DNA of 64,000 bases from Calditrichales bacterium MX18-03 (GTDB taxonomy: Bacteria > Bacillota > Clostridia > Lutisporales > Lutisporaceae): contig JAJGRE010000002.1 of NCBI GenBank assembly GCA_021083345.1, positions 868,001-932,000 on the forward strand. Reading direction: 5' to 3'. The first letter of the stretch is position 1. Each line of letters begins with the position of its first letter. Made by a program: the position numbers and the translations under genes. Positions 1 to 64,000 of the stretch are shown piece after piece. Below the pieces are notes generated by a model. That model was not told the DNA's origin. It worked only from the letters and a program-made list of their open reading frames with translations, and searched no databases.

Positions 1-519
<519 letters not shown>

Positions 520-1962
520 TCACATTTTGTGATCCATCACAGACTTCTTAGATTTAATGTATGCATACCCCTTAATCAGATCCTTTTTGTAAATAAAAAT
601 CATGATAAATATGACACCTAGCCCTGACAATAAGTTCAGATATAAGTTTGATGTGATTACTGAATACAACGCGTATAAAGAAATTAAAGCTAACATAAAA
701 TATGTTTTCTTCAAACCATAATTAACTTTAAAATAGAGCAATGATATTTGTGTTCTCAATGAGAAAAATACAATATATGCAAATGCCGTTGAAATTGCAG
801 CCCCTACAGCTCCATATTTAGGAACCAACACCCAATTTCCTAATATGTTAACTATGCAAGAAACACTAGCAATTAATATATGCCATTTAGGCTTCTTATA
901 AAAATTAATACCTATAACTGTAGTCTCAGAAATTGTATACAAAATTGGCATAAATGCTAGGAAAGGCATTATATCGGAAGCCTCTCTATAATTCCTACCT
1001 AGTAATAAACCTATAATGTCTTTACCTGCGATACATAGAATTGCAATAAAAAACATTGAGAATGATACTATTTTTGACATGTTCCCATAAAAGTCTCTAT
1101 TATTGGGGTCTTTTTCAAATTGCTCGTAGCACACAGGAGCCCAAAATGTTGAAAATGAAGTTTGTCCTACATTTACTAATGCAATGATTTTAAAAGCTGC
1201 TGCATATAACCCAAGTTCTCCAAGTGTACTCCAATGCTTAAGAGCAATTTTATCAAAAGACTGAAACAACCATGTTATTGACATAGTTAATACTAATGGA
1301 TATCCATACCTAATAATATCTTTATTACTGTGTGCCAATTCTGTCAAATAAAGATTTTTGGGATTCCAGTATTTCTTTCCATAAACAATAGCAAACATTG
1401 CCAAAGCCATTAAACTTATTACGGATGAATAAATAATAATCTCATAACTTGCTCCCATAAGGAAATATAGACCGATTAATACTAGTAAGCTCAAAGACTT
1501 ATTTATAATCTCTATTATTGAATATACGTGCCCATTCTGCTGCATTCGTATGACTAGTCTTCCATATCTATAAAGAGTTTGTGCTAACATTCCAAAGATT
1601 AACATTACTAATGCAATCAAATTCGTTTCTTCAAATAGAAAAAAAGAAATTGTCTCCCTAAATATGACAATAAAAACAGAAACTAGAACAGCCATAACTA
1701 ATGTAATTTTTAAGCAACTGTATAATAGTCCTCCCCTTTTTTCCTCGTTTTCTTCATAAAAAAACCTTACAAAAGACTGGTCTGTTCCAAGTAAAACAAA
1801 GATCATAGATATGTTTAGTACTAAAGTAAACATAGAAGCTTTACCAAAATCTTCCGGAATTAAAATTCTGGTAGTTATCATTGTTCCTAAAAAACCGATT
1901 ACTAAAGCTATCAAACTACCATAAGAGAATGACATAAACTTTCTTAGCAAATTGTACCCCAT
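520..1962 (-). CDS. Wzx-type oligosaccharide flippase
   Basis: This 480-residue protein is almost entirely hydrophobic, with roughly 12-14 membrane-spanning stretches from residue 10 to 460, and ends in a basic tail. The opening segment, with RKFMSFSYGSLIALVIGFLG and TTRILIPEDFGKASM, is the pattern of polysaccharide-transport proteins of the MOP (MATE/MVF) superfamily. Such flippases move undecaprenyl-diphosphate-linked repeat units from the inner to the outer membrane face. Its place near the end of a run of sugar-nucleotide and glycosyltransferase genes, with a separate Wzy-like gene, fits a Wzx/Wzy pathway. Substrate specificity cannot be read from the sequence. Base composition is very AT-rich compared with galE next door. 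Confidence 0.88.
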   Translation of the reverse strand: MGYNLLRKFMSFSYGSLIALVIGFLGTMITTRILIPEDFGKASMFTLVLNISMIFVLLGTDQSFVRFFYEENEEKRGGLLYSCLKITLVMAVLVSVFIVIFRETISFFLFEETNLIALVMLIFGMLAQTLYRYGRLVIRMQQNGHVYSIIEIINKSLSLLVLIGLYFLMGASYEIIIYSSVISLMALAMFAIVYGKKYWNPKNLYLTELAHSNKDIIRYGYPLVLTMSITWLFQSFDKIALKHWSTLGELGLYAAAFKIIALVNVGQTSFSTFWAPVCYEQFEKDPNNRDFYGNMSKIVSFSMFFIAILCIAGKDIIGLLLGRNYREASDIMPFLAFMPILYTISETTVIGINFYKKPKWHILIASVSCIVNILGNWVLVPKYGAVGAAISTAFAYIVFFSLRTQISLLYFKVNYGLKKTYFMLALISLYALYSVITSNLYLNLLSGLGVIFIMIFIYKKDLIKGYAYIKSKKSVMDHKM

Positions 1963-2011
1963 AATTCTTTAACCTCATATAAAAGCGCCATTTTTATTTA
2001 TCATATTACTT

Positions 2012-3127
2012 TCAATTTGAATAAAGATGGTAAATAATATCAGATATGTATTCAACATCATCCAAAGTAAGTTCACTATAAATTGGTAGAGTTAAAATAT
2101 TATCTGAAACCAACTTAGCATTTATAAGGTTACGCGAATCAAAATTGTAACATTTAAAATCACTAGTTAATGGATAAAAGTATTTTCTGGTAAAAATGTT
2201 AAATTCCTTTAATCTTTCGTATAACTTATCTCTATTTAATCCAAATTTCTTCTCATCAATTGTAACTGGAAAATAGGAATAATTATGCTTGACATTTTCC
2301 ATGTCCTCAACCAACCTAATGCCTTCCACATCATTTAATAATTCACGGTATTTATTAGTGATTTTTTTTCTTTTTTCAATTTGCTCTTCAATATACTTAA
2401 GATTTAATAACCCCATAGCAGCTTGAAATTCATTCATTTTTGCATTTAATCCAACTAGTTCAACATTTTCCTCATCTGCTATTCCAAAATTCTTATATTT
2501 GCTTAGTATTGGTTTTAACTCTGATTCTTTAAAAGATAAAATTCCACCTTCGATTGAGTGAAAAACTTTAGTTGCATGCAAGCTAAACATGGAAAAATCA
2601 CCATAGTTGCCTATCCCATTACCGTAAAGTTCTACTCCAAATGCGTGTGCTGCATCATATATTACTTTAAGGTTATACTCATTTGCTATTTGCTCTATTT
2701 TGATAATATTACATGGGTTTCCAAAAACATGGACAGCTAAGATTGCAGATGTTTTATCTGTTATCAGATCTGTTATCTTATTAGCATCTATATTAAACGT
2801 CTCTAGTTCAATATCACAAAAAATCGGAGTCAATCCATTCATAGTAATGGCATGAGTTGTAGAAGCAAACGTAAAAGGAGTTGTTATGACTTCTCCTTTT
2901 AATTCTAAAGCCTTTATTGCAATATCAAGCGCAAGATGCCCATTTGAAAACAAGCATGCATTGCCAATTTTTAAATAATTGCTCACTTTTTCCTCGAACT
3001 CATCATGTAATGGTCCGTTATTTGTTAACCACTTGCTTTCCCAAATGATATCAGTGTATTTATTAAATTCTTCCTTAGGAGGCAAGAATGGCTTAGTTAC
3101 TGTTATCTTATGACTGTTTATTTCCAT
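2012..3127 (-). CDS. DegT/DnrJ/EryC1-family sugar-nucleotide aminotransferase, VioA-like
   Basis: This is a PLP-dependent sugar aminotransferase of about 371 residues from the ATG at 3127; a TTG nine bases upstream is also in frame. Family landmarks are the SNGHLALDIAIKAL cofactor-phosphate region, VIYDAAHAFG with the PLP-contacting Asp, and SLHATKVFHSIEGG with the Schiff-base Lys. The IWESKWLTNNGPLHDEFE opening is like VioA-type enzymes that aminate dTDP-4-keto-6-deoxyglucose at C4. With rmlA and rmlB in the same operon and no rmlC or rmlD, the likely product is a dTDP-4-amino-4,6-dideoxyhexose. Whether it has the gluco (Qui4N) or galacto (Fuc4N) configuration cannot be told here. It overlaps the 3' end of the acyltransferase gene by about 20 bases, suggesting translational coupling. 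Confidence 0.88.
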   Translation of the reverse strand: MEINSHKITVTKPFLPPKEEFNKYTDIIWESKWLTNNGPLHDEFEEKVSNYLKIGNACLFSNGHLALDIAIKALELKGEVITTPFTFASTTHAITMNGLTPIFCDIELETFNIDANKITDLITDKTSAILAVHVFGNPCNIIKIEQIANEYNLKVIYDAAHAFGVELYGNGIGNYGDFSMFSLHATKVFHSIEGGILSFKESELKPILSKYKNFGIADEENVELVGLNAKMNEFQAAMGLLNLKYIEEQIEKRKKITNKYRELLNDVEGIRLVEDMENVKHNYSYFPVTIDEKKFGLNRDKLYERLKEFNIFTRKYFYPLTSDFKCYNFDSRNLINAKLVSDNILTLPIYSELTLDDVEYISDIIYHLYSN

Positions 3128-3692
3128 TGTTCTCAACTTCTTTCAATAAAAGTTCTTGCTCCAGTTCCAATAAGTTCTTCTTTCTCGCTTTTAATTCTTT
3201 GGCAGGAATTCCAAAATATATGGTCCATTCTTTAGTGTCTTTTGTTATCAAAGTCATAGCCCCAATTGAACTTCCCTCTTTTAATGTTACATTAGGAAGA
3301 ATTACACTGCTAGCACCTACAATAACATGTTTTTCTAATGTTACTTTCCCTCCATATATCTTCTTATATTCTGCGGGTACTGTTGGATTTGTCAAATACA
3401 TGCCGGTGTAATCATCACTTGAACTATATATTGTGACTCTTGATGATATTCCTGAAAAATCTTTCAACTCAATTCCATTTGATCCAAACAAAGCACTATA
3501 AGCTGCTATATGAACGTGGTTACCAATAACAATGTCACCACTTAGTATACAAAAATCATCAATTCTCACATTGCTTCCTATTTTTATTCTGTCAGGAGAA
3601 TAAATACTAGCTTTTTTACTAATCAGGACATTCTCACCAAACGAACTGAACCCAAATTTTTCTAATTCTACCCTACTATAAAAACTATCCAC
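3108..3692 (-). CDS. Left-handed beta-helix (hexapeptide repeat) acyltransferase
   Basis: This 194-residue protein is built of imperfect hexapeptide repeats such as IKIGSNVRIDDFCILSGDIV, IVIGNHVHIA and VTLEKHVIVGASSVILPNVT, the signature of trimeric left-handed beta-helix acyltransferases. A His in the GNHVHIAA turn is a candidate catalytic base. The gene lies between the WecF-like transferase and the aminotransferase, so it most likely N-acylates the 4-amino group made by the aminotransferase. This is by analogy with VioB and WecD roles; WecD itself belongs to the unrelated GNAT fold. O-acetylation of another sugar is the alternative. The start is a GTG one base after the upstream stop codon, with a GAGGG ribosome binding site inside the end of that gene. 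Confidence 0.82.
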   Translation of the reverse strand: MDSFYSRVELEKFGFSSFGENVLISKKASIYSPDRIKIGSNVRIDDFCILSGDIVIGNHVHIAAYSALFGSNGIELKDFSGISSRVTIYSSSDDYTGMYLTNPTVPAEYKKIYGGKVTLEKHVIVGASSVILPNVTLKEGSSIGAMTLITKDTKEWTIYFGIPAKELKARKKNLLELEQELLLKEVENNGNKQS

Positions 3693-3693
3693 T

Positions 3694-4755
3694 CTATCCC
3701 TCTTTTCGAAAAATATTCTCCCATACTTTCTTTATGTAGTCGTTATCAAAAACCATTCTTACCTTTTCTCTATCATTCAGACAATTTTCAATACTAATGA
3801 ACTGAGAAAAGCTCAACTTGCTAATATCCAAATAATTTGACAGACTTAAATCTAATTGATTTCTCAAGTAATCCCATGTACTTACATCGTTTCTTATATA
3901 TACTTTTTTCCCTAGATATAATAATGCAAAGATATTTCCTAAAGCCTGCTGTCTTTCATGCCCAAAAACTGCTATATGGATTGATGCTAGGTACCGTGTA
4001 TATTCTTCAGGTCTTAAAAAATTTAATAATGGTTTAAATTTCTCACCATAGACTTCTTTACCGTACTCAGCAACGCTAAGTGCATATTCACGGTTTCCAT
4101 ATGATAAAGGGGCATAAATGCATATATTTTCATTTTTATATTTACTTAGCAAATCTAGCATCTCAAAATGCCTATTATTCTTATCGGCTGAGTTTCCAAT
4201 TTGAATATTAATTATTCCGTTATTTTCTATATGTCTTTTTTCAATACTGTCTAAAAACTCCAGTTTTATAGGATTGATATAAATACCATGGTAATATTTC
4301 CCCTTAACACTATACCATTCCTTAGCAAGTTCATAGTCGCCCTTAACTAATGTCGTAATTTCTTGCATATTCTTGAAAATGAATTTCCTCATGACTTCGT
4401 ACAGCTTCGACTTGATACTTTTTCCCTTGCTTTCATAGCAATATAGGTCTCCGCCCCATACAATCCAGTTACATTTTTTTAAAAGCCATGGTTGAATAAA
4501 AAGTAGAAACACTAATTCCCTATTAAAGAGACTATGTAAAAAAATTCTTCTACATCTATACATCTCTTTTAGTAAAATCACTTTACTCCTTGGATTATTC
4601 AAAATTGCCTTCACATTCACTCTTGTTGTTAATTTTGCATCAATATTCTTTCCGGTTATAAGAAAAATGTGATCATCCATATTAAATAAATTATTTATGA
4701 AATCTATATACGATTCAGTGAACTTCTCATTAGGAAATATATGCAGATACTTCAT
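3694..4755 (-). CDS. WecF-family (GT56) 4-acetamido-4,6-dideoxyhexose transferase
   Basis: From the ATG at 4755 the protein has 353 residues, close to the usual WecF length. It begins MKYLHIFPNEKFTESYIDFI and has the IVWGGDLYCYE segment and a C-terminal HERQQALGNIFALLYLGKKV block that I associate with TDP-Fuc4NAc:lipid II transferases. The enterobacterial enzyme adds the third sugar, Fuc4NAc, to the lipid-linked common-antigen intermediate on the cytoplasmic side. A longer reading frame extends 21 codons upstream but would overlap rmlB; the 4755 start sits one base after the rmlB stop. Neighbouring rmlA, rmlB, aminotransferase and acyltransferase genes supply a matching donor sugar. The acceptor is unknown. 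Confidence 0.78.
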   Translation of the reverse strand: MKYLHIFPNEKFTESYIDFINNLFNMDDHIFLITGKNIDAKLTTRVNVKAILNNPRSKVILLKEMYRCRRIFLHSLFNRELVFLLFIQPWLLKKCNWIVWGGDLYCYESKGKSIKSKLYEVMRKFIFKNMQEITTLVKGDYELAKEWYSVKGKYYHGIYINPIKLEFLDSIEKRHIENNGIINIQIGNSADKNNRHFEMLDLLSKYKNENICIYAPLSYGNREYALSVAEYGKEVYGEKFKPLLNFLRPEEYTRYLASIHIAVFGHERQQALGNIFALLYLGKKVYIRNDVSTWDYLRNQLDLSLSNYLDISKLSFSQFISIENCLNDREKVRMVFDNDYIKKVWENIFRKEG

Positions 4756-4756
4756 T

Positions 4757-5851
4757 TCATCGTCCTTTATACATTTTCTCATAATACTCTTTATATTCCC
4801 CAGAAGCAACACTGTCAACCCAATTTTGGTTTTCTAAATACCATTCGACTGTTTTAACAATTCCTTCTTCAAATTTAGTCTCTGGATACCATCCAAGCTC
4901 ACATTTTATTCTAGTAGGATCAATAGCATACCGCTTGTCATGACCTTTCCTATCTTTAACAAATCTAATTAATTCGTAATTTATTTTTGACAACTCTGTT
5001 TTTAAAATGGTTTGATAGCTTGGTTTCTCTACCATAAAATTCTTAACGATATCTATAATAATTCTAACAATTTCTATATTCTGTTTTTCATTATGTCCAC
5101 CCACATTATAGACCATACCCTGTTTCCCCTTATGCAAAACCAAATCAATAGCTTTGCAATGATCTTTTACATAGAGCCAATCTCTAACATTTGTTCCATC
5201 TCCGTATACTGGAAGAGACCTGCCCTCTAAAACATTCTTTATAATTAATGGAATAAGTTTTTCTGGGAAATGGAAGGGTCCGTAATTATTTGAGCATCTT
5301 GTAATATTGGCTGGATATTTATATGTCTCTATATAGGCTTGCACAATCATATCAGCGCTGGCTTTTGATGCTGAGTATGGTGAACGAGGTCTTATCGGCG
5401 TATTTTCAGTAAAGTACCCCTCATTTTCTAGACTTCCATAGACTTCATCGGTAGATACTTGTACAAAGCGTACAGACTCTTTATAAACATCGTCGTCTAT
5501 CTGCCAATTTTTCTTGGAAATTTCTAAAAGGTTTTGCGTTCCAAGTATATTTGTTTGCATAAAAAGCTGGGGATTCTCTATTGACCTGTCAACATGCGAT
5601 TCAGCAGCAAAATTCACAACATAATCTATTTCTTCCTTTTCAAAAACAGCTTTAATAGTCTCTTGATCGCATATATCGCCTTTAATAAACACAACCTTAT
5701 CTAGCTCGGACTCCAGGTTGATAAGATTTCCTGCATAAGTTAATTTATCTAATACTATTAGTCTTATAGTTTCGTTATATTTATTGAGCATGTATTTTAC
5801 AAAATTGGATCCAATAAAGCCAGCCCCGCCAGTCACTAAATATGTTTTCAT
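4757..5851 (-). CDS. rmlB: dTDP-glucose 4,6-dehydratase
   Basis: RmlB converts dTDP-glucose to dTDP-4-keto-6-deoxyglucose in the cytoplasm. The start at 5851 gives MKTYLVTGGAGFIGSNFVKY with the NAD-binding motif at once, and an AGAGGTG site lies 7 bases before it. Ten further in-frame codons upstream are unlikely to be used. Other family landmarks are FAAESHVDRSI, VSTDEVYGSL, YSASKASADMIVQAY (catalytic Tyr-Lys) and TRCSNNYGPFHFPEKLIP. It has 364 residues, slightly longer than most homologues. It follows rmlA by 22 bases and precedes the WecF-like gene by one base. With no rmlC or rmlD in the window, its product is probably sent to the aminotransferase rather than to rhamnose. Confidence 0.95.
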   Translation of the reverse strand: MKTYLVTGGAGFIGSNFVKYMLNKYNETIRLIVLDKLTYAGNLINLESELDKVVFIKGDICDQETIKAVFEKEEIDYVVNFAAESHVDRSIENPQLFMQTNILGTQNLLEISKKNWQIDDDVYKESVRFVQVSTDEVYGSLENEGYFTENTPIRPRSPYSASKASADMIVQAYIETYKYPANITRCSNNYGPFHFPEKLIPLIIKNVLEGRSLPVYGDGTNVRDWLYVKDHCKAIDLVLHKGKQGMVYNVGGHNEKQNIEIVRIIIDIVKNFMVEKPSYQTILKTELSKINYELIRFVKDRKGHDKRYAIDPTRIKCELGWYPETKFEEGIVKTVEWYLENQNWVDSVASGEYKEYYEKMYKGR

Positions 5852-5873
5852 TTTCGCACCTCTTGATCCTGTA

Positions 5874-6743
5874 TTATGCAAGTTCTGAAATTTTCAAAAG
5901 ATATTTTCCATAGTCCGTCTTTATTAACGGCTGAGCCAGCTCGATCAATCTTGTTTTGTCAATTAATCCCATCCTATAAGCAATTTCTTCAATACACGCA
6001 ACATATAGACCTTGTCTGCTCTGGATTACCTCAACAAAATTGGAAGCCTCTAATAATCCTTTATGTGTACCAGTGTCGAGCCAAGCTGTTCCCCTACCAA
6101 AAATCTCAACATTCAGAATGCCTCTATGAAGGTATTCAATATTGACTGATGTAATTTCCAACTCTCCTCTATTTGAAGGACTTATACTTTTTGAGATTTC
6201 AATCACCTGATTATCATAGAAGTACAAGCCCGGTACTGCATAATTTGATTTGGGGTTGCTTGGCTTTTCTTCAATCGATAAAACTTGCTTTTCTGAGCTA
6301 AACTCAACAACTCCAAACTCACTTGGATTGCTCACATAGTAACCAAATACTGTTGCTCCACTTTTACGGTTTTGAGCTCTTATTAATGCATCAACCAAAC
6401 CAGTACCATAAAAAACATTGTCCCCTAGTATTAAGCATACATTGTCTTTACCAATAAAATTTTCTCCTAAAATAAAAGCTTCTGCAATTCCCTTAGGTTC
6501 TTTCTGAACTTTATATTCAAATATTAATCCTAGTTGACTCCCATCACCAAATAAGTCCTGATAGACTGGTAAATCTCTTTCTGTGGAGATTATAAGAATA
6601 TGATTGATTCCTGCCAGCATTAAAACAGATAGTGGATAATAAATCATAGGCTTATCATATATTGGTAATATTTGCTTCGAAATGGTTTTTGTAATAGGAT
6701 ACAATCTAGTTCCAGAACCACCAGCTAATATTATTCCTTTCAC
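5874..6743 (-). CDS. rmlA: Glucose-1-phosphate thymidylyltransferase
   Basis: This 289-residue protein makes dTDP-glucose from dTTP and glucose 1-phosphate. It starts [19 protein letters not shown], the nucleotidyltransferase signature, followed by [37 protein letters not shown] and [14 protein letters not shown]. Length and motif order are those of homotetrameric RmlA. The start codon is GTG at 6743 with a GAAGGTG site before it. About 150 bases separate it from wecC upstream, the longest gap among the sugar-nucleotide genes, and I saw no clear terminator or promoter there. Regulation in RmlA enzymes is usually by dTDP-sugar feedback, which is family knowledge, not seen here. Confidence 0.96.
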
Positions 6744-6893
6744 TTCAGCACCTTCTTTATATTACATAAATTATTTTTCTCTGACAGTTGTTGCTTTTAT
6801 CCCAGCTTGTCTTCCCGAGTTCTAGAAAATGTCGCAAATGAACTGAATTTACTCCTCAATAATGATCTTTTTTGTACTTGCAGCATGCTCTTT

Positions 6894-8138
6894 TCAAATT
6901 GTATTACCATCGCCAAGAAGGATATACCTAAAGCCACTCTCAATTACCTTTTCACGTGAGAAGAAGTTCCTTGTATCAAATAAAATCTTCCGGTCTACTA
7001 CTTTAGACAAGACGTCAAAATTTATTGTTTTAAAATGCCTGTGGTTAACTCCTAATACTACTAAGTCAGCATTATTGGATGCTTCATAGATATTCTTATT
7101 ATATTGTTCAATAAATGGGTCTACTATTTCAACCTCATATTTACTCTTCAGAATATCTATCAACTCAATTATTGGACTCTCTCTCATATCGTCTACATTA
7201 GGCTTGTAGGTACAACCTAAAATTACAATCTTTGATTCTTCAGGGACGATATCAGCAATCTTTTTTGCAACATATTCCGGCATACTGTCATTGGTCTTTC
7301 TTGATAGTTGAATTATTCTTGCTATCATAGGTGCTGCTTCAACTACAAACCATGGGTCTACTGCTAGGCAGTGCCCGCCTACACCGGGCCCTGGTTGATG
7401 TATATTTACACGTGGATGCTTATTAGCATAACTCACGACTTCCCATGCATTTAATCCCAAGTTCTCGCATATTACAGCAAGCTCGTTAGCCAAGGCTATG
7501 TTTACATCTCTATAGGTATTCTCCATAAGCTTACATAATTCGGCAGTTATAGAATCTGTAATATACATTTCACCTTTCACAAAAATACTATAAAGCTCTC
7601 TAGCCCTTATTGCTGATTCTTCAGTAAATCCACCTATAATTCTATTATTATGCTCCAATTCATGAATAATCTGGCCAGGCAAAACCCTTTCAGGGCAATG
7701 CGCCACATAGAAGTCCTTTCCCGCTTCAAGCCCGCTCTTCTCAAGAATAGGTACAAGCACTTGATCTGTGCACTTTGGTGATACTGTGGATTCTAATATC
7801 ACTAAACTGTCTTTTTTTAATACCGGAAATATACTTTCTGCAGCACTTATCACATATGAAAGATCTGCCTTCTTGTCTTTTGTAATAGGGGTTGGCACTG
7901 CAATAATATAATTCTCACATTCCTCAACTTTTGTACTTGCATTCAGCATTCCGCTTAATACGGATTGTTTTACAATTTGTTCAAGATAGGGTTCTTCAAT
8001 ATGAATTTTCCCTTCATTAATTGTATTGCAGATACTTTCATTAACATCAACACCCCTAACCTTTGTTCCATGGGATGCAAACATTGCGGCGGTTGGTAAA
8101 CCAATATAACCGAGACCCAAGATTGTAACTTCTTTCAT
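6894..8138 (-). CDS. wecC: UDP-N-acetyl-D-mannosaminuronate dehydrogenase (WecC family)
   Basis: This 414-residue UDP-sugar 6-dehydrogenase has the N-terminal NAD motif (MKEVTILGLGYIGLPTAAMF). The middle domain has YVAHCPERVLPGQ and KLMENTYRDVNIALANELA. The catalytic Cys lies in GPGVGGHCLAVDPWF at about residue 260, and the C-terminal domain carries ILGCTYKPNVDDMRESP. VNIHQPGPGVGGHCLAVDPW is the WecC form, oxidising UDP-ManNAc to UDP-ManNAcA, rather than the UDP-glucose dehydrogenase form. The partner 2-epimerase WecB is not in this window and would have to be encoded beyond position 1 or elsewhere. AAGGGGG precedes the ATG. It follows the GT4 gene by 12 bases. Confidence 0.92.
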   Translation of the reverse strand: MKEVTILGLGYIGLPTAAMFASHGTKVRGVDVNESICNTINEGKIHIEEPYLEQIVKQSVLSGMLNASTKVEECENYIIAVPTPITKDKKADLSYVISAAESIFPVLKKDSLVILESTVSPKCTDQVLVPILEKSGLEAGKDFYVAHCPERVLPGQIIHELEHNNRIIGGFTEESAIRARELYSIFVKGEMYITDSITAELCKLMENTYRDVNIALANELAVICENLGLNAWEVVSYANKHPRVNIHQPGPGVGGHCLAVDPWFVVEAAPMIARIIQLSRKTNDSMPEYVAKKIADIVPEESKIVILGCTYKPNVDDMRESPIIELIDILKSKYEVEIVDPFIEQYNKNIYEASNNADLVVLGVNHRHFKTINFDVLSKVVDRKILFDTRNFFSREKVIESGFRYILLGDGNTI

Positions 8139-8150
8139 AGATGAACCCCC

Positions 8151-9365
8151 TTAAAGAATTTTTTCTAGAGTATCACAAAGCTTCTTCGCAATAATATCTC
8201 GAGTGAAATTTGATTGAACATATGCTTGTCCCTTCTCACTCATCTCAAACCTTTTCTGTGGGTTACTGTATAGCTCTAAAATAGCTGTTTTCAACCCTTC
8301 ACTATCGCCAGGTTCAACTACAATTCCCCCCTGTGACTCTTTGAGAATTGTAGAAGACTCGCCCTTAGCACATAGGACTACGGGACAGCCAACTCCTAAT
8401 GCTTCATAAAGCTTTGATGGCACACTATCCTGAAGCTTGTCACTCTTTAACGGAACTATACTTACTCCTGAGTGTTTCAGAAAAGTAAAGATTTTCTCGT
8501 GTGTTTGCAATCCCAGGAATTCTATATTTTTAAGGCCGATTTTTCCCACTTTTTCTTCCAGTTCACTTTTTTCAACGCCGTCTCCAATTATTAAAAAGCG
8601 AATATCAGTATATGATTGCAACTTTCTTCCAACCTCAATTATGATGTCTAGGCCTTGCGCTAACCCAACAATACCAGCATATACAATATTAAAACTCTCT
8701 GTTAATTTGTGTCTCTCAATCAGTTCTTCATCAATTGGAAAATCCAGAAATTCTTTATCAAACCCGTTACTAATCACTTCAACTTTATCTTGATTATACC
8801 CTTTATCTAAAATCTTACTTTTTTTCATATTGGTAACAACTGTAATCAAATCAGCATTAGCATATAAAAACTTAGAAATACTATCCATCATTTTATAAAT
8901 TAAACTCTTAGTTGACAGCTCTTCCATTTCAGCAGCGATATCTGGCCAAATATCGCGGATATCAAACACAAACGGAATCCGTAAAATACGACTTAATATG
9001 TATCCCGATATACCTATGAAAAGGGGAGGGGATGAGGTTATAATAACATCATACCGATTCTTATTAAAAATAAAGAATAAGCATGAAAACATGAAACTAA
9101 TATAGTTCATTAATCTGCTGATTGTAGATTTTCTAGGACTAGAAAACATATAGTATCGATATACCTTTATTCCTTCAATCTCCTCTTCCATATATAGTTT
9201 CCTTTGGTATCCCTTGTGTTTAATACCAGAGGGGTAGTTGGGGAATCCCGTTACAACACTCACCTCGTGTCCAATTTTCTTTAGATTTGAGGATAACCCT
9301 GCTATTCTCTTTGTGGCAGGTCCTACTTCAGGGCTAAAATAGTGTGTCAAAAATAGTATTCTCAT
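8151..9365 (-). CDS. GT4-family glycosyltransferase, WbuB/WcaI-like
   Basis: This 404-residue GT-B glycosyltransferase starts MRILFLTHYFSPEVGPATKR and contains VSVVTGFPNYPSG, ITSSPPLFIG and FDIRDIWPDIAAEMEEL, features of the WcaI/WbuB group that add fucosamine or fucose-type sugars. The C-terminal donor site has SVPSKLYEALGVGCPVVLC, with the Glu pattern of family GT4, and GGIVVEPGDSEGL. It is cytoplasmic and membrane-associated; one hydrophobic stretch lies around residues 85-110 (LMNYISFMFSCLFFIF). It probably adds one sugar of the repeat unit to the lipid carrier; donor and acceptor are unknown. It lies between the heparinase-like gene and wecC. Confidence 0.87.
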   Translation of the reverse strand: MRILFLTHYFSPEVGPATKRIAGLSSNLKKIGHEVSVVTGFPNYPSGIKHKGYQRKLYMEEEIEGIKVYRYYMFSSPRKSTISRLMNYISFMFSCLFFIFNKNRYDVIITSSPPLFIGISGYILSRILRIPFVFDIRDIWPDIAAEMEELSTKSLIYKMMDSISKFLYANADLITVVTNMKKSKILDKGYNQDKVEVISNGFDKEFLDFPIDEELIERHKLTESFNIVYAGIVGLAQGLDIIIEVGRKLQSYTDIRFLIIGDGVEKSELEEKVGKIGLKNIEFLGLQTHEKIFTFLKHSGVSIVPLKSDKLQDSVPSKLYEALGVGCPVVLCAKGESSTILKESQGGIVVEPGDSEGLKTAILELYSNPQKRFEMSEKGQAYVQSNFTRDIIAKKLCDTLEKIL

Positions 9366-9401
9366 AATTTCACATCCAAACCTAAATCATGCTCTTGTAC
9401 A

Positions 9402-11189
9402 TTATAAACCCATATCCTTTAAATATATAGTTTTTACGCTGTTTTCAATCTCCAACCTAATATATTCAGAATTTGTTTCGAAGTTAATATTACTGTTACT
9501 AAAATCAATAATGTAACCTGAATATAGTGAATCGCAAGATCCCATTAACTCTAGCACATGGTTCTTATGTATTACGCCAAATTCAGGTGAGTACCATCCG
9601 TTTGTGATTCCTCCATTATATTGATTTTGTTCCAGAGCATTTAATGTAATAATCTGAGCCAACTGATGCTTCGTTCTCCAAACTTCCCAATAGGCTTTCT
9701 TCTCCAACCTTAAGTCTGGGTGAAAATGTATATAGTTACGGTAATTTCTTGTTTTATTACTTATCACCTTATCTATTACCATCAATATATCGGGATTAAC
9801 AAAAAAAATCCATCTCATGTGTTTTTCATGCTGATAGTTGAAATAACTACCTTTGAAAAGCCGGTTACCATTAAAGCTAACTAATTCTCCTCCATTTTTA
9901 TAAATCCTTTTTGCTACTCTGAAGCTGCTCCAACATTGTGACTGTTCTGATTCACCAATCATAACAGTATTATGCGCTCTTGTGCTTCTAAAGAACTCCC
10001 TCCATTGTCCGCTCTTATATTCATATGTCCCAGAGTTTACAATAAACGGCTGTTTGTTTACAGATAATTCATAACTAAGTGCATCACAATGACCATGACC
10101 CGGTAAATAATCTGGTCCGATCTTTCCGCAGTCAACTATCAGTTTTTTGTTTTCACTTTCAAGAATATAATAACCGCTTTGGGCAAAAGTATCTTTATAC
10201 GCTGGTTTTAGTCCAAAATATTTATCAGCCGCGATTAGCAGTGAAGAAAGTGTTTTACTTACTCCATCTGCGCTGTCATTAAAAAATGGTGTCTTTCCCA
10301 TGTCGTACTCCAATGAGTATAAACAATTCAACATCAAGCCCAAATACTTAGATATACATGCACAAAACTGGCTATCATAGTTATTAAGCCAAAAACCTAT
10401 CTTCAAAAGAGCCTCTATCATTATTTTATGATACATTGGACTCAACTCAAAGTGCATCCCATCATTATGTATCTGTTCCTTAAGTTGCCTCTCTAGCTCA
10501 TCAGTAAATTCTCTTACTTTGTTGTGTTCTTGAAAAAAGATACTTCCTGCAATTAGCGCCTTTAAATTCTCAATATAATGATTTCCCAAAATATCCTTTT
10601 CAGGATTATCTTTTAAATAAACATACTGAAAATAAATTGACCTGAGTAGGCTGATATTGAATTCTGTATCTGCATCAATCAATTCTTCAAACATACGATA
10701 GCTACAAATCCAGTTTACTACTCTAAGCGAAATAGTGTAAGGATGCCATCCATCGCCTGCGTATTCACTATTATTGTCTATCCATGACTTAATAAGTTCT
10801 TTATACTTATAGTAATACACAATGTCTTTCTGAGTCTGATATGCATACCCTAAAGCATAGACATACTCAAAGTAATGTAAATTAAACCTCCAAAGTTGTG
10901 ATAACTCTGCATTATTCCACCCTGATGCTAAATCAATTTTTACAGTTTGACCAATAAAGAAAAATTTGTTATTTAGAATGTCGTTTAACTGAAACCTTTT
11001 CAGGTAATCTGGATCAGAATCTAACTCAGGTAATATAATGGGATTCTTTTTATTCAATGAAGGAATATCAGAAAATACTCCTCTCCTATGCCTGAATTTG
11101 CTCATTACTATCTTCTTTACTCTGAAGAAGATTTGATTAAATTTCAAATATCTAATTGTATTCCAGTATAAGATAACTTTTTTTCCCAT
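9402..11189 (-). CDS. Heparinase II/III-family protein
   Basis: This 595-residue protein has an N-terminal alpha-helical part (about residues 60-330, with NDILNNKFFFIG, WRFNLHYFEY, DGWHPYTISLRVVNWI and GNHYIENLKALI) like the alpha/alpha-toroid of alginate-lyase folds. The C-terminal part is a heparinase II/III-like beta domain with GHGHCDALSYELSVNKQPFI, NSGTYEYKSGQWREFFRSTR and AHNTVMIGESEQS. No export signal is evident, although the first 40 residues are basic. Proteins of this family acting on uronic-acid polymers cleave by beta-elimination. Genes like this recur in wecBC-containing clusters, where they may trim or edit uronate-containing glycans. Activity and location are not established from the sequence. 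Confidence 0.85.
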   Translation of the reverse strand: MGKKVILYWNTIRYLKFNQIFFRVKKIVMSKFRHRRGVFSDIPSLNKKNPIILPELDSDPDYLKRFQLNDILNNKFFFIGQTVKIDLASGWNNAELSQLWRFNLHYFEYVYALGYAYQTQKDIVYYYKYKELIKSWIDNNSEYAGDGWHPYTISLRVVNWICSYRMFEELIDADTEFNISLLRSIYFQYVYLKDNPEKDILGNHYIENLKALIAGSIFFQEHNKVREFTDELERQLKEQIHNDGMHFELSPMYHKIMIEALLKIGFWLNNYDSQFCACISKYLGLMLNCLYSLEYDMGKTPFFNDSADGVSKTLSSLLIAADKYFGLKPAYKDTFAQSGYYILESENKKLIVDCGKIGPDYLPGHGHCDALSYELSVNKQPFIVNSGTYEYKSGQWREFFRSTRAHNTVMIGESEQSQCWSSFRVAKRIYKNGGELVSFNGNRLFKGSYFNYQHEKHMRWIFFVNPDILMVIDKVISNKTRNYRNYIHFHPDLRLEKKAYWEVWRTKHQLAQIITLNALEQNQYNGGITNGWYSPEFGVIHKNHVLELMGSCDSLYSGYIIDFSNSNINFETNSEYIRLEIENSVKTIYLKDMGL

Positions 11190-11250
11190 ATTCTTAATGC
11201 TGCCTTTACAAAGAAAGATTTCTTTTCATGATATGGTGTTTAAAACATGA

Positions 11251-12525
11251 CTAACCTTTCGCAATATGTCTTCTTATATAGTCGATAATCAAATTTCTAT
11301 TTAGTTCAATTTTATTTCTGATAAATGCCTCAATACTCTCCTTGTCACTTAGATACCGATCAACTGCTCTTAATACATTTCCTATCTCAAATTCTTCCAA
11401 TGTGGTATACTCCTGATCGAATTCATCAAGTGTCCCAGGCATTTTGTCTCCCCACTCTTTTTTATAAATACCGTAGACTGGCGTACCTTCACTTAAGGCA
11501 AGAATAGCCGAATGCAGCCTCATTGCTATCAATGCGCTCGATTTTGCATATAGCGCCTTAAGAACTATCGGGTCATATTCCTCAACTGACAGTAACCTAC
11601 TATTGTTTACATTGTTTAAAACAATTTGTGTGATTTCAACATCCTTCTTTGTTTGACACACTAGCAACACTTTATGTCTACAGTACATATTAAGTAGACT
11701 ATTTATAACTTCCGTTATCACACTAATAATGTTGTGATTATCACTCGAGCATAGTTCATGAGTATCACCGATTTTAGTATTTCTGAGGGTTATTGTAAAA
11801 TATTCCTCGCCTACAAGAGAATATTGCTCTAAAATTGCCTTGCATTTTTCTGAATCAACTAGTTTAATAAAAAAGGCTAGATCAATAAAAGTTTCAGTAT
11901 TCTTAATGGCAGCGAAGCATTTTTTGAAAATAATTTCTGACTTCTTTTCTCTAAAAGTAATAAATCTTGCTTGATTAAACAGTCCTCTTAAGTAGTATTT
12001 TCCAAAACCATCTATCTCGCCGATAGACTGAGGTAAAAAGCCATAATCTACGCCTGCTTTTTTTGCCACAACAAGAGGAAAAGAATATGCTAATAAGGAT
12101 TTTAATTCTTTTCTATATATATTCCACCTAAATAGATTACCGCCATTAAATAATATTGTATCAGATCTTAATAGAACTCGAACTGCATCACTATGACATT
12201 CATTATATCTCTTTTTAGGAGCAGCAGAATAGTAAACGTATATAATGCCATTCAGTATAATATTCTTAATCTGCATAATCTTGCTTTGTTTATGACGGTC
12301 GAAATCAAAAGGGCCAGGATAGACACATGTATTTTCATTGTAGCCTTCGATGAATGCTTTTGTTTTAATAAACCCATCACTATTCTCTGAGAATCTTGAA
12401 ATAAGATTTAACTTCTGCCCATCATATGCTTCCTGTATAATATCTATCGCTCCTAAGTTGATTGCCATATCACCAGAATTATCCGTACCATAAGCATACA
12501 CAAGTGTAATTTCTTTTTGCTCCAA
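11251..12525 (-). CDS. Polysaccharide pyruvyltransferase family protein
   Basis: The N-terminal AYGTDNSGDMAINLGAIDII region and the C-terminal IAMRLHSAILALSEGTPVYG block (with the conserved Arg-x-His) place this protein of about 424 residues in the polysaccharide pyruvyltransferase family. Such enzymes transfer pyruvate from phosphoenolpyruvate to form a ketal on a glycan, giving a negative charge. In SLH-bearing bacteria the CsaB member makes the ligand for SLH domains, but this operon member more likely modifies the new polysaccharide; that is inference. The start is probably the TTG at 12525, 6 bases after an AGAGGTG site. A GTG at 12534 is in frame but lies within that site. Confidence 0.8.
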   Translation of the reverse strand: MEQKEITLVYAYGTDNSGDMAINLGAIDIIQEAYDGQKLNLISRFSENSDGFIKTKAFIEGYNENTCVYPGPFDFDRHKQSKIMQIKNIILNGIIYVYYSAAPKKRYNECHSDAVRVLLRSDTILFNGGNLFRWNIYRKELKSLLAYSFPLVVAKKAGVDYGFLPQSIGEIDGFGKYYLRGLFNQARFITFREKKSEIIFKKCFAAIKNTETFIDLAFFIKLVDSEKCKAILEQYSLVGEEYFTITLRNTKIGDTHELCSSDNHNIISVITEVINSLLNMYCRHKVLLVCQTKKDVEITQIVLNNVNNSRLLSVEEYDPIVLKALYAKSSALIAMRLHSAILALSEGTPVYGIYKKEWGDKMPGTLDEFDQEYTTLEEFEIGNVLRAVDRYLSDKESIEAFIRNKIELNRNLIIDYIRRHIAKG

Positions 12526-12578
12526 TATATACACCTCTTTGTATTAATTTAAAGACACAACAACTCTTGCATTGCCAA

Positions 12579-13625
12579 TCAGATGCTCCAGTCCTTTTGT
12601 CTCAACATCTGAACAAAACTCGTAATCACATTATCTGCTAAATATTTTTCAGCTTCAATCTGATTTCTACAGGCAATTTCATGAAGAAGATTCTGGTCAT
12701 CATATAGATGCTTAATTTTATCAGCCAGATCATCTACGTCCTCAGGTTCTGCTATTAAGCCGTTTACATTGTTGCCTACTATTTCTGCATTAAAAGAGCA
12801 ATTCGTTACAATGACTGGCACTCCAGCAATATATGCATCAATAATTACTCCTGGAAAACCTTCGCTCTTGCAATAAGTGGGAAATAGGAAGCAATGGTAT
12901 TGAGATATTACCTCACTTACTTTTTCCGGCTCTATGACTCCTTTATATGAAGCAAAGGTATATCTGCTTAATACTCCGAAGAATTCATCTTTATAGCTAT
13001 CCCTTATAGGTCCATAAACATCATATGAAATTGGTATATTATGTGCTTTAATCAGTTTGTCTATTGCCTTTAATGAAATTTCTATACCTTTGTCTTTTCT
13101 TATTCTTGAAATAAACAACAATTTAAAAGTACTCATTGGATTTGGGACATCCTGCTTTAATATATCTGCTCTATCTTTAAAATTTGGCAGATATACAACG
13201 TTATCTGTGCCGGTTAACTCTCTTAAATCCTTTGCCAGTCCTTTAGTCTCTGCAAAAACATAATCTGCTGCTCTTAATGAATCAACAAAAATAGCTCGAA
13301 AAAGCTTGTTTAAGTTTTTAGCTTCTTTATAAAGTCCGCCCCCCATTGGTAATAAAGCAAATTTAAAATTTTTTATCAATCTTTTCTTTAATAACAGAAT
13401 CGGTAAACAAATATACCGACCTCTTTCCGAAGTACTTAAAATTACGTTACTACTGTTATTAAATATAATTCCGAAAAGCACTTTAAAAAGGTCCTTTTTC
13501 CAATACAGTGTGTTAATTACATTAACTTCTATTTTCAATCTCTTTAACGTTGAAATTAAGATCATATTCTTTACTCCCGGACCTGAAATTGGAGGTGAGA
13601 CAGGTCCGATTATTTTAACACCCAT
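12579..13625 (-). CDS. GT4-family glycosyltransferase
   Basis: This 348-residue GT-B fold protein begins MGVKIIGPVSPPISGPGVKN, with LLFISRIRKDKGIEISLKAI opening the C-terminal domain. CKSEGFPGVIIDAYIAGVPV is the donor-binding EX7E-type motif, followed by NGLIAEPEDVDDLADKI. It is likely a cytoplasmic glycosyltransferase adding a sugar to the undecaprenyl-linked repeat unit, retaining mechanism by family. An AAGGAG site lies 7 bases before the ATG. It sits between the second putative glycosyltransferase and the pyruvyltransferase gene. Donor sugar is unknown. Confidence 0.85.
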   Translation of the reverse strand: MGVKIIGPVSPPISGPGVKNMILISTLKRLKIEVNVINTLYWKKDLFKVLFGIIFNNSSNVILSTSERGRYICLPILLLKKRLIKNFKFALLPMGGGLYKEAKNLNKLFRAIFVDSLRAADYVFAETKGLAKDLRELTGTDNVVYLPNFKDRADILKQDVPNPMSTFKLLFISRIRKDKGIEISLKAIDKLIKAHNIPISYDVYGPIRDSYKDEFFGVLSRYTFASYKGVIEPEKVSEVISQYHCFLFPTYCKSEGFPGVIIDAYIAGVPVIVTNCSFNAEIVGNNVNGLIAEPEDVDDLADKIKHLYDDQNLLHEIACRNQIEAEKYLADNVITSFVQMLRQKDWSI

Positions 13626-13651
13626 TTAGTATCTCCTTATTCAAATTTATG

Positions 13652-14755
13652 TTAACCTATTTCGCGACTCAAAAAACAGAGCAACTGTTCAATCTCTTTT
13701 TTTAAATTGAGCAACGATTCTAAATCACTTGCAATTTGATCTTTCTTTTTTGTTTTTATTTTAACTAAAAAATCAATCAACTTCTCTATGTCAAATTCAA
13801 AATTACTATTTGAATTGCATTTAACAAAATACACATAATCCCGATCAGATAGTATTTCACAGTAATCTCCAATATTATCACTCATAATGATTCCTAATCC
13901 TGCATTTAGATAATCAATAACTTTAAATGGGGATGAAGTAATGTTCACAATAGAGTTACTTCTTAGAATAATACCAACATCGTAATCTGAAATGCTATTG
14001 ACCAATTCTTCTTGATTCAGGTTCCTTACCTTCGTAAAGTCTCTAATACTATATTGATCAATAAGCGCAGCTGCCAAGTTATTGTTATCCTCTAATGTGC
14101 AAATATAAAACTCAATATTTTCTAGCTGCGAGTGAATATCAGCAATCAATTGAAAAATACTATCTATTTGTTGCCATTTAGAAAAGCCACCCGAGTATAC
14201 AATTCTTATCGTTGAATCATCACTTTTTTGTGGAAAATATCTTGGACTAAAAGGCAAATAATTATGAACAACTATTGATTTGGAAAAAATGTCCTGATTA
14301 TAAAAATACTTGGAAATATAATGCAACTGTTGTTTTTTTGATAAAAAGCAAAAACAATCTGAGGCAGCAATAGCCTTTTGTTCTTGATAATCAAGGATCC
14401 ATTTTTTTATCAGTGAATGATGTTTTAGAAATGACTCTTCAGGTACAATACCTCTTGGTCTAAATAGAATGCTATAATTTTTTCTATTACCAATTATTCT
14501 TCTTAAATAAAGAGTATCTTTATTACTAAATGTAATAAAAACTGTACAGTTTTCTTCGTAATTTTTTGTATACTCTGTTAAAGTAGTACGAATCCCAGAA
14601 TACTCCTGTATATGGAGCGTATTATCTATACACTTTGCTGAATAAAATATATTACAATCAAATTGTACCAAACAAGCAATCAGTGGCTCCATTTGTCTAA
14701 ATGCCTCTTCCGTACCGCTGGTGGAGTAAAAGAATATATTAAACTCTCTTTTCAA
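13652..14755 (-). CDS. Putative glycosyltransferase (GT-B fold), divergent
   Basis: This protein of 367 residues looks like a glycosyltransferase but is divergent. The N-terminal half has IFFYSTSGTEEAFRQMEPLI; the middle has RIVYSGGFSKWQQIDSIFQL, the linker seen where the second Rossmann domain begins. The C-terminal half has SSPFKVIDYLNAGLGIIMSD, which matches the donor-site motif without a clean EX7E pair. No signal peptide or membrane segment is visible. The start is taken as the TTG at 14755, 5 bases after an AGAGGTG site; another in-frame TTG lies at 14776 upstream of that site. It lies directly after the polymerase-like gene in the operon. Confidence 0.7.
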   Translation of the reverse strand: MKREFNIFFYSTSGTEEAFRQMEPLIACLVQFDCNIFYSAKCIDNTLHIQEYSGIRTTLTEYTKNYEENCTVFITFSNKDTLYLRRIIGNRKNYSILFRPRGIVPEESFLKHHSLIKKWILDYQEQKAIAASDCFCFLSKKQQLHYISKYFYNQDIFSKSIVVHNYLPFSPRYFPQKSDDSTIRIVYSGGFSKWQQIDSIFQLIADIHSQLENIEFYICTLEDNNNLAAALIDQYSIRDFTKVRNLNQEELVNSISDYDVGIILRSNSIVNITSSPFKVIDYLNAGLGIIMSDNIGDYCEILSDRDYVYFVKCNSNSNFEFDIEKLIDFLVKIKTKKKDQIASDLESLLNLKKEIEQLLCFLSREIG

Positions 14756-14826
14756 ATTATCACCTCTTTTAAACAAAGTTAGTTAAACTAAGTATTACAA
14801 AACATTATTTAGAAAAGCATTACATT

Positions 14827-16164
14827 TTAAAGCATATACGTGCTTACAACAAATAGAATACCTATAAGATAGTATACAATAACAGAGAATGTGAATACTC
14901 TCTTATTCCATAAATCAAAATTTCCAATCATCATTAATGCAGTTAACATTAGTTGATATATAGGTATTCTTATTCTGGTCTGTAATGAACCATACTTAAC
15001 TGAATAAACACCTATCACATACAGCACAATGCCTAATATTGTAAGTATAAAGAATGACTTGTCCTTTCTCCCAATAAATAAAAGTTTATCGTTTCGATTA
15101 AGGAGTAAAACTAAGAGAGAAGGAAATATTATGAAGTAACCAATAAAACTTATACCTGCATATAGAAAACCACAGATATACGACATTTTCCAAGATAATG
15201 AGAACCCGTTTGTAAAATATTGAATGAACAGACTAAATGAATTATTTGCCAAGAAAACGCTTGGAATACCTTTTATAAAACGGGTAGAAAGTACTTTCCC
15301 TACAAGACCCTCATCTGATTTTATAATGTCATATGCATCATCTATACTTAATTCGTGCCTTCCATATTCTGGCCGCGATACGATCAGTCCTTGTATTCCA
15401 CTATTGGAAGGTAAAGGTATAATATACCAAATTAAAAATGATCCAATAAATGTAAGTAACAGTAAAAATATTCTATACTTAATATTCAATAATTTTGTGA
15501 TTAAAAAGCTTAGCGTAAGAGCTAATATGATAATTGGTATTAATTCATCTCTAAAGAAAAAAATTAATGCCATATACAATATGCTTAGTGAAAATTTCTT
15601 GAGCTTACTTTTATTAGAAAATAGCTCCGTAATAATGAATATTAATAGAACGCTTACTATCCCATCTCTAAAATTCAGAAGAGTACACCAGTAAACATTC
15701 AGTAAAAATGCTGTGACTAAGATCCTATTTTTATATGTTCTGATAGAAATATTATACTGAGCTAAGAATAGTATTAATCTAACAAGCGAATACATCCATA
15801 TCAGTAGATTGTTTAGTCTGATAAATATTGATGCAATGCTAATATCTGCATTAGGTACTAAGGCAAGTGCATTAAAAATCATGTATCCCCAATATTTATA
15901 ATCTTCATGGATACTTGTCAAGACTTCTGGTGCATCTTCGAATGAAAACGGCCATGATTCTATGAGTGAATCACCCCATTGATAATAAGTTATTGTGTCA
16001 GAGCCTTCAAACCAGACATCAAACTGGCAGTAAAGCATAAAAGAATGCAAAAGTACAAGAACAATCCCGACCACAAGTGCAAGATATACTATTAATATTT
16101 CATTTCTTTTGAGCTTATTTGCATAATACATGAATACAAAAAACAAAAGTATGAATAAATACAT
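14827..16164 (-). CDS. Wzy-like polysaccharide polymerase (EpsG-like membrane protein)
   Basis: This 445-residue integral membrane protein has about 10-12 hydrophobic segments from the N-terminus (MYLFILLFFVFMYYANKLKR) to the end. A large polar loop lies near residues 255-300, including SRPEYGRHELSIDDAYDIIK. The size, topology and position, next to the initiating transferase and glycosyltransferases in an operon with a flippase, fit the polymerase that joins repeat units on the outer membrane face. Polymerases have little conserved sequence, so this rests on topology and context. A GAGGT site precedes the ATG. No other Wzy candidate is present in the window. Confidence 0.72.
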   Translation of the reverse strand: MYLFILLFFVFMYYANKLKRNEILIVYLALVVGIVLVLLHSFMLYCQFDVWFEGSDTITYYQWGDSLIESWPFSFEDAPEVLTSIHEDYKYWGYMIFNALALVPNADISIASIFIRLNNLLIWMYSLVRLILFLAQYNISIRTYKNRILVTAFLLNVYWCTLLNFRDGIVSVLLIFIITELFSNKSKLKKFSLSILYMALIFFFRDELIPIIILALTLSFLITKLLNIKYRIFLLLLTFIGSFLIWYIIPLPSNSGIQGLIVSRPEYGRHELSIDDAYDIIKSDEGLVGKVLSTRFIKGIPSVFLANNSFSLFIQYFTNGFSLSWKMSYICGFLYAGISFIGYFIIFPSLLVLLLNRNDKLLFIGRKDKSFFILTILGIVLYVIGVYSVKYGSLQTRIRIPIYQLMLTALMMIGNFDLWNKRVFTFSVIVYYLIGILFVVSTYML

Positions 16165-16416
16165 GGTACCTCTTTTCCTTACTGCAATATTGAAAGTATA
16201 ACTTTTCTCTTATAATCCATGACTTATTCCTGCACAGACTCCAATTCATAATATACCTTTAAACATCATTTCTCTTCGATCTTATATCCATTTGGATCAA
16301 TCCATATAATTGCTCATTGCCTTAGTCTATTTTTCTAGTACCTTTCTAACTAAATGAATATCTTAATCTAGAATCATGACCCAATAATAACTGATGAGTA
16401 TTTAACCACATATGGT
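16165..16416. other. Intergenic region between wbaP-like and wzy-like genes
   Basis: This 252-base AT-rich gap shows no open frame, hairpin terminator or well-spaced minus-strand promoter that I would assert. It marks the point where composition changes from the moderate GC of the wbaP/wzz side to the very AT-rich polymerase and glycosyltransferase genes. It is therefore a candidate boundary of an exchanged cassette. Confidence 0.4.
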
Positions 16417-17868
16417 TTATAAACCTGCCACCTTACCATGTTCAACTTTAATTACTCCAACTTCCCGTTGCAGATCATAGTGCATGCTCGCTGCAAGCTC
16501 TTCAAATGTTGCTTGTTCTGAGACACCTTGTGAACTTGCCTTCATAAACAATATCTTAATTGTTTGAAGCATAATGCGCAAATCCAATAAAAAGGAGTAA
16601 TTCCTTATATAGAGAAGGTCATATCGCAGCTTGTCCTCCGGGGTAGTAGTGTATTTGCCTAGTACCTGGGCAAGACCCGTTATCCCAGCTTTTACAGCTA
16701 AGCGATATTCGAAGTCCGGTATATACTGCTTGAATTGGTCAATGAAGAATTGACGCTCAGGTCTAGGTCCCACTATGCTCATATGACCGAAGAGCACATT
16801 GAAAAGCTGAGGGAGTTCATCAATTCTGGTTGCTCTCAGAAACCCACCCAGTGGCGTGATCCTGGGATCTTTGTCTGTAGCCAGTACTGGGCCGGTCAGT
16901 TTCTCAGCATTCATAACCATAGTCCTGAATTTATACAGTCTGAATTCTTTGTTGCCTCTGGTAACCCTATCCTGAGTAAATATCGCTGGTCCTCCATCAT
17001 AGAGCCTGATCCCTAAATAGGTAAAGATCATGATCGGCAAGGTCAGATAAATACCGGTCAATGAAATGAGAATATCCATTATCCTCTTCCCAATCCGCTG
17101 CTCTCTTGACAGCTGAAGCTTCTCAATACAGAATACAGGAATATCGTCAACTTGAGTCAGCTTGGCATTGAATAGAGTGATTTCGAAAAGCTCCGGAACA
17201 ATAAATATTGTCTTGTCGAAACCCACACAGTGGGAAATGATCGATTCCTTATCTTTGCTGTCAAGCTTGGGACCGATAATAACAACCTCTACCTCATTGA
17301 TCAAAGAATATACTCTGCTGCTGATCTCACCGCAGATGTATTTTACATTCAAAGATCTTGAATTCGTTCTTATCAATTTTCTGGCAATCTCCTCAGTTTC
17401 TCCGTTTTTCCCGATTATAATAGCTGTTTTGGGCTTTCGGAGCACATCGTACAATAGGATGACCATTAGCTTCCATGCTGAAAGATATAGCAGTTGCAGT
17501 GCAAAAGCCAATACAAAAATGCTTCTTGAGGAGTTAAATTCCTTATAGAAATAGGTGGCTGCAAACGTGATAATATTAATAAAAATCAAAGACAAGAACA
17601 CAGAGTAAATCGTCTCAAAGTGCCTTTTTGCCCCACACTTGAATACTCCGTAGACTTGAAAAAAAATCAAGGCCGTTGCAGATATCAAAGCTCCGTATGG
17701 TATCCATGGAAATAGCTCCGTATACGACTGCACACTTCCAATAAACAAGTCTCCATTAAGCTGATAAGTGAAAGCAGAGTACAAGCCGAAGTTAACAAGA
17801 ACAATATCCATCACAACTTGGATGTAATAGAACCATTTATTCTCCTTATTAAAATGATCGTTGGTCAT
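16417..17868 (-). CDS. Undecaprenyl-phosphate sugar phosphotransferase (WbaP-like)
   Basis: This 483-residue polyprenyl-phosphate hexose-1-phosphate transferase starts repeat-unit synthesis. It has four N-terminal membrane segments (about residues 15-130), then a Rossmann-like middle domain (KTAIIIGKNGETEEIARKLI). The C-terminal catalytic domain, from about residue 255, carries KRIMDILISLTGIYLTLPIM, GPAIFTQDRVTRGN, YKFRTMV, DELPQLFNVLFGHMSIVGPR and ITGLAQVLGKY, the ordered motifs of bacterial sugar transferases with the catalytic Asp-Glu pair. It moves a sugar-1-phosphate onto undecaprenyl phosphate at the inner leaflet. GGGGGAG lies 6 bases before the ATG. It is transcribed after the Wzz-like gene, from which it is separated by 41 bases. 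Confidence 0.93.
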   Translation of the reverse strand: MTNDHFNKENKWFYYIQVVMDIVLVNFGLYSAFTYQLNGDLFIGSVQSYTELFPWIPYGALISATALIFFQVYGVFKCGAKRHFETIYSVFLSLIFINIITFAATYFYKEFNSSRSIFVLAFALQLLYLSAWKLMVILLYDVLRKPKTAIIIGKNGETEEIARKLIRTNSRSLNVKYICGEISSRVYSLINEVEVVIIGPKLDSKDKESIISHCVGFDKTIFIVPELFEITLFNAKLTQVDDIPVFCIEKLQLSREQRIGKRIMDILISLTGIYLTLPIMIFTYLGIRLYDGGPAIFTQDRVTRGNKEFRLYKFRTMVMNAEKLTGPVLATDKDPRITPLGGFLRATRIDELPQLFNVLFGHMSIVGPRPERQFFIDQFKQYIPDFEYRLAVKAGITGLAQVLGKYTTTPEDKLRYDLLYIRNYSFLLDLRIMLQTIKILFMKASSQGVSEQATFEELAASMHYDLQREVGVIKVEHGKVAGL

Positions 17869-17909
17869 ATACTACTCCCCCTGCTTTTCCAGAGATACAT
17901 ATGGCTGAA

Positions 17910-19427
17910 TTATGCGTTATGCTTCTGGTCTGCCTTCAACATTCCCTGCAGCTCTTTTGCTTTCTCTATAATTGCCTGACTGCTGTTCTTCCAATAATCA
18001 GCAAACAATGCTGCGAATACGCCAAGCATCAGGCCGAGTACAAGCGCGATTGCCAATATTAGCTTTGCTTTGTCATTTGCTGCTACAACTTCTACAGGGC
18101 TAAGCTTCAATATTGCTTTGTTGTAGTACTGTGTCTCATAGTATTCCGATACTGTTTCATTGGTCAAGTTTATCCAGTTCTCCAGCTTCTTCTTGATGCT
18201 TTCCATCATGACAAGGACATCTTTTTCTGCTGCTTTCTTCAGTTCGTCCGGAATATTATCTTCTGTGCTGTAGTACTCTATTTCTTTCTTAATATATTCA
18301 ATCTCGTGCTGCGTGTTAGTCGCAGAAACACCTGAAGACATGGAACGCTCAGCCATTTCATCATAATACGGGTTTCTTTCTTCTGTCTCGATCATGCCAC
18401 CGGTGGAATTCATAAGTCCGGGAATCATTACGACACTCTTTTCTTGGTTGTTGAAATATTTCTCCATAGTATCTTTAACAATTGCCGCTTCGTCCTGTTT
18501 CTTGCCTTTAGTCAACTCATACCTTTTTATGAGATATTCATAGGACTTGATCAGCTTTTCCTTATCCTTGGTCAGTTTGAAAGCACCTATGATTGAGTCC
18601 ATCTTGTTGATATCGACGTTGTTGACGATATCAACCGACTCCATAATGTCTGCAAAGGCAAGACCGGTTTTCTTAGATCTGAATACACTGTCTTCTCTAT
18701 TCTTGTCCGACAAATAACTCCTTATGATATCAATTTGATTATGCATCACACTAGAGACTTCCGGATAGTCATACTCTTCATAGTTCAGGGTTCCGATGGC
18801 ATTAGCCAACACGGATTTGTCACTATAGGAGTCATAAAAATACTCAATATAAGAATCGATGACACTGTTCAGAATCTCCTGTGCTTTACTTTTACTAATG
18901 TCTACGTCTTTCGCAATATTAAATGTTACAATGTATTCATTGGGGTAGTATACATAGTCTTCAAGAGCTTTTACATTCTCTTTGCCTGCTTCTATAACCT
19001 CTTTTAGTGTTTTGATTTTCTCAACAACGCCTCCCGGCACGACCGGAGTAAACTCAATATTCTTTCGGATGTCATCGGCTGTGATTTTTGAATCTCCCAG
19101 ATCTATTGATTCAAGTGCCTTGCTTATAACTAACGGCGACTTCAGCTTTCCTATATCAAACCGCTTGCCGTAGGGGTCCAATCCTTTTTCAATTCCATCA
19201 AAGTTCAGGGAAATCATAATTTTTGCTACCCCTGTGTATGGGGTTGCAACATATAAGCCGGCATATGACAATACTAGTGAAGCTATCATAATAATCGCTA
19301 TAAGCTTCTTACCATTTATGAGTGCTTGTATAATCTGCCGTAGGGAAATCATTTCCCCAGTATCTTCATGATGTTCTTCATTTCTCAAAACAACTTCAAT
19401 CTTCTCAGTCGATGTTAACTTGTCCAA
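17910..19427 (-). CDS. Wzz-like chain-length determinant
   Basis: This 505-residue protein has the Wzz/polysaccharide co-polymerase layout. There is a short cytoplasmic N-terminus with EMISLRQIIQALINGKKLIA, a first membrane helix at about residues 36-56, a long extracytoplasmic helical region, and a second membrane helix near residues 462-485 (AKLILAIALVLGLMLGVFAA). No kinase domain follows the second helix and no CpsD-like tyrosine kinase gene is adjacent, unlike many Gram-positive capsule loci. The start is a TTG at 19427 with AGGAGG 8 bases before it. It probably sets the polymer length made by the Wzy-like protein. Confidence 0.85.
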   Translation of the reverse strand: MDKLTSTEKIEVVLRNEEHHEDTGEMISLRQIIQALINGKKLIAIIMIASLVLSYAGLYVATPYTGVAKIMISLNFDGIEKGLDPYGKRFDIGKLKSPLVISKALESIDLGDSKITADDIRKNIEFTPVVPGGVVEKIKTLKEVIEAGKENVKALEDYVYYPNEYIVTFNIAKDVDISKSKAQEILNSVIDSYIEYFYDSYSDKSVLANAIGTLNYEEYDYPEVSSVMHNQIDIIRSYLSDKNREDSVFRSKKTGLAFADIMESVDIVNNVDINKMDSIIGAFKLTKDKEKLIKSYEYLIKRYELTKGKKQDEAAIVKDTMEKYFNNQEKSVVMIPGLMNSTGGMIETEERNPYYDEMAERSMSSGVSATNTQHEIEYIKKEIEYYSTEDNIPDELKKAAEKDVLVMMESIKKKLENWINLTNETVSEYYETQYYNKAILKLSPVEVVAANDKAKLILAIALVLGLMLGVFAALFADYWKNSSQAIIEKAKELQGMLKADQKHNA

Positions 19428-19456
19428 ATCTTATACCTCCTGTTATTTTGACTAGG

Positions 19457-20050
19457 CTATTGTGTTTGCATATATTTCTTGTACATCTCTTGTATCTTCT
19501 GAATTTCTTCCTCTGTAAACCTTTCAAAAACCAGCTTCTTGGCCGCTTCCTTCTCTTCTTTTGTAATGCCGCCTCCGGCCATCTTCGTCAAGTTGTCAAT
19601 ATCCTGCTTTGAGAGCTTCCTCAAAATAAGGGTAGCGATCGCTACCTTATCTGCAGCTGTTACGCTTTTCTGAATGTCCGCAAGCTTCTCCTTTGATATC
19701 TGTGGCACAGGTGTCGGCTTCGCCGTCGGCTTGGCTGTGGGCTTGGCTGTAGGCTTGGCCGCTGGCTGAGTCGTAGGCTGTTGTGTTCCCGTGCTGCCCT
19801 CTATAGGGGTCGGGGCCGCTGAAGGACTCTGCTCCGTTATTGGCACTGGCTCTATTGAAAGCTCAGTGTCAGAAGGTTGCTCCTCTAGATCAGGAAGCAG
19901 GAAATCGCCTTGCTCCTCAATGGCTGATATCTGTTTCTCAATAATATAAGCAAAAATCCTGTCTCCTACTTGATATAAGCCAAAGGTTGCAAGTCCTACA
20001 AGCAAGACGTTGACTATCACGATCCCGATTATTATCCTTCTAACCTTCAT
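19457..20050 (-). CDS. Membrane-anchored protein with Pro/Thr-rich linker, unknown function
   Basis: I do not recognise this family. From the ATG at 20050, preceded by a strong GGAGGAG site, it has about 197 residues. One membrane helix (IIIGIVIVNVLLVGLATFGL) is followed by a Pro/Thr/Gln-rich segment with repeated AKPT units near residues 100-120. A charged helical C-terminal domain of about 70 residues contains KLADIQKSVTAADKVAIATL and FTEEEIQKIQEMYKKYMQT. It is the first gene of the polysaccharide operon and lies 29 bases before the Wzz-like gene, so a role in assembly or anchoring is likely but unproven. The AKPT repeats are encoded by a short tandem DNA repeat near 19.7 kb. Confidence 0.7.
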   Translation of the reverse strand: MKVRRIIIGIVIVNVLLVGLATFGLYQVGDRIFAYIIEKQISAIEEQGDFLLPDLEEQPSDTELSIEPVPITEQSPSAAPTPIEGSTGTQQPTTQPAAKPTAKPTAKPTAKPTPVPQISKEKLADIQKSVTAADKVAIATLILRKLSKQDIDNLTKMAGGGITKEEKEAAKKLVFERFTEEEIQKIQEMYKKYMQTQ

Positions 20051-20136
20051 AAGACTCCTCCAAAACATACCAAATAAATCAAATTTAGTCATTTTTATCC
20101 ATACGTATCGCTAAAGAGAACTTTTTTGACACTACT

Positions 20137-20165
20137 ATTATACCTTTATATGACAGGTTTGTCCA
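20137..20165 (-). promoter_or_regulatory. Probable sigma-A promoter of the polysaccharide operon
   Basis: On the minus strand TGGACA (20165-20160) is separated by 17 bases from a consensus TATAAT (20142-20137). It lies about 85 bases upstream of the first operon gene. It could serve everything from the small membrane protein to the flippase, since genes are closely spaced and no strong terminator was seen between them. Confidence 0.65.
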
Positions 20166-20228
20166 TGTTTCGTAAGAATTTGCCACTATGTGAGTTTTGG
20201 GAAGAATGTATATTAGCGGTAACAAAAA

Positions 20229-20246
20229 GGGATACTTGCGTATCCC
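20229..20246 (-). terminator. Intrinsic terminator of the SLH protein gene
   Basis: GGGATAC and GTATCCC form a perfect 7-base stem around a 4-base loop. Read on the minus strand the stem is followed by TTTTTGTT. It lies 27 bases after the stop codon of the SLH gene and separates it from the polysaccharide operon promoter. Confidence 0.8.
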
Positions 20247-20272
20247 TGTCGTGCTGCTCTCTAGCGCTTATT

Positions 20273-22159
20273 CTATTGTAGATCAATCAGCCTTTTCAGC
20301 ATCGTGATGGCCTCTGCCCGCTGGGCATTCTCCAATGGTGCGAAGCTTTTTTTCTCCCTGCCTGTAATGATGCCATAGCGATACGTAAGCTCTGCACTAT
20401 CCTTTGCCCATTGTGCAATGGACTTCGCATCGGAGAAATCATTCTGACCGGCTGTAATCTCTGTGCCTTCGAATTCCTTTTGATCCAGCTTCATATACTT
20501 CAGGGCTCTGGCCATCATCACTGCCATTTCCTGCCTGGTGATCAGCCTTTCAGGACTAAAGTTCCCCTCTGACCCTAGTATCAGGCCTTCCTTGCTGGCG
20601 ATGGATATCTCTTTGTAATAGGGTGATGCTTTTGATACATCCTTGAAGCTGGACTCAGCTGCAAGCTCACTTATATTCATGGCCCTGACAAGCCATACCG
20701 CGAAGTCTTGCCGGGTAATCTTTTCTGAAGGTCTGAACGTCTGTCCGTCCTGGACTGTGAATACATGCCGTGATGCCATATGCTCTATGGTATCCTTTGC
20801 CCAAGTACTATTAATATCGGTAAAGGTCCTATTATATTCAAAAACCGCATATTTGCTGAAGTGGGAGGTCTCGACGGTGATCTTGTCTGATGCCTTATCA
20901 ACTTTGCCGCCGACATATTTCCATGCCTTGACCTTTTCATCATAGTAATATACGCCTAATGCGTTTTTGTTGACCTTCTTACTATCGAAAGCAAAGCTTA
21001 AGCGCACTTTCTCTTTGAACTGCCCTATCTGGCTGCTGCTTTCTTTCGAATCGCTTGTAGTGGTTAAAGTCAGGTCATAGACATTTCCGACCAGCTTCAT
21101 GCCAGAAGTGTTGCGGCTGACCAGTTCCTGAGCCATCGTACTTTCCAGCGGCTTTGATCTGAAGGATATCCCTTTTGCCAAATCGGATTGAACATTGGTT
21201 ATAGGCATTTGCAAATCTATATTGTAGGACAGTATGTTCAGGCTGATTTTCTCTTCAACAGCTTTTTTTACAGAAGCCGGAGTCATATTGAGGATAAATT
21301 CCTTATCCCTGTGCCTTTCCTCCTGAGGAATTCTGATCTCCACTTCCTTGTCAATGGCGGCGATCAATTCAGGCTGGTTCATATCCAGGAGCTCTTTTGC
21401 AAGCTTGTCTGCAGTGCTCATAATCTCATTTACTTTGTTGTTGAATGCCCCTTCATCAACGCTTACACTCAGCGCACCTTCTTTTTCCATGACTACCAGG
21501 CTGGAGCCGGGCAAAGCCGATACCTTCTCCATGGTTTCAATTACTTTTTTGCTGCTTTGTTCCTTAGAGACAGCGGGACTCCCAGAGACTGCGCCTGCCA
21601 GACCTAAGATATCACTGAGGAGCTTGTTGAAATCCAATTCCTGCGCGACCGGTGGCTGTGTTGGTGTCGGTGGTGATGGCGTTGGCGGCTGTGAAACTAA
21701 AGGTGCCTCTGTAGGTGTCGGTGCCGGAGTACTATTCTGTTCTTCTGATTCCTCTGAAGCCATCTCCTTGTCTAAAATTCTGTATTTGTTCATGTAGGCA
21801 ATGATCTGGCTTTTTTCGGATTCATCCGCCAAATTGTTGATATCCCCTACTAGCGACTCAATCTTATCCTTATATCCCGGCTTATCATACTTGACTTCTG
21901 CCTCTTCAAGCAATTCAAGAGCGCTGTCCTGAATGGTCAGGTTGTTGTCGTCATCCACAGACATGATATTGACATCAAACCATGCCTTGTGATATTTGTT
22001 AAACGAACGTATATTGGCCATGTTATCTTTCAGCGCTTCCATTATCTCGTCCGCCGTATAGTCACCGTCAGAAGCATACACGCCTATTACCGGCATGCTG
22101 CCAATAATCATAACCACTGCTAAAATATAAGCTATCATTTTTTTCATGCAACTAAACAT
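20273..22159 (-). CDS. SLH-domain cell-surface protein with Pro-rich linker
   Basis: This exported protein of about 628 residues starts with a signal peptide (KKMIAYILAVVMIIGSMPVI, cleavage near VYASDG). An N-terminal helical region and a Pro/Thr linker (about 145-175) follow. The middle domain ends in DKITVETSHFSKYAVFEYNR, and three S-layer homology domains occupy the last 190 residues (starting FTDINSTWAKDTIEHMASRH, then FKDVSKASPYYKEISIASKE, then FSDAKSIAQWAKDSAELTYR). SLH domains bind pyruvylated secondary cell-wall polymer. The middle domain and SLH arrangement match the stalk protein encoded at 27.9-30.5 kb, so the two are probably paralogues. ATG at 22159 and GTG at 22162 are both possible starts after a GGGGGG site. 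Confidence 0.9.
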   Translation of the reverse strand: MFSCMKKMIAYILAVVMIIGSMPVIGVYASDGDYTADEIMEALKDNMANIRSFNKYHKAWFDVNIMSVDDDNNLTIQDSALELLEEAEVKYDKPGYKDKIESLVGDINNLADESEKSQIIAYMNKYRILDKEMASEESEEQNSTPAPTPTEAPLVSQPPTPSPPTPTQPPVAQELDFNKLLSDILGLAGAVSGSPAVSKEQSSKKVIETMEKVSALPGSSLVVMEKEGALSVSVDEGAFNNKVNEIMSTADKLAKELLDMNQPELIAAIDKEVEIRIPQEERHRDKEFILNMTPASVKKAVEEKISLNILSYNIDLQMPITNVQSDLAKGISFRSKPLESTMAQELVSRNTSGMKLVGNVYDLTLTTTSDSKESSSQIGQFKEKVRLSFAFDSKKVNKNALGVYYYDEKVKAWKYVGGKVDKASDKITVETSHFSKYAVFEYNRTFTDINSTWAKDTIEHMASRHVFTVQDGQTFRPSEKITRQDFAVWLVRAMNISELAAESSFKDVSKASPYYKEISIASKEGLILGSEGNFSPERLITRQEMAVMMARALKYMKLDQKEFEGTEITAGQNDFSDAKSIAQWAKDSAELTYRYGIITGREKKSFAPLENAQRAEAITMLKRLIDLQ

Positions 22160-22208
22160 CACAATAACCCCCCATAACTCAAAAGAAAATCCTGCTGCTT
22201 TCTTTCCT

Positions 22209-22238
22209 ATTATATCTATTCTAATAGATAAATGTCGA
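22209..22238 (-). promoter_or_regulatory. Probable sigma-A promoter of the SLH protein gene
   Basis: On the minus strand TCGACA (22238-22233) and TATAAT (22214-22209) are 18 bases apart, about 50 bases before the SLH gene start. Confidence 0.55.
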
Positions 22239-22298
22239 TATTACAATCATTTTCCCAAAATCAGAATTGTCAAATAAATCCGGTTCTCGTGGACATTC

Positions 22299-23645
22299 CT
22301 AGGATGCAGGGGGTGCAGCACTGAAGTACATATCCTTAAGATACTGCAAATCATCTGAATCGATTACCTGGTCGTAGTCCAAATCAGCTTGCTTAATCTG
22401 CTCCCAATCAGCTGCACCTTCAGCTTTTCCGTAATACTGTGCTATAAAGATCAGATCGTCGATATTGATCACCCAGTCACCGTTCATGTCTCCATACATC
22501 GGTGCCAGGCTCAAGTGCGTATAAATACGGCCTACCAACTGGTTCTCATCATAGATATAGACATTGTATTCGCTGAATTCTCCATCGACCGGCAGAGGGA
22601 AGCCTCCATCCACGTGCATTTTGACCTGGTTGCTGCCTGCCGGAGCAAATGTAACCGTTTTGTTCTGATTAACTGACCCGGTTTCAAAGTCAGTCATGTA
22701 TACAACACCAGTCAACCTATCAGCAATCGCACCAATACCTGGTTCGAAAATATCCATATCCTGATTACAATTAGTGGGGTTCAGCATATGCGGGTATGCC
22801 ATCAGCATTTTGGGCGATATATTGGATGTATTATGGTAAATATCACCGCTCAGATCCTGATCGTCGTATCCAGGTATCACGAGCTTGATCTGGACGGCAT
22901 CCTGGACGGAGTCGAAAAAATATCCACCGAAGCTGTCGGATGTGACATTCAGCGCTTCCCTGCCAGCGTTCTCGTAATATGCGTACAGGGTTCCATTTGT
23001 CAGTGGATTACCAAGCCAGAAGTCATGAAGGTATATGACATGCTGCTTGTCCGTAAATGTAAAATAGGTGATGTCATTGTAGCCGTAATATCCATATTCC
23101 ACCGGCCCATAGCCGTCTGACATTGAAACACAAGCCAACCGGGGATCAGCCTGATACTGCTCAGGCGTAATCAATTGTACCGGGAAAGTGCCTTCAGCCT
23201 TGGGATCAAATCTCAGTTCAGCCAATACTCCATACTCAGAGTCCGTCACAATGCTGCCGCTGAATGTGACTTGCGCCTGCTTCCAGCCAGACTTTCCGAC
23301 TATATCCGATATATTGAGCGTCCTGGTAATACCCTCTATTTCAGGATCCCAGAAGACCGGGTCATATACGATGTCAGAGGGATATGCAATCTTGAATTCA
23401 GCATTACTAAGGTTTGCATCGGTAATGCCCAGCCTCAGCTTCATATACCCTTCCATTCCTATTCTGGAATTGCTGGAATAGGAAAAGTCATCGGGCAATT
23501 TTTCTATCGTGTCAATCCACGCATTTGGTGTCTGCAGCTGCTCAGGTTCCTCTGCGTACGCATTCAAAGCTGGGATGAAAGCAATCAGCAGAACCGCTAT
23601 GAGAAAACAAAGCTTTTTCAGTACCGTTGGTTTATTACCGGTCAT
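22299..23645 (-). CDS. Secreted dockerin-containing protein
   Basis: This exported protein of about 448 residues has a signal peptide (VLKKLCFLIAVLLIAFIPAL, cleavage near NAYAEE). A beta-rich region of about 340 residues follows that I cannot assign with confidence; its start (about residues 25-160 of the mature part) has cohesin-like spacing with LSNAEFKIAYPSDIVYDPVF. A C-terminal type-I-like dockerin ends the protein. Its two calcium-loop repeats are GDMNGDWVINIDDLIFIAQY and DLDYDQVIDSDDLQYLKDMY, with Asp/Asn at the metal positions. The protein should dock to a cohesin, several of which are encoded 8-20 kb upstream. Start chosen at the ATG at 23645 after GGTGG; earlier in-frame ATGs exist. 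No catalytic domain recognised. Confidence 0.8.
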   Translation of the reverse strand: MTGNKPTVLKKLCFLIAVLLIAFIPALNAYAEEPEQLQTPNAWIDTIEKLPDDFSYSSNSRIGMEGYMKLRLGITDANLSNAEFKIAYPSDIVYDPVFWDPEIEGITRTLNISDIVGKSGWKQAQVTFSGSIVTDSEYGVLAELRFDPKAEGTFPVQLITPEQYQADPRLACVSMSDGYGPVEYGYYGYNDITYFTFTDKQHVIYLHDFWLGNPLTNGTLYAYYENAGREALNVTSDSFGGYFFDSVQDAVQIKLVIPGYDDQDLSGDIYHNTSNISPKMLMAYPHMLNPTNCNQDMDIFEPGIGAIADRLTGVVYMTDFETGSVNQNKTVTFAPAGSNQVKMHVDGGFPLPVDGEFSEYNVYIYDENQLVGRIYTHLSLAPMYGDMNGDWVINIDDLIFIAQYYGKAEGAADWEQIKQADLDYDQVIDSDDLQYLKDMYFSAAPPAS

Positions 23646-23701
23646 TTTTTCCACCATCCTCATATTAGTATCCATGCAGACGTATGACATGTTATAAACT
23701 A

Positions 23702-23730
23702 ATTATACAATATTCTGACATTTTATCCAA
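23702..23730 (-). promoter_or_regulatory. Probable sigma-A promoter of the dockerin protein gene
   Basis: On the minus strand TTGGAT (23730-23725) and TATAAT (23707-23702) are 17 bases apart, about 55 bases before the chosen start. It lies just downstream of the terminator of the kinase operon, so the dockerin gene is probably a separate unit. Confidence 0.65.
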
Positions 23731-23769
23731 GTATGTCTATCAATGTCTAATTCATGAGAAAAAAGTAAA

Positions 23770-23795
23770 ACAGCGAAGCTTATGCGCTCCGCTGT
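23770..23795 (-). terminator. Terminator overlapping the stop codon of the CPBP gene
   Basis: On the minus strand ACAGCGGAGC and GCTTCGCTGT form a 10-base stem (one G-U pair) around GCATAA, followed by TTTACTTTTTT. The loop contains the TAA stop codon of the CPBP protease gene. It ends the kinase / response-regulator / protease operon. Confidence 0.75.
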
Positions 23796-24730
23796 GCCAT
23801 ATTACCTCTACCCAAATAAACCTTCGTGGCCACCAGCATCAGGATCAATGAACCTGTAACCAGTAATCCCCCTTCAGGACCAAACTGACCGCCGGTCAGA
23901 AGCTTGCTGCCATTTACCGTTGAGACCAGTATTCCTTTGGACACATCCCCGCTGATCGGAAGCCCCATAACGGAGCCCTGCATAAAATTCCAGCTGAAAT
24001 GTGCCCCGGTGATCAGCCAGAGATCGCTTGTATGGTAATAATACAAGCCATATATCCATCCGATAATAAAAATATTGAGAAGCCCCAGCGCTGAGGTCTG
24101 AAACGCATTAATAAAATCAATTCCGGGGTTCATCAGGTGAAGTGCAGAAAAAATCAACGAAGATAACAGAATAGCTTTCCACGGCTTCCAGCCACCCAGG
24201 TTTTTGATCAGGTACGCCCTGTTCAAAAGCTCCTCCTGAAAGCCCACCAGCAGCAGCAGGATACAGTCATATACAATCGCAATGCCCAGTCCATTGTCGG
24301 AAGGGTTCACCTGCCAGTAGAAGCCTTCGAGCCGGACTGATCCGATCACCAGGCAGGCCACATAGGGTATCAGCATAAAGAATGCCGCTGCCGCTGCCCC
24401 AACGAAAAATCTCCTTACGGCACCCATACCGCCTTTCAGCCCCAGCTCAGAAAGCCTGAACTTGTCTATGTATTTTGCAAAAAGCATGATGATCAGGATG
24501 AACGCTACCTCAAATTGTATATCCATCAGTCCGATTTCATACAGGCTGTCCAACATATAGTCAAAACCGAAGTGATTGCCTGTTTTTGCTTCAAAAAAGA
24601 GCTGCATGCCATAGATGGAAACATAACCGAATATGGAAAAGTAAAAAAAGTAACTAAGCAGCATGATCAACGGATATTTCAGGATCAATCTGAGCCGGTT
24701 GTATCTGTTCAAGAATATTCTTCTCAGCAT
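23780..24730 (-). CDS. CPBP-family intramembrane metalloprotease
   Basis: This 316-residue membrane protein has about eight hydrophobic segments and the motifs of CPBP (CAAX protease and bacteriocin-processing, Abi) proteases. They are EELLNRAYLI (the EExxxR motif), FSALHLMNPG (FxxxH) and GAHFSWNFMQG (HxxxN). These residues form the glutamate/histidine active site in the membrane. Bacterial members act in peptide maturation, immunity or protein processing; the substrate here is unknown. The ATG at 24730 immediately follows the response-regulator stop codon, with GGAGG inside that gene's end, so translation is coupled. The operon with a sensor kinase and an HD-GYP regulator suggests proteolysis as part of a surface or stress response, as inference. 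Confidence 0.88.
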   Translation of the reverse strand: MLRRIFLNRYNRLRLILKYPLIMLLSYFFYFSIFGYVSIYGMQLFFEAKTGNHFGFDYMLDSLYEIGLMDIQFEVAFILIIMLFAKYIDKFRLSELGLKGGMGAVRRFFVGAAAAAFFMLIPYVACLVIGSVRLEGFYWQVNPSDNGLGIAIVYDCILLLLVGFQEELLNRAYLIKNLGGWKPWKAILLSSLIFSALHLMNPGIDFINAFQTSALGLLNIFIIGWIYGLYYYHTSDLWLITGAHFSWNFMQGSVMGLPISGDVSKGILVSTVNGSKLLTGGQFGPEGGLLVTGSLILMLVATKVYLGRGNMAQRSA

Positions 24731-25780
24731 CTACATATCCTCCAACCGGTTATTTTCGATCAGCTCAAATAGCATTTCCACCAGCGCCTTGTCCAGGCTG
24801 CCCTTTTCCCCTTCCTCAAACATAATCTCTTTTACCTTAGATAGCTCCATCTTCTTTCTGTATGGGCGATCGGAATACAAAGCATCAAAAACATCTGCAA
24901 CCGCTACAATACGTGCTTCCATACTGACTGCATCCCCTTCCAGACCATCCGGGTACCCCTTTCCGTTGGGCTTCTCATGGTGATGCCGTATTATATCGAT
25001 GCATTCACTAAGGCAGTTCAAAGGTTTGCAGATCAGCTCTCCCATGACGGTATGCTTCTGCATTTCCTTGTACTCTTCATCCGTCAGCTTCCCAGGCTTG
25101 TTCAGGATGACTTCATTCACCGCCACCTTGCCTATGTCATGGATAATTCCTGCTATTTCAAGGGTCTGCAGCTTCTCTCCGCTCATTCCCAGGTTTTCTC
25201 CCAGGGCTTTGCTGATGTTGCCGACGCGCCTGGTATGACCGTCGGTATAGCTGTCCTTGGCCTCAATAACATTGGCCAGAGAAATGATCAGGTTCTGGAC
25301 GTTGTCCACTTCCTTCTGAAAATCCAGCTTCAGCAGGTCATAAAGCCTCAATATCTCGTTATTGGATTTTTCCAGCTCGATTACCTTCTGCTGCAATTGA
25401 TCTGTCAGGCTCTTTTTCTCCAGTCCGTTCTGCAGGATCTTGATCAGGCTTTGATTGTCCCAGGGCTTTTCAAGATAGTAATACAGCCCCACTTCGTTAA
25501 TGCTTTTTATTGCATTTTCCTTGTCTGCATAACCTGTCAGCAGTATTTTGACAGACTCCGGTGCTATCTCCTTCGCTTTTGTAAGGAATTCCAGGCCATT
25601 CATTTCCGGCATCATGAAATCTGAAATAATCATGTCAAAACTGGTCTCTTCCATTCTTTTCAGGGCTGCTTCCGGATTGTTTACAGCAACAACCTCATAC
25701 TTCAGCATAAACTTGATAAGCGTCGCCAGTGTTGTCGTTATCATTGCTTCATCATCTACCAACAATATCGTTCTACCCAT
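24731..25780 (-). CDS. Response regulator with HD-GYP output domain
   Basis: This 349-residue protein has a receiver domain (residues 1-120) with the acidic pair DD at 9-10, phospho-acceptor Asp54 in IISDFMMPEMNG, and Lys in YYLEKPWD. A coiled linker (about 125-165) follows. The HD-GYP domain has DGHTRRVGNISKALG, IIHDIGKVAVNEVILNKPG, HHHEKPNGKGYPDGL and VADVFDALYSDRPYR. HD-GYP domains hydrolyse cyclic di-GMP (some act on cGAMP), and all key motif residues are present. One base separates it from the kinase gene upstream. Phosphorylation by that kinase probably controls second-messenger breakdown. Confidence 0.93.
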   Translation of the reverse strand: MGRTILLVDDEAMITTTLATLIKFMLKYEVVAVNNPEAALKRMEETSFDMIISDFMMPEMNGLEFLTKAKEIAPESVKILLTGYADKENAIKSINEVGLYYYLEKPWDNQSLIKILQNGLEKKSLTDQLQQKVIELEKSNNEILRLYDLLKLDFQKEVDNVQNLIISLANVIEAKDSYTDGHTRRVGNISKALGENLGMSGEKLQTLEIAGIIHDIGKVAVNEVILNKPGKLTDEEYKEMQKHTVMGELICKPLNCLSECIDIIRHHHEKPNGKGYPDGLEGDAVSMEARIVAVADVFDALYSDRPYRKKMELSKVKEIMFEEGEKGSLDKALVEMLFELIENNRLEDM

Positions 25781-25781
25781 A

Positions 25782-27767
25782 CTATACCTCCGATTTATCC
25801 GGTTCTGCCGGAAGCTCCACTATAAACTCAGTGCCTATGCCTACTTCACTGTCTGCCCAAATTCTGCCTTGATGCTTTTCTATTATTTTGTAGCATATAG
25901 AAAGCCCCAGGCCGGTACCGACACCCACACCCTTTGTGGTAAAGCCGGGTTCAAAGATTTTATCCAGGTTTTCTTTTTTGATTCCGGAGCCGGTATCCCT
26001 GATACCGATATATGCCTTTCCATTTTCCAGACGTGTCCTGATGGTGATTACGCCTTCCCCCTTGATCGCCTGGATAGCATTTACGAAGATGTTCAGGAAT
26101 ACCTGGTTCAACTGCTGTGGGAAGCATTTGATCATGGGCAGCTCTGCGTACTCCTTGACAATCTTGATCCTGCCGCCCAACTGGTTGTTGATCAGAATCA
26201 AGGTGTTGTCTATACCCTCATAAATATTGACCTTCTGAAACTCTGCTTCATCAAGCCTTGCGAAATTCTTGAGGCTCTTGACGATTTCCATGATCCGCTC
26301 CAGCGCCATCTTGTTGACTGATATCATGGAGTTTGCACTCTCCTTGTACATCGCAACCGTGTCTGCGCTTTCCGGTGCAACCATCTGAAGCATCATTTCT
26401 TCCATATCGACGTTGGATTTTATTGAGGCCAGGGGCGTGTTGATCTCATGGGCTACACCGGCAACCATTTGACCGATAACAGCCATTTTCTCAGACATGA
26501 TCAGCTGCTGCTGCGTATCCTGCAGCTCTTTATACCGCTTCTCCAATTCAACCCTGTAATCTTCCAGCTTTATGTTCTTATCATTGATTTCGTTGATAAA
26601 CTCCCTGTATTGCGTAACATTGCTGATTGTAACGACGCTGCCTGTGACATCCCCGTAACGGTTGATCTCAGAACTGATCATAATCTGGTAATAGAGCTTG
26701 GAAGAACCTGTCAATTCTATTTCCGTCCGGAAATCAGCCGTTCCAGTGCTTAGTGCATCCAGAATCCTTTCTTTTGTGACGTACCCGTTTTCAATGTGTT
26801 CCTCCAAAATATCCAGATAAGACCTGAAATTCTTGCCGATTTCGATTTCGAACAGCGTGTCGAACATTTTCTCCGATACCGGATTGATGTTCTTTATGAC
26901 CCCTTGGGAGTCCAGTATCAAAATCCCCTCCTGCATATCGTGTATAACATTTTTTATATTCTCACTGTTAAAGGAGATAAAAGTCCTGAAAGCCGAGATT
27001 CTCTCAAGGATGGGGAATATGAGTATGCCGGACACGATGACCAGCCATATGAGAAAGTATAGATAGTCTCCTGCACCCAGTAAGCCTGTTCCCGGCGTCT
27101 GTGACATGGACCAATTGTTAAAAAGAAAGATAATGGCAACGTTGCTGAACATAACGGCAAACAATGCCTGCCACAGGTCATAGCGGATAATCCATCCGTA
27201 TTCCTGCTCTATGAGCTTCAGCAGAGGCTTGTCCGTTCTGCCCTCCCTGAAATATTTGAATGCGACAGTCAGGAAGGTGTAAAGCAGATAGTTGACCAGA
27301 CTTACCATAAGGATCAGCAAAAAATTCTGAGGGAAGTTGATTTCACCCGGCTTGCCGCCCAGCTGAAAAAACAGCCGCGCCATAATCGCCGTAGGGATCA
27401 CTTCAACAGACATCCGGTATAGGATGTCCCATATATCGAAGCGGCTTTCCCGTACGGCATTGATGATCAGATATATGGTCATGCCGGTAACGGAGATAAG
27501 GATCGCTGCTGCTGCCGGCAAGCTTAATAGCGAGATGAGCAGAATGGATAGGGTAAACCTGTACTTTTTTTCATAGCCGTTATCTGTGATTGAGATTTCG
27601 TTCAGTGCAAAAAAGATGAAGATAAAGGTCAGAATCGTTGAGATCAATAGGGTCCTGAAGTCATTTGCAACAATCTGTACGATTTCTCCGAACCCGATGC
27701 AAAGCTGTACTATTACAAGCATCGCAGCAAACAGGATAAGGCTCTTTAAGTTTTTGCTGCCTTCCAC
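25782..27767 (-). CDS. Multi-pass membrane sensor histidine kinase with PAS domain
   Basis: This 661-residue kinase has about eight N-terminal membrane helices (residues 8-265), a possible 7TM-type sensor. A PAS domain (about 275-390, VIHDMQEGILILDSQGVIKN) and a coiled coil with QQQLIMSEKMAVIGQMVAGV follow. The HisKA dimerisation domain has phospho-acceptor His near residue 440 in HEINTPLASI, and the C-terminal ATPase domain has NIFVNAIQAIKGEG, RDTGSGIKKENLDKIFEPGF and GVGTGLGLSICYKI. Ligand unknown. The start is the GTG at 27767, 5 bases after GGGGGTG. It is the first gene of a three-gene operon with the HD-GYP regulator and the CPBP protease, flanked by surface-protein genes. Confidence 0.93.
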   Translation of the reverse strand: MEGSKNLKSLILFAAMLVIVQLCIGFGEIVQIVANDFRTLLISTILTFIFIFFALNEISITDNGYEKKYRFTLSILLISLLSLPAAAAILISVTGMTIYLIINAVRESRFDIWDILYRMSVEVIPTAIMARLFFQLGGKPGEINFPQNFLLILMVSLVNYLLYTFLTVAFKYFREGRTDKPLLKLIEQEYGWIIRYDLWQALFAVMFSNVAIIFLFNNWSMSQTPGTGLLGAGDYLYFLIWLVIVSGILIFPILERISAFRTFISFNSENIKNVIHDMQEGILILDSQGVIKNINPVSEKMFDTLFEIEIGKNFRSYLDILEEHIENGYVTKERILDALSTGTADFRTEIELTGSSKLYYQIMISSEINRYGDVTGSVVTISNVTQYREFINEINDKNIKLEDYRVELEKRYKELQDTQQQLIMSEKMAVIGQMVAGVAHEINTPLASIKSNVDMEEMMLQMVAPESADTVAMYKESANSMISVNKMALERIMEIVKSLKNFARLDEAEFQKVNIYEGIDNTLILINNQLGGRIKIVKEYAELPMIKCFPQQLNQVFLNIFVNAIQAIKGEGVITIRTRLENGKAYIGIRDTGSGIKKENLDKIFEPGFTTKGVGVGTGLGLSICYKIIEKHQGRIWADSEVGIGTEFIVELPAEPDKSEV

Positions 27768-27818
27768 ATAAACACCCCCTATTTTTGTGACTTTCGCGCT
27801 TATTTTCCATTTTTCGTG

Positions 27819-27859
27819 CTATCTCCATTTTAAACGCTGTCAGCTTTTTACACAAGTTA
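27819..27859 (-). promoter_or_regulatory. Possible promoter of the kinase operon
   Basis: On the minus strand a TTGTGT hexamer lies 17 bases before TAAAAT, about 55 bases upstream of the kinase GTG start and just downstream of the preceding operon's terminator. The hexamers match consensus moderately. Confidence 0.4.
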
Positions 27860-27873
27860 AATGATGAAAAAAA

Positions 27874-27891
27874 GGGACCCTTGCGGGTCCC
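27874..27891 (-). terminator. Intrinsic terminator of the cohesin/SLH operon
   Basis: GGGACCC and GGGTCCC pair in a perfect 7-base stem around a 4-base loop; on the minus strand seven T residues follow. It sits 13 bases past the stop codon of the SLH stalk gene and ends the four-gene operon that starts near 43.3 kb. Confidence 0.88.
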
Positions 27892-27904
27892 TGCTTTAGG
27901 TAAT

Positions 27905-30508
27905 CTATTCTGCGTCGTGGTTGAACAGTCTGTAAATGACTGCTGCTGCTTCAGCTCTTGTCAGGTTTCCTTTCGGATCGAAGTTGTTGCCCGGTTTGCC
28001 TGTCAACAACTCGTACTTGACTGCTGTTGCGATTCCATCCTGAGCGTATGATGCGATATTGGCCTTATCTTCGAAGCCGGTGTATGCGTCCTTGTTCTTG
28101 GCAGCGGCTTCACCATAAACCTTAGTCACTGCTCTGGACAGCATAACTGCCATATCCTGTCTGGATATATTCTGCTTCGGTGCGAACTTGTTGCCTGGTA
28201 CACCCGTTATGATGCCTGCTTTGACAGCAGATGCCACATAACTGTATGACCAATCTGTGTTCTTCACATCCGTGAAGCTTACTGTTGCCTTATCGTCTAC
28301 GATGTTCAAGGCTGTTGTGATCATCTTTGCAAACTGCTCTCTGGTGACCAGATCTGTCGGCTTGTATTGCTCATCGCCAACACCATCAATGATACCCTTC
28401 GATGCCATGGACTCGATGTTGCCCTTAGCCCAGAAGCTTGATGCAACGTCCTTGAACTTCTTGATGTAGTTCTTTATGATGTACTTACTGAAGTGGTTGG
28501 TCTCGAATACAACCTTGCCGTTCTTGTACTTACCGGTCATATTCTTGATGGTGCCGTCATCAGCAAGATAGAGTACCGTGACCGTGTCACTAGATTCACC
28601 GGGACCAAGCTCGTACGGAATCTCGATTTCTACCATGCTGTTGAAGCTGGAAACCTGAGTGCTTGTCTGTCCTGATGTAACTCTTGCACTGAAGTCGTAA
28701 AGTCTTCCGGTTGTTTCAAGCAGCGCTCTTTGCTCGTCGCTCATGGCGCTTACAGCTGCATCCGTAACCGGTGCCTCATTGACTTCAAGGCTGACCTGTG
28801 CCTGCTCACCAGCGGCTGCCACTACATCTGCCGGCAAGAAGTCGGGTCTGACAGCCACTGTAGCTACGCCGGATTGAATGGCCACCTGGTCAACCAAGCC
28901 GCTGACACCGCTCAGCAGTGAAGCCGGCATTGCTGCTGCAAGGTTTGTTCCTCCAGTTGCTTCAACCTGGATATCAAGAGTCCTGGGTACAGTACCGATG
29001 CCGCTCTGCTGCAGCTGTTGGTTCAATGAACCGACTGTGCTGCTGACTTCCTGTGCTCTTGCTACCAAAGCGGTTGCTGTATTGGCATCAATATTTACAT
29101 TCGTAGTGGTTCCTGTAGTTGTTCCTTGTACCGACTGTGTCGATACTCTCTGTGCAACTGTGCTTACGAGATTTCTCACATCAGCTGCCACTCTATTGGT
29201 AGATGAGCCAAGTGCATCCGACGCATTGGCAATTGAGGATACTGCCGAAACAATGTTTCTGACAGCGCTAACCGCTGTGTTTGTATCTGTAATACTACTG
29301 ACCAGATTATTGGCCGATCTGACAACCTGTGCCGCATTGGAAACGATCGCTGTCTGTGCCGTTCTGCTGCTGGCAGCAGCCGCAACATTTGTTGCATTGA
29401 CTACTGAGCTGGCAATCGTGTCAAGTATCTGCAACGCTGTTGTCTGGTTGACATTTGTTGCTCTTGCTGCGTTTTGCGCTACTGTCTGCAAAGCAGCTGA
29501 TACTTGAGTGGTAATCTGAGTCTGTGCTGTTGTGCTTGTTGTTGTTGCAAGAAGTCTTGATGCATCCCCTATTACATTTGTCAATGCACCATTCATGACT
29601 GCAACGTTCTCTGCTGTTGTGACCGTTCTAGCAGCTGCTATGACATTGCTCATGGTCTGAGCTGCTGCTGCTGCGATCTGGTTCCTGACATCTGCAGTCG
29701 TAGTCGTGTTTGCAGCCGCTGCAACGACCTGTGACAATGCATTGGCAGTTGTCTGTGCATTTGCTGCAGTTGTTGCCTGGTTCGTACTTACCAAGTTGCT
29801 TCCAGCATTTGTAAGTGCTGTAGTAACCTGCTGCGCCTGTGCTGCTGTAATAGGTGTTGTGCTGGATACTGTCGTGGTTATGTTTGCCAGCGCATTAGTG
29901 ACCGTTGTTGCTGCAGGTCCTGCCGTTGGCCTGGGAGCCAGTGTCGGAGCAGGAGTTGCAGTCGGTATGATAGCAACCGGGGGTTGTGTTGGTCCCTGTG
30001 TTGGCTGTCCTGGTGTCGGTTGTCCCGGGGTTGGCTGCCCTGGTGTCGGTTGTCCTGGTGTCGGTTGTCCCGGGGTTGGCTGGGTTGTGCCACCAGTTCC
30101 GCCGGTACCACCAGTGCCACCAGTGCCTCCCGGGCCTTGGGTGCCTGGATCTTCTTCTTCGTCGTCGTCGTTGCTTCCAGAGCCTACCGCTTGGAAAGTC
30201 GCGGTTGTCACGTTGCTGCCCTCTCCGACGACAACCTTGTATTCACCTGTAGGCGCACTACTAGGCATCGTGAAGGTCTCTGAATAAGCGCCACTGCTTG
30301 TTCCTATGACTTTAACATAAAGTATTTGAGAGTCCGGTCTAATTACAGTAAGGACCGGGTTTACTACTGATGTTGTACCGGATATCGTTACATTACTTCC
30401 AAGCTGCGTACTTGAAATACTATTGATAGCATCTGCAAAGACAGTAACTGGAAGCATAGAAACAATAAGCAGCACTACGAGCAATATACATATTGGTCTC
30501 TTATTCAC
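27905..30508 (-). CDS. SLH-domain protein with Ala/Thr/Val-rich stalk
   Basis: This surface protein of about 867 residues starts from the GTG at 30508, after a GAGG site 9 bases away. The start gives a clean signal peptide (NKRPICILLVVLLIVSMLPV, cleavage near VFADA). Next come an Ig-like domain (about 25-100), a Gly/Pro/Thr linker with repeated GQPTP units (about 115-175), and about 330 residues very rich in Ala, Thr, Val, Asn and Gln and nearly free of Lys and aromatics. A beta domain ending GKVVFETNHFSKYIIKNYIK precedes three SLH domains (FKDVASSFWAKGNIESMASK, FTDVKNTDWSYSYVASAVKA, FEDKANIASYAQDGIATAVK). It is the last gene of the cohesin operon and the likely wall anchor of that system; no cohesin was recognised in it. 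A start at 30550 would lie inside a strong hairpin. Confidence 0.88.
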   Translation of the reverse strand: MNKRPICILLVVLLIVSMLPVTVFADAINSISSTQLGSNVTISGTTSVVNPVLTVIRPDSQILYVKVIGTSSGAYSETFTMPSSAPTGEYKVVVGEGSNVTTATFQAVGSGSNDDDEEEDPGTQGPGGTGGTGGTGGTGGTTQPTPGQPTPGQPTPGQPTPGQPTPGQPTQGPTQPPVAIIPTATPAPTLAPRPTAGPAATTVTNALANITTTVSSTTPITAAQAQQVTTALTNAGSNLVSTNQATTAANAQTTANALSQVVAAAANTTTTADVRNQIAAAAAQTMSNVIAAARTVTTAENVAVMNGALTNVIGDASRLLATTTSTTAQTQITTQVSAALQTVAQNAARATNVNQTTALQILDTIASSVVNATNVAAAASSRTAQTAIVSNAAQVVRSANNLVSSITDTNTAVSAVRNIVSAVSSIANASDALGSSTNRVAADVRNLVSTVAQRVSTQSVQGTTTGTTTNVNIDANTATALVARAQEVSSTVGSLNQQLQQSGIGTVPRTLDIQVEATGGTNLAAAMPASLLSGVSGLVDQVAIQSGVATVAVRPDFLPADVVAAAGEQAQVSLEVNEAPVTDAAVSAMSDEQRALLETTGRLYDFSARVTSGQTSTQVSSFNSMVEIEIPYELGPGESSDTVTVLYLADDGTIKNMTGKYKNGKVVFETNHFSKYIIKNYIKKFKDVASSFWAKGNIESMASKGIIDGVGDEQYKPTDLVTREQFAKMITTALNIVDDKATVSFTDVKNTDWSYSYVASAVKAGIITGVPGNKFAPKQNISRQDMAVMLSRAVTKVYGEAAAKNKDAYTGFEDKANIASYAQDGIATAVKYELLTGKPGNNFDPKGNLTRAEAAAVIYRLFNHDAE

Positions 30509-30531
30509 TATCTCATTCCTCGCTTTCATAT

Positions 30532-30561
30532 GCAGCTGCCTAATTTTCATTAGGCAGCTGC
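30532..30561 (-). promoter_or_regulatory. Strong intergenic RNA hairpin with GNRA-type loop
   Basis: GCAGCTGCCTAAT and ATTAGGCAGCTGC are perfectly complementary over 13 bases around four bases that read GAAA on the minus-strand RNA. The hairpin starts 12 bases after the stop codon of the cohesin-repeat gene and lies before the SLH stalk gene start. No T-run follows, so it is not a standard terminator. It probably protects or defines a processed mRNA 3' end within the operon. Confidence 0.7.
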
Positions 30562-30573
30562 TTATCCAATTGT

Positions 30574-33500
30574 TTACTGTACTAATTCAGGTGCTGCCAG
30601 GTTAACGCCTGTCTGGGTTATGCTGTTGGTCAACTCAGTCAGTATCATAACATTGACACTTGTGCCTGTCTGACCATGGAATATTGCTGAAATTGTTTCG
30701 AGTGACTGAATATCCTTTTCAATTGCATTGATTGATACAGGTGTAGAACCGTTCATAAGCTGGAATACGATAACCTCTACGCCTGCATGATCCAACGTAT
30801 CTGCAACTCTGTTTACGGTCACAGTTGCTTTGACACCACCAGATGTATTCAACGATCCAACCTTTTCGATATCAAACGGATATACTTCCGCCAGATATGC
30901 TTTCTCTGTTCTTGTACTTTCAGATAATCCTGTGCTTGTTACTGTGATATAAGCATTGCCTGCAAGCGATCCAAGCTGCGGTACAGAAACGGTTACCGAA
31001 GTCTGTCCGGAAGCTACGGTTGCTGTTCCCAAAACTGTTGTACTAGTTGAAGTTGCATATACCTTAACTACATCACCGGCTAGCAAACCTGTCACTGCAA
31101 TCGTATCTGCTGCACCAACTTTGTTTACGATTGTGATGTTGCCGGCTGCTACCGGATCTGTGGGCTCTGCGATATATGCCTTAGCTGTTCTGGAGCTTTC
31201 AAGGTCTATACCTCTCTGTGATGATACATACACTGTTCCTGTCGGTACACCCAACTGTGCTATTGTAACTGTAACAGATGTCTGACCTGCTGCTACTGTT
31301 GCTGTTCCCAGTTGAGTTCCGGCAGATGCTGCATCATAGACTCTGATAACATCACCTGCTTGTAAGCCTGTTACTACGACCGTATCGCTTGTGCCTGTCT
31401 TATTATTGGTTACTGTGATATTTGCTGCGGCTGGTGCTGTTGTCGCTACCGGCTCTGCAAGGTAGGTCTTTGCTGTTCTATTACTTTCAGCATAGCCTCC
31501 GGCATTTGTTACGGTCACATAGACTGTTCCATTTGTTGTTCCCGGTAATGCTGCTGTAACGGTTACATCCGTTTCTCCAGCTGCTACTGTACCAGTGCCT
31601 ATTGCAGTTCCGCCGGTTGCTACGGTGTATACCTTCACAACATCTCCTGCAGCCAAGCCTGTTACTTCAATAGTGTCTCCTGCGCCTACATTGTTTGTTA
31701 CTGTTATATTGCCTGCATCAGGCGCTGTTGTCGCTTCTGCCGCATATGCCTTAGCTGTTCTTCCGCTTTCAAGGTCTATACCTCTCTGGGATGATACATA
31801 TACTGATCCTGTGGGTACACCCAACTGTGCTATTGTAATTGATACAGATGTCTGACCTGCTGCTACTGTTGCTGTTCCCAGCTGAGTTCCGGCAGATGCT
31901 GCATCATACACTCTGATAACATCGCCTGCTTGTAAGCCTGTTACTACAACCGTATCATCGTCACCTCTGTTGTTGCTTACTGTGATGTTTGCTGCGGCTG
32001 GTGCTGTTGTTGCTACCGGCTCTGCAAGGTAGGTCTTTGCTGTTCTATTACTTTCAGCATAGCCTCCGGCATTTGTTACGGTCACATAGACTGTTCCATT
32101 TGTTGTTCCCGGTAATGCTGCTGTAACGGTTACATCCGTTTCTCCAGCTGCTACTGTACCAGTGCCTATTGCAGTTCCACCTGTTGCTACGGTGTATACC
32201 TTCACAACATCTCCTGCAGCCAAGCCTGTTACCTCAATAGTGTCTCCTGCACCTACATTGTTTGTTACTGTTATATTGCCTGCATCAGGCGCTGTTGTCG
32301 CTTCTGCCGCATATGCCTTAGCTGTTCTTCCGCTTTCAAGGTCTATACCTCTCTGGGATGATACATATACTGATCCTGTGGGTACACCCAACTGTGCTAT
32401 TGTAATTGATACAGATGTCTGACCTGCTGCTACTGTTGCTGTTCCCAGCTGAGTTCCGGCAGATGCTGCATCATACACTCTGATAACATCGCCTGCTTGT
32501 AAGCCTGTTACTACAACCGTATCATCGTCACCTCTGTTGTTGCTTACTGTGATGTTTGCTGCGGCTGGTGCTGTTGTTGCTACCGGCTCTGCCAGGTAAG
32601 TCTTTGCTGTTCTATTACTTTCAGCATAGCCTCCGGCATTTGTTACGGTCACATAGACTGTTCCATTTGTTGTTCCCGGTAATGCTGCTGTAACGGTTAC
32701 ATCCGTTTCTCCAGCTGCTACTGTACCAGTGCCTATTGCAGTTCCACCTGTTGCTACGGTGTATACCTTCACAACATCTCCTGCAGCCAAGCCTGTTACC
32801 TCAATAGTGTCTCCTGCACCTACATTGTTCGTTACTGTTATATCGCCTGCAGCAGGTGCTGTTGTCGCTTCTGCCGCGTATGTCTTTTCTGTTCTTCCAC
32901 TTTCAAGGTCAGGGTTTCTTTCTGCGGATACATATACTGATCCTGTCGGTACACCCAACTGTGCTATTGTAATTGTTACAGAAGTTTGACCTGCTGCTAC
33001 TGTTGCTGTTCCCAATTCAGTTCCGGCAGATGCCGCATCATATACTCTGATAACATCGCCTGCCTGTAAGCCTGTTACTTCAACCGTATCATCGTCACCT
33101 CTGTTGTTGGTTACTGTGATATCTGCTTCAGCTGGTGCTGTTGTAGTTTCAGGTTCTGCAATGTAAGCCTTTTCAACTCTTGGTGCGCTTTCCGATCTGC
33201 CGCCGGCATTTGTTACTGTTACAAACACACTGCCAGCTGTTGTTCCCAATTGATCTATCGAAACAATAACTGAAGTCTCACCTGCTGCAACTGTGCCTGT
33301 CCCTAACTCTGTTCCGCCAGTTACTAAGCTGTATACTATTACTTCGTCACCTGCAAGCAATCCTGTTACTTCAACTGTATCCGGTGTCCCTGATACATTG
33401 TTGGTAACCGCAATATTGCCAACAACAGGAGCTTGAGTCTGCTCTGCTGTAAATGATTTTTGTACACGGGTGCTTTCTGCTTTTCCTGTATTCGTCACAG

Positions 33501-34395
33501 TCACCCATACGTCACCGGCTCCCAAGCCCAACTGTGCGATGTCTACAGTTGCAGATGTCTGGCCAGCTGCGACTGTTGCTGTTCCCAACTCGGCTCCATC
33601 AGTTGCTGCATCATAGACTTTTACAACATCTGTTGCAGCTAATCCGGATACAGCCACTGTATCATTCGTTCCTGCATAATTGTTTGTAACTGTGATGTTG
33701 TTTACGTTCGGTGCTGTGGATGGAAGCGACATTACCGTTACAACCGGTGCATCTTCCACTACACATACTATTGGAGTCTCTCCCAGTGAAACAGCATATC
33801 CATTGCTATTTGCGGGGTTGTATCCTGTAGGAGTATCTGCCTGAGTTGCAAGCTGAATCCCTGTATCACCGGCAGCTATTGCTTTGAACCTAACACTAAA
33901 GAGTGTATAAGGTGTTGCTCCTACCACCTTATGAGGATTTTCAACAGCTTCTGTTTCGCCATTAACTGTATACTCAAAACCTGCTGCATCGTACTCTTCT
34001 ACGGCCTGTTGGTTTGCAACATCGGCATACATAGAAACGTCAATCCATCCATTTGCCAAACTCTGTGCAAATAGATATGCAAATACGCCTGTGCCTGAGT
34101 TATAAGCATGTTCGTTTTTTATGACTGCATTTTGCGTTTGAGCTTGTGTTATTGCATTATTGCTGGCATTAACTGGTATTACTTTTGTCTTATCATAGTG
34201 AATCGCTACTTGAGCCCCTGAGAAATCAACCGAATTTACGCTTACGTCAATCGTAAAAACGTCACCAACGTAAATCTCATCATCAGAGTAGCTTAGTGTC
34301 ACAGTCTCGCCTTCGGCATATACCGGCACTACCGTGGAAAATGTCAGAGAAAGAATCAGAATCAAACTGAGAACCTTTTTTAAGTTAAATCTCAT
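30574..34395 (-). CDS. Cohesin protein with ten Ig-like tandem repeats
   Basis: This 1273-residue exported protein has a signal peptide (KKVLSLILILSLTFSTVVPV, cleavage near VYAEG) and a cohesin-like module at about 29-210. The module contains GDVFTIDVSVNSVDFSGAQV, HYDKTKVIPV and TPYTLFSVRFKAIAAGDTGI, the jelly-roll pattern of scaffoldin cohesins. Ten repeats of about 95 residues follow (about 228-1172), each with NITVTNN, DTVEVTGL, AGDVIRVYD, LGTATVAAGQTSVT and VYVTVTN segments, then a distinct C-terminal domain of about 100 residues (GGVKATVTVNRVADTLDHAG). It carries no SLH, dockerin or sortase motif. Repeats alternate between two subtypes, giving a 189-residue higher-order unit that is nearly identical in two copies. 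It lies 24 bases after the cohesin-dockerin gene. Confidence 0.85.
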   Translation of the reverse strand: MRFNLKKVLSLILILSLTFSTVVPVYAEGETVTLSYSDDEIYVGDVFTIDVSVNSVDFSGAQVAIHYDKTKVIPVNASNNAITQAQTQNAVIKNEHAYNSGTGVFAYLFAQSLANGWIDVSMYADVANQQAVEEYDAAGFEYTVNGETEAVENPHKVVGATPYTLFSVRFKAIAAGDTGIQLATQADTPTGYNPANSNGYAVSLGETPIVCVVEDAPVVTVMSLPSTAPNVNNITVTNNYAGTNDTVAVSGLAATDVVKVYDAATDGAELGTATVAAGQTSATVDIAQLGLGAGDVWVTVTNTGKAESTRVQKSFTAEQTQAPVVGNIAVTNNVSGTPDTVEVTGLLAGDEVIVYSLVTGGTELGTGTVAAGETSVIVSIDQLGTTAGSVFVTVTNAGGRSESAPRVEKAYIAEPETTTAPAEADITVTNNRGDDDTVEVTGLQAGDVIRVYDAASAGTELGTATVAAGQTSVTITIAQLGVPTGSVYVSAERNPDLESGRTEKTYAAEATTAPAAGDITVTNNVGAGDTIEVTGLAAGDVVKVYTVATGGTAIGTGTVAAGETDVTVTAALPGTTNGTVYVTVTNAGGYAESNRTAKTYLAEPVATTAPAAANITVSNNRGDDDTVVVTGLQAGDVIRVYDAASAGTQLGTATVAAGQTSVSITIAQLGVPTGSVYVSSQRGIDLESGRTAKAYAAEATTAPDAGNITVTNNVGAGDTIEVTGLAAGDVVKVYTVATGGTAIGTGTVAAGETDVTVTAALPGTTNGTVYVTVTNAGGYAESNRTAKTYLAEPVATTAPAAANITVSNNRGDDDTVVVTGLQAGDVIRVYDAASAGTQLGTATVAAGQTSVSITIAQLGVPTGSVYVSSQRGIDLESGRTAKAYAAEATTAPDAGNITVTNNVGAGDTIEVTGLAAGDVVKVYTVATGGTAIGTGTVAAGETDVTVTAALPGTTNGTVYVTVTNAGGYAESNRTAKTYLAEPVATTAPAAANITVTNNKTGTSDTVVVTGLQAGDVIRVYDAASAGTQLGTATVAAGQTSVTVTIAQLGVPTGTVYVSSQRGIDLESSRTAKAYIAEPTDPVAAGNITIVNKVGAADTIAVTGLLAGDVVKVYATSTSTTVLGTATVASGQTSVTVSVPQLGSLAGNAYITVTSTGLSESTRTEKAYLAEVYPFDIEKVGSLNTSGGVKATVTVNRVADTLDHAGVEVIVFQLMNGSTPVSINAIEKDIQSLETISAIFHGQTGTSVNVMILTELTNSITQTGVNLAAPELVQ
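31145..33710 (-). repeat. Tandem 567-bp DNA repeats inside the cohesin-repeat gene
   Basis: Marker strings recur at exact 567-base intervals; GCTACCGGC occurs at 31445, 32012 and 32579. The copies from about 31445 to 32860 are almost identical, and more diverged copies flank them. Each unit encodes two Ig-like repeats (189 residues). The near-identity implies recent duplication or homogenisation and predicts copy-number variation between strains and assembly risk. Confidence 0.9.
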
Positions 34396-34419
34396 TTTTC
34401 AATCCCCTTTCTAGTGTTA

Positions 34420-36447
34420 TTAATTAGGTAATACCCATGTTGTATAGTTAGCAGGAGTTCTATTGTAATTGCTGATCAATGCTGACAAATCCGTAATATT
34501 CAACATGTTGTCCTTATTTAAATCGTACTCTGCTCTATAATTTGCATTTGGTGATGCAGTGTTATATCTTGAAATCAGAGCTGACAAATCTGTAATATTG
34601 ATGCTACCGTCATTATTCATATCACCTGGAATCAATGTAATTGGTGTTCCTACTAAAGAAACTGCAACCTCATTGCCGCTTACAGTGATATTGCTAATTG
34701 TCCTTACAAGATATCCCGATCTACTCACTTCGATAGAGTATGTCCCGTCAGCAACGTTAGGAATCGTAAATTGGCCGGTAGCATTTGTTGTTACACTGGT
34801 AACCGTAGTTGCTCCATTTTTCAGGATGATATTTGTACCTGACTTGTTGCCAGCCATGCAAGTAACATAGCCTGTCAGTCCGCCATTCTGAACATCTTCC
34901 TTAATCACAACAGCCAGCGCTTTTGTGTCAGACACAGAATGCTTCATCACAGTTGCATTCAATGTGACAGTCACGTCACCGGAGCCGTTTGCAGGTCTGA
35001 CTACTGTAACAACACCTGTCTCCACATTGATAGTAACGTTATCACTGTTCTCGCTCCAAACTATTTCTGTTCCGTTTGCACCCACTACAGGCACTGTGAA
35101 GCTTTGTGTAACGGAGTCTTTATTATCACCATCTGCAAAATCGAAATCTGTTTCATCAAGTGCATCAATGTCCGCTGCTACTGCTTCAGGATCGGTCATG
35201 CTTGTACCTTCATAAATCGGGACCAAATCGCTGTTGGCTGCCAGGAAATCTTTAAATGACTGAACTTCTTCCGGGTTGTCGTTAACAATTATCTGCGCAT
35301 ACATAAGAAGCTTTTCAAAGCTTGAGGCACTAGCAACTTCCCCTACAACCTCATTTATTTTTGCCATAACGGATTCTGCAGCATCAAGCAGTTCAGAAGC
35401 TTTTGTATCTACGTTGGAAGGAACGACGCCATTCCTAAAGCGGAATTCTATTTCATCATCGTTTGAGCCATCAAATGCTACAGGACCAACAAATCCATAT
35501 TCATCATCATATGAGAGTTCAACTGTATCTCTGAGCAATTTGATGACCATCTGCAAGCCTCTGTTATCACCGGGGTCACCTGTAATCTCTCCGTTAATCT
35601 TATACCTGATGGTGTCAAATCCACTAATGCCTGTAATATCATACAGACCTTCCAGTACGGCTGTTTCTGCTGCATCCTTTTTCGATCCTGAGAAGCCTAC
35701 ATAAGTCACTAAAGCATTTTCTACGGTAGTAGAGTCAAGCTCAGAAGTAAAATAGCTCATTGCTTCATCAACCAAACCTGAAGCAGTATCCTCATTCGCT
35801 CCTTCTGTATCAAGTACTGCCAGTATATTAGTAACGAAGTCGGTTCTAGTTTCATCATCTAGGCTGATTGCTTCCAGAACAAGCTTCTGTAAACCGCTCA
35901 ATACCGGGTTAAGGACACTGATGTAACCATTTTTCAGTACTGTGGGTATTTCAGCTGTTCCACTCTCTCCGGAGGCAGCTTGTAAAAGAGGCTTTACTGA
36001 ATCTCCGTCTGGCATGTGAGTGATCTCGACTATGGAGTAATTGATTGGCTCATTACCTGTCAAACTAAACGTAAGGTTGCATACAGTATCTGTATCCCAG
36101 CTTCCTTCGGTATTCGTGAAAGCTATACCTATGCTCCCTGTTGTGTTCGCAGTCTCAATACTGCCGAGTTCCAAGGTAATTGTATCCGTGTTCCCGCTTG
36201 TAACTTCTTCCAGTTCCATATCATCATTATCATAGACAATTAAAAATTGCCCTCCTATTGCACTCTGCGGGTTGCTTACTTTGACCGGAACTACAAAACT
36301 TGATTCGCTGGTTATATCAGAAACACTTTCAATGAACAACTCTGCTGTCCCAGCAGCATGTACAGTTTCTGGCATAACAGTGAAGCATGCTGTTATTGCA
36401 AGCAGTAATGCAAGAGAGATAGCTAACAGCCTGTTTCGAAAAATCAT
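34420..36447 (-). CDS. Cohesin- and dockerin-containing surface scaffold protein
   Basis: This 675-residue exported protein has a signal peptide (LLAISLALLLAITACFTVMP, cleavage near VHAAG) and a cohesin-like module at about 30-185 (ELFIESVSDITSESSFVVPV, GGQFLIVYDNDDMELEEVTS). A helical region spans about 190-420. A bacterial Ig-like domain (VTQSFTVPVVGANGTEIVWS, about 425-510) is followed by a carboxypeptidase-regulatory-like beta domain (NATGQFTIPNVADGTYSIEV). The C-terminal dockerin has loops GDMNNDGSINITDLSALISR and DLNKDNMLNITDLSALISNY. Carrying both partner modules makes it an adaptor able to link to another cohesin while holding a dockerin protein. An AAGGGGG site precedes the ATG. Second gene of the operon. 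Confidence 0.86.
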   Translation of the reverse strand: MIFRNRLLAISLALLLAITACFTVMPETVHAAGTAELFIESVSDITSESSFVVPVKVSNPQSAIGGQFLIVYDNDDMELEEVTSGNTDTITLELGSIETANTTGSIGIAFTNTEGSWDTDTVCNLTFSLTGNEPINYSIVEITHMPDGDSVKPLLQAASGESGTAEIPTVLKNGYISVLNPVLSGLQKLVLEAISLDDETRTDFVTNILAVLDTEGANEDTASGLVDEAMSYFTSELDSTTVENALVTYVGFSGSKKDAAETAVLEGLYDITGISGFDTIRYKINGEITGDPGDNRGLQMVIKLLRDTVELSYDDEYGFVGPVAFDGSNDDEIEFRFRNGVVPSNVDTKASELLDAAESVMAKINEVVGEVASASSFEKLLMYAQIIVNDNPEEVQSFKDFLAANSDLVPIYEGTSMTDPEAVAADIDALDETDFDFADGDNKDSVTQSFTVPVVGANGTEIVWSENSDNVTINVETGVVTVVRPANGSGDVTVTLNATVMKHSVSDTKALAVVIKEDVQNGGLTGYVTCMAGNKSGTNIILKNGATTVTSVTTNATGQFTIPNVADGTYSIEVSRSGYLVRTISNITVSGNEVAVSLVGTPITLIPGDMNNDGSINITDLSALISRYNTASPNANYRAEYDLNKDNMLNITDLSALISNYNRTPANYTTWVLPN

Positions 36448-36479
36448 ATCGTGACCCCCTTATCTAATATTTATTGAGT

Positions 36480-36515
36480 CCGCATATAAGGCGTATAGCT
36501 ACACCTTATATGCGG
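36480..36515 (-). promoter_or_regulatory. Intergenic hairpin after the giant cohesin gene
   Basis: CCGCATATAAGG (36480-36491) and CCTTATATGCGG (36504-36515) form a perfect 12-base stem with a 12-base loop, 10 bases past the stop codon of the giant scaffold gene. On the minus strand it is followed by ACTCAATAAATATT rather than a T-run, so termination would be poor. An mRNA-processing or 3'-protecting element within the operon is likelier. Confidence 0.65.
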
Positions 36516-36524
36516 TTACTTAGG

Positions 36525-39500
36525 TTATTGATTGTCTTCAACAGGGAAATGTTCAAGATTTCCAACTAAATGCATCAGAATCTGAGTTGCATCCAGAGCG
36601 TTAGTCTGCCCATCCCCGCTAACATCTCCGGTAAGCAATTGACTGTCGCTCAATGTTGACAATCCCACTTCGTTTCTCAGTATCAGTGCAGCATCACCAG
36701 CTGTCACTGTACCGTCACCATCAACATCTCCGTATAGAGGAATTACCATGACTTCGCCAGCGACAGATCCAGGCACAAATGTATCGGTTGCATTATTCAA
36801 GCGTAATGAACTGAAATTAATGTTCATAACACTACCTAACGCTGCAGAAGAATTAATGGTGTATCTGATTCTGCATATTTCAACATCTCCAAATATTCCC
36901 ACATCATCTGCAAACGAGAGCTTGATTGTCTTGGTGTTCGTATCTATGTTTCGTGTCTTTGTAAAGCCCGCCAGTGCTGCTCCCCACGATATATCGCTTG
37001 TAGCAATCGGCGCTGCAATCGAATCGTTGTACGGCAACCAGAGTGTACCTCCTCTGACATCTGTGACATCGTTAGCTGTAATAACAATCTCTACTGCAGA
37101 TCCGGGCAAGCCTTTTCCTTTGCTGATTGTCATCACAGAACCGCTTTGTATTATTGTAAATTCGGCATCTGATGCCAGCACCTCACCTGCAGGTCTGTCT
37201 GATCCGGTATCCGCCTTGACTCTTACCTGTACATAGCCTGACGGTTTCTCTACATTTCCGATGTTTATCGTAAAGCTTGTACATGTCTCCCATTCACCTA
37301 TACCATTGTCCAGATTATACTCATAGTCTGTAGCATTGGGATATTCCGGATTTGCAGTGAATGCAAATGTGTCTGCTTCATCATCCACTATCGGTTCTGT
37401 CGGTGCTGCAGGCTGAGGTACAAACATCGTAAACGCCGCTGCCGATGCCAACACCATCCCTGCAGGCCTGCTTGAACCGGTATCCGCCTTGACTCTCACT
37501 TGTACATAGCCCGATGGTATCGCTACGTTTCCAACGCTTATCGTGAAGCTTGAGCATGTCTCCCATTCACCTATACCATTGTCTAAATTATACTCATAAT
37601 CTGTAGCGTCGGGGTATTCCGGATTTGCGGTGAATGCAAACGTGTCATCCGTATCATCCACTATTGGTTCTGTCGGTGCTGCAGGCTGCGGTACATACAT
37701 CGTAAATGCTGTTTCCGATGCCAGCGCGTTACCAAACGGTCTGCCCGAACCTGAATCCGCCTTAACTCTGACCTTCAGCTGTCCTGCGGGTATTGCGATA
37801 TTGCCTACAGTGAAGGTTATGTTGTTGTCTGCCTTGGCTGCGCCTGCCGGGAGGGGATTCCATGACCCGGCGACACCGCCGCTGATGCTGTATTCATAGT
37901 CTCCGATATTGGCAAACAACGGGTTCACAACAAAGGTGAAGATATCTGCCATATCATTTTCTGCTCCACCTGCCGGTGCCGTCGGTGCGGCTGGAGTCGG
38001 CTGCTGCTCGCCTGCCTTGAAGTCGATTCCCCTCTTGCCGATGACCTCCGTACCATCATCTATCCTGAATTCATGGATGCCGCTGCTTATCGGGCTGTTG
38101 TAAGTATAAACCATTCCCTCCGCGCTGGCTGCGTTTACATTGGCTAACAGCACTTCATCCATATAGAATGCGTAGCTCTTGCCTGCTTCAAGGTTCCAGC
38201 CCTTGATCGTAAACGGATAGCTTGCCAAGCCGCCGGTCGGGTTGCTGGTGTAAATGTCAAACACTCTTGGTTGATCGGTTACCTCAATCTCTATGTCGTA
38301 GGTGCCAAGGATCTGGTACTCGTTACCGGATTGATCCTCTCGATATACGACGACACCCATCCAGGTTTTCTGAGCAGGCAGCGGTTCGTCAAACTTGACT
38401 GCCAGGTTTCCTCTTCCCGGCTTTCCTACATAGGGTTCTACCACTGCACTGACACTGTTCCATTTTGTACCGGTTTCGTAATCTTCCAGCTCAACTCTGA
38501 AGCTGTCACCGGCCTGTATCTGGCCGATATTGTAAAGCTCAATATTTAACTGATGCGCTTTATCCGGAGCATTTGCACCGTTCAGTCCGTCCAGAACCAA
38601 GTTGGTGCCGAAGAACTTCGGATAAACTCTTGCATCCGTATAGAGCTGATCGGTTACTTCAATCTCTTTAGCAAACGGAGGTCCAAGCACTTCGATAACT
38701 CCATGGGTGTCTTTGTCTTTGAACACTACCTGGTATCTTCCTATCGTCAGGTCGTCTCCGTTATCATAAACGCCCATGCGGACTTTTACTGTTTCACCGT
38801 ACTCCATGTCCGGGAATACGCCAAGCTCAATGTCACCCAGTGTATCACCGACTTTGGTATTGAGCCCGTCGAGCTTCACCAGCTCGGCATACGCATTGGA
38901 TAATGCCTCCAGCTTGAAGCCTTGAATTGTAATATCAAGGTAATCTTCATACTGCCTGAAGTACTTTGTCCTCATCCATTCTGCTCTGGGCTCGTTACTC
39001 CATACCACTACATGGGATTTGGCTATTTCGTCGCCGTCTCTGAGGATCTTTACATCGTAATCTCCCAGATCCAAACCGATCGGCAATTCCAGTCCCAATT
39101 TATCATCAGCTACATCTGTTATCCCATAGGGTCCATGCTCAGTTGCTTGGACTCCCTCGTTGTTGTACGGACCAACCAGCTTGAATTCCAGTCCGGTATC
39201 ACCCTGTGACCAGAGATTCTCCTCTTTCTCATAGACATCCCTTACTGCTTCCGCAGCCGAATAGCCTTCGAAGAGGTAGTACGGTTTAATCCCCACCCAT
39301 GGGGTGTTGTACCAAAGCTTGAAGCCCTCTCTGCCTACTTCCTCGTTGTTCTTGAATATCTTGAAGTCATAGTAGCCTTCCGGCGCTCCGCCCGCTGCGT
39401 TCATAACAAATTCCAACTCGTACTCACTGACGTATGTGAGGGTCGCATCTCTATCCGCTACATCGCCGGGCATTCTGTAAGCAATCGTATACACATCATC

Positions 39501-42500
39501 ACTGTCAAAATTGACACCTCTGACCGTTATGACGTAGCTCGTTTCCCTGGCCTGAGTAACATTCGGTGAGACCTCGTTGACCGCAGTATACTCGGTAACC
39601 TCCATATGCCTCATTCCGCTGCCGGGTATTTCAGACCATTCATTATCATCCATAAAGAAGTCACCATCTAAGTCGAACCATTTATAGACCTCAATCCGCA
39701 GATGCTTCTCACCTGTCGGCACCGGTCCGGGGAAGTTCACCAAGAATTCACCGTTACCGTCTTCATTCCAGTTCATGCTGGATGCATTCTGGGATTTAAG
39801 CACCGCATTGCTGTCTTCGTCTACAAGATCCACCCTTATCGTTGAGTTGTTCAGCGTGGAGAGATTCTCCATTCCCATCTTTAAAGTGAAGCCTGCAGGA
39901 CTTCCTGACTTGACAAACCTCGGATTATACCATCCGCTTAGGAAGCTGTCTGTCGACGTACTCAATATGGGCAGGAAGTCATAGTAATCCATAACCTCGT
40001 CGTCTGAAGTAACAGCCGTTCCCTTAGTATCAATATAGCGTATCCGGTAATCACCAGAAGCAATACCGCCATCATCAACGGCTTTGAACCAGATTTCCAT
40101 CCATTTGCCGTCTTCATTGGGGAATATTCCGTAGTCCTCTTCTTCGCCCTCTACCATTGTAGTGGCAACCACTGCTCCTGCACCTTCGTTGGCTACCAGC
40201 TCCGCTTCAATATTCGTCAGCATACCCAGCTTAGTGCCCTGGACTCCCACTGAGAAGTCCGTTTCTCCCGGGTGCAGCGCGAAGGGATGCGTGATTTCAA
40301 ACAATGCCGGTTTTTCATAGACAATTTTGAAATCACCGTGTGCCACGCAGTTCCCGTTCCTGAAGATGTCAATCCAGTAGTTGTCGGGGCTCAAACCCAA
40401 TGGCAATGCAAACTGCAATTCTTCTGACGCATTGACAGATGCCGGTCCTGAACCCATCTCGTCCTTGTCAAGGTAAATCTTGTAGGAAAGATTCGAATCG
40501 CCGACTTCCCAGAGGTTTACGCCTTCCGGCTCGTTGACGCTGATGGTTGCCTCGACTGCAGTGTAGCCTGCATCCTTGGGATCCGGATTGAATTTGACCC
40601 AATGAACTTCAGACCAAAGATCGAAGCCTCTGCTGCCAAGCTCTTTGCCATCCTCATATATGGTAAACTCATAATGTCCTTCTGGCAGGCCTGTTGCTGG
40701 AACACCCTTTGTTTGATCAAGCATAAAGGTCATCTGCTTAGCAGTAATATCATCAGGGTCAATGGTATATTCCACTTCATCTTCCAAGCTATACCTTATC
40801 TTGTATTGCTTCGTGCTATCGAAATTCACACCATCTATCGTCAGGGTGTAGCTTGTTTCACCTGCCCGCTTGGGATCAACATATATATCATTCAATGCAG
40901 CCATGTATGTAACGTCAATGTGGCGTCTTCCGCTGCCTAGCACTGGTGTCCAGATATCGTTATTGTCCAGGTCCTTGCCGATGCTCTTCAAAACCTCCAC
41001 CTGCAGCCGTGTCTCTTTATCGATCACAGGTCCGACAAACCATCCCTTGATTTCGCCTCTTCCATCGTCGTAGCTCTGCTTGGTGATACCTGCGCCCGAG
41101 ACCTCATATCTGACGACTCCGTCATTATCCCGGAGCTTGATCATCAATGGCGTCTCCATGATCGGAGCGATATTCTCAACGCCCAGTTTCACCTCAAAGT
41201 TACCCAAATCGCCGGCGCTCAGGCACCATGGGTTAACCCACCCGGACAGGAATTCGCCCGTCTCGGTATGCAGTGACTGCAGCATGCTGCGATATTCAAT
41301 GGTCGAACCGTCAGTGTTCACAAATCTTATGTCGAAGCTCCCTGCCGGAATACCCGTATCGGATGTCGCTCTGAATCTGACATCCATCCAGCGGTTATCC
41401 GACTCCGGATATATTCCGGTCCAGTCATCGCCTTCGACATACTCAGCTTTTGCCACTACGGTATCCGTATCGGCAATAACAAGCTCAGCTCTGGCATCTG
41501 CCAGCATACCCAACTTGTAGCCGCTGATGCCGACGGAGATCTCTTCCTCTCCTTCATGCAGCGCAAACGGATGCGTGATATCCAGCAGTACCGGCTTGGT
41601 GGAATTCTCCCACCGTACTTCCAGTCTGGCTTCGCCTACAAAAGCTTCGCCGTCAAAGAATGTGAAGTCATATGTGCCTTCCGGCAAGCCCTCGGCGGGT
41701 ACGCCTTCAGAACTCCCGAAGGTGAATGCAAGTGCATCGCTTGTAACATTAGCCGGATCTATAGTAATTATCCTGTGATCATCGTTTTCATCGTCCCAGG
41801 GCAGCTTGTACTCAGCCCTGTAGGATCCGTTCCCATCCAGGTTCCAGCCTTCTGCAACCAGTTCGTATGAATTGTAGCCGGGTATTGCCTCCCTGCTGAT
41901 TTCATGAATGCCGTAGACTGTCGGATAAGATGTCGCAGCCACATGGTAGAAATTGCTTCCTTGTACTTCCGCCTCATATGAGCCGTCGTTATTCATATCT
42001 GCCGATATGGCTAAACGCATCCAGGCTTTGTCTTCGCCTTCTTCAGGATAAGGCAGCGAGGCACTTGTAAAGTGCGGATGTACGTAGCCGCTGATCTCAT
42101 CCTCAATCCAAATATCCTGACTGTTTGCAGGCACTTCTGCCTCAATGGTCTGAACGACGCCATCCTCTTCATATTCAAGTACAACCTTAAGATTATAGCC
42201 CATCAACGATTGCATATTGTTCAGCCGTATCTTCAGATCGAAGTCGGTTGCACCAGACTTCTGTATCCACGAGTCTATATAGCCCTCTATGTACGGCGCA
42301 TACGTAGCGGTGACAACAACGCCTGTCGCCCAGTCGTAGATTATCTCTTCATTATTTATTACTTCATATATCTTCAGCTTGAATGTTCCTTCAGGAATGC
42401 CGTCCGGGTCGACGGAGTAGAAATTGATCCGTGCCTCATGTCCTTCATCCCAGATACCTGCCCAGCCATCCTCGGGATCGTGCAGGAAGCCTCTGGCAAC

Positions 42501-43268
42501 AGTATCCACGCCGTCCATGGTGACCAGATCGATCATTTTCTCTTCCAGACCTCCAAGGAGGTCTCCTCTCAAGCCTATTCCGAACCGCTTATATTCGGGA
42601 TTGACTGCATAGGGATAAGCCAAGCGCCTTATGACGGTGCCCTGCGGCTCATCGCTTATATTTATTGCCAGGTCTGATCCGCTCAGATTCACATTATGTA
42701 CTTCTTGCGTTACGGTATCCAAAGTCCTCATGTTCACCTTGTCGGAATAAGCTTGGATGACCGTGTTCAAAGGGCTTGTCCCGTCTATGACATGGAACTT
42801 GAACCTTGCCAGCAATGCATCGTCTGCAAGGTTGTATGTATTGTTGCCAAGCATGGTAGTCGTGTATTTAATAATACCGTCATTAACAGGCGTGCCTATG
42901 TAATCAACCTGATTCATAAAAGTGGTTTCTGTCGCCTGGCTGTTGTTTTCCAGCGTGACTAAATCAATAGCGCTGATTGCCAGCTCAGGATTATCCAGGT
43001 ACACAGCCTCAACCACGCTTGGAGTGCTGCTGTCCGCATCGACTACCTCCAATACATCCGGGTTGAAATGGAACCACAGGTCTGCTGCATAGAATCCATC
43101 GACAGCAGTTGTCCTGACATCCACGGTGAAGTAGCCTCCCTCATCGATAGCGCTGGCAGTCATACTAAGGTTCGCAGTCACCGATGCATTTGCAAATGCA
43201 TTCAACGGCAGCATACCGAACAGCATGACCAATGCTATGAATATCGACAAGACTCGCTTGTTTCTCAT
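36525..43268 (-). CDS. Giant scaffold protein with two cohesin-like modules and a dockerin
   Basis: This 2247-residue exported protein has a signal peptide (RVLSIFIALVMLFGMLPLNA) and an N-terminal cohesin-like module at about 28-205 (DEGGYFTVDVRTTAVDGFYA, LWFHFNPDVLEVVD). About four long repeats of 350-400 residues follow (about 210-1740), sharing ITHPFALHEGEEEISVGISG-type starts, KLGML and ESSYTLTIDGVNFDS-like segments of no family I recognise. Three repeats of about 90 residues (about 1760-2040) carry ADTFAFTANPEYPNATDYEY. A second cohesin-like module (about 2042-2177, VRGGTLWLPYNDSIAAP) and a dockerin (GDVDGDGTVTAGDAALILRN and GDVSGDGQTNALDATQILMH) end the protein. Having cohesins at both ends plus a dockerin would allow chain assembly. 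It is the first gene of the operon; GGAGGGAG lies before the ATG. Confidence 0.86.
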   Translation of the reverse strand: MRNKRVLSIFIALVMLFGMLPLNAFANASVTANLSMTASAIDEGGYFTVDVRTTAVDGFYAADLWFHFNPDVLEVVDADSSTPSVVEAVYLDNPELAISAIDLVTLENNSQATETTFMNQVDYIGTPVNDGIIKYTTTMLGNNTYNLADDALLARFKFHVIDGTSPLNTVIQAYSDKVNMRTLDTVTQEVHNVNLSGSDLAINISDEPQGTVIRRLAYPYAVNPEYKRFGIGLRGDLLGGLEEKMIDLVTMDGVDTVARGFLHDPEDGWAGIWDEGHEARINFYSVDPDGIPEGTFKLKIYEVINNEEIIYDWATGVVVTATYAPYIEGYIDSWIQKSGATDFDLKIRLNNMQSLMGYNLKVVLEYEEDGVVQTIEAEVPANSQDIWIEDEISGYVHPHFTSASLPYPEEGEDKAWMRLAISADMNNDGSYEAEVQGSNFYHVAATSYPTVYGIHEISREAIPGYNSYELVAEGWNLDGNGSYRAEYKLPWDDENDDHRIITIDPANVTSDALAFTFGSSEGVPAEGLPEGTYDFTFFDGEAFVGEARLEVRWENSTKPVLLDITHPFALHEGEEEISVGISGYKLGMLADARAELVIADTDTVVAKAEYVEGDDWTGIYPESDNRWMDVRFRATSDTGIPAGSFDIRFVNTDGSTIEYRSMLQSLHTETGEFLSGWVNPWCLSAGDLGNFEVKLGVENIAPIMETPLMIKLRDNDGVVRYEVSGAGITKQSYDDGRGEIKGWFVGPVIDKETRLQVEVLKSIGKDLDNNDIWTPVLGSGRRHIDVTYMAALNDIYVDPKRAGETSYTLTIDGVNFDSTKQYKIRYSLEDEVEYTIDPDDITAKQMTFMLDQTKGVPATGLPEGHYEFTIYEDGKELGSRGFDLWSEVHWVKFNPDPKDAGYTAVEATISVNEPEGVNLWEVGDSNLSYKIYLDKDEMGSGPASVNASEELQFALPLGLSPDNYWIDIFRNGNCVAHGDFKIVYEKPALFEITHPFALHPGETDFSVGVQGTKLGMLTNIEAELVANEGAGAVVATTMVEGEEEDYGIFPNEDGKWMEIWFKAVDDGGIASGDYRIRYIDTKGTAVTSDDEVMDYYDFLPILSTSTDSFLSGWYNPRFVKSGSPAGFTLKMGMENLSTLNNSTIRVDLVDEDSNAVLKSQNASSMNWNEDGNGEFLVNFPGPVPTGEKHLRIEVYKWFDLDGDFFMDDNEWSEIPGSGMRHMEVTEYTAVNEVSPNVTQARETSYVITVRGVNFDSDDVYTIAYRMPGDVADRDATLTYVSEYELEFVMNAAGGAPEGYYDFKIFKNNEEVGREGFKLWYNTPWVGIKPYYLFEGYSAAEAVRDVYEKEENLWSQGDTGLEFKLVGPYNNEGVQATEHGPYGITDVADDKLGLELPIGLDLGDYDVKILRDGDEIAKSHVVVWSNEPRAEWMRTKYFRQYEDYLDITIQGFKLEALSNAYAELVKLDGLNTKVGDTLGDIELGVFPDMEYGETVKVRMGVYDNGDDLTIGRYQVVFKDKDTHGVIEVLGPPFAKEIEVTDQLYTDARVYPKFFGTNLVLDGLNGANAPDKAHQLNIELYNIGQIQAGDSFRVELEDYETGTKWNSVSAVVEPYVGKPGRGNLAVKFDEPLPAQKTWMGVVVYREDQSGNEYQILGTYDIEIEVTDQPRVFDIYTSNPTGGLASYPFTIKGWNLEAGKSYAFYMDEVLLANVNAASAEGMVYTYNSPISSGIHEFRIDDGTEVIGKRGIDFKAGEQQPTPAAPTAPAGGAENDMADIFTFVVNPLFANIGDYEYSISGGVAGSWNPLPAGAAKADNNITFTVGNIAIPAGQLKVRVKADSGSGRPFGNALASETAFTMYVPQPAAPTEPIVDDTDDTFAFTANPEYPDATDYEYNLDNGIGEWETCSSFTISVGNVAIPSGYVQVRVKADTGSSRPAGMVLASAAAFTMFVPQPAAPTEPIVDDEADTFAFTANPEYPNATDYEYNLDNGIGEWETCTSFTINIGNVEKPSGYVQVRVKADTGSDRPAGEVLASDAEFTIIQSGSVMTISKGKGLPGSAVEIVITANDVTDVRGGTLWLPYNDSIAAPIATSDISWGAALAGFTKTRNIDTNTKTIKLSFADDVGIFGDVEICRIRYTINSSAALGSVMNINFSSLRLNNATDTFVPGSVAGEVMVIPLYGDVDGDGTVTAGDAALILRNEVGLSTLSDSQLLTGDVSGDGQTNALDATQILMHLVGNLEHFPVEDNQ

Positions 43269-43342
43269 ATTCTCCCTCCTTCGACTTGAATATCCCTAAA
43301 TGGCAAAAAATGACACACCCAGCTTAATATACTAATAGCTAC

Positions 43343-43371
43343 ATTATAGCAAAATATTAGACATTTTGTAA
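43343..43371 (-). promoter_or_regulatory. Sigma-A promoter of the cohesin/dockerin/SLH operon
   Basis: On the minus strand TTACAA (43371-43366) and a consensus TATAAT (43348-43343) are exactly 17 bases apart. The start of transcription would fall about 70 bases before the giant scaffold gene. I saw no riboswitch-like fold in the leader. Confidence 0.75.
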
Positions 43372-43443
43372 CCCGTTTGTGTTAAAATAATGTTACAACT
43401 TTCCATCGACAAAATTCGCATATGCTATTGGAGGTGCTTGCTT

Positions 43444-45567
43444 GTGGCAGATTTGAGCCGCATTTTTCTGTGGTGGTTATATATTCTATTGATGGGTGCT
43501 GTTTTCCTTCCTTTTTCGACAAAACTATTCAGGAAGTTTCTGGATGGCGGATATATTTTTTCCAAGCCTTTGGGGATGGCTGCGGCAAGCTATGCCGTAT
43601 GGGCTCTTTCCGCCATGCGGATCCTGCCGTTCAACCGCTATGCCATCTTTCTCATTTTACTTGCCATTGCAGGTGTTTCCGCTGTTTCAAAGGGCATCAG
43701 CCGCTGGAAAGCCTTCTGGTCGGAATATAAACGCATTATTATAATAGAAGAAATCCTTTTTTTGCTATTGCTGTCGTTCTGGAGCTATGTGCGGGGGCTT
43801 CAGCCGGATCTCATCGGCCTGGAGAAGTTTATGGATTTCGGATTTGTCAATGCCATGCTCCGTGCTGATGTGATGCCTGCCGTCGACATGTGGCTGTCAG
43901 GAAGAGGCATCAATTACTACTATTTCGGGCAATTCATCTGCGCCTTCATGATCAAGCTCAGCGGCATTGAGGCTTCCTCTGCCTACAACCTCATGCTTTC
44001 AACCATTTTTGCCCTTGCCTTCATGCTTTCTTTCTCCCTGGCCGCGGCCATACTCCATAACACCGGCAGGTTCAGCCTCAGGAAGATTCTGATCGGCGCA
44101 GCTGTGTCCGCCTGCCTGCTTACCTTCAGCGGGAACCTCCATACCTTCATTTACGCCTATGCCAAGCCGGCACTGCCGGGCAATACTGCCACCGTCAGCT
44201 ATTTTTATCCTGATTCCACCCGTTATATCGGCTATGATCCGCCCACAGATGACAAAACCATCCATGAGTTTCCTTTCTATTCCTTTGTGGTAGCCGATCT
44301 GCACGGCCATGTATCGGATATCCCGTTTGTACTGACTGTTCTGGCAATCCTGTATGCCTATCATATATCGCAGGTCACAGTCAAGAAAACCATGGTTTTC
44401 AATCATGCAAACTTCTTTGTAGCTTTCCTGCTGAGCATTATGTACATGACCAATGCCTGGGATTATCCCATCTATCTCACAGTGGCCTTGGCCGTATACC
44501 TTTTTAAAAACGCTTCGGAGTCAAAGACCCTGAAAACCGGCGTCAGCTGTACTGTCAAGCAGTTTCTGGCAACGATACTGACTTCCCAGCTTCTCATGAT
44601 GCCTTTCACCTTTAATTTTGAGAATTTCACGGAAGGTGTCGGTCTTGCCTTTTACAGGACGCCCCTTTACCAATTGCTGGTCCTTTGGGGTTCACAGCTC
44701 TTTTTTGCGGTAAGCTTGATTCTCCTGCTTGTGCGGCTGGGCATCACCTATGTGGGAAAGCTTGACAAGAAGCAAAAGAATCCGGCGGCTATCATCACCA
44801 ACCTTCTGAAAAGCTATGATGCCGGGTCCCAGTACGCTTTCATCCTTGCAGCATGTGCTATCGGGCTTGTCCTGATGCCGGAAGTGATTTATGTCAAGGA
44901 CATCTATACCAAGGGCTATCATCGCGCCAATACCATGTTCAAGCTGACTTACCAGGCATTCATTATGTTCTCCGTTATGTCCGGTTACGCTTTTACTGCC
45001 GTACCCTGTGCAGCATCAAAGAGATGGACCCGGAGCCTGCTGCAGGCCGCTTTTCTTGTCATGATCATTCTCCCGCTCCTGTTTCCGTATTGGGCGGTAA
45101 AAGGGTATTATACAAGCTTAAGCCCTTCCAATTATAAAGGGCTGTACGGGCTGAACTATCTGAACGAAAAATATCCCGGGGATGCCGAAGCTGTAAAGTG
45201 GCTGAATGAGTATGTCAAAGGGCAGCCGGTGCTTCTGGAGGCTGACGGCGACAGCTATTCGGATTACGGACGCATTTCGGCGGCTACAGGCCTCCCTACC
45301 GTGCTGGGCTGGTATGTCCATGAGTGGCTGTGGCGGGGCAGCTTTGAGGAACCGGAGATAAGGAAGGCGGATGTGGCCAGAATTTATGAATCGGAGGATG
45401 GAACGCTGACAAGCAATCTGATAGCCAAGTATAATATCAGATATATCTATATCGGGGATATGGAGCGTCTGAGATTTCCAAAGCTGCAGACAGCCAAGCT
45501 GCTTTCACTGGGAAAAACAGTGTACTCGGCAGGCCCGGTTCAAATCATAGAAATAGCAGGACAGTGA
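43444..45567 (+). CDS. DUF2298 (YYY-type) multi-pass membrane protein
   Basis: This protein of about 707 residues has some 14-16 membrane segments and the DUF2298 (Chlor_Arch_YYY) landmarks GINYYYFGQFICAFMIKLSG, PFYSFVVADLHGHVSDIPFV and KGYHRANTMFKLTYQAFIMF. It also has DYGRISAATGLPTVLGWYVH near the C-terminus. Family members look like membrane glycosyltransferases acting on lipid-linked sugars, but biochemistry is poorly known. The start is the GTG at 43444, 7 bases after GGAGGTG (43430-43436); the frame is open further upstream without a good site. It diverges from the scaffold operon and converges on the FAD oxidoreductase gene. A role in envelope glycan or S-layer glycosylation is inferred from its neighbours. 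Confidence 0.88.
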   Translation: MADLSRIFLWWLYILLMGAVFLPFSTKLFRKFLDGGYIFSKPLGMAAASYAVWALSAMRILPFNRYAIFLILLAIAGVSAVSKGISRWKAFWSEYKRIIIIEEILFLLLLSFWSYVRGLQPDLIGLEKFMDFGFVNAMLRADVMPAVDMWLSGRGINYYYFGQFICAFMIKLSGIEASSAYNLMLSTIFALAFMLSFSLAAAILHNTGRFSLRKILIGAAVSACLLTFSGNLHTFIYAYAKPALPGNTATVSYFYPDSTRYIGYDPPTDDKTIHEFPFYSFVVADLHGHVSDIPFVLTVLAILYAYHISQVTVKKTMVFNHANFFVAFLLSIMYMTNAWDYPIYLTVALAVYLFKNASESKTLKTGVSCTVKQFLATILTSQLLMMPFTFNFENFTEGVGLAFYRTPLYQLLVLWGSQLFFAVSLILLLVRLGITYVGKLDKKQKNPAAIITNLLKSYDAGSQYAFILAACAIGLVLMPEVIYVKDIYTKGYHRANTMFKLTYQAFIMFSVMSGYAFTAVPCAASKRWTRSLLQAAFLVMIILPLLFPYWAVKGYYTSLSPSNYKGLYGLNYLNEKYPGDAEAVKWLNEYVKGQPVLLEADGDSYSDYGRISAATGLPTVLGWYVHEWLWRGSFEEPEIRKADVARIYESEDGTLTSNLIAKYNIRYIYIGDMERLRFPKLQTAKLLSLGKTVYSAGPVQIIEIAGQ

Positions 45568-45577
45568 GTCCTGCTAT
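45553..45577. terminator. Bidirectional terminator between convergent genes
   Basis: ATAGCAGGAC and GTCCTGCTAT form a perfect 10-base stem with a 5-base loop holding the TGA stop of the DUF2298 gene. The right arm includes the stop codon of the opposing FAD-protein gene. CTTTTC follows on the plus strand, so the T-run is weak. Confidence 0.6.
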
Positions 45578-46866
45578 CTTTTCATTATGAGCTCCGCAAC
45601 CGCCAAACCATCCCGGACGGCGTAGTTCACACCACGGTCCTCAGGATAGATGTTGCACATGCTGGCCGTATAGAGATTCTCAACCGGTGTTTGAAAACCG
45701 GGCTTGACTGCTGAGTACCCGCAGGTGATGACAGGCTGTGCATATTCATCCCTGAAGGTATAGACCTTTTGGATATCCGCTTCATTAAATCCGGGATTGA
45801 TTTTAAAGAGGTGCGGTAAATAAGCTTCGAGCAATGCTTCGTCGCTCATCCGGTAGCAGGGGTCTGTATTGTACAAGTAGTTTGAGATATAGAGAATATG
45901 CTTATCATGGTACAAACTTTTATCTAAAAGGTTGGTGTGTTCGATCAGCCCCCCGAAGGGGATGGATGCATCTCCGATATTCAGCCAATAGAAAGGGCTG
46001 AATTTTTTATTGAGAATCAGCACGCTGCACACGACAGAGGTATAACGTATATCCTGCAGCTTCTCCGAATAATCTTTCGGCAGGCAGGTTTTACCAAGCT
46101 CCAGAAACCTGGGCAGAGGCACTGTACTGATTACTATGTCAAGCCTATGCTCTCCTTGACTGGATTCCAGCACTAACCCACTGCTGTCCTTCTTTATGGA
46201 ATCGACACTGCAACGAAGCTTCAACTTCACGCCCCGCTCTTTCAAGATCTCTTGCAGTCTATCCAACAGCACCTGGCTGCTGCCTTTAATATAGCCCAGA
46301 GCCTCTTTGCCTGCTTCCTTCGAAGTACCACGCAGCTTGATCTTGCCCCACATCCAGGCCATGGAGATCTCCCGGTAATGCTCTCCAAACTTCGTTATCA
46401 AAAGCGGCTTCCATATTTTCTCGAAAGCATTGTCTCCGGCGTGCTTCCTAAGCCATGCTTCGGCGGTAACATTCTCCAGCGCCTGCCAGGAATCCCCCCT
46501 CATCAACCGAAGCACGGACAGGCCGAAACGGAATTTATCCAAAAGGCTCAAGGGTTCAAAATTCAGGAGCGACATTGGCGTTCCGAAAGCATAGCTCCTG
46601 CCGTCCGAGAAAAATCCCATTCTGCTCTCCAGCCACTCAACCTGCGCTGTAAGCCCCAATGCCTCAAGCAGCTGCATCAAATGCCTGTCGGATTTGAAAA
46701 AGTGGTGGTAGTACTTTTCCAGCGCCACCCCATCAAGCAGAAAAGAACCGGCAATACCGCCAATCTCAGGGGCTGCCTCAAAAATTTCTATCTCATGCCG
46801 GGTCTTGCTTAGTTCATAAGCGGCCGCCAAACCGGTTATGCCGGCACCAATAATTCCGATTCGCAT
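45574..46866 (-). CDS. FAD/NAD(P)-dependent oxidoreductase, amine-oxidase-like
   Basis: This 430-residue flavoprotein starts MRIGIIGAGITGLAAAYELS, the dinucleotide-binding motif, then EIFEAAPEIGGIAGSFLLDG and the covalent-fold neighbour region LEKYYHHFFKSDRHLMQLLE. The C-terminal FAD motif is NLYTASMCNIYPEDRGVNYA. It is of the protoporphyrinogen-oxidase / UDP-galactopyranose-mutase-like group rather than a true PPO. Proteins of this type occur beside dolichol-phosphate-mannose-synthase-like glycosyltransferases and AglD-like flippases, possibly acting on a prenyl lipid or sugar; the substrate is unknown. It is the last gene of a three-gene operon, 12 bases after the flippase-like gene, with AGAGGGATG before the ATG. 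Confidence 0.85.
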   Translation of the reverse strand: MRIGIIGAGITGLAAAYELSKTRHEIEIFEAAPEIGGIAGSFLLDGVALEKYYHHFFKSDRHLMQLLEALGLTAQVEWLESRMGFFSDGRSYAFGTPMSLLNFEPLSLLDKFRFGLSVLRLMRGDSWQALENVTAEAWLRKHAGDNAFEKIWKPLLITKFGEHYREISMAWMWGKIKLRGTSKEAGKEALGYIKGSSQVLLDRLQEILKERGVKLKLRCSVDSIKKDSSGLVLESSQGEHRLDIVISTVPLPRFLELGKTCLPKDYSEKLQDIRYTSVVCSVLILNKKFSPFYWLNIGDASIPFGGLIEHTNLLDKSLYHDKHILYISNYLYNTDPCYRMSDEALLEAYLPHLFKINPGFNEADIQKVYTFRDEYAQPVITCGYSAVKPGFQTPVENLYTASMCNIYPEDRGVNYAVRDGLAVAELIMKR

Positions 46867-46878
46867 ATTATCATCCCT

Positions 46879-47838
46879 CTAATCTATCAGCTTCGAAACT
46901 TTGATCTGGTTCATCAGGATCACATAAACCCCGATAAAAATAGTATAAAGATTCATCACCAGATGATTCACGGTTGATACGATGGCGCCCGCCTCCTTAC
47001 TGAAGCCGAAAAGCGACAGCAGGATGACCATGGTCCCCTCGAATACTCCGATTCCCCCAGGTGTCACCGGTACAATCTTAGCCAGCGTTGCAAACAGTGT
47101 TGTAAAAACGATGACGATCAGATCCAGCTGCTGCCCGAGCGCTTGAAAAACCATTACAGCTACAATGCCTTCCAGCAGCCATATGACTGCCGAGCAGAGC
47201 GATAGGCTCAGAAAGCTCTTTTTTTCCTTAAATGTGCCGGCAAAGCCGTCCAGTAATGCCCGAAGCAACCGCTTGATCCGCTCATCCTTCAGCCTATCCA
47301 ACAGTCCCCGCCGGGTCATCAACACTTCCAGAACCACAAGTACTGCAAGCAAGGCAATAATACCCAACACGAACAAGTTGTAGAACCACCGTGTCAGCCG
47401 TACGCCTGTCAATATGTAGATACTGCAAGCCAGTATTACAATATAGACACCAATGACATCAAACACCCTGTCCAAAAAAACGGAGGGCAGGGTATCCGAA
47501 TAACTGCAGCCGTATTTCTTTTTTAAAAAATAGGATCTGCCCACATCGCCGATCTTGGCCGGGAGCAGTATGTTCAAGCTGTTGCCCAGGTTGTAGGCAA
47601 AAAAAGCGTCCGTCAGGCGGACCGATATGCTGTTTTTCCCCAGGATGGCCTTCCACCGGTATGCCCTCAGCAAAACCTCCAAAGTATAGACCACAATAGA
47701 AAGCAGAATCCACCCATAATCCATGGCCGTCAGATACTTTGGGATGTTGCTGAAACCCGCCCGGCTGAGCACGGCATACATCAGGACTGCAGCCAGGACT
47801 GCACCTGTCACAGTCGTCAGCAGCTTACTACGTTTCAT
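46879..47838 (-). CDS. Lysylphosphatidylglycerol-synthase-like / AglD-like membrane protein
   Basis: This 319-residue integral membrane protein has about eight hydrophobic segments. Its family landmarks are LLRAYRWKAILGKNSISVRL, FFAYNLGNSLNILLPAKIGD, GRSYFLKKKYG and ARIVPVTPGGIGVFEGTMVI-like text (KIVPVTPGGIGVFEGTMVIL). These belong to the UPF0104 family (TM part of LPG synthases, archaeal AglD). Such proteins are thought to act with GT2 enzymes in lipid-linked sugar transport or transfer. The ATG at 47838 overlaps the end of the GT2 gene, so the two are translationally coupled. No lysyl-transferase domain follows, so it is not MprF. Confidence 0.88.
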   Translation of the reverse strand: MKRSKLLTTVTGAVLAAVLMYAVLSRAGFSNIPKYLTAMDYGWILLSIVVYTLEVLLRAYRWKAILGKNSISVRLTDAFFAYNLGNSLNILLPAKIGDVGRSYFLKKKYGCSYSDTLPSVFLDRVFDVIGVYIVILACSIYILTGVRLTRWFYNLFVLGIIALLAVLVVLEVLMTRRGLLDRLKDERIKRLLRALLDGFAGTFKEKKSFLSLSLCSAVIWLLEGIVAVMVFQALGQQLDLIVIVFTTLFATLAKIVPVTPGGIGVFEGTMVILLSLFGFSKEAGAIVSTVNHLVMNLYTIFIGVYVILMNQIKVSKLID

Positions 47839-48772
47839 CAAAGTTAATTTCCTTTTCTATAATATAAAGTGGTCTGTCCTTATTCTCGTCATACATCCGG
47901 GCAATGTATTCACCCAATATCCCGATGGATATGAGCTGCACGCCGCCCAGGAAAGTCACCGTTGTCATAATGGAGGCCCATCCGGTCACAAGATTCCTTC
48001 CGCCCAATATCCTGTAAAGTATGGAGTATACGAAGACTGCAAATGCACAAATCACGGTAAAAAAGCCCAGGTATTGCGCCAGTTTCAGCGGCTTGGGCGA
48101 AAAGGAAATGATGCCGTCGAAGCCCAGCTTCAGCATCTTTTTGAAGGGGTACTTGGTCTCGCCTGCCAGCCGTTCATCCCGCTCGTACTCGATAGGCGTC
48201 TGGCTGAAGCCGGCCCATGCCACCATACCCCTCAGGAACCGGTTTTTTTCCCGCATGGACCTCAGTACATCGGCCACTTTACGGTCTATCAGCCTGAAAT
48301 CTCCCGTATCCAAAGGAATGCGGGTGTCGGACAGCTTATCCAGCAGCCTGTAAAAAAGGCCTGCCGTAAAAAGCTTGAAGAAGCTTTCGCCTTTTCTCTT
48401 CTTTCTCTTGGCATAGACCACCGCATAGCCTTGCTGCCACAGCTTCAGCATCTCCGGGATCAGCTCAGGCGGATCCTGCAGGTCTGCATCGATGATGACC
48501 ACAGCATCCCCCTCAGCCCTATCGATTCCGGCTGTCACAGCCACTTGGTGCCCGAAGTTCCGCGAAAAACTGATCACCTTCACGCTGCGGTCTTGGGCGG
48601 CAATGGCTTGCAATATCTCAGGCGTCCTGTCCCTGCTGCCGTCGTCTACAAAAATCAGCTCATAGGAAAAACCGCTGCCCTCCATTACGGCTTTCAGCCG
48701 ATGGTAGCATACTTGCGCCACAGCTTCCTCATAATACATGGGTACAACCACGGAAATCAACTTCTTCTCCAC
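47828..48772 (-). CDS. GT2-family polyprenyl-phosphate glycosyltransferase (GtrB/DPM1-like)
   Basis: This protein of about 314 residues has an N-terminal GT-A domain, with VVVPMYYEEAVAQVCYHRL, LIFVDDGSRDRTPEILQAI and the metal-binding VIIDADLQDPPELI, and later RGMVAWAGFSQTPIEYERDE. Two C-terminal membrane helices follow (YLGFFTVICAFAVFVYSILY and LGGVQLISIGILGEYIARMY). This is the layout of GtrB-type enzymes that load a hexose onto undecaprenyl phosphate for use outside the cell. The start is probably the GTG at 48772, 6 bases after GAGGTG; a GTG at 48781 lies within that site. First gene of the operon with the flippase-like and FAD proteins. Confidence 0.92.
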   Translation of the reverse strand: MEKKLISVVVPMYYEEAVAQVCYHRLKAVMEGSGFSYELIFVDDGSRDRTPEILQAIAAQDRSVKVISFSRNFGHQVAVTAGIDRAEGDAVVIIDADLQDPPELIPEMLKLWQQGYAVVYAKRKKRKGESFFKLFTAGLFYRLLDKLSDTRIPLDTGDFRLIDRKVADVLRSMREKNRFLRGMVAWAGFSQTPIEYERDERLAGETKYPFKKMLKLGFDGIISFSPKPLKLAQYLGFFTVICAFAVFVYSILYRILGGRNLVTGWASIMTTVTFLGGVQLISIGILGEYIARMYDENKDRPLYIIEKEINFDET

Positions 48773-48790
48773 ACTATCCACCTCAAAAAG

Positions 48791-48813
48791 AAATGCGTCT
48801 GAGACGCATTTTT
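48791..48813. terminator. Terminator after the SLH-domain gene
   Basis: AAATGCGTC and GACGCATTT form a perfect 9-base stem around a 3-base loop, with T-runs on both sides (CTTTTTG on the minus strand). It ends the SLH gene on the minus strand and lies just upstream of the GT2 operon. Confidence 0.8.
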
Positions 48814-48824
48814 GTTAATCAATT

Positions 48825-50600
48825 CTATAGATCCACGATGACGGTATCGGCACTGATGCCTTCCAGCCCTTCCGTTCCGATAATGATCAGGTTGGTGCCT
48901 TCCTTGATACTCATAATATCCACAGGCGAAAGCTTTTTATCCACGATTTTGGCATTTCCGGCAAATACTTTTTTCTCCACATAGTTTTTGCCCATTGCGT
49001 TGTACTCGCTGATCGTAATGATCTTCAACTCCGCATTGACAAACTTGACAGCACCTTTTGTATCAATTGACACTGCGGCTATTTCATTCACGATGGTAAC
49101 CTTTACGACTTCTTCGTCGATAATCTGGACATCTACCAGCATTCCGGGTCTTAAGCCGTATACATCATTGACAGTTCCCGCGACTTCAATCGTCTTTGCG
49201 GTATAATAGGCTGACTGCAGATCACCTGCTGTCGTCAGGACAAGCTTTGGCGTTGTCGTTCTGCTGTAAGTTATGGACTCGATGACGCCCTTTTCATTGG
49301 TCTCAATTCCATCGGCATTGACTTCCAGCAGTTCATCATAGGAGGAGGTCAGCAGCAGCTTGTTCCCTTTGTTCAGGTCCTGCCAGCCTGCTACCTTTCC
49401 GTCCTTTACCACTACCGTTCTGGTTGTAATGGTATAGTTCTTGATTTCGCCCTTATGGGTCTTCATAGTGAGGACGGTTTTGTCAGTGGTGTCGATTTCC
49501 ATCAGCTCACCCACCATCTTCCTCACTTTACTTTCAGCGATAATCTTCGTTATTACATTATTATTCAGATACAGGTTCGCCACGTCATCCTTTTTCAGCT
49601 TATAATAGTTTACCTGCGCCCCATCCAGGGAACAGACCACGCTTTCAGATACCCTGTATACTTTTTTTGTCAAGGTGCCTGCAGCATCCTTTACAGAGAC
49701 AGCCAGGTTTCCATACTCGGCAATAACCTCTTCCACATATCCCGTGATATCAGGTGCTCCTTCACTCTCTATTGAAATAGCAGGTGTATCGGCAGCAGTA
49801 TCGGTAGCTGTATTGGAGCCAATGCTTGTACCGGTGCTGCTGTCCTGGCTGCTGCCCGATCCGGCATTATTATCCTGGACGACGCTTGTATCTTCAGTTG
49901 TACCGGTTCCTGCCCCACCGCCCAGTTTTTCTTTCTGAAACTGCGTGTTGGAGATGTCCAGCATTTTGGCAAAGGTTTCTCTTGTAAGCATCGCGTCGGG
50001 ATTCAGCTTGCCGTTGGCATCGCCCTTTTCTCCGATTACACCGATATCAATGAGGTACTTCACATATGGTTTGTAAGCCGTGGGAATAAACAATACATCG
50101 GTAAAAGCAGGCAGGATGGTAGGCGGCATATTGGCTTTCACGGTAATCCCAAAGGCTTTTCCCAAATACATGCATACATCTTTTTTCTTGGCATAGGGAC
50201 TATCCTGAAAAGCACTGATGTCATAATCCGTTATGACATTCTTTTCAAGGCAGAGCGCAACTTCGCCCCTTATGTTTTCCGGTACATTGAACTTATCCAA
50301 TATTCTGTCCTTGTATTTTGCCTTCAGTGCATCCAGGTCGGCCTTGTACACAGCATTCATCATTCTGCCGATACCGACGATAGCGTCGTAGTTCCTGGTG
50401 TTTTCAGCAGGCTTGAACAAACCGTCGGCTGCAGCATCCATCAGACCTTTCTCGTATACACTGGCAATATTCTGTTTTGCCCAGCTCTTATCTATATCAG
50501 TCAACTGTGTTGCATTCAAATCGCCATATGCCGTACAGGTTACCGCAAAGCTCAGGACTGTCATAATAACTGCTGCTTTTAATCCTTTTCTCTTTTTCAT
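48825..50600 (-). CDS. SLH-domain surface protein with Ser/Thr linker
   Basis: From the ATG at 50600, 6 bases after AAGGAGG, the protein has 591 residues. It has a signal peptide (KAAVIMTVLSFAVTCTAYGD) and two or three SLH-like domains at the N-terminus (about 30-215, with LTDIDKSWAKQNIASVYEKG and FTDVLFIPTAYKPYVKYLID). A low-complexity Ser/Thr/Gly/Asp linker spans about 225-290. About 300 residues of beta-rich sequence then show repeated short motifs, for example KKVYRVSESVVCSLDGAQVN and KGAVKFVNAELKIITISEYN. No enzyme motif was recognised. N-terminal rather than C-terminal SLH domains distinguish it from the two other SLH proteins here. The protein probably sits in the wall and displays the C-terminal region. 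Confidence 0.84.
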   Translation of the reverse strand: MKKRKGLKAAVIMTVLSFAVTCTAYGDLNATQLTDIDKSWAKQNIASVYEKGLMDAAADGLFKPAENTRNYDAIVGIGRMMNAVYKADLDALKAKYKDRILDKFNVPENIRGEVALCLEKNVITDYDISAFQDSPYAKKKDVCMYLGKAFGITVKANMPPTILPAFTDVLFIPTAYKPYVKYLIDIGVIGEKGDANGKLNPDAMLTRETFAKMLDISNTQFQKEKLGGGAGTGTTEDTSVVQDNNAGSGSSQDSSTGTSIGSNTATDTAADTPAISIESEGAPDITGYVEEVIAEYGNLAVSVKDAAGTLTKKVYRVSESVVCSLDGAQVNYYKLKKDDVANLYLNNNVITKIIAESKVRKMVGELMEIDTTDKTVLTMKTHKGEIKNYTITTRTVVVKDGKVAGWQDLNKGNKLLLTSSYDELLEVNADGIETNEKGVIESITYSRTTTPKLVLTTAGDLQSAYYTAKTIEVAGTVNDVYGLRPGMLVDVQIIDEEVVKVTIVNEIAAVSIDTKGAVKFVNAELKIITISEYNAMGKNYVEKKVFAGNAKIVDKKLSPVDIMSIKEGTNLIIIGTEGLEGISADTVIVDL

Positions 50601-50830
50601 TAGTATCCTCCTTATTATTATATCCATGTTCCCACAAATGACTCTTATGTATCTAAGACGAACATAATTGTCCATATGTATTATTCTTTAGAATTTGCGT
50701 AATTCCTGCTTTATACTGTTAAATTTGGTGGAAAAATTCGCTTCTGTAACATTCTCTTAATATTCTGGCAGGAACTCTCAGCACGATCCGCCGTCCAATC
50801 AGATATACAAAGGTTTTGAGAAATCAGACC

Positions 50831-50858
50831 AAAAAAAACCTGCAGGATGTTTGTCCTG
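50831..50858 (-). terminator. Orphan terminator-like hairpin
   Basis: On the minus strand CAGGA and TCCTG pair around a 6-base loop, followed by CAGG and then eight T residues. No minus-strand gene lies upstream for it to end, so it may terminate an unannotated small RNA or be chance. Confidence 0.3.
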
Positions 50859-51029
50859 AAAACAGCTAGTTACCATAAAATTTCACTTTGCAGCATGGTT
50901 GATATGGGATAATATAAGTATTAGCTCGTACACCAAATGCATACCTGACAGCAGATGAATCACAGACAGGACAATGCTTCCATTGTAGTTAACGTAATTT
51001 CTCAACATAAATTCTGCTTTCCATCAACA

Positions 51030-51108
51030 TTACACGATGTTACGCATTTATTGCACAGACATTACACTTGTTACACAGCCATTACGTATTCTTACAGTAT
51101 CATGACAC
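51030..51108 (+). repeat. Helically phased TTAC(A/G)C motif array
   Basis: TTACAC, TTACGC, TTGCAC, TTACAC, TTACAC, TTACGT, TTACAG and TGACAC start at 51030, 51040, 51051, 51062, 51071, 51082, 51092 and 51103. The spacing of 9-11 bases is one DNA turn, so all motifs face the same side of the helix. The array ends about 24 bases before the proposed -35 of the S-layer gene. Confidence 0.65.
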
Positions 51109-51131
51109 AGGCAGGAAAACGAATTTTTGTG

Positions 51132-51159
51132 TTGAATTTATGTTAACATTAGCTAGATT
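51132..51159 (+). promoter_or_regulatory. Possible promoter of the S-layer gene
   Basis: TTGAAT (51132-51137) and TAGATT (51154-51159) are 16 bases apart. The -10 match is imperfect, and TTACAC/TACAGT at 51071-51098 is an alternative. A start near 51166 would give a leader of about 135 bases. Confidence 0.4.
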
Positions 51160-51182
51160 TCAATCAATTCTTCTACAACTTT

Positions 51183-51193
51183 GAAAGGAGGTG
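51183..51193 (+). promoter_or_regulatory. Orphan Shine-Dalgarno (STAB-SD-like) in the S-layer leader
   Basis: GAAAGGAGGTG is fully complementary to the 16S rRNA 3' end, but no ATG, GTG or TTG lies at a usable distance after it. The true start is about 110 bases further on with its own AAGGAGG. It resembles the mRNA-stabilising STAB-SD of Bacillus cry3A leaders. Confidence 0.5.
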
Positions 51194-51301
51194 CAGGCCA
51201 TCGATCACAGTAGAATAATTGATAAAAACCAAAGCAGCATAAGCATCAAATTTCAAGGTCACTCAAAAACCAAAAACACATTTAAGGAGGAAACAAAAAG
51301 T

Positions 51302-54300
51302 ATGAGTAAGAAAATACTTGCGCTTCTCTTAGCATTTGCTCTTGTGTTCTCAACAGTCACAGTTGCATTTGCAGCAGAAGACACAATCGGTGCGGACGCA
51401 CAGATCGTTACAACTATCGGAATGCTCCAAGGTTCAGGTAATGGTGTAACAGCAGAGTACTTGGCAACACAGCCTACAAGATTGCAGGCAGCTATCATGT
51501 TCTTGAGACTTAAGGGTCTTGAAACAGAAGCACTTGCTTTCACAGGCACTAACAACTTCGCAGACGGCAACATCGCATGGGCCGGCGGAAAAGCAATCAT
51601 GGGCTACCTGAAAGCAAATCCGCAGCTCGGCTGGATTGGTGATGGCACAAACTTCAATCCTAACGACATGATCACAGCTCAGCAGTACTACAAAGTCATG
51701 TTGGAAGCACTCGGTTACAAGCAGACTGCTACTGGTGTTGAAGGTGACTTCACATGGGCTAACGTTATCGCTTTCGCAGCACAGAAGGGCCTTGTAAAGG
51801 TTGCTTCAGTTGCAAAGTTCACAGCTAACGACTTGGCAATCGCTACAGTTGAAGCATTAAAGACAAACACTAAAGACGTTGCAAAGTCACTTATCGCTTC
51901 ATTAGTAGAAGCTGGTAAAGTTGACAAGGCAAAGGCTGTTACAGCAGGTCTTGTACAGGCTACAGTTTCAGCTGAAGTTGATACAGTAAAAGCTATCGGT
52001 AACACAGTTGTAGAAGTTGTATTTGAAGACGATGTAGACGCAGCAGCAGCAGGTAATGCAGCTAACTACTCCATCGAAGGTCTTGCAATCACTTCAGTAG
52101 TCGTTGCAGGCACAGATACAGTAAGATTGACCACAGCAGCTCAGACTGCAGGTAAGCTTTACTCAATGACAATTGGTTCAGAAACAGTTAAGTTCACTGG
52201 TATCGCAAAGGTAGCAGACGGTCCTCAGATCACAGATGTAGTAAGTGAAGATGTTGAAGAAGTTGTTATCACTTTTGATAGAAACATCGACTTCGCAACA
52301 GGTACAAACGTAGCTAACTACGCTATATCTGGTGTAACAATTGTAAAAGCTGAAGTTGATGGTGACGAAGTTACATTGACTACAGAAGGTCTCAAGAACA
52401 AGACCAGCTACACAGTAAAAGTAACAAACATGAAATCAATCGACGGTGTAGCAAGAAAATCTACTTCAGATGATTTCACTACAAAGGTTGACGTAACAGC
52501 ACCTAAGCTTGAAGGCGAAATCGAAGTACAGACTAACGACAGAATCGTTGTAACATTTAATGAAAAAGTAACGGAAGCATCTGCAGAAAACCTTGCAAAC
52601 TACACAATCACAGTAGATGAAACTGACGGTGCAGAACTTGAAATCATATCCGTAACTTGGGACAGCGACGATGAAAACAATGTTGAAATCGTAACTGAGC
52701 CTATGGAAAAGAGAGAAGATTACAAGCTTTCCGTCATCAACATCGCTGACCAGAGAAAGGTAGCCAATGTCATGACTAGACCGGCTACAAAGGTATTTGA
52801 AGCAATCGCTGCTGACGAAACAGCACCTGTATTCAATGCCATCACAGTACTTTCACCAACAGCAATATTGGTTGAATTCACAGATGCAAGCAAAATAGAC
52901 GAAGCTAGTGCAACAGACCTCAACAACTATGAATTGGAAGGTCTGGACATCGAAGCTATCGAAACGGTTGAAGACGAATTAGGAATTTTCAGAGCCCTTC
53001 TCACAGTTGAAGAAATGGAAACTGGAGAATCCTATGACTTGACAATCGCAGATGTTGAAGACGAATACGGCAATGTGATGAAAGAAACAACAAAGGCAGC
53101 TAAAGCAATTGCAGGCAGCTTGGCTTCAGCAAAGCTCCTTACAGTTGTAGCAACTGGCGAAAACAAGATCATGCTTACTTTCGACAAGGAAGTAAACGAA
53201 GCAACAGCTGAAAACATTGCTAACTACAGCATTGACGAATCAATCGGCGCACCGACAAAAGCAACTAAGAAGACCGCAACTACAGTTGAACTGGAAGTTA
53301 ATGACCTCGTAAACGGCTATGGCGAATACGACTTAGTAGTTGACGGCGTAGAAGACTTAGCAGGCAATGAAATATACTTCAAGAAGAAAGTTGACACAAC
53401 AACAGTTTGGAACACAACAGCTCCTGAATTGGAAGATGCTAACGCAGTGAACAAGTATGTTGTAGCCCTTTCATTCGACGAAAGAGTAGAATTTGAAGCT
53501 GATACAAGATTGATCCTGGCAATAGACGGTGATGTGAACAACACAATCGAATTGGCTGCAAACGAAGTAGTAGAAGATGGTACAGTAGTAGAGTTCGCTT
53601 ACGCTTCAGCAATGGATGCTGACACAACTTACAGTGTTGTCGGCGTAGTATACGGTGCTGGAGATGATGACGGCGGAGTTAAAGACTTGGTTGGCAACAG
53701 ATTCCTCGATTCATCCTTCACATTTGGTGATTACGAATTCGAAGGCAATGACGACGAACCGGAAGCAGCTGAAGTTGTATCCTACGAGCAGGTTAATGGT
53801 ACGACTATCGAAGTAACAATGTCCAGATTCGTTAACGTAACAGACGCTACACAGTCTGCAAACGGCGTAAACTTCACAGTAACAGTTGATGAAGACGTTG
53901 TAACCTTTGCCGGTGATGCAGCGCTTGAAGAAGACGAAGACTACACATTCAACTTCGCAGACTTCCTGGAAGACTACCATGGCTTCGCAGTAGCAAACAG
54001 CGACACTGATACAACAACAGTCCTGACTGCAGAAGATACAGACTCAATCAACCCTGAAATCGATACAGTTGTAGCTAAGAACAGAGAAACAATCAAAATA
54101 ACATTCAGCGAAAACATCCCTGCTGGTGTTGTACAGACAACTGACTTCGAATTCAAGAACTACGATTTGGACAGCACAATCTCAATCCTTGCTGTTGTTG
54201 ATACAACAGTAGGCGATAACGTAATCGAACTGACAATCGCTAAGCCGATGGAAGCAAGATACGAATATGAATTGACATTGAAGAAAGAAGCAATAGCAGA

Positions 54301-54367
54301 CTTTGCAGGTCTTAAGAACGAAGCTGCTGAATCCTTCTACTTCGAAGGTACTAACTTAGCGAAGTAA
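51302..54367 (+). CDS. Probable major S-layer protein with Ig-like repeats
   Basis: From the ATG at 51302 (AAGGAGG 11 bases before) the protein has 1021 residues. It has a signal peptide (KKILALLLAFALVFSTVTVA, cleavage near AFAAED) and an N-terminal SLH-like region (about 30-210, with GADAQIVTTIGMLQGSGNGV and ITAQQYYKVMLEALGYKQ). About eight SbsA-type Ig-like domains follow, each with AENLANYTI-, TFDKEVNEATAENIANY- or VKDLVGN-like text. It is acidic, with no Cys seen. Codon choice is narrow (ACA, GCA, GAA, AAC and similar dominate), unlike its neighbours, and points to very high expression. The long leader with a spare Shine-Dalgarno and a strong terminator also fit an abundant S-layer subunit. 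The protein at 59.5-62.9 kb shares the architecture. Confidence 0.88.
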   Translation: MSKKILALLLAFALVFSTVTVAFAAEDTIGADAQIVTTIGMLQGSGNGVTAEYLATQPTRLQAAIMFLRLKGLETEALAFTGTNNFADGNIAWAGGKAIMGYLKANPQLGWIGDGTNFNPNDMITAQQYYKVMLEALGYKQTATGVEGDFTWANVIAFAAQKGLVKVASVAKFTANDLAIATVEALKTNTKDVAKSLIASLVEAGKVDKAKAVTAGLVQATVSAEVDTVKAIGNTVVEVVFEDDVDAAAAGNAANYSIEGLAITSVVVAGTDTVRLTTAAQTAGKLYSMTIGSETVKFTGIAKVADGPQITDVVSEDVEEVVITFDRNIDFATGTNVANYAISGVTIVKAEVDGDEVTLTTEGLKNKTSYTVKVTNMKSIDGVARKSTSDDFTTKVDVTAPKLEGEIEVQTNDRIVVTFNEKVTEASAENLANYTITVDETDGAELEIISVTWDSDDENNVEIVTEPMEKREDYKLSVINIADQRKVANVMTRPATKVFEAIAADETAPVFNAITVLSPTAILVEFTDASKIDEASATDLNNYELEGLDIEAIETVEDELGIFRALLTVEEMETGESYDLTIADVEDEYGNVMKETTKAAKAIAGSLASAKLLTVVATGENKIMLTFDKEVNEATAENIANYSIDESIGAPTKATKKTATTVELEVNDLVNGYGEYDLVVDGVEDLAGNEIYFKKKVDTTTVWNTTAPELEDANAVNKYVVALSFDERVEFEADTRLILAIDGDVNNTIELAANEVVEDGTVVEFAYASAMDADTTYSVVGVVYGAGDDDGGVKDLVGNRFLDSSFTFGDYEFEGNDDEPEAAEVVSYEQVNGTTIEVTMSRFVNVTDATQSANGVNFTVTVDEDVVTFAGDAALEEDEDYTFNFADFLEDYHGFAVANSDTDTTTVLTAEDTDSINPEIDTVVAKNRETIKITFSENIPAGVVQTTDFEFKNYDLDSTISILAVVDTTVGDNVIELTIAKPMEARYEYELTLKKEAIADFAGLKNEAAESFYFEGTNLAK

Positions 54368-54377
54368 GATTATTGAA

Positions 54378-54415
54378 TAAAAAAAGAGCCTCCGGTTTAC
54401 CGGGGCTCTTTTTTT
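54378..54415. terminator. Strong bidirectional terminator after the S-layer gene
   Basis: AAAAAGAGCC...CCGG pairs with CCGG...GGCTCTTTTT around a TTTA loop, giving a long stem flanked by A- and T-runs. It lies between the S-layer stop codon and the convergent TPR-protein gene, so it can serve both strands. Confidence 0.85.
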
Positions 54416-54420
54416 ATCTT

Positions 54421-55971
54421 CTATTTTACGATACTGATGATAAACCCATCAAGCTTAACTTCTTCTCCCGGCTTGACCCTTATGCTGAAGGTAAGACCTT
54501 CTGCATTTTCGGGAATTGATATGTCCATACTTTTTCGATTCCATTTATAATCCAGATCAAGATTTCGGTTGATATTCTTATACGTTTTTCCTATTTTCAC
54601 ACTTGCTTTTGCTTTTAAAAATGCATTTTCCGTTATCTTTCTTCCGTAGAACTTGATGCTGATGGTCTTTCCTTTCAAGCTGTAGGTGTCCAGCAAAGGT
54701 GTAAAGTCTGCCCAAATGCCTGCATCCCTTTCCGAATCATTCTTAATATAGAGGGAGCTTTCTGCATCAATGAAATCCTGATGCATGATCTCTGTGGATA
54801 TATTATCTTTTCCCCATCGCACATTGAACCTGTCTGTGAATCCTTTTGTACTGATCTTAAAATCATCCTTGAATACCTGCTCATAAACCGCATATTCATA
54901 ATACTTGCAGACTTGTTTTATATCATTGGGCTGGCTGCCTTGGCTTTCCGTTACCCGATCCACCAATGAATTCCGTTTGATTTTTATTGAACTCTGCTTC
55001 CGCTTGCTTTCGCTATCTACCAATGACAGAATCACTTCATAGTTTTTTTCCTCGGATATCTTTAATGAGAACTGTTCTTTGCTGCTCTTGTACACTTCTT
55101 TCCCATCACTTTTGACGATCCATTGCAGTGTGCTGATCAAGTTGTATGGATCCAGTTTCTTTTTGTCGTAAGTGCAAAATAGCTTGTTGTTCTTATCAAC
55201 ATGCCATTCAAACTCGTTGCTTTTTATTTTCATGTCTGAATCTGCAATTATCAGGGTCTCTCTTGTATCCTTGAGCTTTAAGGCAATCAGAGGATCTTTG
55301 GACAACTCATCCCTCAAATGCTTGTCAGGAAACAGCTGAACGACTTTATTCTTTACACGGACCAAGTCAATCCGGTCCTCACGTGTAATGTTCTCTTCAC
55401 CTCTGGCAACGGCCAGAAAATATTTGACGGCTTCATCATAATTGCCTGCAGTCTCATAGATGCGTCCAAGGTTGTAATAATACTCTACAACCGGCAGACT
55501 GGCAATTGCCTTCAGCTGATATTCCTCAGCCATTTCAAAATTGCTGGTGTTAAAGGCCGAAACGGCTGCATTGTTGTAGGCAACAGGATCATTGGGATAA
55601 TAGGTCAGGGATGTTGCAAAGCTGTCCTTTGCCTTATCGTACTGCTCCAACTTGAAATAGCTCAGACCCAGCTTGAAGCTGGCTGTCGCTTTCTGTTGTG
55701 AGCTCAAAGTTGTGTTCAGTGACAGGTTCAGATATATCTGTCTGGCTTCCTCAAATTTGCCTTCCCGATACAGTTTGTCCGCTCTGAGCAGCATGACCGG
55801 AAAGCTGATGTTTTGCACCTCGCCCACCTGAACGGTATCGTTATTCTTTCGCTGAAACGCCAATGCTATATATTGCGCAGATATATTTGCTGTAGAGATC
55901 AACAGTATGAGCACCAAAACAAAAACTGCCGACCGCTCGAAATTCAATTTGATCAACGACTTCACCCCCAA
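54421..55971 (-). CDS. Membrane-anchored or secreted TPR-repeat protein
   Basis: This protein of about 510 residues has an N-terminal hydrophobic segment (AVFVLVLILLISTANISAQY) acting as signal or anchor. Four to five tetratricopeptide repeats follow (about 60-200), including LLRADKLYREGKFEEARQIY, SFKLGLSYFKLEQYDKAKDS, AYNNAAVSAFNTSNFEMAEE and YYNLGRIYETAGNYDEAVKY. The C-terminal half is beta-rich (about 240-510), ending in a carbohydrate-binding-like jelly-roll pattern (GIWADFTPLLDTYSLKGKTI). I do not recognise a family for that half. Starts possible are TTG 55971, GTG 55965 or TTG 55956; the last has the best spacing from a GGGGGTG site. It converges on the S-layer gene and diverges from the MacA-like operon. 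Confidence 0.72.
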   Translation of the reverse strand: MGVKSLIKLNFERSAVFVLVLILLISTANISAQYIALAFQRKNNDTVQVGEVQNISFPVMLLRADKLYREGKFEEARQIYLNLSLNTTLSSQQKATASFKLGLSYFKLEQYDKAKDSFATSLTYYPNDPVAYNNAAVSAFNTSNFEMAEEYQLKAIASLPVVEYYYNLGRIYETAGNYDEAVKYFLAVARGEENITREDRIDLVRVKNKVVQLFPDKHLRDELSKDPLIALKLKDTRETLIIADSDMKIKSNEFEWHVDKNNKLFCTYDKKKLDPYNLISTLQWIVKSDGKEVYKSSKEQFSLKISEEKNYEVILSLVDSESKRKQSSIKIKRNSLVDRVTESQGSQPNDIKQVCKYYEYAVYEQVFKDDFKISTKGFTDRFNVRWGKDNISTEIMHQDFIDAESSLYIKNDSERDAGIWADFTPLLDTYSLKGKTISIKFYGRKITENAFLKAKASVKIGKTYKNINRNLDLDYKWNRKSMDISIPENAEGLTFSIRVKPGEEVKLDGFIISIVK

Positions 55972-56173
55972 CTCATGGATAACGCACCCTGGCCTTTAAT
56001 GATATTTTATCCTACGGCACCAAAACATGCAATGTAATTTACATAATATATAAATTCTAGACAAAGGTATATAATAAGTAATACAATTGTCATGTTGGCA
56101 AAACTTTTTTGGTCATTCTTCGTATATTATTTAGGAATCATTCAATCAGGCCATTCTTGAAGGGAGAAAGAAA

Positions 56174-57478
56174 ATGCGAAGCAAAAAGAAATGGATCATC
56201 ATCGCCACTGTCGTGCTTATTGCCGTTGTTATAGGTGTCATGCAGTTTATGGCTGCAGCCAAAAACAAGGTGAAAGAAGTGGATGTAGAGACGCTGCAAG
56301 CTAAAAACCTGGCTCAGACCATATCTGTTACCGGTAATGTCGACGCCAGGGATAAAGAGGACATCATCCTCTCTACGCAGCAAAAGGTAAAAAAACTGTT
56401 CGTTACAGAAGGTCAGGAAGTAAAGGCAAACGATATTCTTTTGACAGTCGATACAACCGATCTGGAGTACCAGCTTCGAAAATATAGGCTCAATCTGGAA
56501 CTGTCCAATATGAATCTCAACCGCCTTATGAAAAAGGACGTTAAAAGTGATAAAAAATCGCTGGAAAATGCAGTAAAACAGGCAGAAATCAACCTGAACA
56601 GCGCAGCAAACGATTTTGCAGATGCCAATCGTAAATTCCAGCAGAATAAGACGTTGTTTGAAACCGGAGCTATCTCTAAAGAGGAGTATGACGCTTCTGA
56701 AAAGAGAATGAAGGAGCTCAAGAATCAGATGGAGCTCTCGGAGATTCAATTGAGCAATGCGGAAAATACCCTTGCCGATTTTGATACCAGCCGGGAAGAT
56801 CAGATAGCCGATCAACGCAATCAGATCGAGTCAGCAAAGGCAGACATTTCCAACGCACAGAGCAAAATTGCCCAAAGCAGCATAAAGGCCACCATCAACG
56901 GAAAAATTGTTAACCTGGACATAAAGGAGAACCAGTATCCTACACCCGAGAACAGTATAATCTCCATCTATGACCTGTCCCTGTACAAGGTCGCGGTAGA
57001 AGTCAGCCAATATGATGCAGTCAGCATCATTCCGGGACAAAAGGCAAGCATCAAGGTAAAAGGCTTGGATAAGGAGTATACCGGTACCATTGTCAAGATA
57101 GATGAGGCTGCTACCATCCGGATCGAAGGGGCCAACAAGGAAGCAAAGGTAGGGATAGAGATCACTGTAGACAATCCGGATGACCGGATCAAAGCCGGTT
57201 ATGAAGCCGATATCGACATTACGCTCAAGGAAAGCCCCAATACCTTGGCAGTCAATTTCGAAGCGCTTAAGGATGATAACGGCAAGAAATATGTATTTGT
57301 GATCGAGAATGGGAAAGCCGTGAAAAAGTACGTCAAGACCGGCATTGAAACCGATTTCGATGTACAAATCATCGAGGGGCTCAAAGCCGGAGACCAGTAT
57401 ATCAAGACCCCGCCTGAGGGGCTTACCGATGGTGCTCCGGTGAAGGCAAAAGAGGTAAAAAATGATAATAAGAATTGA
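56174..57478 (+). CDS. MacA/HlyD-type efflux adaptor subunit
   Basis: This 434-residue membrane-fusion protein has one N-terminal membrane helix ([20 protein letters not shown]) and a lipoyl/barrel-sandwich half ([13 protein letters not shown]-like text, [20 protein letters not shown]). A long coiled-coil hairpin spans about 95-235 ([40 protein letters not shown]). The second lipoyl half, beta-barrel ([20 protein letters not shown]) and membrane-proximal domain ([20 protein letters not shown]) follow. In MacAB systems it links the ABC exporter to an outer component. GGGAG lies 9 bases before the ATG. The stop overlaps the start of the ATPase gene by 17 bases. Confidence 0.93.
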
Positions 57479-58175
57479 AAACCTTAGGAAGGTTTACGAT
57501 ACGGGCAAAATACAGGTGGAAGCCCTGAGAAATGTTAATCTCAGCATAGAGGAAAAGGAATATGTAGCCGTGATGGGGGCCTCCGGCTCAGGCAAGTCCA
57601 CCTTGATGAACATATTGGGATGCCTGGACAGATTGACGGAAGGAAAATATTATCTGGACGGCGAGGATGTGTCGATGCTGACGGGCAACAGCCTGGCCGC
57701 CATCCGAAATAGGAAAATCGGCTTTGTTTTCCAGGCCTTCAACCTGCTGCCCAGGTTGTCTGCCCTGGGGAACGTGGAACTGCCGATGATTTATGCGGGG
57801 CTCTCATACGGGGAGCGTATGAAGCGGGCAAAGGCTGCCCTGGAGCGGGTAGGGCTGGGCGACAGGATGCATCACAAGCCCAACGAGCTGTCCGGCGGGC
57901 AGAAGCAGCGTGTGGCGATAGCCAGGGCATTGGTAAACGATCCTGCCATCATATTGGCAGACGAACCCACCGGCAACCTGGATACCCGATCCAGTGAGGA
58001 AATCATGGATATATTCGAAGCCTTGAACGACGAAGGGGCTACCATCATCATGGTGACCCACGAACAGGATATCGCATTGCATACCAAGCGGGCTGTGGTT
58101 TTCCGTGACGGTATGATTATTTCGGACAAACCGGTGCAGAACCGGATAACCAAACCGGGAGGGGTGACGGCATGA
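57462..58175 (+). CDS. MacB/LolD-type ABC transporter ATP-binding protein
   Basis: This 237-residue ATPase is complete, with Walker [10 protein letters not shown] (about residues 38-46), Q-loop [20 protein letters not shown], signature [15 protein letters not shown], Walker [13 protein letters not shown] and switch His in [11 protein letters not shown]. The [16 protein letters not shown] region is typical of the LolD/MacB/FtsE group that works with FtsX-type permeases. It overlaps the adaptor gene by 17 bases and the permease gene by four (ATGA), so the three are translationally coupled. It powers export or mechanotransmission rather than import. Confidence 0.96.
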
Positions 58176-59380
58176 ACCTGATGGAAAGCTTCAAATCCGC
58201 CCTCCAAAGCGTAAGAGCCAACAAAATGCGCTCCTTCCTCACCATGCTGGGCATTATCATCGGTATTTCTTCGGTGATCACCATCGTATCCATCGGCCAG
58301 GGAGGCAAGCAGGCCATTACCGGTGAGTTCAGCAGCATCGGCACCAATGTGCTCAACATCCGGGTCAAAACAGTTGACAACAACATTGAGGACAGGGATT
58401 ATTTCACATTGGCAGACACGGAACTGGTCAAGGATAAGATTCCCGAAGTGACGACCGTCATTCCGGCAGCTTACGATATGGGCAATATCCGGACAGAAAA
58501 GGAAAGAAAGTTTGCTGAAATAGACGGTGTTACCGAAAGCTATGCCAAACTAATGCGGCTCAAAATGGTCAGCGGCCGGTTCCTGAACGAAAGGGACCTG
58601 GAAAGCGGCAGAAATGTCATCGTTATCGATGACCTGACAGCCATAAAGCTTTTCAAATCCACCGATGTCGTTGGGGAAAGGGTGCAGGTGTCGATACGGG
58701 ACAATAACGTTAATTTCAACATCATCGGTGTCTGCAAGAACCCCAGCGGGAACATGGCCTCCATGTTCGGCGAGAATTTTCCCGGTACCGGATTGATTCC
58801 GATTACCATTGCCGACCGGGTGCTGCCGGACTACAAAATCGAATTTTTTGCCGTCATGCTTTCCGATATGACACACTCAAAAGAGATTGCTACGAAAATC
58901 ATTTACATTCTGGAAAAGGCACACCGCAACGAAGGCAAATATACGGTTGAAGAAGGCTTTAAAGAGTTGGAAATGGTCAACAATATACTGAACATTTTTA
59001 CCATGGTTATTGGCGCAATCGCCGGGATATCTCTCATCGTAGGCGGTATCGGCGTTATGAATATCATGCTGGTATCGGTAACGGAAAGAACCCGGGAAAT
59101 CGGCATTAGAAAGGCTTTGGGTGCAACAAGCAGAGACATCCTGCTTCAGTTCCTGACGGAGTCACTGATCCTTTGCCTTATCGGCGGCATCATCGGTATG
59201 ACGCTGGGAATATCCCTGGGATTTGTAGCAGGCAAGCTCATCAATATACCGCTTGGTGTCTCACCGGTCGTTATATTGGTAGCCTTCGGCTTCTCTTCTG
59301 CAGTCGGGGTATTCTTCGGACTCTACCCAGCCAATAAGGCGGCTAAGCTGGATCCTATAGAAGCGCTGAGATATGAATAG
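58172..59380 (+). CDS. MacB-type ABC transporter permease
   Basis: This 402-residue permease has one membrane helix near residues 20-45 ([20 protein letters not shown]), a large extracytoplasmic MacB core domain (about 50-275), and three C-terminal helices of the FtsX domain (about 280-395). The FtsX domain contains [39 protein letters not shown] and [20 protein letters not shown]. These are hallmark motifs of the MacB/LolCE class. With the adaptor and ATPase it forms an export system for peptides, lipids or surface proteins; substrate unknown. A terminator follows within 25 bases, so the operon has three genes. Confidence 0.95.
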
Positions 59381-59402
59381 CTATCCGTGAATCTGAATTT
59401 TT

Positions 59403-59435
59403 AAGGCCCCTGGCAATATGCCAGGGGCCTTCCTT
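59403..59435. terminator. Bidirectional terminator after the MacAB-like operon
   Basis: AAGGCCCCTGGCA and TGCCAGGGGCCTT form a perfect 13-base stem around ATA, followed by CCTTTT on the plus strand. It lies between the permease and the convergent S-layer-type gene. Confidence 0.88.
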
Positions 59436-59455
59436 TTGCATCTGAAATGCCTTTT

Positions 59456-62400
59456 CTAGTTGGTTTCTACCTCTATTTCTGTTGTTGAGAGATCCTGGAA
59501 GTTATAATCCTTGATCTTCCCTCTGCCTGCCGAAGTGATCTCAACCAGCAATTCTTCATTGTCATCCAGTTCATTGCTTAGTAAAATGGTGATGGACCTA
59601 CTGTCATACTTCACTGCATCGGTAGAGCTCTTGTAATATCCTGCACCGGATAGCTTGAAGTCATCCGGTCCCAGGTAGTTGATCAGCAGATCCTTGTTTG
59701 CCAGCAAGGTCACCTTCTTATTGTCTAGACCAACGTATGCCGCAATGATTTCAAGTGCCTCCGGCTCATTATCCACCCCTTCGACTTCCAATATCCTATC
59801 TTCTGAATTAACGGCCAAATCCTGCAAATCTTTGACTGAGCCGCCTATCACCAGTTCATATTCATCGTCTGCGTCCAAGCCCGGATATTTTGCATTCAAA
59901 TATAAAGTGACCGTTTTCTCGTCATCTGCCAGAATCGCTTTGGATATGGCCAGGTTGGAACTGCTCGTTCCAGATACTTTCTTTACTGAGAAAGAGCTGG
60001 TGGTAATCGGCTTTATGGGCTCGTTAAACTCAAACTGCATCGTATGACTGTCTATGACGGTGATATCGGAATCTATATAAGGATTCTCATTCTCCTCGTC
60101 GTTTCCGTCAAACTCCACATAACTGGTGGACGAACTGGTGCCGATTTTCAAAGCGTTTAGTCCTGCAGCATCTTTTATACCTGTCTTAATATACAACTTG
60201 TATTCATCATCATCCAGCTTTGTACTGTTGCTTATGTAAAGCATCACTTTGTCCGTAATTTCATCCGATGCAACAGAAACACCGCTTATGGTGATCTTTT
60301 CATCAAATTCAAACTGCGTCCTTGTTATCCCCTTTACAGGTTCGCTGAAGATAATCTCTACAGCAGCGTTATTCAGTGCCTTTACCTCAAGGATATAAGG
60401 CGCTTCATTGGGATTGCCGGTGCCTGCGAAAAGCTTTACATTTGCATCGTCTTTGCTTTGCAGCCTATCCAGGTCTGTTATTTCGACCTCATAGATATTG
60501 CCGGCCTTAAACAGCTCCGGGTTCGGCGCATTGCTGGTCCTGAACTGCACCCTGATACTTTTCTTGTCCCCGACAAAGAACTTGTAATAGGTCAGGTTCG
60601 AGGGCAGTGTGTGGCTGTAATCCTCCGGCACATCAACATCTACCTCCATGTCTTCCAAATCATCCTGTGTCAGTTCGCCGCTAAATACCAAATCAATGGT
60701 ATTCATATCCACGGTGACCACTGTTTCAATAGTCAGCTCACCACTACCGCTTTCCAGCTCCCTCATATTGATTCCGGCAAATTTCTTCGTGCTGATCTTT
60801 TCATCCTTGCTGATCCTTATACCGGATATATCCTTTACATCCTCTATCGTGATTGTGTAAACCTTGCCGCTGGTCAGACCGGCAGTGAGCAGCGTTACAG
60901 TCCTACCATCCGCCTCGTCCAGCGCAGCCTTTGCAGCATATCCAAGCTGGCTGTCCAGGTGATAATTGAACACATTCTCTGCCGTCTCTTTGTCCACCCT
61001 TTTGTTATAGGTTATGATCAGGCCGCTGCTGTTGCTTTGAACCGTGTAATCCAACGCCTTATTGTTAACCGGCATTCCTCCGAACTTTCCTGTGCCGGTA
61101 TCAATTTCATTACCCCACAAATCGGTTACGCCGCTGATCGTCAGCGCATACACTTCCCTAAGGGTCTGGCTTGATGTAATCAACATAACCGTTTTGCCTG
61201 TTGCACCCAGTATGGCATCTTTAACCTCGAGATTTTTGTCGATGGAATAGTTGTCCGCATCTTCTGCTGTTTCTTTGTCAACTGTCTTATTGAAGGTAAC
61301 CATCACCTCATTATTGGAAATAGCCAGAATGGTTGCAGTTGCCCTGGTAGTATCCCCGACAAAGTTATACTCTTTTTTGTTCATCACATTGCCCCATGTA
61401 TCGGCAACGTTTTGGACCGTTAGCTTGTTCACCCCTGTGCTCTGAACGGAGGTGGTAAGAGTTACCTTCCTTCCGCTGTCATCCAATTCCGCATCGATTA
61501 CTATCGTATTATTGCCGATGCTGTAATTTCGGATATCTTCCGCAGTAGCGCTGTCCACCCTTTCACTGAAGGTTACTGCCAATGTCGTATTATTCTCCGA
61601 CTTTGCAGACTCTAAGGAAGGTCCCTGGGTATCACTCCTGGCACCCTCGAACAAAGCAGTATAGTCCGACATCTTATTTCCCGATACGTCGGCAACATTG
61701 CGTATATTCAGCCTATAGAAGCTGTTGGATGATATATCGGTGGTTTTCAACAGTACAGTGGTTCCGGAGGTTCCCAATTCGGCGTTCAGGATCACGACGT
61801 TGTGCTCAATCATATAATTTGACAAGCTTTCTGCGCTTTTCCGGTCTATCTCTTCACTGAAAGTAACCAATATCTCATTTCGGCCAAGGAGTTCATGCTT
61901 CGCCGTGGGCTTTGTGCTATCCTTCGGCATTGCAACGAATTTATTCTTATAGCCCTTGATTACCATGTTATTGGTGGGAACCAAGGTATTGACCGCAACT
62001 TCATATGCATTGAAGGGCTTTGCCTCAGTAGTCGTTATCCGTGCAGACCTTCCCTGGGATTCCACGTTCAGCACCGATAATCTTGAGCTGCTTCCCAGCT
62101 GTGATATCTCAACATCTCCCTTCTGCAACACGATTTCATTGTCAAACTCCAGCTCGATCATGCTGTTGGACACCGCTCTGAAACCTATGACTTTGGCATC
62201 CTTTGTATCAAGGGTAAAACCTGCCGTTACAGCTTTGTCAGAGGTAATAATGTTCTTTTCCACCATTACACTTATGAGTTTCTTATCCGAGTCTTTTGGT
62301 TTTGTATTTAGTGCATTGTAAATGCCTTCCGCTATATCATTTACAGTAAAGGACTTTAGCTTGGTTATGTCATCTGCATCTTTTACCAGGTCCAGTTCCT

Positions 62401-62869
62401 CGGCAAAATCTAATGTCTCAGAATATGAAAAATCAACATCCTGCTTATACCCCAGGGTCTCCAGCATTACTTTGTAGAAGGCTTGTCCGTTGATTTTCTG
62501 AGAAGGAGCAAAGGTTCCGTCGGGATATCCGCCCCAACCCAGCTCAGGCTTGCTCTTTGCATAGGCAAGATAGTTTTCTGCCCAGCCTGCCGTCCCGGCG
62601 TCCTTAAAGTTGTTGCTGCTTGTATATTGACCCGCTTCCTGATAAAGTCCTCTCAGTCTCAGCGATATAATGTACGCCTGCACCCTGGTAGGGGTCGTTT
62701 CCAAATACTGCTCGGTCACGCCGCTTGAATCCGAACCTATCAATATGCCCAGCTCTTTGCAGGCTTGCGCTTCTTTACCGATGCTATCAGCCTGCACTGC
62801 GAGCCCCGGAATAGAAGCTATCGTCATTACCGCTGCCATTAATACAGCCAACATCTTGCGTTTTTTCAT
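59456..62869 (-). CDS. S-layer-type protein with SbsA-like Ig repeats
   Basis: This 1137-residue exported protein has a signal peptide (KMLAVLMAAVMTIASIPGLA, cleavage near VQADS) and an N-terminal SLH-like region (about 28-215). GKEAQACKELGILIGSDSSG and INGQAFYKVMLETLGYKQDV in that region closely parallel the S-layer protein at 51.3 kb. About nine Ig-like repeats of 75-100 residues follow, of the form VTFNKTVDKETAEDADNYSI, LTISGVTDLWGNEI and LYISNSTKLDDDEYKLYIKT. It is acidic, with Cys rare (one seen near the N-terminus). It is probably a secondary S-layer or S-layer-associated protein. Unlike the 51.3 kb gene its codon use is ordinary, suggesting lower or conditional expression. GGGGG precedes the ATG. 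Confidence 0.87.
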   Translation of the reverse strand: MKKRKMLAVLMAAVMTIASIPGLAVQADSIGKEAQACKELGILIGSDSSGVTEQYLETTPTRVQAYIISLRLRGLYQEAGQYTSSNNFKDAGTAGWAENYLAYAKSKPELGWGGYPDGTFAPSQKINGQAFYKVMLETLGYKQDVDFSYSETLDFAEELDLVKDADDITKLKSFTVNDIAEGIYNALNTKPKDSDKKLISVMVEKNIITSDKAVTAGFTLDTKDAKVIGFRAVSNSMIELEFDNEIVLQKGDVEISQLGSSSRLSVLNVESQGRSARITTTEAKPFNAYEVAVNTLVPTNNMVIKGYKNKFVAMPKDSTKPTAKHELLGRNEILVTFSEEIDRKSAESLSNYMIEHNVVILNAELGTSGTTVLLKTTDISSNSFYRLNIRNVADVSGNKMSDYTALFEGARSDTQGPSLESAKSENNTTLAVTFSERVDSATAEDIRNYSIGNNTIVIDAELDDSGRKVTLTTSVQSTGVNKLTVQNVADTWGNVMNKKEYNFVGDTTRATATILAISNNEVMVTFNKTVDKETAEDADNYSIDKNLEVKDAILGATGKTVMLITSSQTLREVYALTISGVTDLWGNEIDTGTGKFGGMPVNNKALDYTVQSNSSGLIITYNKRVDKETAENVFNYHLDSQLGYAAKAALDEADGRTVTLLTAGLTSGKVYTITIEDVKDISGIRISKDEKISTKKFAGINMRELESGSGELTIETVVTVDMNTIDLVFSGELTQDDLEDMEVDVDVPEDYSHTLPSNLTYYKFFVGDKKSIRVQFRTSNAPNPELFKAGNIYEVEITDLDRLQSKDDANVKLFAGTGNPNEAPYILEVKALNNAAVEIIFSEPVKGITRTQFEFDEKITISGVSVASDEITDKVMLYISNSTKLDDDEYKLYIKTGIKDAAGLNALKIGTSSSTSYVEFDGNDEENENPYIDSDITVIDSHTMQFEFNEPIKPITTSSFSVKKVSGTSSSNLAISKAILADDEKTVTLYLNAKYPGLDADDEYELVIGGSVKDLQDLAVNSEDRILEVEGVDNEPEALEIIAAYVGLDNKKVTLLANKDLLINYLGPDDFKLSGAGYYKSSTDAVKYDSRSITILLSNELDDNEELLVEITSAGRGKIKDYNFQDLSTTEIEVETN

Positions 62870-62900
62870 GGTTAACCCCCTTTAATCTTCTCTATTACTA

Positions 62901-62929
62901 ATTTTATACCACCACAATCCAACATGCAA
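62901..62929 (-). promoter_or_regulatory. Probable promoter of the second S-layer-type gene
   Basis: On the minus strand TTGCAT (62929-62924) and TAAAAT (62906-62901) are 17 bases apart, about 30 bases before the gene start. Confidence 0.6.
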
Positions 62930-63006
62930 ATATGAATTGCCATGGAAAAATGCCGTGAAACGGCTAATTCCAGTATTTCTCATGAAAATACACCGCTGGC
63001 CCGGGT

Positions 63007-63034
63007 TTGATTATTGTGTAATTAATGCTATAAT
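63007..63034 (+). promoter_or_regulatory. Sigma-A promoter of the TolC-like gene
   Basis: TTGATT (63007-63012) and a consensus TATAAT (63029-63034) are 16 bases apart. The predicted transcript starts near 63041 and has a leader of about 80 bases. Confidence 0.7.
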
Positions 63035-63041
63035 ATAGGTA

Positions 63042-63061
63042 CATCACTTCAGTAAGTGATG
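63042..63061 (+). promoter_or_regulatory. 5'-terminal mRNA hairpin of the TolC-like gene
   Basis: CATCACTT and AAGTGATG form an 8-base perfect stem with a 4-base loop, starting at the predicted transcription start. A stem at the extreme 5' end can block RNase entry and lengthen mRNA life. Confidence 0.45.
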
Positions 63062-63123
63062 AAACTTTTCAGGGTGCCGATACGTATATAGATTAGATGC
63101 ATTTTAGAAACGGAGGAACAAAA

Positions 63124-64000
63124 ATGAAAAAGCTGTTCACAGCATTAGCATTGACATTATGTACAGTAATGCTATTATCTACCGTTACCGTTGCAGGGGA
63201 TTCGGGTATAAAGACTGTATTGACCCTTGAGGAAGCAAAGAAGATGGCCTTGGAGAATGATGTACAGTTCAAGCTTCAAGATAGCTATATTCAGCAGAAG
63301 ACCGAAGACTATGCGGACCTCAGTGAGAATTTTTCTGCCGGCAAAGGCGTAAGATCCAGCTCTTCAGCCGGAAAAGCAGCCGGCAGGATCAATAACCAGG
63401 TGAACCTGGAGAATGCTTACTTCGCAATGAAGCAGGAAATCTTCGACAAAAATGATCTCAAGAGAGCATCCGACTACAATGTAACAAAAGCCTATTATGA
63501 CGTCATGAAAGCAAAGCATGCTTTAGGCGATGCCGCTCGTGACCTGGAGCTTGCAAAGCAAGACCTTGATGTAGCAAAGATCAAGGTTGAACATGGGCTC
63601 ATGACCAGCAGCGGTCTTACACAGGTTGAAAATGCTTATAAGACCTCGCTGACAGAATATAATGCCTCTGTAACGGATCTGCAGAATGATCTGTCAACCT
63701 TGAATAAGAGCATTGGCGGAAAAATGGACATTTCCAAGCTCGATGTTGACATGACGATGTATATGCCGAATATTGCAGCTTTAGATCTTAAGAAAATCAG
63801 AGAAGACAATCTGAACAACAATCCGTCATTCTATACAGCAAAGAAATCGGTTGACCTGGCAAAGTATAAGAAGTTTCTGACCGATACCGAGTATGATGAC
63901 AATTACGACAGAATGAAAAATATGAACGATGATGTCCGAGATGAATATACAGATATGGTATTTAAGGCAAACAGAGACTACGACGATGCCAAATACCAAT
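63124..64000 (+). CDS. TolC-like efflux protein, N-terminal part (cut by window edge)
   Basis: The frame opens at the ATG at 63124, 7 bases after GGAGG, and runs off the end of the window; 292 residues are visible. A signal peptide (KKLFTALALTLCTVMLLSTV, cleavage near TVAGD) is followed by VLTLEEAKKMALENDVQFKL, a typical TolC-family opening. Long amphipathic helices follow, with ENAYFAMKQEIFDKNDLKRA, TKAYYDVMKAKHALGDAARD, AKIKVEHGLMTSSGLTQVEN and TEYNASVTDLQNDLSTLNKS. TolC proteins form trimeric tunnels in Gram-negative outer membranes. In an apparently monoderm S-layer bacterium the protein may instead span wall and S-layer or act as an adaptor. The MacA/MacB-type operon lies 4 kb upstream on the same strand. 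Confidence 0.85.
   Translation, partial: MKKLFTALALTLCTVMLLSTVTVAGDSGIKTVLTLEEAKKMALENDVQFKLQDSYIQQKTEDYADLSENFSAGKGVRSSSSAGKAAGRINNQVNLENAYFAMKQEIFDKNDLKRASDYNVTKAYYDVMKAKHALGDAARDLELAKQDLDVAKIKVEHGLMTSSGLTQVENAYKTSLTEYNASVTDLQNDLSTLNKSIGGKMDISKLDVDMTMYMPNIAALDLKKIREDNLNNNPSFYTAKKSVDLAKYKKFLTDTEYDDNYDRMKNMNDDVRDEYTDMVFKANRDYDDAKYQ

Follow-up and report, generated by a model that had tools for sequence, protein, structure and literature searches.

Few genes of a bacterium with an S-layer are transcribed as heavily as those of the S-layer itself, and little is understood of how the cell adjusts coat synthesis to the growth of its wall. Regulators of the OmpR/PhoB family typically bind 11-bp direct repeats, and NlpC/P60 hydrolases are usual targets of WalR. 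The Bacillus anthracis coat gene eag is reportedly SigH-dependent, a finding said to come from Mignot et al. in 2002. For WalR (YycF/VicR), the consensus TGTWAH-N5-TGTWAH on either strand has been described in B. subtilis, S. aureus and S. mutans; it is functional in both orientations in S. mutans, and the known sites usually consist of one pair (PMC4168254). In C. difficile, six genes for S-layer proteins (cwp2, 5, 12, 16, 17 and 66) go up when WalR is overexpressed, and an NlpC/P60 gene that carries two putative WalR sites goes down (PMC9210968). The SigH promoters of C. difficile have an AGG-to-GAA distance of 21 or 22 in 29 of 30 cases (PMC7438776). In B. anthracis, the two coat genes sap and eag are under growth-phase-specific sigma factors (PMC8056022).

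Here, we analyzed a 64-kb stretch (the window, G000:C8:868001-932000) of a 4.69-Mb genome, in which eight phased half-sites lie upstream of an S-layer-type gene. We read this array as a tandem WalR (YycF) site driving the SigH-dependent promoter of that gene, and from the sequence we put the probability of this reading at roughly 0.77. The single WalR pair is a known kind of site; new at this locus is the long phased array beside a SigH promoter. The features are as follows.

50988-51013, + strand: upstream element, consisting of two degenerate copies with a 13-bp offset (GTTAACGTAATTT at 50988-51000, CTCAACATAAATT at 51001-51013)
51029-51107, + strand: whole array, eight RTTACA-type half-sites (TGTAAY on the - strand)
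51029-51066, + strand: upstream extension, four half-sites (ATTACA 51029-51034, GTTACG 51039-51044, ATTGCA 51050-51055, ATTACA 51061-51066), assessed by local shuffles
51070-51107, + strand: conserved core, four half-sites (GTTACA 51070-51075, ATTACG 51081-51086, CTTACA 51091-51096, ATGACA 51102-51107), from a gapless alignment of 13 orthologous promoters
51111-51119, + strand: SigH-type -35 GCAGGAAAA with AGGA at 51113-51116, from the SigH matrix; AGGA invariant in relatives
51130-51138, + strand: SigH-type -10 TGTTGAATT with GAAT at 51134-51137, 21 bp from AGGA
51139-51147, + strand: conserved block TATGTTAAC directly 3' of the -10, columns +5 to +12 with 1.2-2.0 bits among the family promoters; the transcription start is expected to fall within it
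51302-54367, + strand: target gene for an S-layer-type surface protein of 1021 aa, ATG at 51302, signal peptide, Ig-like Big_5 domains

The words of the array start at 51030, 51040, 51051, 51062, 51071, 51082, 51092 and 51103, with spacings of 10, 11, 11, 9, 11, 10 and 11 bp (mean 10.4), exactly as the initial annotation had listed them. Six of the eight open with TTAC, the exceptions being TTGC at 51051 and TGAC at 51103. Using a phased-chain score for chains of TTACA-like words 9-12 bp apart, we obtained 16.0 for the array; the next-best chain in the 64-kb window reached 5.0, and chains at other periods reached at most 7.0. A shuffled control, which the initial annotation had proposed, gave a maximum of 8.0 in 200 dinucleotide-preserving shuffles of the whole window on both strands, so the array is not a product of chance. 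The chain score of 51000-51067 alone was unmatched in 5000 local shuffles. An imperfect 20-bp internal repeat (51051/51071, 13/16 identical) suggests that part of the upstream extension arose by a 20-bp duplication. Across its own genome, TTACN{6,7} repeated three times was not over-represented (2 matches vs 7 in the reversed control), and the TTAC word by itself is therefore not the signal; 11-bp DTTACA pairs were over-represented (17 vs 4 in the control), several of them intragenic.

To score the promoter, a matrix was taken from the published C. difficile SigH promoters (Table 3 of PMC7438776), with -35 RNAGGAWWW and -10 RNNGAATWW about 21-22 bp apart from AGG to GAA. The window promoter reached 17.3 bits (0/300 shuffles), and all 13 orthologous promoters lay at 17.3-22.1 bits (0/300 shuffles each) with an AGG-GAA distance of 21 and with invariant AGGA and GAAT. 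Three paralogs of the SigmaA type and L030, a diverged ortholog, scored at background level. The genome carries a SigH gene (TIGR02859, 372.8 bits, cut-off 294.8). Judged by these elements, the S-layer-type promoter is SigH-type. It shares AGGA-21-GAAT and a TGTAGAATT-type -10 with C. difficile promoters such as that of cwp27, a cell-wall protein gene and in this respect like the surface-protein target here, but a phased activator array, as proposed for our locus, is not described for them (PMC7438776). The obvious -35-like hexamer, TTGAAT, sits inside the SigH -10. A SigmaA promoter with TTGAAT as its -35 was rejected: relatives have no conserved -10 at the proper distance from it, whereas AGGA-21-GAAT is invariant. 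The initial annotation put the array just upstream of a proposed -35, and this has to be revised, as no -35 of SigmaA type follows the array; no coordinates were given for that -35, and TTGAAT as the hexamer meant is our reading.

The N-terminus of the gene product matches one to eight paralogs per genome in 21 of 22 family genomes, mostly draft or metagenome assemblies; the named relatives are Gracilibacteraceae and Lutispora assemblies. Upstream regions of 62 paralogs from family genomes were gathered and scored. Orthologs of the window gene nearly always carry the array, with the last four sites at 11-10-11 bp, and the number of sites varies between genomes from four to eight. When 13 promoters from 13 genomes were anchored on GAAT (position 0), the core aligned without a gap, with TTACA at -63, -52, -42 and -31 and AGGA at -21. 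In the window, the last half-site likewise starts 10 bp 5' of AGGA and 31 bp 5' of GAAT. The TTAC columns hold 1.2-2.0 bits and most spacer columns less than 0.8 bits; the half-sites are mostly R/TTTACA, with a purine first and T third in most of the 13 promoters. Across 22 whole family genomes, nearly all matches to the four-site pattern, with one mismatch allowed, were S-layer-type promoters, usually one per genome. The comparison of orthologs that had been advised thus found the phasing of the core four (51071-51107) kept in 13/13 aligned promoters. Gapless conservation, the fixed distance to the promoter and the near confinement to S-layer-type genes all favour the same-face, cooperative factor site that the initial annotation had proposed. 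Its description of the factor as an unknown activator fared less well, because these genomes have the identical motif as their WalR box, while the PhoP box of the family is a different one.

WalR of this genome matches NF040534 with 342.2 bits, barely above the cut-off of 340, and its gene shares an operon with those of WalK and YycH. In the stretch that separates walK from the gene after it, TGTAAT-N5-TGTAAT ends 10 bp before TATAAT (L204:3151-3167), and TGTAAY-N5-TGTAAY was found after walK in 17/17 family genomes examined. From this position and the published consensus TGTWAH-N5-TGTWAH (PMC4168254), we infer that WalR binds the wal operon site. At the internal promoter of this operon, the pair replaces the -35, and the next gene encodes a secreted protein with no Pfam family over the cut-off. 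The reverse complement of the wal-operon pair, RTTACA-N5-RTTACA, is the unit of the S-layer array, whose sites are thus oriented opposite to that pair. Three of the eight half-sites in the window match DTWACA exactly, and the others have one or two mismatches. Two 11-bp pairs, with 10 bp between pairs, were present in 13/13 promoters, in agreement with the repeat spacing of WalR, and the 11-10-11 bp core can be read as two dimer sites. The array therefore shares with known WalR sites the half-site word, the 11-bp direct repeat, cell-envelope targets and use of either strand, but differs from the usual single pair (PMC4168254) in having four conserved sites, and eight in this genome, at 11-10-11 bp beside a SigH promoter. 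LytTR-type, Spo0A, AbrB and CodY sites were set aside for a poor fit in word or spacing.

An alternative is that a different member of the OmpR/PhoB family binds the array in the same way, perhaps one dedicated to the S-layer and similar to WalR in specificity. This genome encodes 20 OmpR-type regulators, several with WalR-like winged-helix domains, and in the family four-site arrays are nearly confined to S-layer-type genes, both of which suit such a protein. Yet the same word occurs in the wal operon and before an NlpC/P60 hydrolase gene, arrays of it stand before mreB and ftsA in distant clostridia, and the inspected part of the window showed no gene for a regulator next to that of the S-layer protein; we regard another regulator of this family as unlikely. 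Much less probable still is a PhoP box through which phosphate starvation would control the S-layer gene. Its architecture would be the same, with 11-bp direct repeats, and the family pstS promoters are, like the S-layer one, preceded by several half-sites with an 11-bp phase. A PhoP-like regulator is also encoded with PhoR beside pstS in this genome, although its matches were below every cut-off shown. We rejected the PhoP box after comparison with the family's own pst promoters, where the word is TTAACA/TTTACA vs RTTACA in the array: 12 of 13 phoR-downstream regions carried TTAACA/TTTACA-type pairs and 0/13 the RTTACA pair, and a purine-first word with T third is not that of PhoP. Since the array word is the WalR word of the family and distinct from the PhoP word, WalR and PhoP sites can be separated here, and the array carries the WalR word. 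Such a family-specific WalR word (RTTACA/TGTAAY) would be of use, as the two kinds of site are hard to distinguish elsewhere. The PhoP boxes in pstS upstream regions (e.g. L230, L233, L234) also form long phased rows of the TTAACA type, and OmpR-type regulators of these bacteria may often use long rows of half-sites.

Neither curvature nor chance accounts well for the array. Helical phasing 5' of a promoter is a property of curved UP-type DNA, and DNA that is curved or organised by a nucleoid protein might strengthen the promoter without a sequence-specific activator. However, 51030-51108 contains no A or T run of at least 4, and curvature was set aside for this lack of A-tracts; moreover, the TTACA words are conserved while the spacers drift, and the pattern is nearly unique in each genome. 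We consider this explanation highly improbable. The nucleoid protein that had been offered as an alternative occupant also fits badly, as one base-specific, fixed-spacing array per genome is unlike the needs of such a protein. A chance arrangement or a decaying, functionless tandem duplication is hardly credible: the repeat at 51051/51071 hints that part of the extension was duplicated, but the chain score is out of reach of the shuffles and the array is kept across the family.

Under the WalR reading, WalK would phosphorylate WalR, and WalR~P would occupy the half-sites head to tail, one monomer on each, with two dimers on the core. These dimers would end directly 5' of the -35, where they may touch the sigma factor or the alpha subunits; through contact with the SigH-carrying RNA polymerase, WalR~P would activate transcription. 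The four extra sites would extend the stack on the same face and raise occupancy. Activation is inferred in preference to repression because of the upstream position of the array and the C. difficile data. In the available part of that work, S-layer protein genes are raised by WalR, as proposed here, but a multi-site array or a coupling to SigH is not described, and the surface-protein family differs (PMC9210968). If this reading is true, the wall-homeostasis regulator WalR and the transition-phase factor SigH would be joined at one coat promoter, and the cell would make its coat according to the condition of its wall, from a promoter type used as growth slows.

A second S-layer-type gene lies outside the window (G000:C8:963489-964117) and is 74% identical over the first 160 residues. 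Its promoter is of the SigmaA type, TTGACT-17-TATAAT, and it carries two TTACA words at an 11-bp interval. In the second paralog class, of which nine members were aligned, the promoter is again TTGACT-17-TATAAT; the words of TTACA-N6-TTACA lie 31 and 20 bp 5' of its -35, and a third, weaker word lies 10 bp 5' of it. Given this WalR-type pair before SigmaA paralog promoters, the same factor would serve both SigH and SigmaA promoters. With its pair 20 bp before the SigmaA -35, the paralogous coat gene would thus use the same regulator with SigmaA, and one factor would serve growth-phase and stationary-phase coat genes. The sap/eag switch of B. anthracis similarly has two coat genes with growth-phase-specific sigma factors, but the accessible part of its description contains no WalR-type site array (PMC8056022).

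Elsewhere in the genome, the sole other three-site array (G000:C9:202819-202846, L205) has three phased ATTACA words 62 bp before a hydrolase gene, whose product is secreted and combines two peptidoglycan-binding domains with one of the NlpC/P60 type. The three words lie directly downstream of TATAAT, which suggests repression of this gene. In other clostridial families, four- or five-word arrays precede mreB in three genomes and ftsA in one; because many matches of this class-wide four-site scan were simple tandem repeats or unplaced, with uneven enrichment against the reversed control, only cases with clear neighbours were used. Many four-site TTAC arrays were seen in G333, G221 and other genomes of the class, and several of those in G221 precede genes for pilin-like surface proteins whose N-terminus bears VTLIALVVTIVILIILAAVSINMVLGDQGIF.

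5' of the array lies the upstream element. Its family form is GTTWACATAA, and most genomes have two copies of it with an offset of 13-14 bp. In three relatives it repeats the GAATTATGTTAAC of the promoter (51134-51147 here) exactly but inverted, and it could be a second operator or one half of a looping pair. The inverted copy GTTAACATAATTC was rejected as a divergent SigH promoter, since AGGA was absent at the proper place in relatives checked by eye. The distance from the element to GAAT is 146 bp here, 115-116 bp in genus g3 and 113-114 bp in g7; in two members of g2 it is 114 vs 94 bp, the distance in G007 exceeding that in G001 by 20 bp. Such offsets, roughly 30 and 20 bp, come near three and two helical turns. 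The array might act as an evolvable gain control, in which half-sites are gained or lost in whole helical turns while the SigH promoter and the upstream element stay fixed; lineages would then tune output, cooperativity or threshold by array length, with the element kept on the same face. We offer this idea tentatively and think it rather doubtful. If the WalR reading is right, the natural series of array lengths would allow a test of the number of half-sites open to an activator of the OmpR type.

The target gene product appears S-layer-like by its size, signal peptide, Ig-like domains and paralog family. Its Pfam Big_5 match scored 78 bits and SLH 11.6 bits, below the cut-off of 20.8, and its N-terminus had no relative among solved structures. 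The divergent neighbour (48825-50606, - strand) encodes a protein with one detectable SLH domain. In the 5' leader, GAAAGGAGG at 51183-51191 lies about 110 bases before the start codon, with no plausible start after it. The word resembles the STAB-SD mRNA stabiliser of Bacillus cry genes, and similar words (GGAAAGGRGGTGC) occur in about half of the orthologous leaders.
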